The translations under genes and the position numbers were made by a program. DNA of 64,000 nt, from the NCBI RefSeq assembly GCF_000153405.2, contig NC_020802.1:1321883-1385882 (forward strand), in the 5' to 3' direction. This document shows, one piece after another, positions 1-64,000 of this stretch. The DNA comes from Psychromonas sp. CNPT3. Its GTDB lineage: Bacteria; Pseudomonadota; Gammaproteobacteria; Enterobacterales; Psychromonadaceae. Positions within the stretch are counted from its first letter, which is position 1. Each line of letters opens with the position of its first letter. The notes beneath the pieces were generated by a model. That model did no database searches. It saw only the letters and a program-made list of their open reading frames with translations, and had not been told where the DNA came from.

Positions 1-1
1 G

Positions 2-430
2 CAGGGGGCTGAGACATTACTCGGTCACGGTGATATGTTATATCTACCGCCAGGAACAGGCGTTGCAACACGCGTACATGGCGCTTTTGTTGACGATCAT
101 GAAGTGCATAAAGTGGTTGCGGATTGGAAAAAACGTGGCGCACCTAATTATGTGAAAGATATTTTAGAAGGTGAAATGAGCCTTGATACTATGCTACCGG
201 GTGAAGAGGGCGATACAGAAAATGAAATCGATGCCTTGTTTGATGAGGTTGTCGCTTTTATTAGTGAAACCCGTAAAGTGTCTATTTCTAGCATTCAACG
301 TAAATTTAGAATTGGTTATAACCGTTCGGCGCGTATTGTCGATCAACTGCAAGCACAAGGTGTGATCACGCCACCATCAGGGGCAAATAGCAGTCGTGAA
401 GTATTGGCTGCTCCCCCAATAAAGGATTAA
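2..430 (+). CDS. ftsK: DNA translocase FtsK, C-terminal part (5' truncated by window edge)
   Basis: The reading frame is open from base 2, so this is the last 142 codons of a much longer gene whose start lies outside the window. FtsK is the septal, membrane-anchored, hexameric DNA pump that segregates chromosome termini and activates XerCD recombination at dif. What is visible is the end of the RecA-like motor, including GHGDMLYLPPGT and RVHGAFVDDHEV, followed by an acidic linker. A C-terminal winged-helix gamma domain follows (DALFDEVVAFI to VITPP), which in this family reads KOPS sequences and contacts XerD. lolA starts two bases after the stop and rarA overlaps lolA, the usual ftsK-lolA-rarA-serS order of gammaproteobacteria. 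Identification is firm. Confidence 0.95.
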   Translation, partial: QGAETLLGHGDMLYLPPGTGVATRVHGAFVDDHEVHKVVADWKKRGAPNYVKDILEGEMSLDTMLPGEEGDTENEIDALFDEVVAFISETRKVSISSIQRKFRIGYNRSARIVDQLQAQGVITPPSGANSSREVLAAPPIKD

Positions 431-432
431 AA

Positions 433-1044
433 ATGAAAAAAGTTATTTTAGTATTATTGTCTTTCTTGTTTTTTAGCATAACCCCTGCGCATGCGGATGA
501 CAGCCAAATATTACAAGAGAAATTGGCGAAGTTAAAAATAATTAATGCGCATTTTTCTCAAGTTGTAAGCAATGCGGATGGAAAAGTTATCAATGAAAGT
601 ATTGGTACGTTAAGCGTATTACGTCCGGGTAAATTCATTTGGCATGTGACGGCGCCTGATGAGCAAATGATTGTCTCTAATGGTTTGCTCATGTGGATAT
701 ACGATCCTTTTATCGAGCAAGTGACAATATTAAACCTTGATGACACGATCACCGAGACGCCGTTTGTATTACTTGCTGGCAATGCAAGTGAGCAGTGGAA
801 ATATTACAATGTAGTTCAAAAAGGTGACCAATTTACGCTTACCTCAAACCGCGATACGGACAGTGAACGCTATTTTATTTTTGAGTTTTCAAAATCAGGT
901 GAAATAAGTAAATTTATGATCGTTGATGAGCAAGGTCAACGTAGTGCCTTCACTTTAGTGCCGTTTGCATTAAAGGCACCATTAAACGTCAGTATGTTTG
1001 AGTTTATTATTCCGGATAACGTTGAAGTGGATGATCAGAGTTAA
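433..1044 (+). CDS. lolA: Outer-membrane lipoprotein carrier protein LolA
   Basis: LolA is a periplasmic chaperone that takes lipoproteins from the LolCDE ABC transporter and hands them to LolB at the outer membrane. The 203-residue product starts with a clear signal peptide: MKK, a hydrophobic run, and a predicted cut after AHA at residue 21. The mature part has the family pattern: an early INAHFSQVV segment, the PGKFIWHV strand typical of the hydrophobic half-barrel, and the [12 protein letters not shown] strand. Length matches E. coli LolA (about 203 residues). It sits two bases after ftsK and its stop overlaps the rarA start by one base, so it is probably co-transcribed with both. Confidence 0.94.
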
Positions 1045-2363
1045 TGCAAGATCTCTTTGATATTAGCAATGAATTTCAACCCTTGGCTGCACGTATGCGC
1101 CCGAAAAACTTTGATCAATATATAGGTCAAACACATATTGTGGGTGTGGGTAAACCACTGCGCAAAGCGCTAGAAGCAGGTGCTGCTCACTCGATGATTT
1201 TATGGGGGCCACCAGGCACCGGTAAAACGACCTTGGCGGAGCTTATCGCCCATTATTGTGATGCGCATGTTGAGCGTTTATCGGCGGTAACAGCGGGCAT
1301 AAAAGATATACGCGCAGCCATTGAAATCGGTAAACAAAATCAAAGTAGAGGGATGCGCACATTATTATTTGTGGATGAAGTGCATCGTTTTAATAAAACC
1401 CAACAAGATGCGTTTCTGCCTTTTATTGAAGATGGCACTTTGTTATTTATTGGGGCGACCACAGAGAACCCCTCATTTGAGTTAAATAATGCATTGCTTT
1501 CACGGGCGCGTGTCTATCTACTAAAAAAACTCAGTGAAGATGAAATTGTCGAGGTTATTGACCAAGCTTGCCATGCTCAAGACGGACTGAAAGCGCATAA
1601 CCTACATTTTGCACAAGGCGTTAAAGAGAAACTGGCATTATTGGTACAAGGTGATGCACGTAAAGCGCTTAATTATTTAGAACTACTGAGTGATATGGCC
1701 ATTGAAGGCGAGATCAGTTTAGATTTATTAATGCAAATAGCGGGTCGAGAAGGGGTTTCTTTTGATAAAAAAGGCGATCTTTTTTATGATTTAATTTCAG
1801 CCTTTCATAAATCAGTGCGGGGATCAGATGTTGATGGCGCGTTATATTGGTATGCACGTATGCTTGGTGGTGGTTGCGATCCTTTATATGTAGCGAGGCG
1901 TTTGCTCGCCATCGCCTCTGAAGATATTGGTAATGCAGATCCTCGGGCGATGCAAATCGCTATCAATGCTTGGGATTGTTTCACCCGTGTTGGTCCTTAT
2001 GAAGGTGAGCGCGCGATAGCGCAAGCAATAGTCTATTGTGCGAGCGCCCCTAAAAGTAATGCCGTTTATGTGGCTTTTGCTAAAGCAAAGCAGTGTGTTC
2101 AGGAGATGCCTGATTTTGAAGTACCTATGCATTTACGTAATGCTCCCACACAATTAATGCAAGATTTAGGGCATAACAAAGGCTACCGTTATGCTCATGA
2201 TGAAATCGGCGCGTTTGCTGCCGGTGAAGTCTATTTACCCGTTGAATTGCAAGGCACGCGTTTTTATACGCCAAGTGATCGCGGTTTTGAAAAGCAGATC
2301 AGTCAAAAATTAGATTATCTGCAACAACTAAATCAACAGAGTGATAAGAAACGTTATGAATAA
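1044..2363 (+). CDS. rarA: Replication-associated recombination protein A (RarA/MgsA AAA+ ATPase)
   Basis: RarA is a cytoplasmic clamp-loader-like AAA+ ATPase that acts at stalled replication forks; its eukaryotic relative is WRNIP1. The 439-residue protein opens with [16 protein letters not shown], typical of the family. It has Walker A GPPGTGKT at about residues 55-62 and Walker [11 protein letters not shown] near 107-116. The sensor-1 stretch is [13 protein letters not shown], and the C-terminal tetramerisation half contains [15 protein letters not shown] and [12 protein letters not shown]. The ATG overlaps the lolA stop (TAATG), implying translational coupling. Length matches E. coli RarA (447). 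Confidence 0.95.
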
Positions 2364-2745
2364 TATGTTCGCCAATATCGCACTTGTTGCTTGTGGAGGA
2401 GCATTTGGTGCTACTTTACGTTATTTAATCGGGTTTGGCATGATAAGCCTCTTTGGAAAAGGTTTTCCATTTGCTACACTGACCGTTAATATATTAGGTT
2501 CGCTAAGCATGGGATGTATCTTTATGTTTATGCAACAAAATAATTCCATTGCCTCATCATATTGGTGGCCTTTAATTGGGGTTGGTTTTTTAGGGGCATT
2601 GACCACATTTTCAACATTCTCAATGGATAGCTTGTTGTTATTACAACAAGGCGCATTAATAAAAGCGATGCTGAATGTTGCTCTAAATGTTGTCGTGTGT
2701 ATTTTAGCCGCTTATGTCGGTACGCTATTAGTTTTAAAAAGTTAG
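2356..2745 (+). CDS. crcB: Fluoride channel CrcB/Fluc
   Basis: This is a small inner-membrane protein of the CrcB/Fluc family, dimeric channels that export fluoride. About 129 residues give four hydrophobic segments. The family motifs are present: [13 protein letters not shown] near the N terminus, TLTVNILGS in the second segment and [12 protein letters not shown] in the third. I chose ATG 2356, which overlaps the rarA end by 8 bases; a GTG at 2341 is in frame but lies deeper inside rarA and adds residues not typical of the family. No fluoride riboswitch is visible, as expected for a gene translated from the rarA message. Confidence 0.9.
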
Positions 2746-4041
<1,296 letters not shown>

Positions 4042-4070
4042 TATATTAGGCGTGTTTGTCAGAACATCAT

Positions 4071-4098
4071 AAAAAAAGGAGCTTAGGCTCCTTTTTTA
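4071..4098 (+). terminator. Intrinsic terminator after serS
   Basis: GGAGC and GCTCC arms separated by a short TTAG loop, flanked by an A-run and followed by six T. It lies 30 bases after the serS stop. The A-rich 5' side means it could also serve the small minus-strand gene that ends at 4129. Confidence 0.85.
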
Positions 4099-4128
4099 TT
4101 ACTTAAAATACAGACGAAAGACAGAAAC

Positions 4129-4332
4129 TTAAGCGTCGTCGTTATAGTCACTTAAGACTAAGTTTGCCGCTGCAAAGGCCGCATCTTCACGTGTTTTATC
4201 ATCTAAGGCGCTATTGTTTGCAATGTTGTCTAATGTTTTGATAGCGCATGTTACAGCTTTAGGGATATAAGCTGCATCACCACTGCCAATTGCATTGATA
4301 AAACTTTTGGTCTTAGTGCAGTATGGGTACAT
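4129..4332 (-). CDS. Small conserved-looking protein of unknown function
   Basis: A 67-residue protein that I do not recognise. It is mostly helical in appearance and lacks a signal peptide or membrane segment. It has two cysteines (PYCTKT, VTCAIK) and an acidic tail ending DYNDDA. A good ribosome site (GAGAG, 6 bases before ATG) supports translation. It begins 39 bases after the sulA stop on the same strand with no terminator between, so it may be co-transcribed with sulA from the LexA-controlled promoter. A DNA-damage role would follow only from that position. It could equally be an independent small gene. Confidence 0.6.
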   Translation of the reverse strand: MYPYCTKTKSFINAIGSGDAAYIPKAVTCAIKTLDNIANNSALDDKTREDAAFAAANLVLSDYNDDA

Positions 4333-4371
4333 AGTAAACTCTCGATTATCTGAAAAAACCAGTATAACGCG

Positions 4372-4785
4372 TTATTGCGCGCAATAGACAAAACACTGAG
4401 TATTAGATTGGCGTGTTAATTGATTTAGCGCATCTTGAGTGCTTTTATCACAGTGATTAAGCCAAGTGACGACGGCTGCATAATTATTATTAGCAAGCAC
4501 GGTGTGAAGGAGTGACTGCGTATCGCCAATTTGCTGTTGCGTCAATGTAATGATCCGGCTTTTTGAAATGCCAGATTGCTGAAAAAAAGACAAATTAGGT
4601 TTTCCGGGAGGAGCAATAAATAAAATCCAACGCGCATCTTCACTTTCTTGAATATGTGTTAATAAATTTTGGTAATTATTCACGTTATAACTTAAATGTA
4701 CGTTACTTTTAGTTTGGGTAACGTTATCTAATTTTAAATTGTTTAAAGTGAATGGTGCGCGTTTATGCATTGCAGTAACTACCAT
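4372..4785 (-). CDS. sulA: SulA-like SOS cell-division inhibitor
   Basis: SulA sequesters FtsZ monomers and stops septation during the SOS response. The 137-residue product has the family layout: a weakly conserved N terminus, then RWILFIAPPGKPNLSFFQQSG, SRIITLTQQQIGDTQSLLHTVL and NYAAVVTWLNHCDK, which align with the E. coli SulA core. I set the start at ATG 4785, preceded by CAGGGG, rather than an upstream in-frame ATG at 4851. The LexA box at 4811-4826 would otherwise lie inside the coding region. Sequence similarity to E. coli SulA is modest, but the perfect SOS box makes the assignment strong. Confidence 0.82.
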   Translation of the reverse strand: MVVTAMHKRAPFTLNNLKLDNVTQTKSNVHLSYNVNNYQNLLTHIQESEDARWILFIAPPGKPNLSFFQQSGISKSRIITLTQQQIGDTQSLLHTVLANNNYAAVVTWLNHCDKSTQDALNQLTRQSNTQCFVYCAQ

Positions 4786-4810
4786 AATAAAACCCCTGTA
4801 AATAAAACCA

Positions 4811-4826
4811 CTGTATAAGTTAACAG
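4811..4826 (-). promoter_or_regulatory. LexA (SOS) box upstream of sulA
   Basis: CTGT-ATAAGTTA-ACAG matches the gammaproteobacterial LexA consensus CTGT-N8-ACAG exactly, with A and T flanking to give ACTGT...ACAGT. It lies 25 bases upstream of the sulA start, where LexA would block the promoter. Confidence 0.88.
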
Positions 4827-4936
4827 TACTTTTGTTTGGGATGATTTTCAACCTTTATTTTATATTTATTCAATAGGGATAGTTTTTCAGATTGAAAAGA
4901 CCAAGACGTGAATCATAATAATACTTATAGATATTA

Positions 4937-5512
4937 CTAATCATTATTCGGGGGATATCCGAGTATACGTACTTCACCACTAGGCTCAATAATAATTTCT
5001 ACTTCATTGAGTGCTTTTGATCTCTTTTGTATTTGTGAATTTTCGGGGTAAATTAGCTCTTGATTTTCTGATCCATACCATTGGTTGTGGGTATTTCTGT
5101 GTTGTTCTTGATATCGACCGGTCACAAGTAAATCCACATCAGCTTCTAATACAGGCCAGAGTTTTTGTAACTCAAGTTCTGCCTTGGTATATCCGGTATA
5201 CAACATTATTGTTAAGGATGTGTGCCGTTTTATTTTGTGGATTAACCATAGGGTGTTTTCAACTTGCTCTAGAGGCTCTCCACCTAATAGTGTGATCCCT
5301 TCAATGTCATGCTCTGCTATAATTTGAGCCAGCAGCGTTTCGCGATCCATTAATTCGTTCGCTTTAAATGACCACATTTGTTTATTCCAACAGCCTTTAC
5401 AAGCGAGCGAACATCCTTGTAGCCACACCGCAAATCGCCTGCCTGGGCCATATATATGGGTGGCAGGTTCAATGTGAGAAATATTAAACTGGGTACCGTG
5501 TGAATTCTTCAT
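4937..5512 (-). CDS. NrdG-like radical-SAM / 4Fe-4S single-cluster protein of the Ycf46-helicase cluster
   Basis: A 191-residue protein of the radical-SAM activase type. The cluster motif CxxxCxxC is intact (Cys34, Cys38, Cys41 in GCSLACKGCW). It is preceded by YGPGRRFAVW and followed by GITLLGGEPL, the SAM-binding GGEP motif, and by a YTGYTKAEL strand as in NrdG. This predicts a [4Fe-4S] cluster that reductively cleaves S-adenosylmethionine to a 5'-deoxyadenosyl radical. E. coli NrdG is 154 residues and pairs with NrdD; no nrdD lies in this window. The gene is the last of a seven-gene minus-strand run and starts one base after the stop of the DUF1257-like gene. Its substrate is unknown, but a partner in the same operon is a reasonable guess. 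Confidence 0.85.
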   Translation of the reverse strand: MKNSHGTQFNISHIEPATHIYGPGRRFAVWLQGCSLACKGCWNKQMWSFKANELMDRETLLAQIIAEHDIEGITLLGGEPLEQVENTLWLIHKIKRHTSLTIMLYTGYTKAELELQKLWPVLEADVDLLVTGRYQEQHRNTHNQWYGSENQELIYPENSQIQKRSKALNEVEIIIEPSGEVRILGYPPNND

Positions 5513-5513
5513 A

Positions 5514-6017
5514 TTATACTGATCGGGTTAGTACCAGCTGGATTTTTCCTTTGATGTTTTTTTCTTTTATGCTGTAACCTTGGGCCTTTGCTTGGGTAAT
5601 TGCCTGTAGGCGGGTCGCCGCTACTCGTTCAATTCTATCTTGTTCAATGCGTTGACGTTCAATCTCTGCAATATTATCGAGATGTACCTGATAGCAGTCT
5701 TGATAGGCACCATTCAACACGTTTAAAAAGCGGCTGACGGATTGATACTGTTTGTGCACAGAAGATACAATGCTAGTGGCTAGTTCATCCTGATCATGTT
5801 GCAGTTGCCAGACATCACCATTAAAACGAAATAGCTGTAAGCCGTTATAATCTCGTCTGTTGGTGATGATGTCGCCAATAACAACATTGGATCGCTGTCG
5901 GAAATTATTAATATTTTCAGCTGTTATTGAAACTGGCTCTGCTTTTAATGTTACTAGCGCCGAAAATAGTACCACTTCAATAGTAAAAGGGGTGGTTGTT
6001 TTGATGACTGCACTCAT
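5514..6017 (-). CDS. DUF1257/Ycf35-like protein
   Basis: A 167-residue cytoplasmic protein with no signal peptide. The middle (FRFNGDVWQLQHDQDE) resembles the central part of DUF1257 (Ycf35) proteins. The C terminus (AKAQGYSIKEKNIKGKIQLVLTR) resembles their ending, a G-[YF]-x-[VI]-x-E segment followed by a G-x-[IV]-x-L-x-L-x-R strand. It lies directly next to a DUF2997 gene and in an operon with a Ycf46-like ATPase, the genes that accompany ycf35 in cyanobacteria; this supports the call. An AAGGA ribosome site precedes ATG 6017 and overlaps the preceding stop. No catalytic motif is visible and the function is unknown. The family call comes from pattern recognition, not an alignment search. 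Confidence 0.65.
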   Translation of the reverse strand: MSAVIKTTTPFTIEVVLFSALVTLKAEPVSITAENINNFRQRSNVVIGDIITNRRDYNGLQLFRFNGDVWQLQHDQDELATSIVSSVHKQYQSVSRFLNVLNGAYQDCYQVHLDNIAEIERQRIEQDRIERVAATRLQAITQAKAQGYSIKEKNIKGKIQLVLTRSV

Positions 6018-6020
6018 TGC

Positions 6021-6224
6021 TTAATTCCTTAGCTTAATCGTTTCATGACACTGAACCGCTTGTTGCTGGTGATACTCATCGGTGGTTTTGACCTGAATCA
6101 GTCCGGTCGTATCTCTTAAAAGCTCTTCAAGTGCTTTTAAGCAGGCCTCGCCTTTGAATCCGCTTGTTTTTGCAGTTATCGCACCTTCTTCATCGATGGT
6201 TAATGTGATTTGTTGCTCAGGCAT
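6021..6224 (-). CDS. DUF2997 family small protein
   Basis: A 67-residue protein. The segment ITLTIDEEGAITAKTSGFKGEACLKALEEL, read as I-x-[VL]-x-I-D-x-E-G...G-F-x-G-x-x-C-L-x-A, is characteristic of DUF2997. I placed the start at ATG 6224, preceded by AGAGAG, giving the usual family length; an upstream in-frame start at 6266 lies inside the previous gene. The ATG overlaps the end of the 821-residue gene by 8 bases, so translation is probably coupled. In cyanobacteria DUF2997 is found next to DUF1257 and Ycf46-type ATPases, as here. It holds one conserved-position cysteine; its role is unknown. Confidence 0.75.
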   Translation of the reverse strand: MPEQQITLTIDEEGAITAKTSGFKGEACLKALEELLRDTTGLIQVKTTDEYHQQQAVQCHETIKLRN

Positions 6225-8682
6225 TATGAGTCTCTCTTGCTTGTTGTGGCGCGCAAAGCTTAGCATTTAGACGCTCTGCTTCCTGCTGTGCCTGCTCTAA
6301 TGAATCAAGTGATAATAAGGTGAGATAGCGTTTGTCGTTTGCTTCAAATAACTTCAACTCATCAGTAATTGGCAGGGTTTCATCTGGCCAACCGATATGT
6401 GGAGCTTTGTTTTTGTTTTTCTTGTTACCTAGTTGCTTGCTCAGTTCATCGCTTTCATTGGTATTGCGATAATAGAATGAAGAACCGTGTTTATTAAGTA
6501 ATTCTAGGGCAATGTTCTTGTCATTAAGGGCATTATCTAGTTTCTTTTGTGCTAAACCTAAATCACGTGTCACCTTGTTGCTGAGTTGAGTGTGAGTTTC
6601 TAGTACTTTCTTTAATGATTTATTAGTGTTGCTTGTTAGCCACTTAGTTAACGCACTAGGTTCAACAGAATAGATTTCAATAATTTCTTGTTGTTGTCCA
6701 TTAAGAGTTTGAGCACATTGCGTTTTCCAGTAAGTAATGAATAACTCTTCATTACTTAAGATCTGTTGCTGGTATTGTTCTTTTTGATTTTCTTGGTCAT
6801 CTTTTGATGCTTCTTGACTGCGGTTTGAGTGTTCAATTTTCTTTAATCGTACGGAATGCAGCACTAATAGCTCTGCTAATTTCGGGTTACTTTTTCTGTT
6901 GCTCTTGAGCCATTGACTTGCCTGTTGCAGCGACATTGCCACTAGTTTTTTATTATCTTGAGTTAGCTGTAGAGTATGCTTTTCAAAGGCATTATCTCGA
7001 CTTGCGATAAACTCATCATAGGCTTGGGTATATTTTACTTTTTTCTCTTTGTTGAGAGTATTTACGCTGCTTTTCTCTTGTGAATATAGCGCTTCTTTAT
7101 GTTGTAAGCTCTTTGCTAATTGCTCTTTTTTGTCATGCCATTGTTTTTCTAACTTGGCTTTGTCTATCGCTTGGTTGGTGGCTTCATCATCTTGAGATAG
7201 CTGGTTAAAACAGTCAATGTAGTTGTTTTTTTGTTCTGCTCGTTCGGCAGGTGTTACTGTGAACATGTCTGGTTGTCTAAGCTCAAAAATACTCTTTTTT
7301 AGTTTCTTATGTTTGTGTTGCTGGCCAAGTGAAAAGCTACTGAAAAAAGAAAAAATTGATTGTGATACCGATGTGCGTTTTTTATCAAGTTTATCAAGTT
7401 TGACATCAAGATCTGCTAGTGCCGTTAGCCAGTTGTTATTTGCGCTGTCCCAGCGGTTATATAGCGGTGCCTTAATGGCACCTTGCGGGCAATAAGGAGG
7501 GTGACGTTGCACGCTATAATTAATGTTTTTTGCCAGAAATTCACGAGTAAACTCGGTGTCTGAACTGGTTAAGTCTTCAATGTTATCATTTAAAAAACTA
7601 TTGATGCTGTCAGTGTAAACTGGTTCAAGATTAAGATCTAAAGATTCCTCACATTGATAAACACGGTTTGCTTCATCAACAAACATAAAATGTGAATTTA
7701 ACTGATCAACAGAACATGATCTATTAAGTTGCCATTGTGCAGCTTTAAATGCTTGATTTAGGCTGTTGGTTAGTTCATCCGATTGCTGGTTATCTAGCTT
7801 GAGGCACCAATTTACCTCCTGATTTTTCGCGTTATCTGGAATGAACCAGCAGCCACTGGTTGTTGAAACTATGTTGGGACTGTTGAAGTCTGTGAGTGCC
7901 ACATTTTTATTATCATTAACTAATGACTCAGCTAACTCAGCCTTGTTAAGGTCTAGAAGGTTGGTAGTTGCCCGTAATAGTTTGTTTGATAATGTGATAT
8001 CTAAATCATGGTGATTGAGTTGGCAGAATTTTATGTCATTTGCTTGAGTGAAATTACCGTCTAATTGTTCTGGCAAGTGATATTGATGATTAACAACGAT
8101 GGTGCCTGCCGGATTTGCTACTGCTTTGTCTGATTGCTCACCTTGTTTTATGACTTGTTTCTCACTTTTATCCCAAAATAAATGGCAAAAGCTACGATAA
8201 GCATCTTGGACTTGAACTGCTGTTAATATAATAAAGAAATTGTCATCGTCGTCATTATTGGTAAAAATGAACGATGAATTTAAGATATGACCAACAGGTG
8301 AAAATGTCGCGTGATCGCTAATTAGCAGCGCACCTTGCTGTGGTTCTCCAGTACGGATTAGGCAACGACTGGATAACGTACTAATGGCTTCTTTATTTTT
8401 ATGCTCATTTCCTAAATACAGATAAATTCTGATCCCTTTATCTGCTGCATTTTGTAGTGCGGTAATGATGGCAACGTTAGTTAATTGATCTGCTGCGAGT
8501 AGTAAGGTCAGTCGTGTATTATTTATTAGAATAATAATTTCTTGTTGTTCTGCGGCTGCAACAAATGAAGGAAAGCGAAGGTTGTCTTCGACTGCACAGC
8601 CCTGATCGATAAATATAGGTGTTAATAATTGATCGTGATAACTCTTAGTAAACAATTCTGGTTGCATTTCTAGTGTATTCAT
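6217..8682 (-). CDS. Large coiled-coil protein with possible degenerate PLD-like N-terminal domain
   Basis: An 821-residue protein I cannot assign to a named family. Residues about 1-190 show a pattern reminiscent of a phospholipase D half-domain: IILINNTRLTLLL, then ALQNAADKGIRIYLYLGNEH, then a strand QGALLISDHATFSPVGHIL and FIFTNNDD. The HxK(x)4D catalytic signature is not intact, so catalysis is doubtful. The middle contains YCPQGAIKAPLYNRWDSANNNW. From about residue 430 to 780 the sequence is rich in K, E, Q and N with heptad-like stretches, consistent with long coiled coil. The stop of the preceding gene overlaps its ATG (TAATG) and its own end overlaps the DUF2997 start, so it is a tightly coupled operon member. 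Confidence 0.7.
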   Translation of the reverse strand: MNTLEMQPELFTKSYHDQLLTPIFIDQGCAVEDNLRFPSFVAAAEQQEIIILINNTRLTLLLAADQLTNVAIITALQNAADKGIRIYLYLGNEHKNKEAISTLSSRCLIRTGEPQQGALLISDHATFSPVGHILNSSFIFTNNDDDDNFFIILTAVQVQDAYRSFCHLFWDKSEKQVIKQGEQSDKAVANPAGTIVVNHQYHLPEQLDGNFTQANDIKFCQLNHHDLDITLSNKLLRATTNLLDLNKAELAESLVNDNKNVALTDFNSPNIVSTTSGCWFIPDNAKNQEVNWCLKLDNQQSDELTNSLNQAFKAAQWQLNRSCSVDQLNSHFMFVDEANRVYQCEESLDLNLEPVYTDSINSFLNDNIEDLTSSDTEFTREFLAKNINYSVQRHPPYCPQGAIKAPLYNRWDSANNNWLTALADLDVKLDKLDKKRTSVSQSIFSFFSSFSLGQQHKHKKLKKSIFELRQPDMFTVTPAERAEQKNNYIDCFNQLSQDDEATNQAIDKAKLEKQWHDKKEQLAKSLQHKEALYSQEKSSVNTLNKEKKVKYTQAYDEFIASRDNAFEKHTLQLTQDNKKLVAMSLQQASQWLKSNRKSNPKLAELLVLHSVRLKKIEHSNRSQEASKDDQENQKEQYQQQILSNEELFITYWKTQCAQTLNGQQQEIIEIYSVEPSALTKWLTSNTNKSLKKVLETHTQLSNKVTRDLGLAQKKLDNALNDKNIALELLNKHGSSFYYRNTNESDELSKQLGNKKNKNKAPHIGWPDETLPITDELKLFEANDKRYLTLLSLDSLEQAQQEAERLNAKLCAPQQARETHNA

Positions 8683-10442
8683 TATGCTGTTACCTCAAGT
8701 GTGTGGTGAGCTAAAGTACGCTGTAAATACTCTGGAAGTTGCTCAATAGACATGGGAGTGAAAGTTGGATAGCCGTGAGCGTAATAAGCGGAACCATCGT
8801 TTGTTAAAAAATCCAAGCTAACGGTGCATTTCCAAGCGGTAATGTCGTTATCCGATTGAAATATCCAGTAGCGATCATGATTGTCGGCGCGTTTAGAAAA
8901 AGATTCTATATTCCACTGTTCAGGTAAGTTGTTCGATAGCGCAGCTGCGTCATTTAATGCTGTGAAAATGGTTATATCTGCATTGCTTAATGGTTTTGTA
9001 ATTTCGCAAAGCAGAGACTGTTGACGGTTTGTCCTTAGATAGCGATCTGAATAAATAAATTTGGTACAGGGCTTATCTAACGAGAGTTTTTTAATGAGTT
9101 GCTCAATATCGATTTGTTCTTTATCGATTAATGTTAGTGGCTGCGCAGTAACAGTGGACAAGCTTGGAGTTAAATCGTTGATTGCTGCACAGTGCCAGTA
9201 GGCACGAGGATTCTTTTCTTTAGGTAAAACCGCAATAAGGTTATTGCCCGATAAAGGCTCTAGCTTACATTGCTTAAGTGCTGGCTGATCTAGCCATGAT
9301 AGTTGTTCAGCTTGCGCAATTTCAGTTTCTTTAAAGCTGCTAGCATGATAGCGCTCTAGCCAGGCAATGTGCCATTTTGTGGCTTCTGCTAGAATTGGCT
9401 CAACTGGCAGGTGTTTAATATCAACATGGTCAAAGTGTCCATGTGGAGTCGCCATATCAAATGCAGGGTAATTATTTAAGCTAAATCGACTCAGCATTCC
9501 CTGATGTTGTTTAGTTAGATTAAACGGAATACTAACTCGCTGAACATGCTGCTGCCAGTGGCCGTCAAGGTGTGTTGCCAATGATGAAAAAATAGCAGGA
9601 GCTTTTGATAAATATTCGCTCTGTTGGTATTCGAAATCGACTCGACTTGCGTGTTTTAAATCATGCCCGGATAAAATATTTAATGGGCCTTTAAGTGTTA
9701 TATTTGAGCTGTCTAAAGTAAGTTCCCAAGTTAAGTTAAGCGTTTTATTGTCGGTGGCACCACAGATAACCTCTGGTAATATAGAGACAATATCCTCTGA
9801 ATTTAATCTGTTGCTGGTGTTTTTTTTGCTACCCGAAAATTTAACTGCTAGGGTTTTATGATTATTGTCCTGCAAACTAATAGCAAAGGCAGATTGCGCT
9901 GCATCTCGACCTTTATACAAGATCTTCTGTTTTGGCTCTTTAAAGGCGTTATCACGTTGGATTAATAAAGCTCTGGTACCTAACAGCGGATCGTTATCGC
10001 TATACCAAATATGATAAAGCCCGCGCTCACTAATTGGCATTTTCCCCGAGGTGCACACCCGCTTAGCTTTATCTGTTAATGTGTTGTCGTTGTTGAGCAA
10101 GCCTTCCATTTTTAAATATGATGTCAATCTTAGCGGTAAATTTCTAGGGTTAGCTTGCGCCTGATTGAGCAGGCTAACGATGTCAGTTCTTTTTTGTAGT
10201 AAACAAATAGTCGCGATAACCGGATAGCGTTTAACATTGAGTTGGCGTGATAAACGCACTGAAAATTCTTGGGTATTCTTATTCTTCGCTGAACCATTAT
10301 TTGGTTGTTGTGTTTTGGCTACATGATACTTTTTTTTATTTTGAGGGGCGCCATTTTTTTTATTAGCTACGCTAGACTTTAATTTTCCAAGATCGTCAAA
10401 ACCGCTGGTTGTTTTTTTAGCTCTGTTGTTTGATTGATTCAT
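8682..10442 (-). CDS. Large unknown protein of the Ycf46-helicase cluster
   Basis: A 586-residue protein of no family I recognise. The first about 55 residues are lysine/asparagine-rich and probably disordered. Residues about 60-130 look like a small helical, perhaps winged-helix, module (LTSYLKMEGLLNNDNTLTDKAKRV). Near the C terminus are KFIYSDRYLRTN and later HDRYWIFQSDNDITAWKCTVSLDFL. The latter resembles the H-D-R-[YF] plus S-L-x-x-L ending of some PLD-like domains; this is an inference. An AAGGA ribosome site stands 9 bases before ATG 10442, twelve bases after the helicase stop. It probably works in a complex with the products around it. Confidence 0.7.
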   Translation of the reverse strand: MNQSNNRAKKTTSGFDDLGKLKSSVANKKNGAPQNKKKYHVAKTQQPNNGSAKNKNTQEFSVRLSRQLNVKRYPVIATICLLQKRTDIVSLLNQAQANPRNLPLRLTSYLKMEGLLNNDNTLTDKAKRVCTSGKMPISERGLYHIWYSDNDPLLGTRALLIQRDNAFKEPKQKILYKGRDAAQSAFAISLQDNNHKTLAVKFSGSKKNTSNRLNSEDIVSILPEVICGATDNKTLNLTWELTLDSSNITLKGPLNILSGHDLKHASRVDFEYQQSEYLSKAPAIFSSLATHLDGHWQQHVQRVSIPFNLTKQHQGMLSRFSLNNYPAFDMATPHGHFDHVDIKHLPVEPILAEATKWHIAWLERYHASSFKETEIAQAEQLSWLDQPALKQCKLEPLSGNNLIAVLPKEKNPRAYWHCAAINDLTPSLSTVTAQPLTLIDKEQIDIEQLIKKLSLDKPCTKFIYSDRYLRTNRQQSLLCEITKPLSNADITIFTALNDAAALSNNLPEQWNIESFSKRADNHDRYWIFQSDNDITAWKCTVSLDFLTNDGSAYYAHGYPTFTPMSIEQLPEYLQRTLAHHTLEVTA

Positions 10443-10454
10443 TTTAAATATTCC

Positions 10455-13400
10455 TTAGCGTATCGTCAGGCATGTTTTAGTTAGTTGCTTTAATTCTGGA
10501 GAGCGCGAACGTGAAAAGTAACTGAGTTGGCCGACAATCGCTAACTGGTATCTTGCTCGGGTAATGGCTACGTTTAAGCGATTAGGTGCATCGAGAAAGC
10601 CATCTCGTGTTGTGTTGACCATGCTTAGCATGACAAAATCCGCCTCTTGTCCTTGAAAGTAATCCACCGTGGCCAATTTGATCTGAATGCCAAGGTAATC
10701 AAATTTGGCATAGGAACTTTTATTGCCAGTGAGCTGTTGCAGCGCTTCTCGTAGTGCTTTTTCTTGGCCTTTGTAAAAGGTTAGAATTGCCATATCATAA
10801 GGTTCATTTTTTCTGTTTTTGACCTTTCCTTGTGCCCATTTACAAAAACGTTCAATTTCATCGATAATACGATTTACTTCATTGCGGTTGGCATTTTTAA
10901 ATACGCTTCCCGTTACATCAATCCAGACATTATGCTTGGCAAACCTTGGATAATCCCACTGTCGTGCGTTACTGACTTGGTTACCATCAAATAGCGAACG
11001 ATTTTGATAAAATTGTTCGCGTGGATAAGCAGAAATATCGGGATGCATCCGATGCTGATAGGTTAATGTCGTATGGCGCTGTAATTTTTCCGTGCGATGA
11101 AAACCTTGGTTTAAGGTGGTCGCTGAATCAACTTTACGTTTTACTAAACCGTCACCGGATAACGCTTCTAAGATCGAAGGAAATGCGATGTTCTTAAGTC
11201 CGTGCACCCGGCCAAGTACGTTAATTGCGGCTGGGAGCAGCCTATTAATGTCTTTTTCATATCTATCTGCATTTTTATTTTTTGACAAGCGTAACCAATA
11301 TACTCGCTCTAAACGCCAGCACAGCTCTTCGGCCCAGTTAGTTTCTTGAAATCGGCTTAAATATGCTTGGTTTATTTCGGTCGATGTTTTTTTATGCTCT
11401 TTTCTGAAATTAACACTTTGCTTGTTTTTGTAATTGGTATTATGAATAAATGCATGGCGATTCGATTGCCAGTCGTCACTCAACATAATTGCATCAACGG
11501 GTAGGCAATGCTCCAAAGTGCTTAATGCGGTAGAGGCAATAAAACAGATGTTATGTTGATACAGCGCAATTGGATTTTTTAGGATCTGGGCTGGACCATA
11601 AATATTTAGACTTTCATTTGGTCTCTCGCCAATCAGTAATAAATTATTGAGTTGCTCGCAGCTGTGGGATCTCGCTTTTATTTCGTTACCTAACGCTTGT
11701 AATACTCCAAGTGAAACAGGAACGATTAGTTGGTTGTTATAGAGATCATTTCGATCACCTCTTAATTCTTCGAGTAAGAAACACGCTTGTTGGATGTCAG
11801 GTGATAGTAACTTGGGCGCTTGGTAGTTAGATGATTTCTCATGGCCACGACCCGGTTTTAACATGAGCTGTTGTAGATTACATACAATTTGTTCACGATC
11901 GGTAAACGGTGACAATTGCTTGACATCACCCACCAATACAAAGCTTTTAGCGTATTGTGCCGGTACTAAAAACTCTTGGAAGGTTGTTTTACTGCACTCA
12001 TCAATAATCATGACATCAAACGGTGCTGTACCATTATCTAATGAGACTGCTCGTTCTCTAAATAGTTTTAAAATACCAATTGTCGTTCCGCAAACCAAAT
12101 TAGACGAGTCGACTAATATTTGATCGGAAATGTTGTCTGATAACTCTTTGTTTATGCTGATTAGTTGATTGTCATATTGAAAATGTTCAACATTTGTTGC
12201 TTTACTTTCATCGCCAATACGCAGTGGGAATATTTCATCAAGCAGGTTATTTTCTTCAACCCGTTCTAATACATTATTAATCGCTGCGTGAGTTGAAGCG
12301 CTTAGTAATATACGCTTGCCTTGGCGCACTAATTGAACAATTAATTCTAAGATGGTAGTGGTTTTACCTGTCCCTGGCGGGCCGTCTAAGATAGTAAAAT
12401 CACTAGATCCTAAAGCTTTGGTGACAAATTCGCGTTGCTCCTTACAGCCATCAAAATTAGGATCACTTAATACTTTCCAGTCTATTGGTTTGGCGTAGAG
12501 AGTTAGGAGTGGCCACTGGACGTTATCACGGTTTTGCAACAGCTTAATTAGTGTTGCTTGTCCTGCCGTTGGGCGCAGAATTAAATTATTAATCGCATCT
12601 CGCTGTTTTTTTAGTTGCGATGTATCTACCTGAACTCGTAAGGTCGATTTATCTGCTATTTGAGGATATACAGACTTATGTTTATCGGCGTTAGTTGCTA
12701 ATAATAACTGACGTTCTTCAGGCTTTGATTTTATGACCTTGTAACCTGGATCTCGATTGCTATTCTTATTTTTCTCACCATGATGAATATTGACGTAATC
12801 TTCAAAGAAATAATCTAAAACGGATTTGCCGCTATCATCAGAATTTTCGGGTTCAATGAGTTGGATCCAGTGTTCTTTTATTTTCTCTTTGTTTATTGTT
12901 AACTCGAGTTGGGGGTATTCGCTACAAACAATGTCACTAATCGCTTGTTGATCTGACAGTTGTGCTTGCAGGCTAAACCCTGATATTTTTTTGTAACTAA
13001 TCTTCCACTGTTGCTCTACTAATGGTTTGTCGTCATGACTAAAGTGACTTGCTGATAATTTACTTAATGAGTCTTGTGTTATATCAGTGATGGTCGCATT
13101 GTTTATAATCGGCTTTTTGCGGTTAAATACCAACCAGCTATTACCCGATTGAATCGGATTTAGTTTTTCTAATTGCGTAAGAGCGCATGCGCTCATGATA
13201 ATAAAATTACGTTCAATATCGTCAACAGTTAGTTTAGATGTTGGGGTGATTAGTCCTGATATTGTGACTGTATTATTTTTTGCGGTCGCTGAATATAAAC
13301 AACCATCGACTTTAACGCTATTTAGCGTGCTTAGATCGAGGCTTAGAGGCTGCAGTGCTAATTGGTAGCCAGACCATGTGATCGCTTTTATTTCCGCTAG

Positions 13401-13838
13401 TTCAGGCAGGAAAAGTTTGTATTTTCCACCACTTTGCACGAAGTCATTTGCTGTTATATCAAATGACTGCCGTTCTCTGCCTTTGCCGACGGTAATTGTA
13501 TCATCAGGATCTGGCATAAAATCATCATCAAGTGATGTACCGTCGACCTCTTCAGTGATCTCATACCAGCCAATGTTATTATCTTTAATCTTAACCACAG
13601 ACGTTGGAGTAATTTGATAAATTTTTTGTTGTGGTATTAGTTGATAGCTCTCATAGGCTAAGGGTTTCCAGTGGCAGCTAACCTGCTTGCCTTCTAATGC
13701 TTTTATGCTGTTTTCTAGATAATGCATAAAGGGTGTTAATGTGTCTTTTGCACCTTTTGATAACTCAGCAGCATCGATGCAGCTGCTGTTCCCAAGGGCC
13801 GAAAAAAAAGGGTTTTCCATAACGACTTCTACTTCCAT
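10455..13838 (-). CDS. SF1 helicase, Upf1/DNA2-like (AAA_11/AAA_12 type)
   Basis: An 1127-residue protein whose C-terminal two thirds carry a complete superfamily 1 helicase. Walker [15 protein letters not shown] lies near residue 485 and Walker B MIIDECSK near 608 (DECS in place of the usual DEAS). Motif III is VLVGDVKQLSPF. Motif IV/V regions are LTYQHRMHPDIS near 927 and VDYFQGQEADFVMLS near 1056, and motif VI is NRLNVAITRARYQLAI near 1084. This is the COG1112 group that includes DNA2, Upf1/NAM7 and several prokaryotic defence helicases. The N-terminal roughly 450 residues are not recognised and may bind substrate or partners. The ATG is 6 bases after the ATPase stop; a second in-frame ATG at 13820 is an alternative start. 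Confidence 0.9.
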   Translation of the reverse strand: MEVEVVMENPFFSALGNSSCIDAAELSKGAKDTLTPFMHYLENSIKALEGKQVSCHWKPLAYESYQLIPQQKIYQITPTSVVKIKDNNIGWYEITEEVDGTSLDDDFMPDPDDTITVGKGRERQSFDITANDFVQSGGKYKLFLPELAEIKAITWSGYQLALQPLSLDLSTLNSVKVDGCLYSATAKNNTVTISGLITPTSKLTVDDIERNFIIMSACALTQLEKLNPIQSGNSWLVFNRKKPIINNATITDITQDSLSKLSASHFSHDDKPLVEQQWKISYKKISGFSLQAQLSDQQAISDIVCSEYPQLELTINKEKIKEHWIQLIEPENSDDSGKSVLDYFFEDYVNIHHGEKNKNSNRDPGYKVIKSKPEERQLLLATNADKHKSVYPQIADKSTLRVQVDTSQLKKQRDAINNLILRPTAGQATLIKLLQNRDNVQWPLLTLYAKPIDWKVLSDPNFDGCKEQREFVTKALGSSDFTILDGPPGTGKTTTILELIVQLVRQGKRILLSASTHAAINNVLERVEENNLLDEIFPLRIGDESKATNVEHFQYDNQLISINKELSDNISDQILVDSSNLVCGTTIGILKLFRERAVSLDNGTAPFDVMIIDECSKTTFQEFLVPAQYAKSFVLVGDVKQLSPFTDREQIVCNLQQLMLKPGRGHEKSSNYQAPKLLSPDIQQACFLLEELRGDRNDLYNNQLIVPVSLGVLQALGNEIKARSHSCEQLNNLLLIGERPNESLNIYGPAQILKNPIALYQHNICFIASTALSTLEHCLPVDAIMLSDDWQSNRHAFIHNTNYKNKQSVNFRKEHKKTSTEINQAYLSRFQETNWAEELCWRLERVYWLRLSKNKNADRYEKDINRLLPAAINVLGRVHGLKNIAFPSILEALSGDGLVKRKVDSATTLNQGFHRTEKLQRHTTLTYQHRMHPDISAYPREQFYQNRSLFDGNQVSNARQWDYPRFAKHNVWIDVTGSVFKNANRNEVNRIIDEIERFCKWAQGKVKNRKNEPYDMAILTFYKGQEKALREALQQLTGNKSSYAKFDYLGIQIKLATVDYFQGQEADFVMLSMVNTTRDGFLDAPNRLNVAITRARYQLAIVGQLSYFSRSRSPELKQLTKTCLTIR

Positions 13839-13844
13839 TGTTAC

Positions 13845-15452
13845 TTATATAAAGGGATTTTCGCCTTCTTGCTTTAAACGTACCTGACTTGATGACTTTT
13901 TATTATCTAATGGTTCTGGTTTTTTACTGCTAGCTGGAACAGCACGTCCTTTTGCCCACTTTCTGGTGTTATCAATAATTTCGTGCATCGTTAACGACAA
14001 TGGGGAGGTGTTTTGAATCGCAGTTTTTAAATAGTCGAATGCTAATGGTCGTCCTGCATCAAAGGATAAAAACATAGCCTCTTTGACTGCTTCTTCAAGT
14101 TCTGCACCCGTAAATCCTTGGCTTATTTCGCCCAATTTCTGAATATCATCAGATGAAAAATCATCGAGGCGATCTCGATTTTTTAGATGGATATTGAGGA
14201 TTTCTATCCGATCAGTTTCGACCGGTAAATCAACAAAGAAAATTTCATCGACGCGGCCTTTTCTTAGTAATTCAGGCGGTAATTGTGCAATGTTATTAGC
14301 GGTTGCAACAACGAAAACGGGTTTCTCTTTTTCTTGCATCCAAGTTAAGAAGCTCCCTAGTACACGCGCTGTTGTACCGCCATCACTTGAGCCTGAGCTC
14401 TGCATGCCAGACAGACCTTTTTCTATTTCATCAACCCATAGAATACTCGGCGATAGAGTTTCAGCTAGCTGTAATGCTTGGCGCATATTCTCTTCAGATT
14501 GACCAACTATACCGCCATATATTTTACCCATGTCGAGTCTTAATAGTGGCAACTGCCAAGCGTTAGCCACTGCTTTTGCGGCTAAACTTTTACCCGTACC
14601 CGGTAAACCTAGTAGTAAAACACCTCGTGGTGTTTCTAGGCCATAGTCTTTTGCATCTTCACTAAAGGACTGTTTACGACGATTTAGCCATGATTTTAAA
14701 TTATCAAGGCCTCCAATATCATCAAGTGTAGCTTTAGGATGAAAGTATTCTAGATGCCCACTTTTTCTTATTACCTGTTCTTTTTGACTAACAATTAAAG
14801 GTATTTCTGCGTTGGTTAAGCGTTTTTTTGCACAGGCTGCTTTGGAAAAAGCAAGCTGCGCTTCACTAGTAGAAAGGCCTAGAGCCGCTTCTAATAATTG
14901 TTGTGTTGGACTAAAATCACGATCATCTAAATTAAAACGTTGCTTTGCTTGAAGAGCTAATTTTTCTAAATCGAAAATATCAGGCAATGGCATCATCATG
15001 ACTTGAACTTCTTTTTCAAGTTCAGCTGGAAGCTGAGGATAAGGCTGAGATAAAATGAGTGTGCAGTTGCTGATCGTACCCATTGAAACTGAGATGGCAA
15101 AATTTCTTAATCGGTTAATTTGTTGATGTTCATGTTCTTGTAAATTAGGGTGAAAATCTTCAATTAAAAATATGCTGTTTTGCAGTGAAATTTCATCGTC
15201 ATCGTCATCATTGAACAGTTCCAATATTTCATGGGGTTGTTTATAGTTATTAGTTAATGATTGATAGGATGAATCGATATACTCTCGTAACCCATTGCTT
15301 CTATCCCAAATATAGACTGATGCACTGAGTGCACTGGCAACCTTAAATATTTCCGCTCGAATCCGTAATGTCTCATGGCTAATAATCTGAATAATAGGTG
15401 CGCCAGCCTGAATATTTAATTTAAGTTGAGAGCTAAAATCTGTAGGGTTCAA
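13845..15452 (-). CDS. Ycf46-like AAA+ ATPase
   Basis: A 535-residue AAA+ protein. Residues 1-220 match the Ycf46 N-terminal layout: IQAGAPIIQIISHE, a VYIWDRSNGL strand, SIFLIEDFHPNL, TLILSQPYPQLPAELEKEV and PLPD. The ATPase domain follows: DIGGLDNLKSWL, Walker A GLPGTGKS at 282-289, Walker B ILWVDEIEKG near 337, sensor 1 VFVVATANN, and the arginine-finger region LLRKGRVDEIFFVDLP. These are the hallmarks of Ycf46 rather than FtsH or CDC48 proper. The start is TTG 15452, preceded by AAGGA at 6 bases. It is the first gene of the seven-gene run; a 343-base AT-rich region separates it from purT. In cyanobacteria Ycf46 affects carbon and photosynthetic regulation; its role here is unknown. Confidence 0.88.
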   Translation of the reverse strand: MNPTDFSSQLKLNIQAGAPIIQIISHETLRIRAEIFKVASALSASVYIWDRSNGLREYIDSSYQSLTNNYKQPHEILELFNDDDDDEISLQNSIFLIEDFHPNLQEHEHQQINRLRNFAISVSMGTISNCTLILSQPYPQLPAELEKEVQVMMMPLPDIFDLEKLALQAKQRFNLDDRDFSPTQQLLEAALGLSTSEAQLAFSKAACAKKRLTNAEIPLIVSQKEQVIRKSGHLEYFHPKATLDDIGGLDNLKSWLNRRKQSFSEDAKDYGLETPRGVLLLGLPGTGKSLAAKAVANAWQLPLLRLDMGKIYGGIVGQSEENMRQALQLAETLSPSILWVDEIEKGLSGMQSSGSSDGGTTARVLGSFLTWMQEKEKPVFVVATANNIAQLPPELLRKGRVDEIFFVDLPVETDRIEILNIHLKNRDRLDDFSSDDIQKLGEISQGFTGAELEEAVKEAMFLSFDAGRPLAFDYLKTAIQNTSPLSLTMHEIIDNTRKWAKGRAVPASSKKPEPLDNKKSSSQVRLKQEGENPFI

Positions 15453-15795
15453 TTTATATCCTTATTTTGAAAGTAAAAGGAACTTAGTGCAGTCAATATA
15501 TCACAATAAATTGTAAATGATGTTTTTTTTGTCTAAACATTATTTTAATGAATGTTACAAAGGAATACTCAGAGATTTTGATTTTAGATCAAACTGTTAA
15601 TGAATTTTATAGTTAGTAAGTATTTTAATGTTATATAAGATATAAAGGTAGGTAAATTGTTTTATAGGCACATTATAATTAATTTTGAAATCATAATGTG
15701 CCTATTAAATCGTAGTTTATAAAAACACTTAAATATCGGAATAAGTATTTGATGTTTTAATTCGATATTACTTTAAAGATTCCTTTTTTTAAATA
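15453..15795. other. AT-rich intergenic region upstream of the Ycf46-helicase cluster
   Basis: 343 bases with no plausible gene on either strand. It must contain the promoter of the seven-gene minus-strand cluster and whatever ends purT. Very AT-rich. The only clear structure is the inverted repeat at 15664-15705, listed separately. I could not pick a convincing -35/-10 pair. Confidence 0.6.
15664..15705. promoter_or_regulatory. Perfect 13-bp inverted repeat between purT and the Ycf46-helicase cluster
   Basis: ATAGGCACATTAT at 15664-15676 and ATAATGTGCCTAT at 15693-15705 are exact reverse complements with a 16-base AT-rich spacer. It lies about 210 bases upstream of the ATPase start. No T-run follows the minus-strand copy, so it is not a standard terminator for purT. 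An operator or an mRNA hairpin are both possible. Confidence 0.6.
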
Positions 15796-16986
15796 TCAAT
15801 ATAATATGTTTATCTTACTCACAACAGCTTTGGCATCTAATACGGCTTGCTCAGTCGTGCTAGCTCGCGTAATGGCAACGCCTAAGCGCCGTGAACCATT
15901 TATCTCAGGTTTAGCAAAGAGACGAATTTGCGCACCGGGCGCCTCATTTAACGCCTCTTTAATATGAGAAAAACGGATATCTTGAGACTTTCCTTGGCCT
16001 AAAATAACGCAAGATGCGCTCGGCCCATATTGCGCTATTTTACCAATGGGCAAGCCTAAAATGGCGCGCACGTGCAGAGCAAACTCTGAGCTATCTTGTG
16101 AAAGTAAAGTCACCAATCCAGTATCATGCGGACGTGGTGATACTTCATTAAAGTAAACATGCTCACCTTTAATGAAAAACTCCATACCAAATAAGCCATA
16201 ACCACCGAGCTCAGTCACTACTTTTCTGGCTATGTCTTGGGCTTTTTTAAGGGCTTGTTCAGGCATTTTCTGTGGCTGCCAAGACTCGCGATAATCGCCT
16301 TTTTCTTGGCGATGACCAATTGGCGCACAAAAATGTATTCCATCGACGGCGCAAATGGTCAGTAGGGTGATTTCATAATCAAAATCAATGAAACCTTCGA
16401 GGATCACACGGCCCGCGCCACTGCGCCCTGCCTCTTGAGAGTGTTGCCACGCATTATCTACATCGGCATGTGTGCGTATGACGCTTTGGCCTTTACCGGA
16501 GCTACTCATCACAGGTTTGATGACGCAAGGCAGACCAATGTTGTCGATAGCATCAATAAATTGCGCTTTATTATCAACAAAAATATAAGGGGTAGTTGGA
16601 ATAAGAAGTTGCTCTGCGACTAAGCGCCTTATACCTTCTCTGTCCATGGTAAGTTTGGTAGCACGCGCTGAGGGGATAACATTAAAACCTTGTTGTTCGA
16701 GTTGAACAAGGGTGTCTGTGGCAATGGCTTCGACTTCGGGGATAATAAAGTCGGGTTTTTCGTGACGGATGATCTCTTCTAGTTTAGCTGCATCAAGCAT
16801 GGAAACAACGTAATGATGATGGGCTATTTGCATTGCTGGCGCATTTTCGTAACTGTCGGCAGCAATTACCTCAATGCCGAAACGCTGTAGCTCGATGGCA
16901 ATCTCTTTACCAAGTTCACCGGATCCAAGTAATAAAGCTTTTGTTGCACTTTTAGACTTGGCACTACCAAAAATAGAAACACTCAT
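15796..16986 (-). CDS. purT: Formate-dependent phosphoribosylglycinamide formyltransferase PurT
   Basis: PurT is an ATP-grasp enzyme that uses formate and ATP to make formyl-GAR in purine synthesis, the folate-independent alternative to PurN. The 396-residue product has the expected order: [20 protein letters not shown] nucleotide-fold start, VVSMLDA and [13 protein letters not shown]. The ATP-grasp core is [28 protein letters not shown] and [13 protein letters not shown]. coli PurT is 392 residues. ATG 16986 (after GAGAG) is preferred over an in-frame TTG three codons upstream. No PurR-type box is evident before the gene. Confidence 0.95.
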
Positions 16987-17057
16987 ATTATTCAACTCTC
17001 GTGATTAAAAGGGGGATCTTGGCGTGATAATAACAGAGAAGTGTCTATTTTGAGAAG

Positions 17058-17113
17058 AAAAAAGCCGATGTAAAATGTTGGAAGAGACCTCCCATATTTG
17101 ACATCGGCTTTTT
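17058..17113 (-). terminator. Intrinsic terminator after rdgC
   Basis: AAAAAGCCGATGT and its complement ACATCGGCTTTTT enclose a 29-base loop. Read on the minus strand it lies 12 bases after the rdgC stop and ends in a run of six T. A purT promoter must lie between it and 16986. Confidence 0.85.
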
Positions 17114-17124
17114 AAAAGAGAGGT

Positions 17125-18033
17125 TTATAAGCTTAATTCACCACCTAAAGCTTCTATAATGGCCGGTACGAGTTGTTTTATTTCACCGGTCATCAATGCA
17201 AAATCCGCATCAAATCGGGCTGCAAAATCATCTTTATCGATATCTTCATTTTGCTCTTGAAGTACATCAGAAAATTTAAGACGTTTAAGAGCAAACTCCT
17301 CACCAAGCAGAAAAGAGATACTATCAGCCCAATTTAAAGCAAGTTTGGTGACGAATTTGTCAGCCGCCAAATGATTTTTGATTTCATCAGATAATAAATC
17401 TTGCTGTTTACAGCGAATAATACCACCGCCCTCTAGAGCTGAGCAGAGCTCCGCTTCATTTTCTAAGCTAAAGTGTGTGGGAATATTGCCTTCATTTAAC
17501 CAGTCCGTCATGATCACATCGGCTTGATTTTTTAATTGGATAGGCACAACGGGTAGACTGCCTAACGTTTTACGCAATAAAGAGATCAACTCTTCGGCTT
17601 TACGTGTACTTGATGCATCGACATAAAGCATATTAGTTTCGGGATCTATCCATGCAAAGGTTTGCGACGTGCGACTAAAAGCGCGTGGCAGAAGTTGCAT
17701 GATAATATCTTCTTTTAAACTGTCTTTTTCTTTTTTCTTTAATGCTCTGCCTTGCTCATTTTCGATAGCTTCGACACGTTCATTGAGTTGATCTTTGATA
17801 ACGCCTGCAGGAAGCATTTTCTCTTCTTTTTTTAGGCAGACCAAAATTTGTTTATTAGCAAGGTGAGTGTACATAGAGCCTGCTTTACCCATAGGAAAAA
17901 CCCACCCAAGTTTAGAAACGTCTTGGCTAGAGCAGGATTTGAATTTGAATTCTTCTAAATTGCGCTCTAGGGCGTCGACATCTTGCTCCATGGGACGAGT
18001 AAAACGATAAACTTGTAGGTTTTTGAAAAACAT
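17125..18033 (-). CDS. rdgC: Recombination-associated protein RdgC
   Basis: RdgC forms a ring-shaped dimer around double-stranded DNA and restrains RecA. The 302-residue length equals the family norm (E. coli 303). The N terminus MFFKNLQVYRFTRP, the GWVFPMGK motif, the LPRAFSRTSQTFAWID stretch and a C-terminal ADSISFLLGEEFALKRLKFSD are all typical. RBS AAAGGTG precedes the ATG. It stands alone with its own terminator. With sulA, recX, radA and rarA it makes the window rich in recombination genes. Confidence 0.95.
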   Translation of the reverse strand: MFFKNLQVYRFTRPMEQDVDALERNLEEFKFKSCSSQDVSKLGWVFPMGKAGSMYTHLANKQILVCLKKEEKMLPAGVIKDQLNERVEAIENEQGRALKKKEKDSLKEDIIMQLLPRAFSRTSQTFAWIDPETNMLYVDASSTRKAEELISLLRKTLGSLPVVPIQLKNQADVIMTDWLNEGNIPTHFSLENEAELCSALEGGGIIRCKQQDLLSDEIKNHLAADKFVTKLALNWADSISFLLGEEFALKRLKFSDVLQEQNEDIDKDDFAARFDADFALMTGEIKQLVPAIIEALGGELSL

Positions 18034-18555
18034 GAAAATACACCTTTAATATAAAACAGAAGCTAGAGTTTAAATGAAATAAAAAAAAGTGTTTACCTCT
18101 TTTTCAAAAAAGACGCATTTAGATCAAAAGAAATGTCTAATTTAGGTTTAACTGATATCAGAAAGTCTTGAAAACGATTAGATGTTAAATCTATTTTATT
18201 ATCTGCTGATGTTAGCTAAACATGCTTGATCAGGCTCTCTCTAAAATAGCGTTAAGGCAAAATGATGGTACTGCGATTGAAGTTGCATTGACGTTACCAT
18301 TAAGGGGCTAAAAATTGAATTCATCTTGTCGTTGGCTATTTTGATAAAGCATCGTATATAAAATACAGTTATAAAGTAATCAAAGCAGGAGAAACGCGTT
18401 TCAATTAATGCCAAGATACTAGGCCCAATTAGGCTTGCTGATTTTGCATCTTGAGGTAACATGGTTATATACACCGATCAATAAAAGCAGTGTGTTTATG
18501 TGTCTGCATGGCAGGTGCCAATAATAAACGCGTAGCTATAAATAAGGGCCTTCGA
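18034..18555. other. Intergenic region between rdgC and the Nif3-family gene
   Basis: 522 bases holding the divergent promoters of rdgC (minus) and the Nif3-family gene (plus). A 77-codon minus-strand frame at 18241-18474 has no ribosome site and no recognisable sequence, so I do not call it. At 18444-18472 the sequence TTGCATCTTGAGG...CATGG...TATATAC resembles the right end of the element at 40488-40642. Otherwise I see nothing. Confidence 0.5.
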
Positions 18556-19311
18556 ATGAAAAACAAAAAACTTGCAAATAAATTAGACCAACTGTTAGAA
18601 ATTCATCAATTTAAAGATTATTGTCCGAATGGCCTGCAAATAGAGGGCAAAGAAGAAGTGCAAAAAATCATTTTAGGGGTGACTGCAAATCAAGCCTTAA
18701 TTGATATTGCAGTGGCGCAAAAAGCGGATGCTATTTTAGTACATCATGGTTTTTTTTGGCGCGGAGAATCTGAAAACATTGTTGGCATGAAGTATAAACG
18801 CATTAAAGCATTAATTGAAAATGGCATTAATTTATATGCGTATCATTTACCATTAGATGTACATAGCGAACTTGGTAATAATACCCAGTTAGCTAAATTA
18901 TTAGGGATCACGGATCGTCGCCCTCTAGAGCCTTGGAATAAACGCAGTGTCGGGCGAGTTGGTAAATTTTCAGAGGCGTTAACTGGCGATCAATTAAGTG
19001 CGCGTATTGAGCGCGCTCTACAGCGTAGCCCATTACATATTGATGGTGGGAAGAGTGAAATTAAAACGGTGGCATGGTGCACTGGCGGAGGGCAAGACTT
19101 AATCACGATCGCAGCCGAGCAGGGCATCGATGCTTTTATTAGTGGTGAAATATCGGAGCGTACGGTGCATATAGCGCGAGAAATGGGGATCCATTACTAT
19201 GCAGCAGGGCATCATGCAACAGAGCGTTATGGCGTACAAGCTTTGGGTGAATGGTTACATAAAGAGTTAGATTTAGAGGTTACTTTTATCGATATTGATA
19301 ACCCGGTGTAG
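18556..19311 (+). CDS. ybgI: Nif3-like / YbgI dinuclear metal-binding protein
   Basis: A 251-residue member of the Nif3/GTP cyclohydrolase I type 2-like family, toroidal hexamers with a dinuclear metal site and no settled function. Typical segments: DYCPNGLQIEGKEEVQKIILGVTANQALIDIA, AILVHHGFFWRGE (metal-binding His pair), YAYHLPLDVHSELGNN and, near the end, ISGEISERTVHIAREMGIHYYAAGHHATERYG. I start at ATG 18556 with AAGGG upstream, which matches E. coli YbgI (247). An in-frame upstream start at 18490 adds a non-conserved cysteine-rich leader. Confidence 0.9.
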   Translation: MKNKKLANKLDQLLEIHQFKDYCPNGLQIEGKEEVQKIILGVTANQALIDIAVAQKADAILVHHGFFWRGESENIVGMKYKRIKALIENGINLYAYHLPLDVHSELGNNTQLAKLLGITDRRPLEPWNKRSVGRVGKFSEALTGDQLSARIERALQRSPLHIDGGKSEIKTVAWCTGGGQDLITIAAEQGIDAFISGEISERTVHIAREMGIHYYAAGHHATERYGVQALGEWLHKELDLEVTFIDIDNPV

Positions 19312-19461
19312 GTTTTGTACGTTTATGAAGCAGAAAAGACAAGTACTGAGGATAATTTCATTTTACATTGATATAAAATAGAATTTTTACTCTGCCTTCG
19401 CTTTTGTGTATATGCTAGGATCTCGCTCTGTTTAAAAATCATTATGAGCGAGCCGTAAGAT

Positions 19462-20766
19462 ATGAAGTTTCCAGGACAACGTAAGTCAAAGCATTATTTC
19501 CCCGTTAACAGCCGAGATCCTTTACTCGCTCAACTTCATCCACGGCCCAAGCACGGCGCAACTTATATCGCAGGTATTGACCAAATATTAGTGGATATTG
19601 AAGCGAAAGTCAGTGATGAGCTTTTACAGCGCTACGCGTTGCCTGAAGGTAACTCAACATTGATAGATGATGCGCGGGCACATGCATTATACACTGAGCT
19701 AAATGAAAGCAATATGATCAGTGATGAATTTGCCGGCGGGACGATTGGTAATACTCTGCATAATTATTCGGTATTAGCCGACGATAAATCTGTTTTATTT
19801 GGCGCGATGAGTAAAAATATTGAAGTAGGGAGTTATTCCTATCGTTATCTTTGTGATACGTCGTCGAAAGTAGATCTCAATTATCTACAACCCGTAATGG
19901 GAGCCGTGGGCCGTTGTTTTACTTTAATTTCTGAAAGCGGTGAGCGCACCTTTGCGATTAGTAAAGGGGTGATGGATCAATTAAGCACGCAATACATCAA
20001 TAAAGAAGTCATACAAGGCGCCTCTGCTTTGATCTTAACTGCTTATTTAATGCGTACTAATAAAGGCGATACGATAACGCAAGCGACGTTAAAAGCCATT
20101 GAATATGCAAAAGAAGCGAATGTACCTGTGGTATTAACATTAGGGACACGTTTTTTAATTGAGCAAGATCCGACTTGGTGGAAAAACTTCATTAAAGAAA
20201 ACGTCACGATATTGGCAATGAATGAAGATGAAGGAGAAGCATTAACTGGCTTCCCGGATCCATTACTTGCATCGCAAGCCGCCCTTGATTTGTGTGACAT
20301 GGTATTAACCACGGCAGGGCCGTTAGGATTATATACGGCAGGTTATACAGAAGAGAGCCAAAAGCGCGAAACTACACATCCTTTATTGCCCGGACAAATC
20401 CCCGAGTTTAATCGCTATGAATTTTCACGTCCCAAGTTAAAAAGTGTCTGTGAAAATCCATTAAAAGTGTATGCGCATATTTCACCTTACATGGGTGGCC
20501 CTGAAAAAATCAGTAATACGAATGGTGCGGGTGATGCTGCGTTGGCTGCATTATTACATGATTTAGCATCAAATAGTTTCCATAAACAAAATGTGCCAGG
20601 ATCGAGTAAGCATTTAAACAATGGTATTTGTTATTCTTCTTTTTCTCAAATCTGTAAATATGCCAATCGGGTGGCTTATGAGGTATTAGCGCAACATAGT
20701 CCTCGATTATCGCGTGGATTACCAGAGCGCGAAGATAGTTTAGAAGAGTCTTACTGGGAAAGATAA
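19462..20766 (+). CDS. gsk: Inosine-guanosine kinase
   Basis: Gsk phosphorylates guanosine and inosine to GMP and IMP in purine salvage. The 434-residue length is identical to E. coli Gsk, and the sequence is very close from MKFPGQRKSKHYFPVNSRDPLL to LPEREDSLEESYW. It is a PfkB-family carbohydrate kinase: the N-terminal FAGGTIGNTLHNYSVLADD corresponds to the first signature, and NTNGAGDAALAALLHDL to the second, with the anion-hole GAGD and catalytic Asp. It stands alone upstream of the tRNA operon. Identification is secure. Confidence 0.96.
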   Translation: MKFPGQRKSKHYFPVNSRDPLLAQLHPRPKHGATYIAGIDQILVDIEAKVSDELLQRYALPEGNSTLIDDARAHALYTELNESNMISDEFAGGTIGNTLHNYSVLADDKSVLFGAMSKNIEVGSYSYRYLCDTSSKVDLNYLQPVMGAVGRCFTLISESGERTFAISKGVMDQLSTQYINKEVIQGASALILTAYLMRTNKGDTITQATLKAIEYAKEANVPVVLTLGTRFLIEQDPTWWKNFIKENVTILAMNEDEGEALTGFPDPLLASQAALDLCDMVLTTAGPLGLYTAGYTEESQKRETTHPLLPGQIPEFNRYEFSRPKLKSVCENPLKVYAHISPYMGGPEKISNTNGAGDAALAALLHDLASNSFHKQNVPGSSKHLNNGICYSSFSQICKYANRVAYEVLAQHSPRLSRGLPEREDSLEESYWER

Positions 20767-20967
20767 CAATATTTATTGATACTTTAAGCGAATGTTTTAC
20801 AAGGTTTTAACAAATAAGAGTGAAACTGATCCCCATGTTGAACTTTAAATAAGCAAAGCGTTTATTAATTATGCATACAGTAAGAAAAGTGCAAATAAGG
20901 TTTGACGTGTGGGGTTCAACTCAGTAATATTCGCCTCGTTGACAAGGCAAAGCGATTTGCTCGATGG

Positions 20968-20996
20968 CAAGTTTTAACTAACTTAGTTAAAACTTG
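20968..20996. other. Perfect 12-bp hairpin between gsk and the tRNA operon
   Basis: CAAGTTTTAACT and AGTTAAAACTTG with a 5-base loop. It is 200 bases past gsk and 70 before the first tRNA. No T-run follows, so terminator function is uncertain; it could be a gsk 3' structure or a binding site. The rest of the 299-base gap shows no gene; the tRNA promoter must be here but I could not pin it down. Confidence 0.5.
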
Positions 20997-21065
20997 TATA
21001 AGTAGTAGAATAACTTAACAATTAGTTATATTATTACTCAATATCTTTTGTTGATATGAAATATT

Positions 21066-21142
21066 CGGTGATTAGCGCAGCTTGGTAGCGCACCTGGTTT
21101 GGGACCAGGGGGTCAAAGGTTCGAATCCTTTATCACCGACCA
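21066..21142 (+). tRNA. tRNA-Pro (anticodon TGG), first copy
   Basis: A 77-base cloverleaf: acceptor CGGTGAT pairs with ATCACCG, D-arm AGCGCAGCTTGGTAGCGC, anticodon stem CCTGG/CCAGG around TTTGGGA, T-arm AAAGGTTCGAATCCTTT, and an encoded CCA. It is identical to the copy at 21502-21578. First gene of a five-tRNA group. Confidence 0.97.
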
Positions 21143-21184
21143 CATTTTTATGATATGTTTTTAATGTATCATTATCCAGGTTAT

Positions 21185-21261
21185 GCGCCCTTAGCTCAGC
21201 TGGATAGAGCAACGGCCTTCTAAGCCGTAGGCCACAGGTTCGAATCCTGTAGGGCGTACCA
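21185..21261 (+). tRNA. tRNA-Arg (anticodon TCT)
   Basis: Acceptor GCGCCCT pairs with AGGGCGT (terminal G-T), the anticodon stem ACGGC/GCCGT encloses CTTCTAA, the T-arm is ACAGGTTCGAATCCTGT, and the CCA end is encoded. It reads AGA/AGG codons. Confidence 0.96.
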
Positions 21262-21277
21262 TTATTAAAGATATTAT

Positions 21278-21354
21278 GGCGGATGTAGCTCAGTTGGTAG
21301 AGCCCCGGATTGTGATTCCGGTTGTCGCGAGTTCAAGCCTCGTCATTCGCCCCA
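21278..21354 (+). tRNA. tRNA-His (anticodon GTG)
   Basis: Acceptor GCGGATG pairs with CATTCGC, with an encoded extra G at -1 (21278) opposite C73, the identity element of tRNA-His. The anticodon loop is TTGTGAT, giving GTG. CCA is encoded. Confidence 0.96.
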
Positions 21355-21388
21355 TCTTTTTTAATGTTGTTTTAAAGTTTGAATCGTT

Positions 21389-21473
21389 GCGGAAGTGGCG
21401 GAATTGGTAGACGCGCTAGATTTAGGTTCTAGTATCGTAAGATGTGAGAGTTCAAGTCTCTCTTTCCGCACCA
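21389..21473 (+). tRNA. tRNA-Leu (anticodon TAG)
   Basis: An 85-base class II tRNA with a long variable arm (TATCGTAAGATGT). Acceptor GCGGAAG pairs with CTTTCCGC, the anticodon stem CTAGA/TCTAG encloses TTTAGGT, and CCA is encoded. It reads CUN codons. Confidence 0.96.
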
Positions 21474-21501
21474 TTTAAACTAAAGATTTACAGCAGTATC
21501 T

Positions 21502-21578
21502 CGGTGATTAGCGCAGCTTGGTAGCGCACCTGGTTTGGGACCAGGGGGTCAAAGGTTCGAATCCTTTATCACCGACCA
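21502..21578 (+). tRNA. tRNA-Pro (anticodon TGG), second copy, at the head of the 117-bp array
   Basis: Base-for-base identical to the copy at 21066-21142. The order Arg-His-Leu-Pro matches the argX-hisR-leuT-proM type operon of other gammaproteobacteria, so this is probably the ancestral copy and the first one a duplicate. Its 3' end and the terminator that follows are the apparent source of the tandem units downstream. Confidence 0.97.
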
Positions 21579-23222
21579 CATTCAACCCACTCAGCATTTA
21601 TGTTGAGTGGGTTTTTTTATACCTAAATATTTTTTACATCTAAATGACAGTGTGTATATAAAAAAGACAAAGGGGCGGATCCTTATCACCGACCACATTC
21701 AACCCACTCAACATTTATGTTGAGTGGGTTTTTTTATACCTAAATATTTTTTACATCTAAATGACAGTGTGTATATAAAAAAGACAAAGGGGCGGATCCT
21801 TATCACCGACCACATTCAACCCACTCAGCATTTATGTTGAGTGGGTTTTTTTATACCTAAATATTTTTTACATCTAAATGACAGTGTGTATATAAAAAAG
21901 ACAAAGGGGCGGATCCTTATCACCGACCACATTCAACCCACTCAACATTTATGTTGAGTGGGTTTTTTTATGCCTAAATATTTTTTACATCTAAATGACA
22001 GTGTGTATATAAAAAAGACAAAGGGGCGGATCCTTATCACCGTTCCCATTTCGCCTACTTAGCATTTATGTTGAGTGGGTTTTTTTATACCTAAATATTT
22101 TTTACATCTAAATGACAGTGTGTATATAAAAAAGACAAAGGGGCGGATCCTTATCACCGTTCCCATTTCGCCTACTTAGCATTTATGTTGAGTGGGTTTT
22201 TTTATGCCTAAATATTTTTTACATCTAAATGACAGTGTGTATATAAAAAAGACAAAGGGGCGGATCCTTATCACCGACCACATTCAACCCACTCAGCATT
22301 TATGTTGAGTGGGTTTTTTTATACCTAAATATTTTTTACATCTAAATGACAGTGTGTATATAAAAAAGACAAAGGGGCGGATCCTTATCACCGACCACAT
22401 TCAACCCACTCAGCATTTATGTTGAGTGGGTTTTTTTATACCTAAATATTTTTTACATCTAAATGACAGTGTGTATATAAAAAAGACAAAGGGGCGGATC
22501 CTTATCACCGACCCCATTTCGCCTACTTAGTATTTATGTTGAGTGGGTTTTTTTATATCTAAATATTTTTTACATCTAAATGACAGTGTGTATATAAAAA
22601 AGACAAAGGGGCGGATCCTTATCACCGACCACATTCAACCCACTCAGCATTTATGTTGAGTGGGTTTTTTATGCCTAAATATTTTTTACATCTAAATGAC
22701 AGTGTGTATATAAAAAAGACAAAGGGGCGGATCCTTTATCACCGACCACATTCAACCTACTTAGCATTTATGTTGAGTGGGTTTTTTTATGCCTAAATAT
22801 TTTTTACATCTAAATGACAGTGTGTATATAAAAAAGACAAAGGGGCGGATCCTTATCACCGACCACATTCAACCCACTCAGCATTTATGTTGAGTGGGTT
22901 TTTTTATACCTAAATATTTTTTACATCTAAATGACAGTGTGTATATAAAAAAGACAAAGGGGCGGATCCTTATCACCGTTCCCATTTCGCCTACTTAGTA
23001 TTTATGTTGAGTGAGTTTTTTTATGCCTACTTAGTATTTATGTGAGTGGTTTTTTATATCTAAATGACAGTGTGTATATAAAAAAGACAAAGGGGCGGAT
23101 CCTTATCACCGTTCCCATTTCGCCTACTTAGTATTTATGTTGAGTGGGTTTTTTTATATCTAAATGACAGTGTGTATATAAAAAAGACAAAGGGACGGAT
23201 CCTTATTACCTAGCGCATTCAG
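21579..23222 (+). repeat. Tandem array of about 14 units of 117 bp derived from a tRNA-Pro 3' end plus terminator
   Basis: The motif ACCGACCA or ACCGTTCC recurs at 21571, 21688, 21805, 21922, 22039, 22156, 22273, 22390, 22507, 22624, 22741, 22858 and 22975: exactly 117 bases apart. It then occurs at 23108 (spacing 133) and, degraded, at 23218 (110). Each unit reads: terminator hairpin with T-run; AT-rich stretch with TTTACA and TATATA or TATAAA 16-18 bases apart (promoter-like); GACAAAGGGGCGGATCC; then TTATCACCGACCACATT, a near copy of the tRNA-Pro 3' end. The promoter-like half is essentially invariant; variation is concentrated around the hairpin 5' arm. There are no unique spacers and no coding potential. 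The design recalls the rtT repeats behind E. coli tyrT, which also carry a tRNA 3' end. Confidence 0.95.
21584..21619 (+). terminator. Intrinsic terminator of the tRNA operon, first of a tandem series
   Basis: AACCCACTCAGCA and TGTTGAGTGGGTT form a 13-bp stem (one G-U) around a TTTA loop, followed by seven T. It begins six bases after the tRNA-Pro CCA. The same hairpin recurs in every 117-bp unit of the array. Confidence 0.93.
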
Positions 23223-23520
23223 CCTGCCTAGTACTTATATTAAGTGGATTTTTTAGGCTTAAATATTGAGGCCTTTTTGCTGTATATGCTTGCTATATTC
23301 AGAGCTAAAAACGATAACTATTATCTATTTTTGTCTAAAGCATTAGATGCAAAGCCTCCTTTATTTTTAAAAAATGATAAAAAAAAGCATTTATGTTAAC
23401 TGTGTAGCGTTATTTTTATTTTTTTAGCATATAATCCCTGAAAATGTAAACGTTTACATTGCATGAAAAGGTCTTTAAAAGGCATCTTTTTAAAGGAATT
23501 AAACATAAAAAGGGGTTGTC
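23223..23520. other. gal promoter region
   Basis: Begins with a decayed remnant of the array (to about 23260). A -10-like TATAAT lies at 23430-23435, followed by the operator at 23443-23460. The -35 is not clear. No gene is seen. AAGGAATTAAAC and then AAGGGGTTGTC precede galE, the latter giving its ribosome site. Confidence 0.6.
23443..23460. promoter_or_regulatory. GalR/LacI-family operator before galETKM
   Basis: AATGTAAACGTTTACATT is a perfect 18-bp palindrome. It has the GTAAACGTTTAC core of gammaproteobacterial GalR/GalS operators and lies just downstream of a TATAAT element and 60 bases before galE, so binding would block initiation. No galR gene is in the window; the nearest LacI-type regulator is rbsR. 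Confidence 0.8.
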
Positions 23521-24534
23521 ATGAAAATATTAGTCACGGGTGGATTGGGGTACATAGGTAGCTTAACCTGCATTGCGCTAATTGAAGCCGGTTTTGAGCC
23601 AATTATCGTTGATAATTTATGTAACAGTAAAGTACAAGTATTAACGCGTATTGAAGCGTTGACCGGGGTGCTTCCCATTTTTTACCAAGGTGACATTCGC
23701 GACGCCAAATTTATAAAAAGTGTTTTTAATGCTCAGAAAATAGTCTCGGTGATCCATTTTGCTGGCCTTAAATCGGTTGGAGAGTCGGTTAGTCTGCCTC
23801 TTAAATATTATGACAATAACGTTAATGGCTCTTTAGTTCTTTTTAATGCAATGCACGAAGCGGGAGTTAAAAGTGTGGTCTTTAGCTCATCGGCGACGGT
23901 TTATGGCGAGCCTGAAGTGATGCCAATTACGGAAGATACGCCAACGGGTGCAACAACCAATCCTTATGGGCGCAGTAAATATATCATTGAAGGTATGCTT
24001 CAAGACTTATTTAAAGCGCAACCGGATTGGTGTATTACTATTTTACGTTATTTTAACCCTGTTGGCGCTCATCCATCGGGCACGATGGGGGAAGATCCTC
24101 AAGGCATTCCGAATAATTTAATGCCTTTTATCGCTCAGGTTGCCGTTGGTCGTCGTGAGGTTTTATCTGTTTTTGGAGATGATTACGCCACAGAAGATGG
24201 GACAGGCGTACGCGATTACATCCATGTGATGGATTTGGCCCAAGGACATCTTGCTGCGCTTAAAGCCGTATCAACAAAGCCTGGCGTACATATCTTTAAT
24301 TTAGGCACGGGTAAAGGTTGCAGCGTTCTACAAATGATCAAAGCCTTTTCAGATGCGTGTAAAAAAGATATCGCTTATAAAATTTGCCCACGTAGAGCAG
24401 GTGACATTGCCCAGTGCTGGGCAAGTACCGATAAAGCCGAGCGCGAATTAAATTGGAAGGCAACGCGCACATTACTGGATATGACAACAGACACTTGGCA
24501 TTGGCAAGAAAAAAATCCACAGGGCTATGTTTAA
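23521..24534 (+). CDS. galE: UDP-glucose 4-epimerase
   Basis: GalE interconverts UDP-galactose and UDP-glucose in the Leloir pathway, using tightly bound NAD. The 337-residue protein has the NAD-binding GGLGYIGS at residues 7-14 and VIHFAGLKSVGESV. The catalytic Ser region is SSSATVYG and the YGRSK (Tyr-x-x-x-Lys) pair follows, with ILRYFNPVGAH after. E. coli GalE is 338 residues. First gene of galETKM, directly under the GalR-type operator. Confidence 0.96.
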   Translation: MKILVTGGLGYIGSLTCIALIEAGFEPIIVDNLCNSKVQVLTRIEALTGVLPIFYQGDIRDAKFIKSVFNAQKIVSVIHFAGLKSVGESVSLPLKYYDNNVNGSLVLFNAMHEAGVKSVVFSSSATVYGEPEVMPITEDTPTGATTNPYGRSKYIIEGMLQDLFKAQPDWCITILRYFNPVGAHPSGTMGEDPQGIPNNLMPFIAQVAVGRREVLSVFGDDYATEDGTGVRDYIHVMDLAQGHLAALKAVSTKPGVHIFNLGTGKGCSVLQMIKAFSDACKKDIAYKICPRRAGDIAQCWASTDKAERELNWKATRTLLDMTTDTWHWQEKNPQGYV

Positions 24535-24588
24535 ATTCTATTTTTTAATCATCTCAAATAATCACTAAATTAATCGTCGAGAAAAATA

Positions 24589-25650
24589 ATGACTAATATC
24601 ACCTTTGATCCTACTGAGCATGCTCATCGTCGCTATAACCCATTAACAGGGCAGTGGATTTTAGTTTCACCGCATAGAGCAAAACGTCCTTGGAGTGGTC
24701 AAGATGAAACGCCGAGTATCGAAACATTACCCCATTATGTTGAAGATTGTTTTTTATGCCCAAGCAATAAACGTATTTCTGGGGAAATAAATCCAGATTA
24801 TAAAGGGACGTATATATTTACCAATGATTTTGGCGCATTGATGCCAATCTCTCCTGATGCGCCTAAATCAAATGATTGTTTATTTCAGTCTCAAGGTGTT
24901 CGCGGTTTAAGCCGGGTAATTTGTTATTCACCGGATCATTCTAAAACGCTTCCAGAGCTTTCATTGGCAAGTATTGGTACGTTGATCGATACATGGAATG
25001 CGCAAATTGAGAGTTTAGGAAAAGACTATATCTGGGTACAAGCTTTTGAAAATAAAGGCACAACAATGGGCTGTTCGCAACCTCATCCGCATGGTCAAAT
25101 ATGGGCAAATAATTTTTTACCCAATGAAGTTGAGCGTAAGGATAAGCTACTACAGGCTTATTATGATGAAAAAGGCACGAGCCTTTTAGTCGATTACGTG
25201 AAAGCTGAATTACAACATAAAAAACGGATAGTCGTTGAAACTGAGCATTGGGTTGCACTTGTTCCTTATTGGGCGGCTTGGCCATTTGAAACCATGCTCT
25301 TACCTAAAACACATATTAGGCGCATGAGTGAGCTAACGCCGGCGCAGCGTGATGATCTTGGCGTTGCACTTAAAAAGCTTACGTGTCGTTATGATAATTT
25401 ATTTCAATGTTCATTCCCTTATTCGATGGGCTGGCATTACGCGCCATTTTTTGAACAAGGTAAAGATATTGAGCATTGGCAGTTACATGCCTTATTTTAT
25501 CCCCCTTTACTGCGCTCTGCGAGTGTTCGAAAATTTATGGTGGGTTATGAAATGTTGGCGGAAAGCCAGCGCGACCTTACAGCTGAGCAAGCGGCTCAAA
25601 AGCTACGAGATGTCAGTGATATTCACTATAAAGACACATCCCCTAAATGA
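24589..25650 (+). CDS. galT: Galactose-1-phosphate uridylyltransferase
   Basis: GalT exchanges UMP between UDP-glucose and galactose-1-phosphate. The 353-residue product shows [23 protein letters not shown] at the N terminus and the zinc-binding CFLCPSN. The active-site stretch is [13 protein letters not shown], containing the nucleophilic HPH histidine, and [21 protein letters not shown] follows. E. coli GalT is 348 residues. It lies 54 bases after galE in the same operon. Confidence 0.96.
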
Positions 25651-25678
25651 TCTTTTTTAATGATAGGTATAAAAAAAT

Positions 25679-26830
25679 ATGAATACATTAGCAGAGCAAG
25701 TAAAAACTAAATTTAATGCGCTATTCGCATATGCACCTAGCCATATCATACAGGCACCTGGCAGAGTGAATATTATTGGTGAGCATACCGATTATAATGA
25801 TGGCTTTGTTTTACCGTGCGCCATTGATTTTAAAACGGTAGTCGCAGCCTCTAAACGTGATGACAATATAGTACGGGTTATTGCACTCGATTATGACGCA
25901 CAACAAGATGAGTTTTCATTAGATGAAGAGATCTCATTTGAGCCGGATCTTATGTGGGCTAATTATATTCGTGGCGTGATCAAATGCTTACAAAGCCGTG
26001 GCTATCAATTTCAAGGTGTTGATCTTGTCGTCAGTGGTAATGTGCCTCAAGGGGCTGGATTAAGCTCTTCAGCGGCTCTTGAAGTAGTTATTGGTGCCAC
26101 ATTTAATACTTTATATGATTTAAACATGAGCACGGCAGAGATAGCGTTAAATGGTCAACAAGCTGAAAATGAGTTTGTGGGCTGTAATTGTGGGATCATG
26201 GATCAATTGATTTCAGCGCAAGGTAAAATCGATCATGCGCTATTAATTGATTGTCGCTCGTTGCAAACAACGGCCGTTTCAATGCCCAAAGATATTGCAA
26301 TCATGATCATTAATAGTAATAAAACACGTGGGCTGGTGGACAGTGAATACAATACGCGTCGCCTGCAATGTGAACAAGCAGCGTCGTTTTTTGGCGTTAA
26401 AGCGTTACGTGATGTTTCAATGCAACAATTTGAGCAACGTGCTGCGGGCCTTGATGATGTTACGGCGAAACGTGCGCGCCATGTGATCAGTGAAAATGCT
26501 CGCACGCAAGAGGCAGCTAAAGCCTTGATAGCGGGGGATCTGCGTTTATTAGGAAAATTAATGCAAGATTCACATATCTCAATGCGCGATGATTTTGAAA
26601 TTACCGTAAAAGAAATTGATCTGATTGTCGATATTGTAAAAAAAGAAATGGGAGATCAAGGTGGTGTGCGTATGACAGGGGGCGGTTTTGGTGGCTGCGT
26701 CGTGGCTTTAGTACCGCCTGCATTGGTTGAGCCGATAAAAGCTGCGTTGGCATTAAACTATGAGAGTGCAACAGGACTTAAAGAATGCGTTTATGTGTGT
26801 AAAGCACAAGCGGGCGTTAGTACGCTATAA
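25679..26830 (+). CDS. galK: Galactokinase
   Basis: GHMP-family kinase that phosphorylates galactose at C1. Motifs in order in 383 residues: the galactokinase signature [21 protein letters not shown] near 26-46, the ATP-binding [14 protein letters not shown] near 122, [19 protein letters not shown] with the catalytic Asp, and [13 protein letters not shown] near 335. E. coli GalK is 382 residues. It follows galT by 28 bases. Confidence 0.96.
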
Positions 26831-26842
26831 ATAAGTAATAAG

Positions 26843-26864
26843 AAAGCCGGGTTAACTCGGCTTT
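26843..26864 (+). terminator. Hairpin between galK and galM
   Basis: AAAGCCG and CGGCTTT pair around an 8-base loop, followed by GTTATTT. The T-run is interrupted, so it probably terminates only part of the transcription and would lower galM expression relative to galETK. Confidence 0.6.
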
Positions 26865-26888
26865 GTTATTTATAAAGTGAGATTTAAA

Positions 26889-27962
26889 ATGTTAAAAATA
26901 AGTCGATCAGAAAAATTACTACAAAGCATGTGCGAAGAGGTCGCAAGTGATGGTGAAGTTGCACAACTTTTTGTATTGAAAAATAAGCAGGGAATGCAAG
27001 TTACCTTGATGGATATCGGGGCCACTTGGTTGAGTTGTGAATTATTAGTGGATGATGATTTTCGAGAAATATTATTAGGGGTTAATACATTTTCTGAGCA
27101 TTGCGCTCAACAAGCGTACTTAGGCGCGACCATCGGCCGATATGCCAATCGCATTCATAAAGGTCAATTTACAATTGGCACGCAGCAATATCAGCTGGAT
27201 CTGAATCAGCAAGGCAACACATTGCATGGTGGCACACTTGGTTTTGATAAATTACGCTGGCAGGTAAAGAGTGTAAGTGAACAAGAGGTTATTTTTACAC
27301 TGCTTTCAAAAGATGGCGATCAAGGTTTTCCGGGGACACTCAATGCGCAAGTGCGCTATCACTTAAGTGCGGATAATAGTTTAACGATAGAGTACCAAGC
27401 GCGCGTCGATAAAGCGTGCCCCGTGAATTTAACCAATCATGCTTATTTTAATTTAGATGGCAGCTGCCCGGGCCAAAATTGTTTAACCCATAAAATGAAA
27501 ATTAATGCGGATCAATACGCGCCAGTCGATAACAGTGGCATCCCTTTAGGGGTCTTTTCAAAAGTAGAAAATAGCAGTTTTGATTTTAGAGCCTATAAAA
27601 ATATTGGTGCGGATTTTATGGCAGATGCTGAGCAAAAAAAGGTGGCAGGCTATGATCATAGCTTTATTTTAAATCGCTCTTCTTCAACATTAAATGAAAA
27701 TGTGGTTGAAGTTGTATCGAGTGATGAAAAAGTCAGGCTCTGTGTGTCGACGACGCAGCCGAGTGTGCATCTTTATACGGGTAATTATTTATCGGGTATT
27801 GTGAATCCTGCGGGAGTCGAGTATCAAAATCAAGCGGGGTTTGCACTCGAAGCGCAGTTTTTAGCGGATGCGCCCAATCATCCAGAGTGGCCCTTGGGGG
27901 ATCCTATCTTATATCCTGGTGAGTTATACCAACAAAAGACGTTATTTAGCTTACATTTTTAA
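26889..27962 (+). CDS. galM: Aldose 1-epimerase (galactose mutarotase)
   Basis: GalM interconverts the alpha and beta anomers of galactose, feeding GalK. The 357-residue protein has GATIGRYANRIHKGQF, the NTLHGGTLGFDK segment with its catalytic-site His, and LTNHAYFNLDG with the second His. Near the end are QPSVHLYTGNYL and the catalytic Glu region FALEAQFLADAPNH. ATG 26889 is preferred; an in-frame GTG at 26877 has no better ribosome site. E. coli GalM is 346 residues. Confidence 0.93.
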   Translation: MLKISRSEKLLQSMCEEVASDGEVAQLFVLKNKQGMQVTLMDIGATWLSCELLVDDDFREILLGVNTFSEHCAQQAYLGATIGRYANRIHKGQFTIGTQQYQLDLNQQGNTLHGGTLGFDKLRWQVKSVSEQEVIFTLLSKDGDQGFPGTLNAQVRYHLSADNSLTIEYQARVDKACPVNLTNHAYFNLDGSCPGQNCLTHKMKINADQYAPVDNSGIPLGVFSKVENSSFDFRAYKNIGADFMADAEQKKVAGYDHSFILNRSSSTLNENVVEVVSSDEKVRLCVSTTQPSVHLYTGNYLSGIVNPAGVEYQNQAGFALEAQFLADAPNHPEWPLGDPILYPGELYQQKTLFSLHF

Positions 27963-28370
27963 GCTTAACTTTATCAATAGTGCGTCGACGGGTGCACTCA
28001 ATCCTCCTTTGTTTTTTCTTCTCTTTTTAAACGTAATATATCCTATTTAAGTGGCATGACGTCTTTGACTTTTTATCTTAAGTTTATCTGCTACTACCTC
28101 TCTTATTTATGACGATATCTTGCATCTGTTTTTTAGATCTTATTTCATCGCCTAAAAAATACGCAAACATTTCCCCTTATTTATCTCAATATTTAACGTG
28201 TTTGTTTTTTCACGTGAGATACCTCTCATCTTTTATTCAAAACAGGTGCAAGCGCTTTTAAATTGTTATACTTTTGTTATCGAAACGTTTGCGCAAACGT
28301 TTCGATGGCATTTTTTAAGAAGAAATAGAGATTATACTCATAAAATAAATGAACAATTAAGGTGATCAGT
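27963..28370. other. Intergenic region between galM and rbsD with the rbs promoter
   Basis: 408 bases without a gene. A TATACT -10-like element lies at 28267-28272, immediately before the 28-bp operator. Upstream, TGAGA-TACC-TCTCA at about 28215-28229 is a small palindrome whose spacing (4) does not fit CRP (6). No other structure is clear. Confidence 0.55.
28279..28306. promoter_or_regulatory. 28-bp perfect palindromic RbsR-type operator before rbsDACBKR
   Basis: ATCGAAACGTTTGC followed by its exact reverse complement GCAAACGTTTCGAT. The LacI-family core AAACGTTT occurs twice, 12 bases apart and symmetric about a central GCGC. It sits just after a TATACT element and 65 bases before rbsD. 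E. coli RbsR recognises a CGAAACGTTTCG-type site, so RbsR from the end of this operon is the expected ligand. Confidence 0.85.
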
Positions 28371-28775
28371 ATGAAAAAAACCGCGCTTTTAAACCCTGAA
28401 CTATCCTATTTGATAGCGTCGCTCGGACATTTTGATGAGGTGACAGTCTGTGATGCAGGTTTACCTATTCCAAGTACGACGCAACGTATTGATTTAGCAT
28501 TAACACATGGTGTGCCCGCGTTTATAACGACGGTACAGGTTTTATTAAGTGAAATGCAGATCACCGGTGTGTTATTGGCGAGTGAGTTTAAAACGGTGAG
28601 CCCACAATTACATCAGGCATTATTAGATTTATTGGCTGAGCATGAAAATGTCGATGTGCAGTACATAAGTCATGAAAATTTCAAGTTACGTACGGCTAAG
28701 AGTAAAGCCGTTGTGCGCACCGGAGAATGCACCGCTTATGCGAATGTCATTTTCCAATCTGGCGTGGTGTTTTAA
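28371..28775 (+). CDS. rbsD: D-ribose pyranase
   Basis: RbsD converts beta-pyranose to beta-furanose ribose so that RbsK can phosphorylate it; the enzyme is a decamer. The 134-residue product keeps the family marks: [16 protein letters not shown] near residue 20, [13 protein letters not shown] and, at the C terminus, [24 protein letters not shown] 28371 with AAGGTGAT upstream is chosen over an in-frame GTG at 28362. E. coli RbsD is 139 residues. First gene of rbsDACBKR. Confidence 0.95.
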
Positions 28776-28797
28776 TTACAAGGGAATGAGGCAATAC

Positions 28798-30303
28798 ATG
28801 AGACAAGCAATACTTTCGTTAAATAATATTCATAAATCATTTCCCGGTGTTAAGGCGCTTGATAACGCCTGTCTAAATGTATATGCCGGAAAGGTAATGG
28901 CATTACTCGGTGAGAACGGTGCAGGTAAGTCGACACTCATGAAAGTATTAACCGGCATTTATCAATTAGACAGTGGAACAATTTGTTATGCCGATAAGGA
29001 CGTTAACTTTGCAGGTCCTCGTGACTCTCAGTTAGCCGGGATCAGCATTATACACCAAGAGTTAAACCTTATTGCAGAGCTCAGTATTGCCGAAAACATT
29101 TTTTTAGGCAGAGAAATTACCCATGCATGGGGCGCGATTGATTGGAAAAGCATGTATGCACAGGCAGATGCTTTATTACAACGCTTAAATATTAATTATT
29201 CTTCTTCTAAGTTACTGGGAGAGTTAAGTTTAGGCGAGCAACAAATGGTTGAAATAGCTAAAGCGTTATCGTTTAAAGCTAAAGTTATCATTATGGATGA
29301 GCCAACAGATGCCTTGACGGAGACGGAAACGCAATCTCTGTTTAAAGTCATCAATGAATTACGCGCTGAGGGTTATGGCATTGTTTATATTTCACATCGT
29401 TTAAAAGAGATTTTTGAGATTTGTGATGATATTACGATTTTACGTGATGGTAAGTTTATTGCCCAAGAAAAAGTGGCTGATATTGATGAAGATAGACTGA
29501 TTGAATTAATGGTAGGGCGTAAATTAGAAGAGCAGTATCCGCGTATTGCAGTGCAACATGAGGGAATTTGTTTAGACGTTAAAAATCTCTCGGGAGAGGG
29601 AATTGAAAATATTAGTTTTACCTTAAAAGAAGGTGAAATCCTCGGGATATCGGGGCTTATGGGAGCGGGACGAACCGAACTCATGAAAATGATTTATGGC
29701 GCGTTGAAACGTCAACAAGGTGAATTGTTTTTACACGGTAAAAAAATAGATCCAAAAACACCGGCACAAGCATTGGCATTAGGCATTGCGTATATTTCAG
29801 AAGATCGTAAAGCGGAAGGCTTGATCTTAGGCTTATCAGTGCAAGAAAATATGTCGCTGTGTGCGCTCGAGCTATTTTCAAAAGGCTGGCAGTTAGATCA
29901 CGCAGCAGAGGCGATGGCCGTTGATGATTTTATTAAGTTATTTAATATAAAAACGCCAAGTCGCAAGCAAATTATTGGACATTTGTCGGGGGGGAATCAA
30001 CAAAAAGTGGCTATCGCGAAAGGGCTTTTAACCCGGCCTAAAGTCTTAATATTAGATGAGCCAACGCGGGGCGTTGATGTGGGAGCCAAAAAAGAAATAT
30101 ACCAATTGATCAATAAATTTAAAGCACAAGGGATGAGCATTATTTTAGTCTCATCAGAAATGCCCGAAGTATTGGGAATGAGTGACCGTATTTTAGTGAT
30201 GCACCAAGGAAAAATCAGTGGTGAATTTAGCGCGAAAGATGCAGATCAAGAAAAACTAATGGCTTGTGCTATTGGTAAAAACAGGGAGGAAATAAGCATA
30301 TGA
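28798..30303 (+). CDS. rbsA: Ribose ABC transporter, ATP-binding protein
   Basis: RbsA carries two fused ABC ATPase domains that power ribose uptake. The 501-residue product equals E. coli RbsA. N-terminal domain: Walker [11 protein letters not shown]-loop IIHQELNLI, signature [15 protein letters not shown], Walker [16 protein letters not shown]. The C-terminal domain is degenerate at Walker A ([12 protein letters not shown]), as usual in this family, but has [15 protein letters not shown] and [14 protein letters not shown] start at ATG 28798 after GAGG; the frame continues upstream into rbsD but those starts lack support. Its end overlaps rbsC by 4 bases. Confidence 0.96.
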
Positions 30304-31283
30304 ATGAGCAACAATTAGGTAAAGAAGTAAAACATAAAAGAAGATGTGGTCTGAGTAAAGCGTGGCTAATTGAACAAAAATCATTGATAGCCCTTATTTT
30401 ATTGATAGTGATCGTGTCTTTTTTAAATGAATATTTTTTTACACTCAATAATATTTTGAATATTCTTCGTCAAACCTCTGTCATCGCTATTCTCGCAGCC
30501 GGCATGACGTTAGTTATTTTAACCGCGGGCATAGATTTAAGTGTTGGCTCTATTTTAGCATTGTGTGGCGCATTCTCAGCAACGATGATAGGGCTTGAAA
30601 TATCTGTTTTCATTGCGGTTCCTGTCTCTCTTTTTGCAGGTTTAGTACTTGGATCGATGACCGGGATGATCATTGCTAAAGGCAAAGTACAAGCCTTTAT
30701 TGCAACGTTAGTGACGATGACCTTATTACGAGGCGTCACTATGGTGTATACCGATGGACGTCCTATTTCAACAGGATTTACGGATGTAGCTGACGTGTTT
30801 TCATTGTTTGGTACGGGTTACTTCCTATCGATCCCAATCCCTGTTTGGTTGATGGCTTTGGTTTTTTTAAGTATTTGGTATTTACTAAACCACACCCGCT
30901 TCGGCCGTTATATTTATGCGTTAGGCGGTAATGAATCTGCCACGCAGTTATCCGGTATCAATGTTGCCAAAGTAAAAGTAGGGGTTTATGCCATTTGTGG
31001 GTTATTGGCAGCCTTAGCGGGCATTATTATTACTTCACGACTTTCATCTGCACAACCGACAGCAGGGATGGGCTATGAATTAGATGCTATTGCTGCCGTC
31101 GTGTTAGGGGGTACAAGTTTAGCAGGAGGTAAGGGACGCATCATGGGCACCTTAGTTGGCGCACTGATTATTGGCGTATTAAATAATGCGCTGAATTTAC
31201 TCGATGTGTCATCTTATTACCAAATGATTGTTAAAGCGGTGGTCATATTATTAGCCGTGTTGGTCGACAATAAAGAAAAATAA
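30300..31283 (+). CDS. rbsC: Ribose ABC transporter, permease
   Basis: Inner-membrane subunit of the ribose transporter, 327 residues (E. coli 321) with about eight to ten hydrophobic segments. Family features include [44 protein letters not shown] and [20 protein letters not shown]. The extra N-terminal residues are basic and cytoplasmic. ATGA overlap with rbsA indicates coupled translation. Confidence 0.95.
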
Positions 31284-31339
31284 TTTACGTACGCAGGAGA
31301 TCGTTGATCTCATTTATCTATAAATAAAAGGACTATCAG

Positions 31340-32218
31340 ATGAAAACAATTACAACTTTAGTGGCTGCAGCGGTTATTTCAGCATCTTTCTCGGCGACGG
31401 TAATGGCGCAAGATACGCTTGCACTGGTTGTGTCGACATTGAACAATCCATTTTTTGTGAGCATGAAAGAGGGCGCAGAGAAAAAAGCGTCTGAACTCGG
31501 TTATAAAATAATTGTATTGGACTCGCAAAACGATCCAAGTAAAGAGCTTGCTAACGTAGAAGATCTTGTGGTGCGCGGTGTACAAGCTATTTTAATTAAC
31601 CCAACAGACTCCGATGCTGTGTCGAATGCAATACGCGTTGCAAATCGCGCTAACATTCCGGTTATTACCTTAGATAGAGGCGCGTCTCGTGGTGAGGTTG
31701 TGAGCCATATTGCTTCAGATAATGTGGCTGGTGGCGCATTAGCGGGTAAATATATTAGTGATAAATTGGGTGAAAATGTGAAAGTTATCCAGCTTGAAGG
31801 TATTGCGGGGACGTCTGCTGCTCGTGAGCGTGGTGAAGGTTTTATGCAAGCTGTTAAAAGTGAAAATATGCAGCTATTGGCAAGCCAACCTGCTGACTTT
31901 GATCGCACAAAAGGCTTAAACGTAATGGAAAACCTTTTAGCATCGAAACCAGATGTACAAGCGGTGTTTGCACAAAACGATGAAATGGCATTGGGTGCAG
32001 TGCGCGCAGTACAAGCGTCAGGTAAAGATATTATGATAGTCGGCTTTGATGGAACCCAAGATGGTTTGGCTGCGGTTAAACGTGGTTTACTCAGTGCAAC
32101 GATTGCCCAGCAACCGGCTTTAATTGGTGAAATTGGCGTGAGTACTGCCGTTGCTGTATTAGCGGGTAAAAGTGTAGAAAAAAATATCCCAGTGGCTTTA
32201 ATGATGGTTGTTAAATAA
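31340..32218 (+). CDS. rbsB: Ribose ABC transporter, periplasmic binding protein
   Basis: Periplasmic ribose receptor of the transporter. 292 residues beginning with a signal peptide cut after VMA at residue 23. The mature protein begins [27 protein letters not shown], followed by the type I periplasmic-binding folds: [21 protein letters not shown] with the ligand-contacting [17 protein letters not shown] and [16 protein letters not shown]. coli RbsB is 296 residues. A strong terminator follows 8 bases after the stop, which may favour high rbsB expression relative to rbsK. Confidence 0.96.
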
Positions 32219-32226
32219 CCTTTTTT

Positions 32227-32263
32227 ACGGCAAAGGGGGGTTGTTTGCCCTTTGCCGTTTTTT
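32227..32263 (+). terminator. Intrinsic terminator between rbsB and rbsK
   Basis: CGGCAAAGGG pairs with CCCTTTGCCG around a G/T-rich loop and ends in six T. It probably separates transport genes (DACB) from rbsK by partial termination, since rbsK starts only 30 bases later with no obvious promoter. Confidence 0.85.
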
Positions 32264-32292
32264 ATAACGGGAAATTAACTAAGGAATAAAGG

Positions 32293-33225
32293 ATGCATAA
32301 ATTAGTAGTATTAGGCAGCGTCAATGCGGATCATGTACTTTGTGTTCCCTCTTTCCCTCGCCCGGGTGAGACGTTACATGGGCATAGTTATGCGGTTATC
32401 CCTGGAGGTAAAGGTGCAAATCAAGCGGTAGCTGCTGCTCGCTCGGGGGCTAATGTTAGTTTTATTGCTTGTGTAGGAGATGATCCCTTTGGACTTAATA
32501 TCCGTCAAAGTTTTGCCTCTGATAATATTAATGTTGATGCGGTGATGATTGAAAAAGATTGCCCTACGGGTATCGCAATGATCCAAGTGGCCGATACCGG
32601 TGAAAATAGTATTTGTATTTCAGCAGAGGCAAATGCGCGTTTAGATGTTAATAAGATTCGTCCGCATCAAGCCTTAATAGAGCAAGCAGACATGCTACTC
32701 ATGCAGTTAGAGACGCCCCTTGAAGGCGTTCTTTGGGCAGCCGGCATTGCGCAAAAATCTTCAACCAAAGTGGTCTTAAATCCGGCGCCCGCCATCGCAT
32801 TAAAAGACGAATTATTAGCGCTTATTGATATCATCACTCCCAATGAAACGGAAGTTGAAATATTAACCGGTATTGCGGTGAATGATGCAGCCTCTGCGCA
32901 AAAAGCGGCAAGCTACTTACATGTGAAAGGGATAGGCACTGTGCTCATCACTTTAGGTAAAGAAGGTGTTTGGTTAAGTGATAAAAAAACAACACAACAA
33001 ATTAAAGGCTTTATCGTAAAAGCCATTGATACTACGGCAGCTGGCGATACTTTTAATGGCGCATTACTGGCGCGCTTACTCGAAGGCGAAACATTAAAAG
33101 ACGCGATTTATTTTGCACATGCAGCAGCTGCTATCACGGTGACGGGCAAGGGCGCACAAACGTCTATTCCTTCGCGCGCACAGATAGATGCGTTTTTACT
33201 CTTACATCAACCTATTGCAGATTAA
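32293..33225 (+). CDS. rbsK: Ribokinase
   Basis: PfkB-family kinase that makes ribose-5-phosphate. The 310-residue product (E. coli 309) has the first PfkB signature near GGKGANQAVAAARSGANV. Substrate-binding NADH-like residues are in GSVNADHVLCVPSFPRPGETL. The second signature DTTAAGDTFNGALLARL carries the catalytic Asp. RBS AAGG lies 9 bases before ATG. Confidence 0.96.
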   Translation: MHKLVVLGSVNADHVLCVPSFPRPGETLHGHSYAVIPGGKGANQAVAAARSGANVSFIACVGDDPFGLNIRQSFASDNINVDAVMIEKDCPTGIAMIQVADTGENSICISAEANARLDVNKIRPHQALIEQADMLLMQLETPLEGVLWAAGIAQKSSTKVVLNPAPAIALKDELLALIDIITPNETEVEILTGIAVNDAASAQKAASYLHVKGIGTVLITLGKEGVWLSDKKTTQQIKGFIVKAIDTTAAGDTFNGALLARLLEGETLKDAIYFAHAAAAITVTGKGAQTSIPSRAQIDAFLLLHQPIAD

Positions 33226-33230
33226 TTTTT

Positions 33231-33281
33231 TTACGCGCTGAAGCTTATTGATCTTATTGAGGTTATAAGCTACGCGCGTAA
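33231..33281. other. Long imperfect stem-loop after rbsK
   Basis: TTACGCGC-TG-AAGCTTAT pairs with ATAAGCT-AC-GCGCGTAA with one mismatched pair of bases in the middle, loop about 16. No direct T-run follows on the plus strand, although a T7 run appears about 15 bases later. It may be a terminator or an RNA-processing structure between rbsK and rbsR. Confidence 0.5.
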
Positions 33282-33462
33282 GTCGTAAAAAGGGTGTTTT
33301 TTTATGTGTCTTGCTTTTGATCAGGTTTGTAAGTGTTTGATCATGCTAAAATAGCAACATGAATGACAGTTTAAATTGCTCTTAATCTGTTTGAAAATCA
33401 ATCTCAGTACGTATTATAAACAGTAAGCTTTGGCGTGCAGATCCTTATGTAAGTGAGACAAA

Positions 33463-34467
33463 ATGGCAACAATCAAAGATGTGGCAAAATACGCACAGGT
33501 TTCAACGTCAACGGTGAGTCATGTGCTTAATAAAACCCGATATGTCAGCCCTGATATTACGGCGCGCGTTATGCTGGGCGTCGAAACCTTAAATTATACG
33601 CCCTCGGCACTTGCTCGTAGCTTAAAGTTAAAAAACACACGTACCTTAGGTATGTTGGTTACCACTTCAACCAATCCTTTTTTTGCGGAAGTCGTAAAGG
33701 GAGTGGAAAGACGTTGTTATGAAGAGGGCTATAGCTTACTTTTATGTAATACGGAAGGTGATAGCGAACGTCTGAGTTGTAACATTGATATGTTATTACA
33801 AAAAAAAGTGGATGGTTTATTACTCATGAGTGGTGATCTTTCTTGTCAAAAAGTCGATATTTTTGCAAAACATGCCACTATTCCAACCGTGGTACTCGAT
33901 TTAGGTGAGCCTAATTTTCCCTGTGATAAAATTCAAGATAATTCGTTTTTAGGCGGGTATTTAGCCACTCAACACTTTATCGAAAAAGGCCATACGCAGA
34001 TTGCATGTATTACGGGGTTTTTAAATAAACAAGCGTCAAAAATGCGTTTACTTGGCTATAAAAAAGCGATGCAAGAAGCGCGCTTAGACATTAAGTCTCG
34101 TTGGATTGTTTCTGCTGATTTTGAGTGTGCTGGTGGCATGCAAGCGTTCGATAAAATATATAACAGTGGCACATTACCGAGTGCCATTTTTGTGTGTAAC
34201 GATATGATGGCGATGGGCGTTATTAGCGCTGCGTCGAAACGTGGACTGCGCGTGCCCGATGATCTTTCTATTATTGGTTATGATGATATCCAGTTGGCTG
34301 AATTTCTTATTCCCCCTTTAACGACTATTCATCAAGCAAAATTTAACTTAGGTCGTCAGGCGTTTAATACCTTACTCGATAAAATAAAAACACAGCGTAG
34401 TGAAGATGTGGACATAGACTTAGAGCCTATATTGATAACGCGCAGTAGCGTCAAAGATATGCGCTAA
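33463..34467 (+). CDS. rbsR: Ribose operon repressor, LacI family
   Basis: A 334-residue LacI-type regulator. It has an N-terminal helix-turn-helix with hinge (ATIKDVAKYAQVSTSTVSHVLNKTRYVSPD), then the periplasmic-binding-like effector domain with TNPFFAEVVKGVERRCYE and ending PPLTTIHQAKFNLGRQAFNTLL. E. coli RbsR is 330 residues. It is last in rbsDACBKR but has its own 237-base upstream gap containing two TTTGATCA repeats. The expected target is the palindrome at 28279-28306. Confidence 0.93.
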   Translation: MATIKDVAKYAQVSTSTVSHVLNKTRYVSPDITARVMLGVETLNYTPSALARSLKLKNTRTLGMLVTTSTNPFFAEVVKGVERRCYEEGYSLLLCNTEGDSERLSCNIDMLLQKKVDGLLLMSGDLSCQKVDIFAKHATIPTVVLDLGEPNFPCDKIQDNSFLGGYLATQHFIEKGHTQIACITGFLNKQASKMRLLGYKKAMQEARLDIKSRWIVSADFECAGGMQAFDKIYNSGTLPSAIFVCNDMMAMGVISAASKRGLRVPDDLSIIGYDDIQLAEFLIPPLTTIHQAKFNLGRQAFNTLLDKIKTQRSEDVDIDLEPILITRSSVKDMR

Positions 34468-34475
34468 AATGAGTG

Positions 34476-34507
34476 AACCCATGACGACTCGAGGTTACTC
34501 ATGGGTT
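34476..34507. terminator. Possible bidirectional terminator between rbsR and the MFS gene
   Basis: AACCCATGA and TCATGGGTT form a perfect 9-bp stem around a 14-base loop, overlapping the last codons of the minus-strand MFS gene. The T-runs are weak on both sides. Confidence 0.45.
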
Positions 34508-35698
34508 TGTTGATGTTTTATTTTTTCGATACTTACCATGTGTTAAGACCAATACCATTAACAGACCGGTAATGATGTAAAATAAACCGAGTCTTTGTTG
34601 ATCATAAACCAAATTTTTTATTAAAAAAGCCCCCAGAGTACCCGCAAGACACATCTGCACCGCCCCAGAAAAAGCCGACACCGCGCCCACTTGTTTCGTG
34701 TGTGGGGCCAATAATAGGCTTATTGAAATGGGGAAACTGATCCCTTGTGCAATAGCAAGTAATGTAAAGCCAGTAACAAGGGTAAACACACTGCTTTGGG
34801 TCAGCATTAAAAATGCGCCTGCGAGCAGCATAATGCAGGCCGCAAGAAGAATTAACGTCAACGAAGAAAAATATTTATTCAACGTATTAAGTAATAAACT
34901 GCCAATGAGCAAACCCATTGAGGGGATTATCATCACCTGCCCATACTCTGCGCTACTTAAATGCTCACCATTTTGTAATAAAAAAGGCAGCAAGGAAATA
35001 GACACTAAAGTAGCCAAATACGAGATCCAGTTGTAGCTCGCAGCGCTCACTACTTGATAATTTTTTGCGAGATAATAATAATTTTTAAGGGTTTGTAGTA
35101 CCTTAAATTTGCTAACAGCATAAGGCATTGTTTCGGGTAAAACAAAATAGCCAAGTACAAAGATAGCCAAAAGATAAATAAGCACAAAAGAAAAAACAGC
35201 TGGCCAGCCTAATTGAAAAGCAACCCAGCCGCCTACAACGGGGGCTAAAATCGGTAAAATTGATGCGGTCACCGAAAGATAAGACATTGCTTGCGTCAGT
35301 TGCATGCCGTGATAACTATCACGAATAACACTGCGTCCAAGTACGGATGCACTCCCTGCTCCTAAACCTTGCAGTAAACGTCCGAAAATTAATAGGTTAA
35401 AATTATTTGCACTTAAAACACAAAGCAATGTGCCCAGTAGATAAATACCTTGTCCAAGTAAAAAAACCGGTCGCCGGCCGATAGCATCTGAAAAAGGCCC
35501 ATAAAAAAGTTGCGAGGCACCAAAGCCTAAGAGATAAAAGGTGACAATAAATTGTGTGTTAGTCGCGGATATGTTTAAGTCTTGGCTGATAAGTGGCAGG
35601 GAAGGTAGGTAGATACTGACACCAACTTGCCCGGTTGCAATGATCATCATTGCTAACGCGAGAGGCAGTTTTTTGAAGAGGTGCTTTTTTGTTGGCAT
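34499..35698 (-). CDS. MFS drug-resistance transporter, Bcr/CflA type
   Basis: A 399-residue inner-membrane protein with twelve hydrophobic segments. Major-facilitator motif A is visible between segments 2 and 3 (GPFSDAIGRRPVFLLGQ), and motif C region residues occur in VIRDSYHGMQLTQAMSYLSVTASILPILAPVVGGWV, typical of the Bcr/CflA (DHA1) group of proton-driven efflux pumps. The N terminus starts KKLPLALAMMIIATGQVGVSIYLPSLP. Substrate cannot be told from sequence. It is convergent with rbsR and stands alone. Confidence 0.88.
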   Translation of the reverse strand: MPTKKHLFKKLPLALAMMIIATGQVGVSIYLPSLPLISQDLNISATNTQFIVTFYLLGFGASQLFYGPFSDAIGRRPVFLLGQGIYLLGTLLCVLSANNFNLLIFGRLLQGLGAGSASVLGRSVIRDSYHGMQLTQAMSYLSVTASILPILAPVVGGWVAFQLGWPAVFSFVLIYLLAIFVLGYFVLPETMPYAVSKFKVLQTLKNYYYLAKNYQVVSAASYNWISYLATLVSISLLPFLLQNGEHLSSAEYGQVMIIPSMGLLIGSLLLNTLNKYFSSLTLILLAACIMLLAGAFLMLTQSSVFTLVTGFTLLAIAQGISFPISISLLLAPHTKQVGAVSAFSGAVQMCLAGTLGAFLIKNLVYDQQRLGLFYIITGLLMVLVLTHGKYRKNKTSTNP

Positions 35699-35968
35699 AA
35701 AAGGCAGTTTACGTGTTATTCAATCAAAAGGTAAGGTGTATTTTTGAGCGGTCTGTGGAAATAGATTTTTTGCTAAGGATCTTTGTTTAAAAAATTATAC
35801 GCATAAAGATAGCTTTACCCCTAAAAATGCATTCATCAGTCGTAAGCTTGGATATTTAGAGCGCTCAACATATTCATTATTGTAAAGCATCAATTTAAGC
35901 CACTATAATTCTGCGAGAAGTAGTGATCCGTAGGCTTACTCATATTGCCTTTGGATCATAACGGAAAG

Positions 35969-37327
35969 TTATCGGTAGATCCGCTCCGCCCAACGAGCAA
36001 GACCGGAGGTAACACTGCCAAAGTGATCGCCGATGACTAATTGTGCCTGAGGATATTGAGCTTGAATAATATCTTGTAAGACTTTTATTTTTGCAGTGCC
36101 ACCGGTAATAAAGATAATATCAGGCTGACATTGCGCTGAGTCTACCGCTTGTTGCATTAACTTTATAATATTACGCAGTAAATGTTGGTTGGCATCTTTT
36201 AATAGCGGTAAATCTATGATGCAATTTAGATTGTCTTCTAAATAATGTAAATCGATGCTCTGCGTCGTGCTTGCACTTAATTTTATCTTCGCTTGCTCTG
36301 CACTGTTCACTAATTGATATGTCATGCGCTCTTGTTGTAAGAGAAGCAAGCGTTGTAATTTTTCCGGCTGGCGGGTATCACGCATCATTTCCATTATAAA
36401 GCGTTTGTTTTGCGCACTGTAAAAGTGTGTTTGAGCCACAATATCATTGATAGAAACGGCATTACGATAACATTGTGTCGGCATCGGTTTACCGTTTTTA
36501 AGTAAACTCGTTAAACCCAGCTCTGGCATGATCCCTTTTAATGCTAAGTTAATATCGAAATCATTACCACCAATGCGTTCGCCTGAGTGACTTAAAAGGT
36601 GGCTACTACGATCGGTCATTAAACTTAATTTAGGTGACATTAACATCATGGAGCAGTCACTTGTCCCGCCACCAATATCGACCACTAAAACACGTTTTTC
36701 AGTCTGCAATGAGGCTTCAAATTCATAGCCTGCAGCAACGGGTTCAAATAAAAACTCAACGTCTTTAAAACCAACGCGTTTGGCAGCATTGCTTAGGATT
36801 GTTAGGGCTTGAGCATTACTTTTGTCACCATTGATGCCTTTAAAATTAACCGGTTTACCAATGACAGTTTGTGTTATTTGGCGTTGTAGTTTTTGCTCTG
36901 TTAGTTGTTTTACATTGGCCATCATGGTTGCCACAATGTCTTCAAAGAGCTGAATTTGTTGTGTTGTTAAGCCACTAAACCCTAAAAAAGACTTCGGCGA
37001 TTTTATATAATAGCCTTCATCAGGCGCCTCTAAATAAGATTGTAATGCTTTTTTACCAAAAAATATTTCACTTTCAATCGCATCTTCGCGTAATTCATTT
37101 AAGCAAACTTGGCCTTTATTTAATGCAGACTTTCGATCTAATTGAAATTTATTTTGTTGCTCTTCTGGCAAATGTTGATGTAACCAGTTTACAATCATCT
37201 CGCGTGCAGGAGCATATAACGTTGAGGGAATATAATTTCCATGCTCACCCAGTTGGACTAATTTCGGTTGCGAATTTTCCATGACAGCGACAGCACAATT
37301 TGATGTACCATAATCAAAACCAATCAT
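35969..37327 (-). CDS. yegD: Hsp70-family protein YegD
   Basis: A 452-residue DnaK-like protein that has the actin-like ATPase domain but no classical substrate-binding domain; E. coli YegD is 450. Motifs: phosphate 1 MIGFDYGTSNCAVAVM, KSPKSFLGFSGL, QTVIGKPVNF, phosphate 2 VLVVDIGGGTSDCSMM, GERIGGNDFDINLA, adenosine IIFITGGTAKI and the ending FGSVTSGLARWAERIYR. Function is probably a specialised chaperone; it is not established. Confidence 0.93.
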   Translation of the reverse strand: MIGFDYGTSNCAVAVMENSQPKLVQLGEHGNYIPSTLYAPAREMIVNWLHQHLPEEQQNKFQLDRKSALNKGQVCLNELREDAIESEIFFGKKALQSYLEAPDEGYYIKSPKSFLGFSGLTTQQIQLFEDIVATMMANVKQLTEQKLQRQITQTVIGKPVNFKGINGDKSNAQALTILSNAAKRVGFKDVEFLFEPVAAGYEFEASLQTEKRVLVVDIGGGTSDCSMMLMSPKLSLMTDRSSHLLSHSGERIGGNDFDINLALKGIMPELGLTSLLKNGKPMPTQCYRNAVSINDIVAQTHFYSAQNKRFIMEMMRDTRQPEKLQRLLLLQQERMTYQLVNSAEQAKIKLSASTTQSIDLHYLEDNLNCIIDLPLLKDANQHLLRNIIKLMQQAVDSAQCQPDIIFITGGTAKIKVLQDIIQAQYPQAQLVIGDHFGSVTSGLARWAERIYR

Positions 37328-37447
37328 ATTACTTCTTTCTCTTCTCTACATTTTTTTAAGGCGCGTAGCATACTGATTAACGCATTTATATACAACAGAT
37401 AACGTAATAAATACCTTGTGCATAACACTTATTTATACCCTAAGTCG

Positions 37448-38866
37448 TTAATTTAAAGCCTCTATTAATGCTTTAATATCTTTTAGAGGGTGAATAGATT
37501 GGCCTGCTTTAACATATTGTTGCATCGACTTGTGGTAGGCGACAGCGGGAATAAAGATATGTTTAATACCATGACTGAGCGCTTCTCTGACGCGCGGAAC
37601 AATTTGTGGGATCTGGCGTAATTCCCCCGTCAAGGCAAGCTCTCCAATAAACACAGCATCTTCGGGAAGTGGTTTTGAGTTGATAGAACTGAGTAGGGCT
37701 GCTGTTACTGCCATATCGGTCGATGTTTCAGAGTCCGCCATTTTTAGTCCGCCAACCAAGCTAATGTTAATATCATAGTAGGTAGAAATACCACCATGTT
37801 TCTTAAGAACGGCGGTGATCAATGACAAACGACTATAGGAAACCCCGATACAGTTACGAATGGACTTCTCTCCTTCTACATCCGTTGCCAGCGCTTGAAT
37901 TTCAATGAGCAGATTACGTGAGCCATCTTTGATAACGGCAATGGCAGAGCCTTCAAAATGCTCTTCACTGCCGGAAAGAAAAAGGCGACTCGGATTATCA
38001 ACAGAATGCATCCCAAATTCGGTCATTTGAAAAATACCGACTTGCTCGGTGTCACCAAAACGATTTTTGTCTGCGCGTAAAATACGCACGGAGGCATCAT
38101 TAACTTCAATATGGATTGCGGTATCAATGATATGTTTTAGTGTTTGTGGTCCTGCCATTTGAGAGTTTTTATTCACTTGGCCTACTAATATTAGGGTGAT
38201 CCCGTGTTGCTTACATAAACGGTTTAATATTTTAGCGCAGGTTTTTACTTGTGTTATCCCGCCGGCGGTGCCGTCAACGCTGTTTGATTCAAAGGCTTGG
38301 ATAGAATCGGCAATTAAAAATCGCACATTGTTATCAAGGCATTGATTGACAATATCTTCAATACAATCGGTATCTGAAAGGAGAAAATTAAGCTCATTAA
38401 AATTTAATTTTAAACGCTCTGTTGCACGTTTTGCCCACTGACTTAAGCTTTCTTCGGCGGTGACATAAAGGGTTACCATCGTTTGTGACATAATTTGGGC
38501 GACTTTAGTCAGCAAGGTTGTTTTACCAGAGCCGGGATCGCCACTGATCAAAACGACCGACCCCAATGTGATGCCTCCACCTAAGACGCGATCTAATTCA
38601 CTCAAACCGGTACTGACGCGAGCAGCCTGTTCAATTTTAACACTGTCCATACGCTGTACACCTTGGCTATTGATACCGGTATAGCTCGTGTTTTTTGTAC
38701 GTGAAATGGCAGCATTAAGTGAGCGAGAGGTGCTCGATACCGCAGCTTCTCTAAATTCTGTTATGGTATTCCACGCCTTACACTCACTGCACTGTCCCTG
38801 CCATTTTGTAAAGTCTGCGCCACAGTCACTGCAGACATATGCGATTTTAATTTTTGCTTTGGCCAT
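37448..38866 (-). CDS. radA: DNA repair protein RadA
   Basis: RadA is a RecA-like ATPase and DnaB-type helicase that promotes branch migration during recombination. The 472 residues contain an N-terminal C4 zinc finger (Cys12, 15, 26, 29), Walker A GDPGSGKT at 109-116 and the RadA-specific KNRFG motif in RADKNRFGDTEQ. A C-terminal Lon-like P-domain follows (GGLKMADSETSTDMAVTAALLSS). E. coli RadA is 460. It starts 11 bases after recX ends, so the two form an operon driven from the LexA box at 39560-39575. No serB precedes it, unlike in E. coli. Confidence 0.95.
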   Translation of the reverse strand: MAKAKIKIAYVCSDCGADFTKWQGQCSECKAWNTITEFREAAVSSTSRSLNAAISRTKNTSYTGINSQGVQRMDSVKIEQAARVSTGLSELDRVLGGGITLGSVVLISGDPGSGKTTLLTKVAQIMSQTMVTLYVTAEESLSQWAKRATERLKLNFNELNFLLSDTDCIEDIVNQCLDNNVRFLIADSIQAFESNSVDGTAGGITQVKTCAKILNRLCKQHGITLILVGQVNKNSQMAGPQTLKHIIDTAIHIEVNDASVRILRADKNRFGDTEQVGIFQMTEFGMHSVDNPSRLFLSGSEEHFEGSAIAVIKDGSRNLLIEIQALATDVEGEKSIRNCIGVSYSRLSLITAVLKKHGGISTYYDINISLVGGLKMADSETSTDMAVTAALLSSINSKPLPEDAVFIGELALTGELRQIPQIVPRVREALSHGIKHIFIPAVAYHKSMQQYVKAGQSIHPLKDIKALIEALN

Positions 38867-38877
38867 TTTTCTTCTTC

Positions 38878-39534
38878 TTATGCATCATCGATAGTGTTAT
38901 TAAAAATATGTAGTGCGTCTTTTACATCGCTAAATGAGTAGCCACGTGCGATTAAAAATCGCGTCGCTTTATCTTTTTGTTTTTGTTCATTAAGGCGCAT
39001 ATGAAATTTCTTTTGTAGTAAGAGAAGCGCTTCACTTTTAGCGTCGTATTCCTCTCGTGAGTAGTTTTCATTATATGTGTCTATTACAATAAAAATATCA
39101 TCAAAACAGTATCCTTTACCTTGTAAAAAAAGCATCGCTTTTTGTTTTAGATGAGTATTAAACAAGGGTTTTTTATATTTTTGAGTGAGTAGATCTAAGG
39201 CTTGTTTCTGGTAGTCAAAGTCGTCAAGGTGCGTGAGCTCTGCGCTTTTTATATCGAGACCTTTTAGCTTTAAACCTTGGGTAATACGTTGTGGCCCTAA
39301 ACGTTTATTTTGTGCGCTACGTATGTAATTTTTAATAAATCGTTCATCATCAAGGTAATGATAATTAAAACATTCTTCGATCACTGCATCGATCCAATCT
39401 TGCTTCTCTGTTTTTCGAGCCAACTTCAGACGGAGCTCATATTCGCTGTGATCTCGACGACTTAAATGCCAAAAAGCGCTGCGCTTTACGCCCGCAATAT
39501 CGGTGGCTTTTTTTATCGGTTTATTAAAAGACAT
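38878..39534 (-). CDS. recX: RecX regulatory protein, extended form
   Basis: RecX caps RecA filaments and limits their growth. The 218-residue product has the RecX pattern of three-helix repeats: AFWHLSRRDHSEYELRLKLARK, then WIDAVIEECFNYHYLDDERFIKNYIRSAQNKRLGPQRITQGLKLKG. The last repeat appears twice, at about residues 112-152 and 169-209, which explains why it is longer than E. coli RecX (166). recX usually sits next to recA; here it is upstream of radA and under its own perfect LexA box. RBS AAAGGTAT precedes the ATG. Confidence 0.85.
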   Translation of the reverse strand: MSFNKPIKKATDIAGVKRSAFWHLSRRDHSEYELRLKLARKTEKQDWIDAVIEECFNYHYLDDERFIKNYIRSAQNKRLGPQRITQGLKLKGLDIKSAELTHLDDFDYQKQALDLLTQKYKKPLFNTHLKQKAMLFLQGKGYCFDDIFIVIDTYNENYSREEYDAKSEALLLLQKKFHMRLNEQKQKDKATRFLIARGYSFSDVKDALHIFNNTIDDA

Positions 39535-39559
39535 ACCTTTTTTCTACTTTAAACAAATA

Positions 39560-39575
39560 CTGTTATTATGAACAG
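39560..39575 (-). promoter_or_regulatory. LexA (SOS) box upstream of recX-radA
   Basis: CTGT-TATTATGA-ACAG fits CTGT-N8-ACAG exactly and is embedded in a longer palindrome (AAATACTGTT ... AACAGTATTT). It lies 25 bases upstream of the recX start, the same distance as the box before sulA. Confidence 0.88.
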
Positions 39576-39684
39576 TATTTGTGAATAAAGCCAATGCTAT
39601 TATGTACAAATTTTATTTCTCACTATCATTTTTGTTATTTTTTTTTTATACTGCGCGTTTTTTAGCACCATAAAAGGTTCCATA

Positions 39685-40398
39685 ATGCTATTAACGCCTT
39701 ATTATCATCAAGAAAATGCAGTGATCCGTATTTCGGCATTGCAAGCGAGTCGCTTTGCTAAAGTTGAGTGTTCAGACTTTAACCCTATCCATGATCCAGA
39801 CAATAAACGTTTCTGTGTTCCAGGGGATCTTTTATTTTCTCTGGCATTGCATTTTTATGGGATCAGTGAGTCGATGCGTTTTTCTTTTTCTAGCATGGTA
39901 AGTGCGGATATGGGATTGATTTTTCCGGATACAAAGAGTGATGTCATCGTGATCACAAATGAAGCGGGTAAAGCGGTATTAGAGATTGTGCGCAGTGGTG
40001 CTATCAACAAAACGCCTGCTTTTATTGAATCAATGATAAAAAATTATGTTTCGTTTTCGGGACAAAATTTTCCAAGTTTACTCATGCCTTTAATGAAAGA
40101 GCATCAAGTGATGTTTAATCCAGCTAGACCGTTGGTTATGTATAACAGTATGAGTTTCCATTTTGATGATTTAGTGAATTTAGACACTGATAAAGAGATG
40201 CAACTAAAATTAGAAAGTACGGAAATGCAAGTAGATGGTAAACGTGCTAATAATTTCTTAAACTTCACGCTTTTTTCTGACCAACAAAAAATTGGATCAG
40301 GTGTTAAAAAATTAATAGTAGCAGGGTTGAAAGCTTATGATCATAAAGCGATCACAGACTTTGCTGACGCGTATGAAGCGGGGCGTAATAATTTTTGA
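39685..40398 (+). CDS. DUF3581 family protein
   Basis: A 237-residue cytoplasmic protein with no signal or membrane segment. The stretch ISALQASRFAKVECSDFNPIHDPDNKRFCVPGDLLFSLALHFYG is the mark of DUF3581, seen in Shewanella, Vibrio and relatives. The SRFAK, DFNPIHD and VPGDLLF elements resemble a MaoC/hot-dog-fold dehydratase active-site region, so an acyl-thioester ligand is conceivable (inference). It is divergent from recX, so the LexA box at 39560-39575 is also upstream of this gene, but at about 110 bases. Confidence 0.75.
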   Translation: MLLTPYYHQENAVIRISALQASRFAKVECSDFNPIHDPDNKRFCVPGDLLFSLALHFYGISESMRFSFSSMVSADMGLIFPDTKSDVIVITNEAGKAVLEIVRSGAINKTPAFIESMIKNYVSFSGQNFPSLLMPLMKEHQVMFNPARPLVMYNSMSFHFDDLVNLDTDKEMQLKLESTEMQVDGKRANNFLNFTLFSDQQKIGSGVKKLIVAGLKAYDHKAITDFADAYEAGRNNF

Positions 40399-40727
40399 TC
40401 CTTATTTAACAAAATCTGCGCAGTCGTTTTTACCCTGATAAATATCAACATGGATGTTGAATGTTTCTCTCTTCGTAAAATAATGAATATACCCACCCAT
40501 GATATTTCAAGATGCAACCGCGTTATTCTACCTTGATATTTATTGCATTCGATGAAAAGGGAATAAGCATTTACAAAGGTGATGCTTGACCTGTTCTCGT
40601 TCGAGTGGCAGAGAATGTATTTGAGGCAACATGGCTAAATACTTATGTCATAAAAGAATAAATGCGACATTTTTTGCATTGACGTAACATCCTCGCTATA
40701 CTACGCGTTGCAATTTTTTTAAACATA
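40399..40727. other. Intergenic region upstream of yhhQ
   Basis: No gene seen. It contains the degenerate element at 40488-40642. A promoter-like pair follows: TTGCAT (40674-40679) and TATACT (40697-40702), spacer 17. This would start a leader of about 66 bases carrying the candidate riboswitch. Confidence 0.55.
40488..40642. repeat. Degenerate intergenic element with inverted ends
   Basis: The left end TATACCCACCCATGATATTTC followed by AAGATGCA is an imperfect inverted match to the right end TGTATTTGAGG-CAACATGG-CTAAATAC. The right end also resembles 18444-18472. The inner ATGAAAAGGGAATA resembles ATGAAAAGGGTATA inside the element at 48250-48349. It has no ORF and could be a decayed MITE-like repeat family; matches are short. 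Confidence 0.4.
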
Positions 40728-40771
40728 GCGGGTTCCCTCACCCCGCGGTTATAAGTACATAAAAAGGTCAC
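40728..40771 (+). promoter_or_regulatory. Candidate preQ1-type riboswitch before yhhQ
   Basis: GCGGG and CCCGC form a stem around a TTCCCTCAC loop, followed by an A-rich tail ending AAAAAGG, which is also the ribosome site 7 bases before the ATG. This recalls the preQ1-I layout: a stem, a GGTTC-type loop start, and an A-rich tail pairing back into the loop through GG-CC. The tail is longer than usual. The gene downstream transports queuosine precursors, which fits the ligand. Not verified by a covariance model. Confidence 0.45.
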
Positions 40772-40774
40772 AAT

Positions 40775-41449
40775 ATGTTATCACTTTCGACACAGCAAAT
40801 GCGCCGTGCACTTTTCGTGCTGGTTACATTTCATATCTTTATTATCTGCGCTAGTAATTATTTGGTACAGATCCCTTTAGAAATTTTTGGCTTTCATAAT
40901 ACATGGGGAGCCTTTAGCTTTCCTTTTGTTTATTTAGCCACTGATCTTACCGTGCGTATTTTTGGTCAAAGTAGTGCGCGTAAAATCATTTTAAAAGCCA
41001 TGCTACCTGCATTATTACTTTCTTATTTGATGGGTGTTATTTTTCATCAAGGTGGGTATTTAGGGCTTGATGCATTACAAACCTTTAATAGCTTTGTATT
41101 TCGCATCTCTTTTGCAAGTTTTATTGCTTATTTGATTGGTCAATTAATGGATATTACGGTGTTTGCTAAATTAAGAGCAACGCGCTCTTGGTGGGTAGCT
41201 CCGGCAGCCTCAACATTATTAGGTAACTCTATTGATACGCTGGTATTCTTTAGCGTGGCATTTTACGGATCGACTGATATGTTCATGGCAACGCATTGGC
41301 CTGAAATCGCATTCTTTGATTATATGTTTAAAGTGGTGGTCAGTTTAGCGCTGTTTTTACCTATTTATGGCATGTTATTAAAATATCTTGAGCAACGTTT
41401 ACTGAGTCCCTCTCTCTCTGAAGCTCTGCGTAAAACCAAAAACATATAA
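40775..41449 (+). CDS. yhhQ: Queuosine precursor transporter YhhQ
   Basis: An inner-membrane transporter for preQ0/preQ1, precursors of the queuosine tRNA modification. The 224-residue product has about six hydrophobic segments and is close to E. coli YhhQ (221). Shared stretches include ASNYLVQIPLEIFGFHNTWGAFSFPFVYLATDLTVRIFG, SFIAYLIGQLMDI, RSWWVAPAASTLLGNSIDTLVFF and the ending with a cytoplasmic basic tail. Regulation by a preQ1 riboswitch is suggested by the leader. Confidence 0.93.
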   Translation: MLSLSTQQMRRALFVLVTFHIFIICASNYLVQIPLEIFGFHNTWGAFSFPFVYLATDLTVRIFGQSSARKIILKAMLPALLLSYLMGVIFHQGGYLGLDALQTFNSFVFRISFASFIAYLIGQLMDITVFAKLRATRSWWVAPAASTLLGNSIDTLVFFSVAFYGSTDMFMATHWPEIAFFDYMFKVVVSLALFLPIYGMLLKYLEQRLLSPSLSEALRKTKNI

Positions 41450-41460
41450 ACTTAACGCGT

Positions 41461-41497
41461 AAAAAAGCACCGAAGAGGAGAGGTCTTCCGTGCTTTT
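41461..41497. terminator. Bidirectional terminator between yhhQ and the M18 aminopeptidase gene
   Basis: AAAAGCACCGAAGA and TCTTCCGTGCTTTT pair with one mismatch around a 7-base loop, with A-runs before and T-runs after, so it can end transcripts from both convergent genes. Confidence 0.85.
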
Positions 41498-41511
41498 ACT
41501 TCAGCGTACCA

Positions 41512-42804
41512 CTATTTATAAAATTCACTGAGCACTTGGTGCATATAGAAATGATCTAATGTGCCTTGTAGCTCCCTTATACTATGCATTGCTAGCATTG
41601 CATTACCGACATCAATTGTTTCTATGCCGAGTGTTGCTGATACTGTGGGTCCTATCGTACTGCCCGAGGGAAGATCAGATCGGTTTGCCATTTTTTGATA
41701 AGGTACTTTTGCCTTATCACAAAGTTGAATAAATTTCGCGCTGCTACTCGCTGTGGTTGCGTAGCGGAAATTCGCACTCATTTTGATAACGGGACCTTGA
41801 TTTAAACAAGGCGCATAAGCGGGATCGTGTTTTTCTACAAAGTTGGCATGTAATGCATGGGCGCCATCACAGCTAATAAAGAAACTTTTATGGCGTGCGC
41901 GCAGATCATCTTCTAACGTGCCATCTAATGAGAAGTTAATGCGTTTTAATAAGGCATCTAAATAATTTGAATCTGCCCCCATCATGGTTTGACTGCCAAT
42001 TTCTTCACTGTCAAAGAAGACCGCGATATTAGTACTTATCGGCGATGTGGCGGTTAAGAAACTGCTATAAATAGCATGGCACATGGCAAGGTTATCAAGG
42101 CGACTGGTGGCTATCATGTCTTTATCTAAACCGATAAAAGCCCCTTTTTGGCAATCATAAAAGAACAAGTCCATTTCAATAATAGCGTCGCTATCTAAGT
42201 TCATTTCATTCGCGACCATCGATTTCAAGTAGGTTTTTTCATCGACATCTTGAGCGCTTGCAAATAAAATCACGGCAAGTTGTGTTTGCTTATTATATTC
42301 AATGCCTTTATTTGTTTCACGGTTTAAATGAATAGCTAAGTTTGGAACGATGCCAATAGGGCGTTTAAAATCAATTAACCGACTTTCGATGCCTTGCGCT
42401 GTTTTTATTGAAACACGTCCCGCTAACGATAAATCTCTATCAAGCCAAGTGCTATTGATGGCGCCACCATATGTTTCAATACTGACTTTTAAACAACCGG
42501 CTACTTTTTGCAATGCTTCATTTTTAAGCTTCAAATGTGGGCTATCGGTATGTGCACCGGCTAAATGAAAACCACTGTCTTGAGGTTTTTTTGATCCTAA
42601 ATGAAAAGCAATTAAGGCACTTTCATTACGGGTAATATAATATTTCCCACCGAGCGTAATATTCCAGATATCTCCTTCATTAAGATGTTGATATCCTTGA
42701 TTTTCTAATTTTCGCATGATATTTTTAACGGCAAAGTAGGAAACAGGGCTTAAATCAATGAAATCGATTAATTTGTCTGCTAATATTGATGATTGTTTAT
42801 TCAT
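41512..42804 (-). CDS. apeB: M18 family aminopeptidase
   Basis: A 430-residue zinc aminopeptidase of the M18 (aspartyl aminopeptidase/ApeB) family, forming tetrahedral dodecamers in the cytoplasm. Metal-site segments: GAHTDSPHLKLK (first His and Asp), FFDSEEIGSQTMMGADSN (Glu-Glu pair), SCDGAHALHANF and, near the end, NAMLAMHSIRE with the last His. I start at ATG 42804 (AAGAGA before it); an in-frame ATG at 42885 adds 27 non-conserved residues. Usual length is about 430. Confidence 0.92.
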   Translation of the reverse strand: MNKQSSILADKLIDFIDLSPVSYFAVKNIMRKLENQGYQHLNEGDIWNITLGGKYYITRNESALIAFHLGSKKPQDSGFHLAGAHTDSPHLKLKNEALQKVAGCLKVSIETYGGAINSTWLDRDLSLAGRVSIKTAQGIESRLIDFKRPIGIVPNLAIHLNRETNKGIEYNKQTQLAVILFASAQDVDEKTYLKSMVANEMNLDSDAIIEMDLFFYDCQKGAFIGLDKDMIATSRLDNLAMCHAIYSSFLTATSPISTNIAVFFDSEEIGSQTMMGADSNYLDALLKRINFSLDGTLEDDLRARHKSFFISCDGAHALHANFVEKHDPAYAPCLNQGPVIKMSANFRYATTASSSAKFIQLCDKAKVPYQKMANRSDLPSGSTIGPTVSATLGIETIDVGNAMLAMHSIRELQGTLDHFYMHQVLSEFYK

Positions 42805-42936
42805 GTGATCTCTTTTATAAGAATAATAGTGTGAATTCGGTTGATCATAGATTGATTGTATCTGCTTGATAATATTTAACCACATTTTTACAGTGGATCT
42901 GTGTGAGATCCGTAATTTATCTACTCTGGAGAGAAA

Positions 42937-43767
42937 ATGGATCTTTTAAATGCAGCGGGAGATAAAATCTGGTTAGATAGGGGGTTTCATTTTGGAGATG
43001 AGTTTTTCTCGCAGCTAGATTTCATCAAACAATTACCTAAAGGCCACAAAAAAAGAGATGGCTCTGAAGCGCAATGTAATGTGTTTTATCAAGATATTAT
43101 GAATTATGGTTTTTTAGATATTCACAATTATTTGATTGCATCGGGCCGTGTCGATTTGGCAGCTAAAAATCTAAATGAAATCAACAGACTGGCCCTTGAC
43201 CCGCTGACAGGGTTGCAAAAGAAAGAGTTTTTAAAGCGTAAATTACAACGCTTTGGAAATGAAGTTTACCAATGCCAAAGTGATGATTTTGCCTTGGTGA
43301 TGTGTGATATTGATCACTTTAAAAAGGTGAATGACACTTATGGACATGCGGTAGGTGACGATACGTTAACATTATTTGGGCGCATTTTATCCAAAGGTCT
43401 ACGCCCTTGTGATGTGGCTTATCGCTATGGGGGTGAAGAGTTTCTTATTATTCTACCTAATACCAATCTTGAAGGTGCACTCGCAGCCGCTGAACGCATG
43501 CGTCTGTTAATACACAATACCTTGAAACTGGGCCATTATGGGTTAAATCATATTGCTGCTTATCAATTAGACGACAGTGAGTTGACGTTAGAAACGACCG
43601 ATGAAGATATGAATAATACTTTTTTTTTAGCGCAAAAGATAAGTTGTAGCTTTGGGGTGGCGAGTTACACAGAATGTGAATATTCCAGTGAGCTCCTTTT
43701 TCAGCGCGCGGATAAATGTTTATACTCGGCTAAAAAAAGTGGCCGAAATTGTGTGGCATTTGAATAA
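42937..43767 (+). CDS. Diguanylate cyclase (GGDEF domain)
   Basis: A 276-residue cytoplasmic enzyme that makes cyclic di-GMP. An N-terminal segment of about 85 residues is unrecognised (rich in aromatic residues, no membrane segment). The GGDEF domain starts at DPLTGLQKKEF and has VMCDIDHFKKVNDTYGHAVGDDTL. The active signature is GGEEF at 165-169, with an intact inhibitory I-site RPCD at 156-159 at the normal five-residue distance. An insertion of about 40 residues lies before ISCSFGVASY. It should be catalytically active and feedback-inhibited. Confidence 0.92.
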   Translation: MDLLNAAGDKIWLDRGFHFGDEFFSQLDFIKQLPKGHKKRDGSEAQCNVFYQDIMNYGFLDIHNYLIASGRVDLAAKNLNEINRLALDPLTGLQKKEFLKRKLQRFGNEVYQCQSDDFALVMCDIDHFKKVNDTYGHAVGDDTLTLFGRILSKGLRPCDVAYRYGGEEFLIILPNTNLEGALAAAERMRLLIHNTLKLGHYGLNHIAAYQLDDSELTLETTDEDMNNTFFLAQKISCSFGVASYTECEYSSELLFQRADKCLYSAKKSGRNCVAFE

Positions 43768-44072
43768 AGGTCTTTGTATTATTGGGCCTTTATGGACGCG
43801 TAAGATAATCGTTTTGAACACCTAAAAATAAACATTAAAAACAGGTGCATTATTAAATAGAGGGTACTAATATAGGCGTCATTAAAGACAGTCGTTATAT
43901 TTTTACTTTTCTTATCCCTTCGTAAAAAGTAAACTCATCTTGTACTTCTCTTTTCTCTACAGATAAAAAGTAAAAGTATGTATCTGAATATGCTCTGTGC
44001 AGGGCCTTTTCGTTTTATCCCTATGTAGTATAAGTTATACTGCGCACCTTAAAAATAAATTTGAGAAGATAA
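43768..44072. other. Intergenic region before the DnaJ-like gene
   Basis: 305 bases with no plausible gene. A TATACT at 44036-44041 is a possible -10 for the downstream gene; no convincing -35 or heat-shock (sigma-32) promoter was found. Nothing else stands out. Confidence 0.5.
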
Positions 44073-44921
44073 ATGGCAAAACGTGATCATTATGAAGTAT
44101 TGGGCATTAATAAAAGTGCAACTGACAAAGAAATAAAAAGAGCTTATAAAAAATTGGCTATGAAATTTCATCCCGATCGTAATCCAGGAAACCCTGTTGC
44201 AGAAGAGAACTTCCGCGAAGTAAAATCGGCTTATGAAATTCTTCATGATGAAGATAAAAGAGATCAATACGATCATTATGGTCATGCTGCTTTTGATGGT
44301 CAAGGTGGTGGCAGAGGTCAAGGTTTTGGTGGATCAAGCCGTGGGTTTGAAGATATTTTTGGAAGTATGTACGAACAGCGAGAACAACCTCGTTATCAAC
44401 CACAGCCTGAAGTGGGATCTGACATCATATTAAGTCTCGAAATCTCTTTAGAGCAAGCTATCAATGGTTGTGAGCAAGAGGTGAAATTGCCGAATAATCC
44501 AGAACCTTTATTAGTCACTGTCCCTGCAGGTGTTGCTCATGGGCAACATGTCAAAGTGCAAGGTAAAGGTAATCCAGGCACATTAGGTGCTGCTCGAGGC
44601 AATCTGCTAGTGCAAGTGACCTTGTTAGAGGACGACGTTTTTCGCCGTGAAGGACTAGACTTATATTGCTTTATTACGCCTTCATTTCCATTAGCTGCAT
44701 TAGGTGGCACTTTAAAAGTCCCGACATTCACTGGCTTTATTAATATTAAAATACCGGCTGGTACACAAGTGGGTAGAAAATTTAGAATTAAAGGCAAAGG
44801 CATCAAAGCGATGCAAACAACGGAAGTGGGTGATCTTATCTATGAAGTACAGATCAAGACTCCTTTGAGTTTGAGCGCTGAGCAAGAAACGCTTCTTAAA
44901 GCATTAGCTGAAATTCTTTAA
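44073..44921 (+). CDS. DnaJ-like co-chaperone lacking the zinc-finger domain
   Basis: A 282-residue J-protein. The J domain (residues 1-70) is nearly that of DnaJ, with HPD at 33-35. A Gly/Phe-rich linker follows (GQGGGRGQGFGGSSRGFEDIFGSMYE). Next come the two substrate-binding beta domains (GSDIILSLEISLEQAINGCEQEVKLP, VPAGVAHGQHVKVQGKGNPG, LEDDVFRREGLDLYCFITPSF, IPAGTQVGRKFRIKGKGI). The four CxxCxGxG zinc repeats of DnaJ are missing altogether, so this is a class B (CbpA-type) protein with a DnaJ-type N terminus. It should stimulate DnaK. Its stop overlaps the ATG of the DMT permease. Confidence 0.9.
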   Translation: MAKRDHYEVLGINKSATDKEIKRAYKKLAMKFHPDRNPGNPVAEENFREVKSAYEILHDEDKRDQYDHYGHAAFDGQGGGRGQGFGGSSRGFEDIFGSMYEQREQPRYQPQPEVGSDIILSLEISLEQAINGCEQEVKLPNNPEPLLVTVPAGVAHGQHVKVQGKGNPGTLGAARGNLLVQVTLLEDDVFRREGLDLYCFITPSFPLAALGGTLKVPTFTGFINIKIPAGTQVGRKFRIKGKGIKAMQTTEVGDLIYEVQIKTPLSLSAEQETLLKALAEIL

Positions 44922-45817
44922 TGAATGAAAAACTTGCGCTGATTGTTGCGACCTTTTTATGGGGTAGCTCATTTATTGCATTAAAATATGTCATACAAAT
45001 TTATGATCCTACATTTGTGATTTTTTTGCGCATGTTGATCGTTTTGTGTATTTGTGTATTTTTATGGCGTTGGGTTAAGCGTTTTAAATATCAAAAAGGC
45101 GATTATAAATATTTGCTGTCAATGTCATTGGCAGAGCCAGCTTTATATTTTTTATTTGAAGGTTTTGCAATGCAAAATACGTCTGCATCACAAGCGGGTA
45201 TTTTAGTTTCTTGCTTGCCTTTGTTAGTGGCTTTTCTTGCATTCTATTTGCTAAAAGAGCAACTTTCTAAAGCCATACTGATTGGGTTTACGGTGTGCTT
45301 ATCGGGTAGTTTATTGCTGACTTTTTTATCACCGAGTTCAGCGCAAGCACCAAACCCTTGGCTAGGTAATGGATTAGAGTTTTTAGCAATGATTTGTGCA
45401 GCTTACTATACTATTAGTGTTAAACATTTAGCCGGGCGCTATTCACCTTTATCATTGATAGGATTACAAGGTTTAAGCGGCACTCTTTTCTTTGCGCCAT
45501 TTGTTTATTTTAATGGGCTACCTGAGGTTTATAATAGTGATGCGTTATTGAGTATTTTATACTTAGGCGCTGTTGTGACGGTGGGAGCATATGGTTTATA
45601 TAATTATGCTTTAATTAAAGTGTCGGTATTAACCGCCGCCGCATTTTCCAATTTGATCCCTATTTTCACCTTGTTTTTATCGGCGCTTATTCTTGGCGAA
45701 CGCTTGAATAATGTGCAGTGGTTAAGTATTAGTATTGTTTTTATTGGTATCGCAATAAGTCAGAAACACAGTACTAAAAAAAGAGAGCCTGCAGGTGAGG
45801 AGATCTCTTCGATATAA
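44921..45817 (+). CDS. EamA/DMT family transporter
   Basis: A 298-residue inner-membrane protein with ten hydrophobic segments in two EamA repeats: the first from LIVATFLWGSSFIALKYVI, the second from LEFLAMICAAYYTISVKHLAG. Positive-inside loops (WRWVKRFKYQKGD) and a charged C-terminal tail are typical. Such proteins export amino acids or other metabolites; the substrate cannot be told here. TAATG overlap with the DnaJ-like gene suggests co-transcription. Confidence 0.88.
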   Translation: MNEKLALIVATFLWGSSFIALKYVIQIYDPTFVIFLRMLIVLCICVFLWRWVKRFKYQKGDYKYLLSMSLAEPALYFLFEGFAMQNTSASQAGILVSCLPLLVAFLAFYLLKEQLSKAILIGFTVCLSGSLLLTFLSPSSAQAPNPWLGNGLEFLAMICAAYYTISVKHLAGRYSPLSLIGLQGLSGTLFFAPFVYFNGLPEVYNSDALLSILYLGAVVTVGAYGLYNYALIKVSVLTAAAFSNLIPIFTLFLSALILGERLNNVQWLSISIVFIGIAISQKHSTKKREPAGEEISSI

Positions 45818-45913
45818 ATTCTCTTAGTTATTAAGCAGAATGTTTTTCATCTGTTTTTTGCTTATTTTTTACTTATTTTAGTGTGTTATTTTTTAATCAA
45901 CAAGGAACTGAGC

Positions 45914-46519
45914 ATGCAAGGCGAGCTTTATTTTATTTATGATCTGTACTGCCCATGGAGTTATGCAAGTACTGCATTAATTAAACGTATTCAAAAAAAA
46001 TATACACAACTTGAAATACATCTGTGTCATTGTGATCATTATGATGGTACTAGCAGTGCGGGATATGACCAAGTGCAACGTGTTAAAGCAGAAACTAACA
46101 TGCGTTTTTCTGCAGAATATTTACGTTTTGTCGATAGTCCTAAAAAAAGTACCGTGTTAATGAACTTTATGACATGGGTACAAGAGAAACAGCCTAAAAA
46201 AGCGTTAGAAATATTAAGTGCATTACAAGACATGCATTTTGTCGATGGCATGATATTAGGCTCTAAGCGTGATTTTAATTTTATCATCGAAGACTTTAAG
46301 TTATCTCCCCCTAATAAAGTATTTCAAGATAAGTTAACGAATGAATCGGAATATGCCTTATCCGAATTACAAGAACTACAAGAATTTATGGGGACCAACG
46401 CATTTCCCGCGCTTCTATTATGTGTTGATGATAATGCGGTATTACTTGATCATGCGCGTTATTTAAACGATGAAAATGCAATGATAACGTATATTGAAAC
46501 CTTGTTAGAGAGTAAATAA
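45914..46519 (+). CDS. DsbA-fold thioredoxin-like protein with CPWS motif
   Basis: A 201-residue cytoplasmic protein (no signal peptide) beginning LYFIYDLYCPWSYAST, the strand and active-site loop of the DsbA/FrnE fold, with CPWS at residues 13-16 instead of CxxC. One cysteine only suggests a glutathione- or thiol-dependent isomerase or transferase rather than a disulfide oxidase (inference). The cis-Pro region NAFPALLLC near the C terminus fits. ATG 45914 after AAGGA is chosen; an upstream in-frame start lacks a ribosome site. The stop overlaps the next gene (TAATGG). Confidence 0.75.
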   Translation: MQGELYFIYDLYCPWSYASTALIKRIQKKYTQLEIHLCHCDHYDGTSSAGYDQVQRVKAETNMRFSAEYLRFVDSPKKSTVLMNFMTWVQEKQPKKALEILSALQDMHFVDGMILGSKRDFNFIIEDFKLSPPNKVFQDKLTNESEYALSELQELQEFMGTNAFPALLLCVDDNAVLLDHARYLNDENAMITYIETLLESK

Positions 46520-47427
46520 TGGCTTTGAAGTGGGATCAAAAAGACAAATTAGCTTGGTTTTTAAAACAAAAAATTCAACGTAACTACCAAGTTGATATTG
46601 TAAATAGGCTACAAACATTTGCGGCTGATAATGCTGATTTTATGCTTTGTGAGTATGCGAAGCTTGATCATGCTGAGCTTGCGCCTCAATTAAATTATCC
46701 GTTGTACTTATTAAAAAGTAAAAATTGGCAAGCGCATAAGCCGTCCGTTTTAATTACGGCAGGCGTACATGGTTATGAAACAAGTGGCATATTAGGCGCG
46801 ATAGATTTTTTAGAAACGCAGGCGTCACGCTACAATAAAAACTTTAATATTGTTGTTGTACCTTGTGTTAGTCCTTGGGGTTATGAAACGATTAATCGCT
46901 GGGATCCCGAAACGATAGATCCTAATCGTTCGTTTTCAAAAAACGGAAAATCACAAGGCTCTCTCGCATTAATGCAGGCCATTGCCGATTTACAAACAAC
47001 ATGGTTGGTACATTTTGATTTACATGAAACAACCAACAGTGATGAGCATGAGTTTAGACCCGCTCTGGCTGCGCGTGATGGTTTAAGTTATATAGAAAGT
47101 CATATACCGGATGGTTTTTATTTGGTAGGTGATACTGAAAATCCTCAGCCTGATTTTCAAAAAGCGATGATAGATGCAGTGCAAAAAGTGACGCATATTG
47201 CACCTGCCGATGCACAAGGTCGTATCATTGGTGAGCCCATCACTCAAAAGGGGGTAATAAACTACGCCTGTGAAAAATTAGCACTATGTACGGGTTTTAC
47301 AAAAGCGACGTTTAATAGCACAACAGAAGTTTACCCTGACAGTAACCGTATCTGCTCTGCAACATGTATTAAAGCACAAGTTGTTGCCATTCAATCGGGA
47401 CTTGAGTACCTGCTAAAGATAAAGTAA
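46519..47427 (+). CDS. M14-family zinc peptidase/deacylase
   Basis: A 302-residue protein with the M14 carboxypeptidase / succinylglutamate desuccinylase zinc site. GVHGYE supplies the first His and Glu, NRWDPETIDPNRSF the substrate-binding Asn-Arg, and HFDLHETTNSDEHEFRP the third His ligand. There is no signal peptide, so it acts in the cytoplasm. Substrate unknown; candidates are peptides or N-acyl amino acids. It overlaps the DsbA-fold gene by one base, so the two are a translational pair. Confidence 0.82.
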   Translation: MALKWDQKDKLAWFLKQKIQRNYQVDIVNRLQTFAADNADFMLCEYAKLDHAELAPQLNYPLYLLKSKNWQAHKPSVLITAGVHGYETSGILGAIDFLETQASRYNKNFNIVVVPCVSPWGYETINRWDPETIDPNRSFSKNGKSQGSLALMQAIADLQTTWLVHFDLHETTNSDEHEFRPALAARDGLSYIESHIPDGFYLVGDTENPQPDFQKAMIDAVQKVTHIAPADAQGRIIGEPITQKGVINYACEKLALCTGFTKATFNSTTEVYPDSNRICSATCIKAQVVAIQSGLEYLLKIK

Positions 47428-47556
47428 ATATTTCTTTATCGCGTCTTTTTTATCAGCAATGGTATTACTTTAGAGAGTAGTGACTTTGCTGATAAAGTGG
47501 TCTAAAACTTGCTTGTTAAATAACGGTGTACGCTTATTATTTAAAAGGCCAAGTTT

Positions 47557-48237
47557 ATGACTGCAAATATATCCAATACTCTGCATTCTCCCTTACAAAA
47601 TTCTTATAGTCATGAGATAAAATCTCAAGATCCGGCGATTATTGCCGGTATCAGTCGTGCTGACGCAACCTTGCTGACAAAAGAGGGCAAAGACGCAAGC
47701 ATCGATCCCAATGTCAGTTTTTCTGATCGCGCCGTTAAAATTCAAAATATATCTAAAGAGTTCTTCTCAAAAGGGGGGCTGGCATTAAGTGATATTTCTA
47801 AATATATACAACGTTTAGAAGATGATGGTTTTTTAAGTGCCTCTCAAGCGCAAAAACTCATGGATGCAAATGAGGATAAAGAAGAAAAGCTGAGTCATAG
47901 CACAGCAAAAATTGTTGATTTCTTAAGTGACTTTAAAGAAAAAGTAGAAGCTAAAAATAAACAAGATCCCTTAATTAAAATTCTGACGAAAGCACAAAGT
48001 ATGGTTGAAAACTTAAGTGAGATGAAGGGAAAAACAACGGCTGAAAATGTAAAGGGCACGTTGTTTGAATTACAGTCTTATTTAAACAGTGACCAAGCAA
48101 AAACATGGGATGACGCCTCATTAAAATCATTACAGGATGTCAAAAGTATTTTATCAGTGACGGATCAATTAGCGTTAAATCCAAGTGGCTCTAAGGTTGC
48201 TAATCATTATTTACAATTTTCAAAAGAGGCTATGTAG
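47557..48237 (+). CDS. Unknown protein, helical and low in aromatic residues
   Basis: A 226-residue protein I do not recognise. It is Ser/Lys/Asp-rich and mostly helical in appearance, with no signal peptide, membrane segment or cysteine. A middle section LALSDISKYIQRLEDDGFLSASQAQKLMDANEDKEEK looks like a helical hairpin; repeats of LSDFKEK/LSEMKGK type occur later. The gene is free-standing with its own 130-base upstream gap. Codon use resembles its neighbours, so it is probably a real native gene. Confidence 0.65.
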   Translation: MTANISNTLHSPLQNSYSHEIKSQDPAIIAGISRADATLLTKEGKDASIDPNVSFSDRAVKIQNISKEFFSKGGLALSDISKYIQRLEDDGFLSASQAQKLMDANEDKEEKLSHSTAKIVDFLSDFKEKVEAKNKQDPLIKILTKAQSMVENLSEMKGKTTAENVKGTLFELQSYLNSDQAKTWDDASLKSLQDVKSILSVTDQLALNPSGSKVANHYLQFSKEAM

Positions 48238-48249
48238 TCTTTATATACT

Positions 48250-48349
48250 CAGATGCTTGGCTGCGCTACAACCAATGAAAAGGGTATACAATGATTTCAC
48301 CTTGAATTTCTATCCTTGCGATTAACAATGGGTAAGACGAAAGCATCTG
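48250..48349. repeat. 100-bp element with 9-bp inverted ends
   Basis: CAGATGCTT at 48250-48258 and AAGCATCTG at 48341-48349 are exact inverted copies with 82 bases between, filling the gap between the two convergent genes. Its inner ATGAAAAGGGTATA resembles ATGAAAAGGGAATA of the element at 40488-40642. A MITE-like remnant or a large terminator hairpin are both possible. Confidence 0.45.
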
Positions 48350-48366
48350 GGAGCATCCGCTTTTAG

Positions 48367-51270
48367 TTATTGCCCTGTTAAGCTAAACAGAGTGCTAATT
48401 TTACCATTTTTAGCCACGCCCTTAAAAGAAGGGTGGAGCATAAATAGCTGTTTATTTTGCACTGCATAATGTTGTAGAAGTTGTGCTTTTAAAATTCGGA
48501 TCCGCGCCTGTGCTAATTCTGTTAGTGCCAGTGAATTTACTTTTTGTATATTCACTAAATGGGCGTATAAGGCTTCTTTATATTTTTGTTGTTGTATTAG
48601 TTTTGTTGATTTAGCCAAGTCATTTTTTTCAAGTTGGCTTTCAATCTCATCGATACTATCAGAGGCATCTGCCACACTGAGTAGATCTTCTAAAATATCA
48701 ATTTTATCCTCAATATCTTCATTGTAAAAATTTTCTGTGCGCAATTTTTTATTGAGGATCTGCATTTTTAGTGTTTTTGTCTCTTTCTTTACATCTATAT
48801 TAACACGTACTTCTAATATTAATTGAGGGCGTTTTTTTAAAATGTCAGCAATATTCTTTAAATTTTCATTTTGCCGATCATTAAGTTTACTTTCTCCTAG
48901 CCTAAAATCAATATGACTTAATTGCTCAGCATCCGCACCGATGATCGTAGAAAAAAGAGCAAAAGGAGAGCTTACTGCTTTTAGAAAAACATTTTTTAAT
49001 GCGCTCATTACCAACCCACTGATTTTAAAGTCAGGGGAGTCTAGATTGCCTTTTGTGGGTAAATTAATATCGATAATGCCATCTTTATCTTTAAACAAAG
49101 CAAGGGCTAATTTTATAGGGAGATCGACGGCCTCATCACTATTTACAGCATCTCCGAGCTCGAATTGCTCTAAAATCAAACGATTACTCGCATCTAATTT
49201 TCGTTTAACTATTTTATACTTAAGCTTTAAATTAAGTTTTCCTTTATCGATGACATAACCTGCATAACGACCAGAATAAGGCGTGAAAGTAGTGAGTTCA
49301 ATATTGCTAAAATCGAGTTTAATATTGGTATATAAATCATTACTTAACGGATTCATTTCGCCTTGTATCTGCATTTTCCCATATTCATCAATACGCCCTT
49401 TAATATTAATATTTGCACGGCTTAAATGCTCTGATGACATGCCGTGGATATCACCATTTATTTTTTCTATGCGCGTAGAAAAAGCGGGAAGTAAGGAGAG
49501 ATCCGCAAAATAACCATTACCATTTTTGATGATTATTTTTTTAATAGCAAGGGGAAGAGGCGTGGATTTTCTTCGATTAGTCTTTTTATTGGGAAGTGAG
49601 GATGAAATCAGTAATTCATTTATATTAAGGTGCCTTTTGGCATCGACAATGAGGCGTAAATAAGGGCTCTGAATGTCAATCGTATCAATATTTATACGTA
49701 AGGGCTGAAAGTCGAGTTGTATCGATTCAACGTTGATACTCTGCCAGCCGATAAGGCGCTTATTGTATTTTTTATCAGACATATTAAAGTCATTTATTTT
49801 GATTTTACCTTTAAATTTACCGCTGATTTTAGCGTTTTTATCTTGTTGTAGTGCTAATGCCCCAGAAAGCCATAATTTCCCACTTTTTAAATTAACATGG
49901 GCAATCGAGGCTAAATAAGGCTGTATCAAAGGTAAATGCAACGCATTAAAGCTAAGATCGGCTTTTAATTTAAAAGGTGCTAAATTTAATTGCCCTGTAA
50001 TATAGCTTTTCTTCGATTTTTCAATAAGATAAGAAAGATGAAATGTACTTTTCTGACTTAAGTCTTGACTGAGATCTGACATATTTAGGGTGATATCTCG
50101 AATATTTATCTTGTTTTTCGGTTTTTCATCATTAAATTTTAAGTGTGAATTTTGTAGAACGATCTCATCAATGTTCCATTGGAAATTGCTTTTTGTGGTT
50201 TGTATTTTGGATTTATCTGTTTTGGTTTTTTGCTTAAAAGCATCAAGTAATGTCAGTTGGCCTTTTTTATTGCGGGTTAATTGTAGATCAAGTGCATCTA
50301 TCTTTATTTTTTTGATATCTAATATTTGTTTTTCTAAATCGTAACGAAAAGGGCCAATCAATATCTGCTTAATTTTTGTAAATGTTTTTTGTTGTTTTTT
50401 ATCAGCGAGTTCGATATTTTTTAGGGTAATAAAACTATTTTTAAGTTGTAATTGCAAGCGATCATCTTGCGATTTTACTTTATATAGGGTCTTCAAATCT
50501 ATTTCGCTGTGTTGTAGTTTATACGGCATAAACTCTTGAATATAAGGCCAAAATTTAGCTGCTTGTATGCCTTTTAAGGTCAAAAATCCCTGTGAAGAAA
50601 AAGGTTGAAGACTGATATCTCCTTGCCAATCAATGCTTTCACCTGGCGCGATGGAGAGTGCTAATTTATAATTTCCTTTAGTGTCTTTACGGGTAGAGAA
50701 ATCATGTAATGTAAAATTAATGGGCAATATTTTAAAAGAAAGACGTTTATTAACACGGTGATCATCGATAGACAATTGCCCATTTTTAAGTTGAATTAAA
50801 TCAAATAATAAAGGAGGTATAATTTGTTTTTTGTTATTTTCGTCTTCTGATTTCTGACTTTTTTCATTATTTATTAAGGCTTGCTGAAAGTTATTATTAC
50901 CCTTTTTATCAATAATGAGATGAATGGCGGGATCAATCAGGCGTACATCTGCAAAACTAAAAGCGCCTTCAAATAAAGATCGCAGTTCAAAATCGATGCT
51001 TAATTTAGTAAAGGAAAGTTGAGGTCTTTTGAGTTTATTTTCAATCGATAATTCTTCGATATCTAGACGTAAAAGAAAGGGATTAAAAGCAATGTTTTTA
51101 ATCGTTGTGTTCCAGCCTAAATTCAGCTGTACTTGCTCGATCAATGTATTTTTAAGGATGCGTGGCAGGATAAAAAAACCACTGAGGCTATAACCCATTA
51201 ACAATAAAAAAAGCCAAAAATAGACGGAGCGGTAATAGTGGTGAGTAAATAGCTTCGCAGTCTTATTCAC
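48367..51270 (-). CDS. DUF748 / AsmA-like envelope protein
   Basis: A 967-residue envelope protein with one N-terminal membrane anchor (YFWLFLLLMGYSLSGFFILPRIL) and a long periplasmic part of beta-strand repeats. These are typical of DUF748 and AsmA-like proteins, which are proposed bridges for phospholipid transport between the membranes. The later part has the DUF748 hallmark LKLKYKIVKRKLDASNRLILEQFELGDAV, then IDFRLGESKLNDRQNENLKNIADILKKRPQLILEV, an OmpA-like ending. The start is best at GTG 51270, which has AAAGG eight bases upstream; ATG 51324 lacks one. Confidence 0.85.
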   Translation of the reverse strand: MNKTAKLFTHHYYRSVYFWLFLLLMGYSLSGFFILPRILKNTLIEQVQLNLGWNTTIKNIAFNPFLLRLDIEELSIENKLKRPQLSFTKLSIDFELRSLFEGAFSFADVRLIDPAIHLIIDKKGNNNFQQALINNEKSQKSEDENNKKQIIPPLLFDLIQLKNGQLSIDDHRVNKRLSFKILPINFTLHDFSTRKDTKGNYKLALSIAPGESIDWQGDISLQPFSSQGFLTLKGIQAAKFWPYIQEFMPYKLQHSEIDLKTLYKVKSQDDRLQLQLKNSFITLKNIELADKKQQKTFTKIKQILIGPFRYDLEKQILDIKKIKIDALDLQLTRNKKGQLTLLDAFKQKTKTDKSKIQTTKSNFQWNIDEIVLQNSHLKFNDEKPKNKINIRDITLNMSDLSQDLSQKSTFHLSYLIEKSKKSYITGQLNLAPFKLKADLSFNALHLPLIQPYLASIAHVNLKSGKLWLSGALALQQDKNAKISGKFKGKIKINDFNMSDKKYNKRLIGWQSINVESIQLDFQPLRINIDTIDIQSPYLRLIVDAKRHLNINELLISSSLPNKKTNRRKSTPLPLAIKKIIIKNGNGYFADLSLLPAFSTRIEKINGDIHGMSSEHLSRANINIKGRIDEYGKMQIQGEMNPLSNDLYTNIKLDFSNIELTTFTPYSGRYAGYVIDKGKLNLKLKYKIVKRKLDASNRLILEQFELGDAVNSDEAVDLPIKLALALFKDKDGIIDINLPTKGNLDSPDFKISGLVMSALKNVFLKAVSSPFALFSTIIGADAEQLSHIDFRLGESKLNDRQNENLKNIADILKKRPQLILEVRVNIDVKKETKTLKMQILNKKLRTENFYNEDIEDKIDILEDLLSVADASDSIDEIESQLEKNDLAKSTKLIQQQKYKEALYAHLVNIQKVNSLALTELAQARIRILKAQLLQHYAVQNKQLFMLHPSFKGVAKNGKISTLFSLTGQ

Positions 51271-51434
51271 GTGTGTGCCTTTAATTTTAAGGGGAGCAAT
51301 AAGGTGAAGGAAAATAAGAGGCATGGTGCATAAAGCGCACGAATGCGGTTATTTACCTTAATAATATAGGCGAGAGTATAACGGAAGATAAATCATTTAA
51401 ACAGATGTGATGGAAAATATGTTGTTGTGAATAC

Positions 51435-51473
51435 AACGTTAAGAAACTTACAGAAAAACTGTTTCTTAACGTT
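51435..51473. other. Perfect 13-bp stem-loop after the yebC-family gene
   Basis: AACGTTAAGAAAC and GTTTCTTAACGTT with a 13-base loop. It lies 12 bases past the minus-strand yebC-family stop. The T-rich tail is on the plus-strand side, so on the minus strand it would be a hairpin without a U-run: a weak terminator or an mRNA 3' stabiliser. Confidence 0.5.
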
Positions 51474-51485
51474 TATTTTTAGTTT

Positions 51486-52208
51486 TTACTCGGGTAAGAC
51501 CGCATTATGATAAACATTTTGCACATCATCACAATCATCGAGCATAGCCATAAATTTTTCAAACTTTTCTACATGTTCCGCATCAATGTCAGCATCTGTT
51601 TGTGGCACAAAAGTGACTTCTTCAATATCTAATTCAAGATCAGGGTAGCTTTCATGCAGAGCACTTTTTGCTTTGAAAAATTCGGTATGTGGACAAAATA
51701 CGCTGATGATCCCATTGTCCAATTCTACATCGGTAACATCCACATCAGCCATCATTAAGTCTTCTAATACGGCTTCATCGTTGCTTCCTTTGAAAACAAA
51801 AACAGCTTGATGTTCAAATAAGTGAGCCGCACTGCCAGGCGATCCAATTTTAGCGCCAGTTTTAACGAAACAGTTACGTACATCTGTCCATGTACGTTTG
51901 TTGTTATCGGTTAAGCAATCGACGATAACCGAACATCCACCGGGACCAAAGCCTTCATAAGTTGCACGCTCATAATCTTCACCAGCACCACTTTGTGCTT
52001 TTTCAAGTGCACGATCGATAACATGACTCGGCACTTGATCTTTTTTTGCACTGTCAATTAAACGACGTAAGCTCAAATTACCTTCAGGATCAAACCCTCC
52101 GTTTTTAGCACAGACATAAAGTTCTTTTGAATATTTAGAATAAACTTTTGTTTTTGCGCCAGCCGTTTTTGCCATTGACTCTTTACGGTTTTGATATGCT
52201 CTTCCCAT
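51486..52208 (-). CDS. yeeN: YebC/TACO1 family protein, YeeN type
   Basis: A 240-residue cytoplasmic protein of the YebC/PmpR family, long annotated as transcription regulators and more recently linked to relief of ribosome stalling. Family marks: [82 protein letters not shown], and the acidic C terminus ending [10 protein letters not shown]. The N terminus and length fit YeeN (238) better than YebC (246). It is single and followed by the stem-loop at 51435-51473. Confidence 0.9.
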
Positions 52209-52367
52209 GGGGTGGACTCTTTATGGTTAGTGATTTAAAAATAATGGCAAGAATATTACTCTTATGTCAGTGAATAGGCTAGTCAAGGAGGGGAAAAAGT
52301 CGGCTTAGCGATTGTTTTAAGGCTTAAGCAGTCTCTTAACTACAAGAGAATGCTCATTATTATGATT

Positions 52368-54050
52368 TTATGGCTTTAAATATGGCTCAGCTGTGATCAT
52401 TTTATTTTCCACACCCACTTTAGTGGGTCCATAATTTCGAATAGAGCGAAATTTTTTATCACCAATACAAATAATAACGTCATCAAACATTTTTTTAGTG
52501 ATAACAACATGTGTTTGTGCAAAGTAAAGTGTGACATCTTCTACCGTTTTGAGTCCTTTTTGTTGTAGTTCATGCAACTCATTATTTAATTCGAGCATGG
52601 TTAATGCGATACGTTTTAACATTGTTTTTTGTTTATCAGACGGCGCTGCTGATTTCACTTTTGTTTGTAAGAGACGAATGTCTTGTAATTTCGTTTGCAG
52701 TTGTTGCTGTGTTTCTTTTATTTTATGTTGTAAGTCGATTAATTGAGGATAGGGGCCAGTTAAGTCAATGACGGTTTTAGATCCGGCTAGCGCGCCTAAT
52801 TCGGTAGTGCAAAGACTTTTTTGGGCTGCCAGGTAACCGCCAATAATTCTGCCTTTTGTGGCACTTTCATTGTGAACTTTAATATGCGCACCACACAGAA
52901 CATGGCAATGTAATAATTGTTTTTTTATATTAAGATCTTGGCCGGTGACTATTTTGCTATATTGACTGAAAGTAGCGGTCAGTGTGCCATCGCATTGTAC
53001 AGAGCAAGAGAATTCATGGCTATCACTGTTAATTTGTCGGCCTACGATACCGTTAGCAACGGTTAAGTCACCGCCACATTTTATGGTGGCTGAATCGACA
53101 AAACCTGCAACCGTGATATCTCCCGTGGAGGTGACTTGCATGCCTTCACAAATATCACCTTCAATGATCACATTACCTTTGTATTTAACGTGCCCATAAT
53201 TCACATCAACGCGTTTAATGATGAGTACATCATCTACTTCCATGCCGTTGTTTAATGATTTGGGAATGCCTGCAAGGGTGGCGACCAGTAAATTTTCATC
53301 GCTATCACTAAGGGCTGTATTCTTACCTATTTCAAAATTAAGCTCTTTACCTGCGACATGAGCAATATTACTACCATTCACATTACAACCGTCTTCCCCC
53401 TCTTGATGAGGAATTTTTTGCATAAGAGTATCGCCTGGGATAACGGTAAGCAATTGGCCAAGATCGCGCATATCTACGTTACCATTTTCTAATTTCTTAG
53501 GCTTAAACAAGCGTTCTTTAGGTGTTTCAACTAAGGCTTTAAAGTGCGTGTTTGTGCCTTGTATCGGCGGTTTTCCTTTGGCAACGATCCTTTTAGTACA
53601 GTGGCCCGGTTTGCGCGATGCAGACAGTGTAATTATTTGTTCTAAGGCTAATGGTTGCAGTCCATAGCTAATATCTGCTTTTGTGATGCATTCTTGTAAT
53701 TGCTCTAAGGTCGCGGCTTTTCCACCAAACGCGGAGGTGATTTGGGCTTCGACAAACATTTTTAAAGGATCAATACTAAGGATTAATTTTGCATCTAATT
53801 GCTCTGCGATGATAATACGTTGGTTCGCATTGTTTGTTGATATATCCTGCTTACGCTGGTTAAAAGCTTTGGCGGCTTTTTTGATACCATCAGCATCTAC
53901 TTTCAAATGGGAAAATTGCGAGGTTAAAAAAAGAGTATGGATCATGGCAGCACTAATATCTTCAGGCAATGTTTGCACTTTGATAAACAGTGATTTTTTC
54001 TCTGTTGAAAAATGTAAAAGTTCAATATGTAGGGGGTTTTTACTATCCAT
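52368..54050 (-). CDS. FapA-type DUF342 polymer-forming protein
   Basis: A 560-residue cytoplasmic protein of the DUF342/FapA family. The N-terminal part (DAKLILSIDPLKMFVEAQI and ISYGLQPLALEQIITLSASRKPG) leads into the right-handed beta-helix repeats VKYKGNVIIEGDICEGMQVTSTGDITVAGFVDSATIKCGGDLTVANGIVG. A coiled coil follows (LQHKIKETQQQLQTKLQDIR) and then a short C-terminal beta domain. These proteins are thought to control localisation or polar assembly; the role is not settled. ATG 54050 after GAGAG is chosen over one at 54143. Confidence 0.87.
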   Translation of the reverse strand: MDSKNPLHIELLHFSTEKKSLFIKVQTLPEDISAAMIHTLFLTSQFSHLKVDADGIKKAAKAFNQRKQDISTNNANQRIIIAEQLDAKLILSIDPLKMFVEAQITSAFGGKAATLEQLQECITKADISYGLQPLALEQIITLSASRKPGHCTKRIVAKGKPPIQGTNTHFKALVETPKERLFKPKKLENGNVDMRDLGQLLTVIPGDTLMQKIPHQEGEDGCNVNGSNIAHVAGKELNFEIGKNTALSDSDENLLVATLAGIPKSLNNGMEVDDVLIIKRVDVNYGHVKYKGNVIIEGDICEGMQVTSTGDITVAGFVDSATIKCGGDLTVANGIVGRQINSDSHEFSCSVQCDGTLTATFSQYSKIVTGQDLNIKKQLLHCHVLCGAHIKVHNESATKGRIIGGYLAAQKSLCTTELGALAGSKTVIDLTGPYPQLIDLQHKIKETQQQLQTKLQDIRLLQTKVKSAAPSDKQKTMLKRIALTMLELNNELHELQQKGLKTVEDVTLYFAQTHVVITKKMFDDVIICIGDKKFRSIRNYGPTKVGVENKMITAEPYLKP

Positions 54051-54302
54051 GTAATCACTCTCAACGTAAGTATAAGACTTAAGAATAGTATAATTGAAGA
54101 TAGAATGCATTGATTTTAGATGGAAATGTTCTCTTCTTAACAAAACAAAAAAATTTATTAAAAAATTATTATTTTGTTTATATTTTTTTAAGGAAACAAG
54201 TATGGGCTTGGTTATAAATTACAACGGGTGGGGTGCCTATGCGAATCGCATATAATAAGGTAAAATTAATACCTGTTAATTTTAAAAGAAGTCCCTAAAG
54301 TG

Positions 54303-54821
54303 ATGTCCGATTGTCAAAATGTAGAGCTTAAATACCTGTGTGCTTATTCACCTTCAGTACAGGCTAAAATCCGAGAGATGTTAGACAAAAACACTTTAGG
54401 GTCTTTTCTCCTTAAAAAGTATCCACAGATCCACACCATTAATAATGATCGGCAATTACGTGAATATGTGATGGCATTAAAAAATAAGTATTTAAAAAAA
54501 TCAGATCCGCTGAGTAAAATTATTTATGATCCTAAAATACATGTGTTAAATAATGCGTTGGGCTTACATACGTTTGTGTCACGGGTGCAAGGAAGTAAAC
54601 TCAAACGCAAAAACGAGATCCGAATTAGTGAAGTTTTTAAAGAGGGACCAGAAGCCTTTTTGCAAATGATAGTAGTACACGAATTAAGTCATCTCCGATT
54701 TAAGGCCCACGATAAGGCCTTTTATCATCTTTGTGAACATATGTTAGCGGATTATCATCAACGAGAGTTTGAAATGCGCCTGTATTTAACGCAGCTTGAA
54801 TTAGTCGGTAAGATTTATTAA
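54303..54821 (+). CDS. ygjP: YgjP-like metallopeptidase domain protein
   Basis: A 172-residue cytoplasmic protein close to E. coli YgjP (167). It has the zinc motif HELSH at residues 126-130 with a third His at 136, in VVHELSHLRFKAHDKAFYHLC. Upstream are the conserved IIYDPKIHVLNNALGLHTFVSRVQGSKLK and EIRISEVFKEGPEAFL. It belongs to the COG1451 group, possibly metal-dependent hydrolases. I start at ATG 54303; a GTG directly before it is also possible. Confidence 0.92.
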   Translation: MSDCQNVELKYLCAYSPSVQAKIREMLDKNTLGSFLLKKYPQIHTINNDRQLREYVMALKNKYLKKSDPLSKIIYDPKIHVLNNALGLHTFVSRVQGSKLKRKNEIRISEVFKEGPEAFLQMIVVHELSHLRFKAHDKAFYHLCEHMLADYHQREFEMRLYLTQLELVGKIY

Positions 54822-54843
54822 ACCCATGCAGGTAAAAAGCACG

Positions 54844-55926
54844 TTACTTACTTGGATTTTTATTCAGAGATTTTTTTAAGTGTTGCATGCCTTCAGAAAT
54901 GTTAATGAGAGGATGATAACCTAGGTCTTTTTTGGCGTTGCTAATATTAAAATAATGGCTAGTAGAAAGTTGCTTCGCCACAAAACGAGTGAGCATGGGC
55001 TCTTGTTGCTTGTTTAAACAAAAGTAGACGCATTCTAGTATTGCCCCAAAGACGTAAGCAAGTGATGCGGGCACGCGCTCTGTCACTTTAGGTAAATGCT
55101 GGCAGGCAAGTATTTTGTTAAGCATATCCGCCATAAAAATGGGCTCATCATCGCTGATAAAATATACTTTCCCGGCGCATTTAGGCTGGGGTTTATGGAG
55201 CTCAAGTGCACTTAAAAGATGTGCATAAACAGCATTGTCAATATAAGTGGTGTCGACTAACTTATCTGTTTTTCCCAGTAACTTTAAACGTCCAGCTTTA
55301 GCGCGTGCAAGGACGCGCGGGACTAAATGTCTATCGCCTGGGCCCCAAATCAAATGCGGACGCAACGCTACCGTTTTTAATTGTGTTTGATCGCAATCTA
55401 AGATCTGTTTTTCTGCAATTGATTTTGATAAGGCGTAATAATTTAAAAATGTTTTAGCGTAAGGCGCCGATTCATCAATGCCTTCTTCGTCAACTCCCGA
55501 AAAAGTCACACTCGGGGTGCTGGTATAAATCAGTTTATTAATGCCATGAACTTTACAGGCATTAATAATATTTTCAGTTCCTGTTACGTTACTTTGAAAA
55601 TAACTTTTTTTGCTACCCCAAACACCTGCCTTTGAGGCCACATGAAAGACAATGTCGCATCCTGACATCGCCTTTAATAAAGCCTGCTCATCATTTAAAT
55701 CACCTTGATACATTGTCACACCAAGCGCTTCTAAATCGGGATAATAAGCGCGAGCAAAGCCTACCACTGGTATGTTGTGTAAGCGTAAATGCGTACATAA
55801 GGCTTTGCCTAAAAAACCGCCAGCACCGGTGACAAATACACATTTAACATGCGCCTTTAATGAACTCAGAACGGCTTGTTGCGTAAGAGGTAATTTTGTA
55901 AAAAACACATTATTATGCTCGGTCAT
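54844..55926 (-). CDS. oleD: OleD, 2-alkyl-3-ketoacid reductase
   Basis: NADPH-dependent short-chain/extended dehydrogenase (3-beta-HSD-like) that reduces the OleA beta-keto acid to a 2-alkyl-3-hydroxyalkanoic acid in long-chain olefin synthesis. The 360 residues have VTGAGGFLGKALC near 34-46, YQGDLNDEQAL, VFHVASKAGVWG and the catalytic Tyr-Lys in YYALSKSIAEK. The LRPHLIWGPGDRHLVPRV stretch is typical of OleD. It starts one base after the oleC stop in the oleA-B-C-D order, with which it forms one operon. The first 28 residues are non-conserved. Confidence 0.93.
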   Translation of the reverse strand: MTEHNNVFFTKLPLTQQAVLSSLKAHVKCVFVTGAGGFLGKALCTHLRLHNIPVVGFARAYYPDLEALGVTMYQGDLNDEQALLKAMSGCDIVFHVASKAGVWGSKKSYFQSNVTGTENIINACKVHGINKLIYTSTPSVTFSGVDEEGIDESAPYAKTFLNYYALSKSIAEKQILDCDQTQLKTVALRPHLIWGPGDRHLVPRVLARAKAGRLKLLGKTDKLVDTTYIDNAVYAHLLSALELHKPQPKCAGKVYFISDDEPIFMADMLNKILACQHLPKVTERVPASLAYVFGAILECVYFCLNKQQEPMLTRFVAKQLSTSHYFNISNAKKDLGYHPLINISEGMQHLKKSLNKNPSK

Positions 55927-55927
55927 C

Positions 55928-57610
55928 TTAATGCTCTTTGTTATTTTGCAAAGGATATTTAAGCTGCGCCCATAGTGCTAGTTTTTCACGGTAGATTTTA
56001 GCATTATGGCGAATATCCATGGGAAAAGATTTATGGATCAAAAATCGTGTAATACCTTGTGTGATTTGATGTTGCTGCGCTAGAGCCTGCAAGTCATTGA
56101 ATAGACTCTGGGTGTTTTTTAAAGAGGGATTTTGAAGTTCAACGCAGAGCAACGCTTCATTACTATCACCCACACGGATAGACACTAACGCACTGCGCTT
56201 GATCGTTATGTGTGTATTAAAAATGCGCTCACAAGGGATAGAAAAATAACATTTAGATTGGCCTTGGTAATGACTTTCTACACGGTGTGCTTTACGTCCA
56301 CACATCCACAGCATGCCTTCATCATCAAGATAACCTAAATCGCCCATACGGTGACGAATATCATTTTTATCTGGGATTTTTGCAAGTAAAGTTGCATTTT
56401 GGCGCTGATAATAAGCTCGGCTAACTTGTTTGCCTTGTACAACAATTTCGCCAATTTCATAGGGTGCTAAACATAAATTATCATGCCAATGATCTATTGG
56501 ATCTTCACTGATTTTAATGATGGCAAGCGTTGTATTTTTTATCGGTGAGCCTACACAGATACCTTTACCATTTTCGGTGCTCTTTTCTGTGGTTACTAAT
56601 TTATTGCTATTTATTTTTGTGATCGGTAAAGATTCTGTCGCGCCATAAGAGCTAATAATTTGCGTTTCTTTATTTAGAATACGAGAAAATTGTTGTATTG
56701 AGGAAATTGTTGCGGGCGCGCCCGCAGATATAACGCGTTTAAGGCTCGTTAATACAATATTTTGTTTGCAGCCAGCTTTGCCTAAACGTTCAATTAATGC
56801 GGGATTTGCAAATAAATTGGTACATTTATATTTGTTAATGGCAGCAAACAAATAATCGGGATTGGCTTTAATCGGTTTACTCGCATCCATTGCGGGAATA
56901 ATAGATGCCATGCCTAATGCGGGGCCAAATAAAGAAAATAGCGGGAAGGTCGCAAGGTCGCGTTCACCATGTTCAATGTGGTAATCATGACGTAGAATAT
57001 CTATCTGCGTTTCAAACATGCTATGGCTATAAACAACCCCTTTAGGGCTACCCGTGCTACCACTTGTAAAAAGGATCGCTGCCATCGCATGCTCATCTAA
57101 TGTTTGCATTTTAAAAGGCGCTGGCATCGGGTATTTTTTTAATAACGCCGTAATGCTTTGTATGCCAAAACAGGAAAAAGGAGACACACTAAAATAATGT
57201 TGGAGAGTGTTTTTTCCCCAACCAAATAACATCCGCGCAATATGTGCTTTGCTGATGCCAATAAAAGCGCTTGGGCAAGCTTCGATAAAGCATTGTTTTA
57301 GATTTTTTATGCCCATACCAGGATCGACTAAAATGGGGATCATTCCGGCTTTAAACAAAGCAAAAGTAATACTAAAAAAGTCTAAACTTGGGGTGACCAT
57401 TAAAACAACTTTATCACCGGGTTTTAAACCTTGCTGTGTTAATGCATAGGCTATTTGGTCGCTTTTTTTATGTAAAGTTGCAAAAGTTAGTTCTTGATAA
57501 GTGAGGCCTTTAACGCTTTTTTTTTGTACGGCAACCGCAAGATCATTGGGAAATTTTTTGGCCGCCAAGGTGAGGTGACGGCAAAGGTTTGCTTCTCTAA
57601 TTTTGTTCAT
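55928..57610 (-). CDS. oleC: OleC, beta-lactone synthetase
   Basis: An AMP-binding (ANL) enzyme that converts the OleD product to a beta-lactone. The 560-residue protein has the AMP-binding signature [18 protein letters not shown] (near 187-204) and [14 protein letters not shown]. The hinge region [26 protein letters not shown] follows. The C-terminal lysine domain is short and ends [14 protein letters not shown]. OleC resembles acyl-CoA synthetases but sits inside the ole operon, which decides the call. oleB ends 4 bases before its start. Confidence 0.94.
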
Positions 57611-57613
57611 AAA

Positions 57614-58513
57614 TTATTTATTTTGTTTAATAAACTCTGTTATTAATGGAATAACTTCAGCGCTTGCATCCTCTAAAATATAATGCCCACAGTCCGTAAA
57701 TTCATTAACTTGTGCGTGTGGCATTTTTTCTTTCCACAGTGCTAAAAAGTGTGCATCAAAGACAAAATCTTGGCTACCCCAGCAAATAAGCGTAGGTGTG
57801 TCTTTAAACTGGCTTACACTGGCGCTGATTCTTGATACTAAAGCATAACTTTTATCACTTTCGCTCAAGGGAATGTCTTGAATAAAACGCAAGGTAGAAA
57901 TGCGGTTTTTCCAAGAATTAAAAGGCATCACATAGGCTTCTCTGACGTCTTTCGTCATGGGTTTACGTTTAACGCCAATGTATGAAGCAACGGCAGAAAA
58001 AGCATTTAAACCACGGACTAATAATGTACCTAAACATGTATTTCGGCAAATATACAGTGCGAGAGGTAGTTTTTTAGTGCTTGGAAGATGGAAGGCACTG
58101 GTATTTAAAATCACTAAACGTTTAATGCGATCTGGATGACGCTCCGCATAACCCATTCCAATCATTCCGCCCCAATCATGTACAACCAGGGTAATATTTT
58201 CATTAATATTAAGTGAGTCAAGTAACGCCTCTAAATCATCAATGCGGCTCTTTAAGCAGTAATCATAATCATCATCACCGGGTTTCGATGAGAAACCACA
58301 ACCGATATGATCGGGAACAATACATTGATTTTCATGGCGTAATGCTTGTACTAAGTTACGATAATAAAAAGACCAACTAGGATTGCCATGGATCATGACG
58401 ACAGGCTCTCCCTGTCCTTCATTCACATAATGATACTTTTGTCCGTTGCGCTCTAAATAATTACGCTGAAAGGGAAATAAACTATCTATATTGTTATGCA
58501 TATTCATTACCAT
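57614..58513 (-). CDS. oleB: OleB, beta-lactone decarboxylase
   Basis: An alpha/beta hydrolase of the haloalkane-dehalogenase group that decarboxylates the OleC beta-lactone to the cis-olefin. The 299 residues include the oxyanion region MIHGNPSWSFYYRNLV, the nucleophile Asp113 in VVHDWGGMIGMGYAERHP, and the catalytic His in DCGHYILEDA. ATG 58513 lies 5 bases after AGGA and overlaps the oleA stop by 7 bases; ATG 58507 (TAATG overlap) is an alternative. Separate oleB and oleC rather than an OleBC fusion is as in Shewanella and relatives. Confidence 0.93.
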   Translation of the reverse strand: MVMNMHNNIDSLFPFQRNYLERNGQKYHYVNEGQGEPVVMIHGNPSWSFYYRNLVQALRHENQCIVPDHIGCGFSSKPGDDDYDYCLKSRIDDLEALLDSLNINENITLVVHDWGGMIGMGYAERHPDRIKRLVILNTSAFHLPSTKKLPLALYICRNTCLGTLLVRGLNAFSAVASYIGVKRKPMTKDVREAYVMPFNSWKNRISTLRFIQDIPLSESDKSYALVSRISASVSQFKDTPTLICWGSQDFVFDAHFLALWKEKMPHAQVNEFTDCGHYILEDASAEVIPLITEFIKQNK

Positions 58514-59556
58514 TTTAATCCTAACATCATGCAGTTAAGACCACTGCCTATTCCTAAGAAACTGACGTTGTCACCTTTTTTCAAAAAACCTTGCTCATTC
58601 GCAATAGCTGCCGTAATAGGTAAAGAAACCGTACCCATATTGCCGAGATAAGGAAATGTAGGGAACTCTTTACTTTCAGGTATTTGTAAGGTGCTTAACA
58701 CTTGTTTTTGATTAGATGAGCCAACTTGATGACAAATTACCTTATCGACATCGTCTATTGTCCAATCGCGTTGTTGTAAAAAATGTTGCCATGTTTCATT
58801 GGCAAGTTTAACGCCTTCTTTAAGTAAAGGTACTGCGTTGGTGCGCATAAACTCTTGCTGTAATTTAAGCCCTATTTTTTGGACTCCCCACTGACAAAGA
58901 TCATGATGCTCAGGAGCACTTAAATGACTTGCACCTAATAGTTGGTGTTGGCATTGATTTTTTAATTGGAAACTGCCATCGGTTAACAGAACGGCTGTTG
59001 CACCGGAGCCTCCGGTTAACGTTGCCAAAGATTGTGCAAAGTTTTGAATACTTGGATTTTTAAGCATGCTATCGATAGTGATATCTACGATGTGTCGAGC
59101 TGATTCGCATGAGACAACTAAGCCTGCTTTTATTTGGCCTAATTCTATGCGATTGGCAATATCTAAAATACCTGATAAAACACCTAAACATGCATTGCTA
59201 ATATCGTAAATAGCGGTACTACGATTAACGCCTAATGCAGATGCGATGCGGCAAGCGGTCGCGGGTTCGTGTTGGTCCCGACATACGCCGGTATAGACAA
59301 CTGCGCCGATGTCATTAATATCAATGCCTGTTTCGACCATGCTTTTTTTCGCCGCCATAATGGCGCCATCAGATAAACGATGATCTTCAGGCCACCAACG
59401 ACGCTCGATAATGCCAGTTAATGCCGCTAATTGTCCCATTGGAATATGTAATTTTTTATACAGGGGGGCAAGGCGTGATTCTAATTCACTACTTTTAATA
59501 ACGGTAGGTGCTAACTCATAAGCTAGGCTATTGATAAAAACGCGGGAATATTTCAT
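58507..59556 (-). CDS. oleA: OleA, head-to-head fatty acyl condensing thiolase
   Basis: Thiolase-superfamily enzyme that joins two fatty acyl-CoA units to a beta-keto acid, the first committed step to long-chain olefins. The 349-residue protein shows FabH-like motifs: active-site Cys123 in ISNACLGVLSG, Glu97 in CRDQHEPAT and VICHQVGSSNQKQ with the catalytic His. PYLGNMGTVSLPIT carries the Asn and FLGIGSGLNCMML is the C-terminal signature. It is the first gene of oleABCD. No clear ribosome site precedes ATG 59556, so the exact start is less certain. Confidence 0.94.
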   Translation of the reverse strand: MKYSRVFINSLAYELAPTVIKSSELESRLAPLYKKLHIPMGQLAALTGIIERRWWPEDHRLSDGAIMAAKKSMVETGIDINDIGAVVYTGVCRDQHEPATACRIASALGVNRSTAIYDISNACLGVLSGILDIANRIELGQIKAGLVVSCESARHIVDITIDSMLKNPSIQNFAQSLATLTGGSGATAVLLTDGSFQLKNQCQHQLLGASHLSAPEHHDLCQWGVQKIGLKLQQEFMRTNAVPLLKEGVKLANETWQHFLQQRDWTIDDVDKVICHQVGSSNQKQVLSTLQIPESKEFPTFPYLGNMGTVSLPITAAIANEQGFLKKGDNVSFLGIGSGLNCMMLGLKW

Positions 59557-59652
59557 TAAGCAATTCTGTTTCTCATCTGTAACACATAAAAAGAGTAAAC
59601 ATTATGCGTTTGCTCTAAATCGAGTGCGTAGACTAACGCAATTATCTGTTTT

Positions 59653-59686
59653 AAAAAAGAGTTAAGCGAAAAGAATACTCTTTTTT
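59653..59686. terminator. A/T-rich hairpin between mnmC and oleA
   Basis: AAAAAAGAGT pairs with ACTCTTTTTT around a 14-base loop. It is a weak, A-T-rich stem; it could end mnmC transcription on the minus strand before the oleA promoter region. Confidence 0.4.
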
Positions 59687-59711
59687 GCCGGGCCATTACC
59701 GTGAAACCACA

Positions 59712-61736
59712 TCAATTGTTTGTTTTTTGTTCATTTTTTAGTTTCTTACCTTTTCGTAAATAGCTTAGCCATTGTCGATCAATTTGCATTGATTCTAGTA
59801 TTTTTAGGCTTAAAGGCAAAGGCTCTGCATTAATTTGGCTTGCTAGTAGTTCACTTAATATTGGCGCACTGACTAGGCCTCTTGATCCTAACCCACTTAA
59901 AATAAACAAATTTTCATGTGGTTTGGCACTTTTTATTTTATGATCTTGTGCTTTGTTTTCATTTAGTTCACGTGTTAATGAATAATTTGCAATACTACCA
60001 ACATAAGGGAAATGATCGCGAGTTGTGCAACGTATTCCCACATGTGCCTCTTTATGATCAATATTAATCGCTTTTATCCAGGATTTTTGACGCAGTGATT
60101 TTTCCAATTTTTTCTTGTTTTCTTGTTGCTCTGAAGCCATAAAATTTACATTGTTTTGATGGCGTTTAAAGGTGGCTCCCATGCAATGTTTTTGCCCATT
60201 AGCAGGGGTTAGGTAGCCCGCATGGCAGAGTGTTACGCGTAGGTTTTTTAATTTTTCTGTTGGGTCAATATGGGTGACTTGGCCTCGAGCTGCTGAAAAG
60301 GGTAAAGCAAAGCATTGTTTAAAATCGAGAGTTTGCATGGCGCAAGCTAAAATAAGCAAAGGATGGCTCGTTGTTTTATGAGTAAAGTGTAATTGCCAAC
60401 TATTATCTTTTTTTGTGAAGGATTGTAATTTATGTTGTAGCTTGATGGTCACATTACCCTGCGAGCATGCTTGTTTAAAAATAGCATTTACCAATTGCTT
60501 GGGGCTAAGCCAGCCCCCTAACGGGTAGAAAAGGGCGTCTTGATCAATCTTTAATGCTGCAATGTTATTGGTTTTTTTTGCATCTACGTAGTGTACTAAT
60601 TCTTCTGGTAAGTTGGCATTACGTATTTTTTCTAACTTGGTGCTTGCTTGCTTATCATAATAGAGTTGTAACAATCCGTTAAAATCATGATCTATTGGGT
60701 TGTTTTTATGAATATTCTCAACGTAATTACGCGCATATAAAAAGGCATTAGAAAATAACTGACTCAAAGAGTTGTGGCTGTGATTTAATAAAGGATAAAG
60801 TGCCCCTTGAGCATTACCTGATGCGCCACACCCTAACGTTTCATCTTGGCAATATAAGGTGACATGATAGCCTCGACGAACGAGAGCTAGCGTTAAACAT
60901 GCACTACTAATTCCCCCTCCAACAATAGCGACCTCTTTTTTATCTATTTGTGCATTTACGTGCCAAGCGGGGTGTTGGTTCGATGTTAAAGAGGGACGTT
61001 GATATTCACCAATGAGCATCTCTCTCTTTTTTCCATAACCTTTGCGTTTACGCATTATAAAGCCCGCATCTTGTAAGGATCTACGTACAAAACCTGCAGC
61101 GGTAAATGTTGCTAATGTCGCTTTATCTTTACAACTATTGGCAATAAGATGAAACAGTTCACTGTCCCACATATCTGGATTTTTAAGAGGCGAAAACCCA
61201 TCTAGATACCAGCAATCAAAGAGTCCCGAAGGTGCAATGCAAAGCGTTGGCAATTGAGATTTAACATCGCCGAGCCAAAGATCTAAGGTAATATTTTTAA
61301 AATGAATACGATGGCAACCGGATAAAGCGAGTGGATATTGTTTTATTAAAGGTTGAATAAAGTCAGATAAGGTTGGCCAGCGTTGTAGTGCTTTAGTGAG
61401 ATCGGATTTGCTTAGTGGATACTTTTCAAAGCTACTAAAAAAGAGGTGTTTTAAAGGCGATTTTGGATTTTTGTCTAAAAATGTTTGAAAATAAAGACAA
61501 CTGATAAGGAAGTTTAAACCACTACCAAAGCCGGTTTCTGCAATACAAAAGTGGCTTTGCGTGGATATTTCCCAGCGCGATATTAAATCATTACCCTGTA
61601 AAAAAACGTAAGTAGACTCGTCAATTCCTTGATCAGTGTTAAAATATACGTCATCAAAGTGAGGTGAAAAGGGCTCTTGCTGATCAGACCAGTGGATTTG
61701 AGCATGCTTAATTAGTGTGTTTTTGCCTTCAGACAA
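59712..61736 (-). CDS. mnmC: tRNA 5-methylaminomethyl-2-thiouridine biosynthesis bifunctional protein MnmC
   Basis: Bifunctional enzyme finishing the mnm5s2U34 modification of tRNA. The 674 residues are in two parts. The N-terminal methyltransferase is about 1-255 ([38 protein letters not shown]). The C-terminal FAD-dependent oxidoreductase starts at about 265 with [28 protein letters not shown] and has [22 protein letters not shown] near the end. E. coli MnmC is 668. Divergent from fabB, as in E. coli. Confidence 0.95.
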
Positions 61737-61847
61737 GATATATTTCCTATTCTATGCGATGATATTTTTATATTTGAAATCAATGAGCTTGAATGTAATT
61801 ATTTTAGCCATTGTATGACTAGTTCCCCAAGCAATAAAGGTTTAATG

Positions 61848-63065
61848 ATGAAAAGAGCAGTAATAACAGGTATGGGTATTGTTTCTAGTATTGGTAACAA
61901 TAAAGAAGAAGTTTTAGCTTCCCTTAAAAGTGGTCAATCTGGCATTACATTTTCTGAGCAATTTGCTGAGATGAAAATGCGTAGCCAAGTTTGGGGCGCG
62001 GTTGATATTGTGCCTAAAGATCATATCGATCGTAAAGCGTTGCGTTTTATGGGCGATGCTGCTGCATATACTTATATTGCAATGCAACAAGCGATTGATG
62101 ATGCGGGTTTGACTGACGATCAAGTATCTAATGAGCGAACGGGTATCGTGGCAGGATCAGGTGGGGCATCTTCGCTTAACCAAGTTGCAGCTGCTGAAAT
62201 CATGAAAACAAAAGGCGTACGCCGAGTGGGCCCTTATATGGTGCCTCGCACGATGGCGAGCACAACCTCTGCTTGTTTAGCGACACCTTTTAAAATTAAA
62301 GGCATCAACTATTCAATGAGCAGTGCATGTGCAACCAGTGCGCATTGTATTGGTCACGCATGGGAACAAATCCAACTTGGAAAACAAGATATTGTTTTTG
62401 CCGGTGGCGGTGAAGAACTAGATTGGACAATGGCCTGTGAGTTTGATGCAATGGGTGCATTATCAAGTAAATACAACGACACACCAGAAAAAGCATCACG
62501 TACTTATGATGCTGCACGCGATGGTTTTGTTATCGCTGGTGGTGGCGGTATGGTTGTTGTTGAAGAATTAGAGCATGCACTTGCACGTGGTGCAAAAATC
62601 TATGCTGAAATCGTTGGCTATGGCGCAACCTCTGATGGTTATGACATGGTTGCACCCTCTGGTGAAGGTGCTGTTCGCTGTATGCGTCAGGCATTAGCGA
62701 CAGTCGATGGTAAAGTTGATTACTTAAATACGCATGGTACATCAACACCCGTTGGTGATACTAAAGAGCTCGGCGCTATTAATGAAGTGTTTGGTTTAGA
62801 TGCACCTAAAATCAGTGCAACAAAATCACAAACTGGCCATTCTTTAGGTGCTGCGGGTGTACATGAAGCCATTTTCTCAATGATCATGATGGAGCATAAC
62901 TTTATATCCCCATCAATTAACATTGATGTATTGGATGAATTAGCGGTTAATTTACCCATTGTGAAAAATAAATCGATTGAAGCAAAACTCAATATAGTGA
63001 TGTCGAATAGTTTTGGTTTCGGTGGAACAAACGCAACTTTAGTGTTTAAACGCTTTACTAAATAA
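61848..63065 (+). CDS. fabB: 3-oxoacyl-[ACP] synthase I
   Basis: FabB elongates acyl-ACP and is needed for unsaturated fatty acid synthesis. The 405-residue protein (E. coli 406) is nearly identical in motifs: [18 protein letters not shown] start, catalytic Cys161 in [10 protein letters not shown], His in [12 protein letters not shown], His in [15 protein letters not shown] and the ending [17 protein letters not shown] start at ATG 61848, with AAAGG 6-10 bases upstream; the frame is open to an ATG at 61815 but those residues are not conserved. An intrinsic terminator follows. Confidence 0.96.
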
Positions 63066-63090
63066 AGTGTTTGTTAGAGTTGGAAAAATA

Positions 63091-63111
63091 AGGAGCTTAA
63101 GGCTCCTTTTT
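63091..63111 (+). terminator. Intrinsic terminator after fabB
   Basis: AGGAGC and GCTCCT around a TTAAG loop, followed by TTTTTA. It lies 25 bases after the fabB stop. Confidence 0.85.
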
Positions 63112-63139
63112 AGGTTTTAATCGTATTGGAGATGTCTCG

Positions 63140-64000
63140 GTGAATATTTATATTGATGAAAATATTCCTTATGCGCGTGATTTTTTTTCAGATCATGGTA
63201 ATTTACATTTTTTCTCAGGAAGAGATGTGTGTGCAGAGCAATTAAAGAATGCTGATATTTTATTAGTGCGCTCTATTACGCAAGTTAATGAAGCATTATT
63301 ACATCTCAATACGTGTTTACAATTTGTGGGTACAGCAACTATTGGCACCGACCATATTGATTTAAGTTATTTACAATCAAGAAAAATAAGGTTTAGTAGT
63401 GCGCCAGGTTGCAACAAAGTATCTGTGGCTGAATATATATTGAGCAGTTTATTTGTATTAGCAGAGCAACAACAATTTGAACTTGCCGATAAAAGTGTGG
63501 CGATTGTTGGGGCGGGTAATACCGGTAGCGCTGTTTATCAGCGGCTTAATGCTTTAGGGCTTCGCTGTAAATTATATGATCCTCCTTTAGAAGTGGCGGG
63601 AGACACTCGCAAATTTTGTGGTTTTGATGAGGTATTAAAGGCGGATATCATCAGCTTGCATGTACCTAAAATCAAAGAGGGTAAGTTCCCTACCTTGCAT
63701 ATGTTTGATCGCCGCGTGTTGCAAAAACTAAATACAAAACAAATATTGTTAAATGCATCCCGCGGTGAAATTATCGACAATGATGCGTTACTTACTTTAG
63801 CTAAAAAAGGACTGATGCCAACATTGGTGTTAGATGTCTGGGAAAATGAGCCAAAAATTAATAAAGCATTATTAAATTATGTACAAATTGCCACACCACA
63901 CATAGCAGGTTATAGTTTAGATGGTAAAGCGCGTGGAACCGAAATGTTATATCAGGCTTTTTGTCAGCATTTTTCGTTAATAGTTCAACATTGTGCCTCG
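63140..64000 (+). CDS. pdxB: Erythronate-4-phosphate dehydrogenase PdxB (3' truncated by window edge)
   Basis: PdxB oxidises 4-phosphoerythronate in vitamin B6 synthesis. The frame begins at GTG 63140 (GGAG 8 bases upstream) and stays open to the window end, 287 codons; full E. coli PdxB is 378. The protein begins VNIYIDENIPYARDFFSDHG and has GTATIGTDHIDLSYL and APGCNKVSVAEYI. A Rossmann NAD-binding motif follows (VAIVGAGNTGSAVYQRL), then LNASRGEIIDNDALL and the HIAGYSLDGKARG histidine. It lies downstream of fabB with a terminator between. Position and sequence make the call firm. Confidence 0.93.
   Translation, partial: MNIYIDENIPYARDFFSDHGNLHFFSGRDVCAEQLKNADILLVRSITQVNEALLHLNTCLQFVGTATIGTDHIDLSYLQSRKIRFSSAPGCNKVSVAEYILSSLFVLAEQQQFELADKSVAIVGAGNTGSAVYQRLNALGLRCKLYDPPLEVAGDTRKFCGFDEVLKADIISLHVPKIKEGKFPTLHMFDRRVLQKLNTKQILLNASRGEIIDNDALLTLAKKGLMPTLVLDVWENEPKINKALLNYVQIATPHIAGYSLDGKARGTEMLYQAFCQHFSLIVQHCAS

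Follow-up and report, generated by a model that had tools for sequence, protein, structure and literature searches.

A terminator-bearing tandem array of tRNA-Pro 3' ends behind a tRNA operon of Psychromonas sp. CNPT3

Known counterparts and anatomy of the array

The rtT repeat of Escherichia coli has looked like an oddity. In the tyrT operon (rttR, tpr), tandem units follow straight after the last tRNA gene, and each of them opens with the 3' end of that tRNA. In strain MG1655, three exact copies of the 19-nt tRNA-Tyr 3' end lie behind tyrV in steps of 178 bp, an ncRNA, rttR, is annotated there, and our terminator scan detects no terminator in these units. Another known counterpart is the 3' external transcribed spacer (3'ETS) of tRNA transcripts, which can act as an sRNA sponge, as that of E. 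coli leuZ does.

Here we describe an array in a 64,000-nucleotide stretch of DNA (the window) from the 3.05 Mb, single-contig genome of Psychromonas sp. CNPT3. The initial annotation had likened this array to the rtT repeats of tyrT, with fewer copies in E. coli, and the comparison bears out both points, as the architecture is the same and MG1655 has three copies. Unlike rtT, the window units mostly carry terminators, repeat every 117 rather than 178 bp, comprise 14 partial units rather than three, and give no match to the Rfam RtT family. The likeliest reading of the array is a much expanded rtT counterpart that bears terminators; judged from its sequence, we would group it with rtT by architecture and not file it as a homologue. 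Like the leuZ 3'ETS, it would place RNA between CCA and a terminator behind a tRNA, but the spacer is single-copy in E. coli and multi-copy here. Among the titles and abstract openings found in the literature, none concerned such tRNA-end arrays in Psychromonas, and the accessible part of the P. ingrahamii genome paper (PMC2405808) mentions no tRNA-linked repeats.

The array follows a tRNA operon, Pro(tgg)-Arg(tct)-His(gtg)-Leu(tag)-Pro(tgg), located by ARAGORN at 21066..21578 on the + strand. The last intact tRNA-Pro (21502..21578, +) is the origin of the repeated 3' end, and the operon's own intrinsic terminator, a 13-pair stem followed by a T run, was placed by the terminator scan at 21584..21619 (+). 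When the tRNA 3' end is used as the anchor, 14 partial copies can be counted downstream on the same strand. Units 1–8 (21639..22574) measure exactly 117 bp each and start at 21639, 21756, 21873, 21990, 22107, 22224, 22341 and 22458; units 9–11 (22575..22925; starts 22575, 22691 and 22809) measure 116, 118 and 117 bp; units 12 and 13 (22926..23158) are irregular, with 133 and 100 bp; and the terminal unit 14 (23159..23269) is diverged and has lost the tRNA 3' end. The anchor-to-anchor intervals are 118, 117 (eight times), 116, 118, 117, 133 and 100 bp, and TRF reports an array of 117-bp period at 21550-23029 with 12.6 copies and 95% matches. The 117-bp period originally proposed thus holds, but the count of thirteen units at exact spacing plus two irregular ones does not, since only 9 of the 14 intervals are exactly 117 bp.

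From 5' to 3', each unit consists of an AT-rich stretch that contains TTTACA and TATATAAA, a piece of tRNA-Pro, the trailer CATTCAA, a 13-pair hairpin and a T run. The tRNA piece is indeed a near copy of the tRNA-Pro 3' end, as first described: it spans about 29 nt, differs from tRNA-Pro nt 49-77 by three substitutions and one deletion, and has an altered T arm. The motif TATCACCGACCA is intact in 8/14 units; the remaining six have a changed CCA end, which reads GTTCC in four of them and GACCC in unit 8 and is diverged in unit 14. The reported invariance of the half with the promoter-like motifs is real, in that unit positions 1-53 (TCTAAATGACAG through CACCG) are constant in units 1–13 except for one inserted T, although TTTACA itself, said to be in every unit, lies upstream of 12/14 and is missing from the last two. 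Two main unit types, A and B, differ by a patch that starts at the CCA and extends into the hairpin's left arm. Units of the two types are interspersed through the array, and unit 10 combines both as a mosaic, which indicates that the copies recombine with each other; the most diverged unit, unit 14, is the array's last.

In a comparison of the array with its own genome, the non-self matches were confined to two 33-nt stretches of tRNA-Pro and two self-complementary 30-nt stretches matching the array's other strand. ARAGORN finds no tRNA inside the array, whose units thus lack the recognisable cloverleaf of a pseudo-tRNA gene. An Rfam search of 20500-24000 with E values up to 5 returned no RtT match, and only the five tRNAs reached gathering scores. 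We also considered a protein-coding array and rejected it, the longest frame within the array being just 47 aa; the short frames in the units that might be set beside the protamine-like Tpr frame of rtT are GTG frames of 34–38 codons on the + strand and frames of mostly 35 codons on the - strand.

Terminators, RNA folds and the candidate promoter

On the tRNA strand, the scan of trailer and array detects 13 terminators, the operon's own and one in 12 of the 14 partial units, compared with 2.2 on both strands together when the region 20700-23700 is shuffled. An intrinsic terminator, as an autonomous small-RNA gene would need, is therefore found in most units and not, as had been proposed, in every one; the scanner misses those of units 12 and 14. 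In unit 12 a change in the right arm breaks one pair of the stem. The stem of unit 9 lacks a T at pair 2, and that of unit 14 combines two double changes from C-G to T-A, two one-sided changes that keep pairing, two broken pairs and one gap.

The A-type hairpin folds at -20.4 and the B-type at -15.3 kcal/mol, each beating 200/200 shuffles. Two unit RNAs were folded as well, and both beat 200/200 shuffles (z -4.7 and -3.6). The altered T arm forms a second small hairpin, longer in the B-type unit, but most of the fold excess is due to the terminator. Among six distinct changes in the left arm of the stem in units 1–13, five keep a G-U or Watson-Crick pair and the sixth loses the outermost pair, in five units. 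The chance of at least five kept changes out of six is about 0.35 when two thirds of changes are transitions and 0.02 when all changes are equally frequent, so that the pattern would lean towards upkeep at the RNA level, though not decisively.

The proposal that each unit contains a promoter fared less well. The tool's sigma-70 scan finds no site anywhere in the array. With a matrix of sigma-70 frequencies, the unit site TTTACA-18-TATAAA scores 7.1, a value attained by 7.7% of the window's 80-nt stretches, by 19% of its 160-nt stretches and by 13% of 2000 dinucleotide shuffles of the leader. The matrix separates the leaders of tRNA loci only moderately, since among the 160-nt leaders of the genome's tRNA loci (n=34) 19 score above the unit and 15 do not; the operon's own leader scores 6.5. 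In relatives, an equally good site is found in 2 of the 54 units (the near-exact 3'-end copies that lie elsewhere than in the window array), and one of the two (L066), 1.7 kb from its tRNA, is probably a chance copy. Judged by these scores, the unit promoter seems unremarkable for AT-rich DNA and a claim that it exceeds background is not supported; with 15 of the 34 tRNA leaders doing no better, it keeps some probability. Recent homogenisation alone can explain why this half of the unit is invariant.

tRNA-end copies elsewhere in the genome and the genus

Other tRNA loci of the same genome carry comparable structures. The second tRNA-Pro operon is followed by a distinct array whose seven units, spaced by about 114-133 bp, have a largely decayed tRNA end; it has eight tRNA-strand terminators of two kinds, the operon's own included, and no similarity to the window array outside the tRNA. 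Two tRNA-Met genes have three and two 3' halves downstream. Behind Val x5-Met (L094:2001-2403), three 36-nt tRNA-Met 3' halves are 97-100% identical to nt 42-77, and the part upstream of them carries an insertion in the anticodon loop. At three loci with Ile-Ala tRNA pairs, presumably parts of rRNA operons (L085, L086, L087), a partial copy of tRNA-Ile nt 41-75 lies directly upstream of tRNA-Ile. Elsewhere in this genome, a 2.65-kb segment (L067, reverse strand, 3198-5848) is flanked by 27-bp copies of the tRNA-Pro(ggg) 3' end; it contains a 359-aa frame whose motif looks HNH-like and a 202-aa frame resembling a methyltransferase (both judged by eye) and is possibly a small tRNA-site island.

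The gene downstream of the window array (23521..24534, +) is presumably galE, the first of a galE-galT-galK-galM-like run that reaches 27962. It is preceded by a perfect palindrome, TGTAAACGTTTACA (23445..23458), which we take to resemble a GalR-type operator. In a Psychromonas relative whose genome is 79% complete (G009), galE lies at 83% identity behind the same tRNA cluster, yet the distance from tRNA-Pro to galE is 534 bp as against 1942 bp in the window. At the second tRNA-Pro locus, where the downstream gene matches by eye, the next open frame is 160 bp away in G009 and 1137 bp away in the window genome. Both arrays are thus absent from this 79% complete genome at both tRNA-Pro loci with the downstream genes the same. 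What G009 has before galE is a single hairpin after the tRNA and the same palindrome; the alignment of the two loci is meaningful only as far as the first terminator.

A query bearing tRNA-Pro brought up, among the matches listed, all 24 Psychromonas genomes that we compared. We compared the stretches around most of the listed tRNA-Pro places, some of which ended at contig ends, counting as near-exact any copy of the last 12 nt that is not part of a tRNA, differs at one position at most and lies within 2.5 kb beyond tRNA-Pro. Such copies occur in 17 of the 24 genomes, the window's included, and number 63, a few of which sit within longer pseudo-tRNAs or between tRNAs. Whether relatives carry the array at the same tRNA, a check proposed at the outset, thus has a divided answer: G009 does not, and absence from a relative was part of what had been set down as counting against the original proposal, but 3'-end copies are spread through most of the genus. 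No stretch elsewhere has more than 9 near-exact copies (L068).

A hairpin and T run follow 48 of the 63 copies (the window's nine included), compared with 22 of 794 random positions, an imperfect control as many of these positions are coding. Among copies with two or three mismatches, where chance matches dominate, the figure is 6/40. A stricter hairpin search, which missed some obvious hairpins, retained 42/63 copies with 34 distinct hairpin sequences. The copies in other Psychromonas, Agarivorans, Ferrimonas and Colwellia resemble the window's in having a CATT or similar trailer and often a terminator, but their spacers and terminators are mostly different. Several relatives' units have a leader (TCAGACACCAAGCTGTCGCTT and similar) and terminator types in common with one another and not with the window, and their arrays are therefore not all independent. 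A 67-nt query taken from the non-tRNA part of the window unit matched the array itself; elsewhere among the 24 genomes it brought up no more than three weak matches, all confined to the T-rich beginning of the query.

Further kinds of tRNA fragment were seen in these stretches (coordinates with tRNA-Pro turned to +). Several Psychromonas genomes have pseudo-tRNA-Pro copies, several of them about 96 bp long, with an insert in the anticodon arm such as CTCCATGGGTTTATGAAAAGAGTT (L041:2917-3011, L055:3475-3570, L057:3051-3146 and 3229-3325, L058:2390-2565, L062 and L063), and an Agarivorans stretch (L078) has a comparable insert. Copies of tRNA-Pro nt 1-30 upstream of the intact gene form mirror-image repeats on the 5' side (L027:2331-2462, L040:2643-2772, L049:2149-2178, L063:2603-2632).

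We also surveyed 22 stretches of another Psychromonas genome (G005), leaving out about ten further loci, and found tRNA fragments or pseudo-tRNAs by its Pro, Arg, Lys, Phe, Asp, Asn, Gly and Met genes. Under a uniform 3'-end test (last 12 nt, at most one mismatch, within 1500 nt downstream), copies lie behind Pro and Met in the window genome and behind Pro, Phe, Met and Gly in G005. An array of the same type at a different tRNA lies behind Phe (L117:1969-2295, turned to +), where 2.9 tandem copies of a 113-bp repeat start in the tRNA-Phe 3' end. Behind Gly(gcc) x3 (L124:2050-2606, turned to +), four tRNA-Gly copies, all decayed, recur about every 157 bp. An earlier test in G005 (7/11 vs 0/11) had strongly suggested that fragments go with repeated tRNA genes, but this link was dropped; that test had missed known units (L035; 13/14 in the window) and merged separate clusters (L123), and the uniform test did not confirm it, giving no clear excess at clusters with a repeated anticodon either in the window genome (2/11 vs 1/27 without) or in G005 (3/11 vs 3/14).

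Beyond the genus, we scanned one genome per species (84,980 species) for two exact tRNA-Pro ends spaced 85-145 bp start to start with a T run between them. Seven stretches were returned, three from Psychromonas and one each from Ferrimonas, Agarivorans, Colwellia and the Succinivibrionaceae, the last consisting of two full tRNAs. The scan may omit the window's own genome and misses inexact or differently spaced units, and most Psychromonas arrays escaped it. No terminator was found by the terminator scan in the array of Colwellia piezophila.

Origin and possible roles of the array

The reading we prefer, at a probability of about 0.52, is that repeated tandem duplication, starting at a breakpoint in the last tRNA gene, produced the array, which most likely serves as a terminator stack in front of gal. 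A 117-bp segment reaching from the T arm of the last tRNA-Pro into the spacer past the operon terminator would have been duplicated serially, by unequal exchange or replication slippage, and with these limits each copy would have carried a tRNA 3' end, a trailer and an intrinsic terminator. The order of elements fits duplication, the intact tRNA coming first and only 3' parts with terminator and spacer after it. Recombination among the copies would have kept them alike. Some 13 terminators at the exit of the tRNA operon, its own and twelve more, could then shield the downstream gal operon, while unit RNA would come mainly from occasional read-through, trimmed near CCA|CAUU. The proposed trimming has a precedent in E. 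coli: the argX-hisR-leuT-proM precursor is a target of RNase E there, and cleavage can be promoted by a terminator hairpin in place of the neighbouring tRNA (PMC9841416). We infer the duplication origin from the anatomy; the insulating effect and the processing are inferences as well, and the function is a guess. Insulation of gal from tRNA transcription, raised in the initial annotation, is nonetheless the best functional guess.

Several observations speak against a stack. A single good terminator is normally enough, and in G009 one hairpin and the same palindrome do the work. Two of the 14 units are without a detected terminator, and five have lost the outermost pair of the stem. Nor do terminators explain why such arrays form, as none are detected in the C. 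piezophila array or in the rtT units. The loss of the link to repeated tRNA genes, which would have meant a duplication-prone setting, makes our confidence somewhat lower.

A first alternative is a neutral by-product, in which tandem duplication at unstable tRNA operons carried the terminator along and left a functionless array. The absence from G009, the near-confinement of the 67-nt unit part to this genome, the variety of fragments, 5' pieces and pseudo-tRNAs in the tRNA operons of the genus, and the terminator-less array of C. piezophila all suit such an origin, but it does not lead one to expect terminators in 12/14 units and at eight places in a different second array, or hairpins of differing sequence after 48 of 63 near-exact copies; we consider it a real possibility that falls short of the preferred reading. 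A more doubtful alternative makes the array an rtT-like or 3'ETS-like source, with read-through cut after each CCA to release terminator-bearing RNAs. It would have the same anchoring as rtT, annotated as the ncRNA rttR, and the literature, as far as its accessible parts go, treats tRNA external transcribed spacers and sponges together. Terminators in most units should keep read-through low, however, and the CCA end is altered in 6/14 units and the tRNA end largely decayed in the second array.

That every unit is an independent small-RNA gene, producing an RNA of about 74 nt that acts as a sponge, decoy or regulator, was the original proposal, and we now regard it as unlikely. The constant promoter half, the folds of the two unit RNAs and their extra T-arm hairpin accord with it, and it gained slightly in weight from the 15/34 tRNA leaders that score no better than the unit. 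Against it stand a near-background promoter score without a sigma-70 site in the tool's scan, the 52/54 units of other arrays without a promoter as good, and a fold excess owed mainly to the terminator. Scars of repeated element integration and excision at an attachment site in the tRNA 3' end are very improbable. Fragments starting near the T arm or anticodon arm, and the 2.65-kb segment with its tRNA-Pro(ggg) repeats in the same genome, recall such events, but the period is regular at 117 bp, phage and plasmid collections gave no match, and with no integrase or cargo between the units, whose frames are all short, this reading was dropped.

Returning to duplication and terminator stacking, a wider version can be put forward quite tentatively. 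In Psychromonas and nearby marine genera, tRNA operons may undergo a tRNA-directed amplification that time and again yields tRNA-half arrays, made up of 3' parts (trailer and terminator attached), 5' parts (leader attached) and pseudo-tRNAs whose anticodon arm holds an insert. Selection might then retain the terminator-bearing arrays as modules at the operon exit, where they would govern read-through and give off CCA-proximal RNAs. The array is one local form of a genus-wide repeat habit, and fourteen small-RNA genes are unlikely. With 3'-end copies in 17 of 24 genomes and behind other tRNAs, a comparison between species of how such arrays form and are used becomes possible, within the limit that some relatives share units by descent. 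The array also offers a natural test of whether stacked terminators behind a stable-RNA operon matter to a regulated neighbour.
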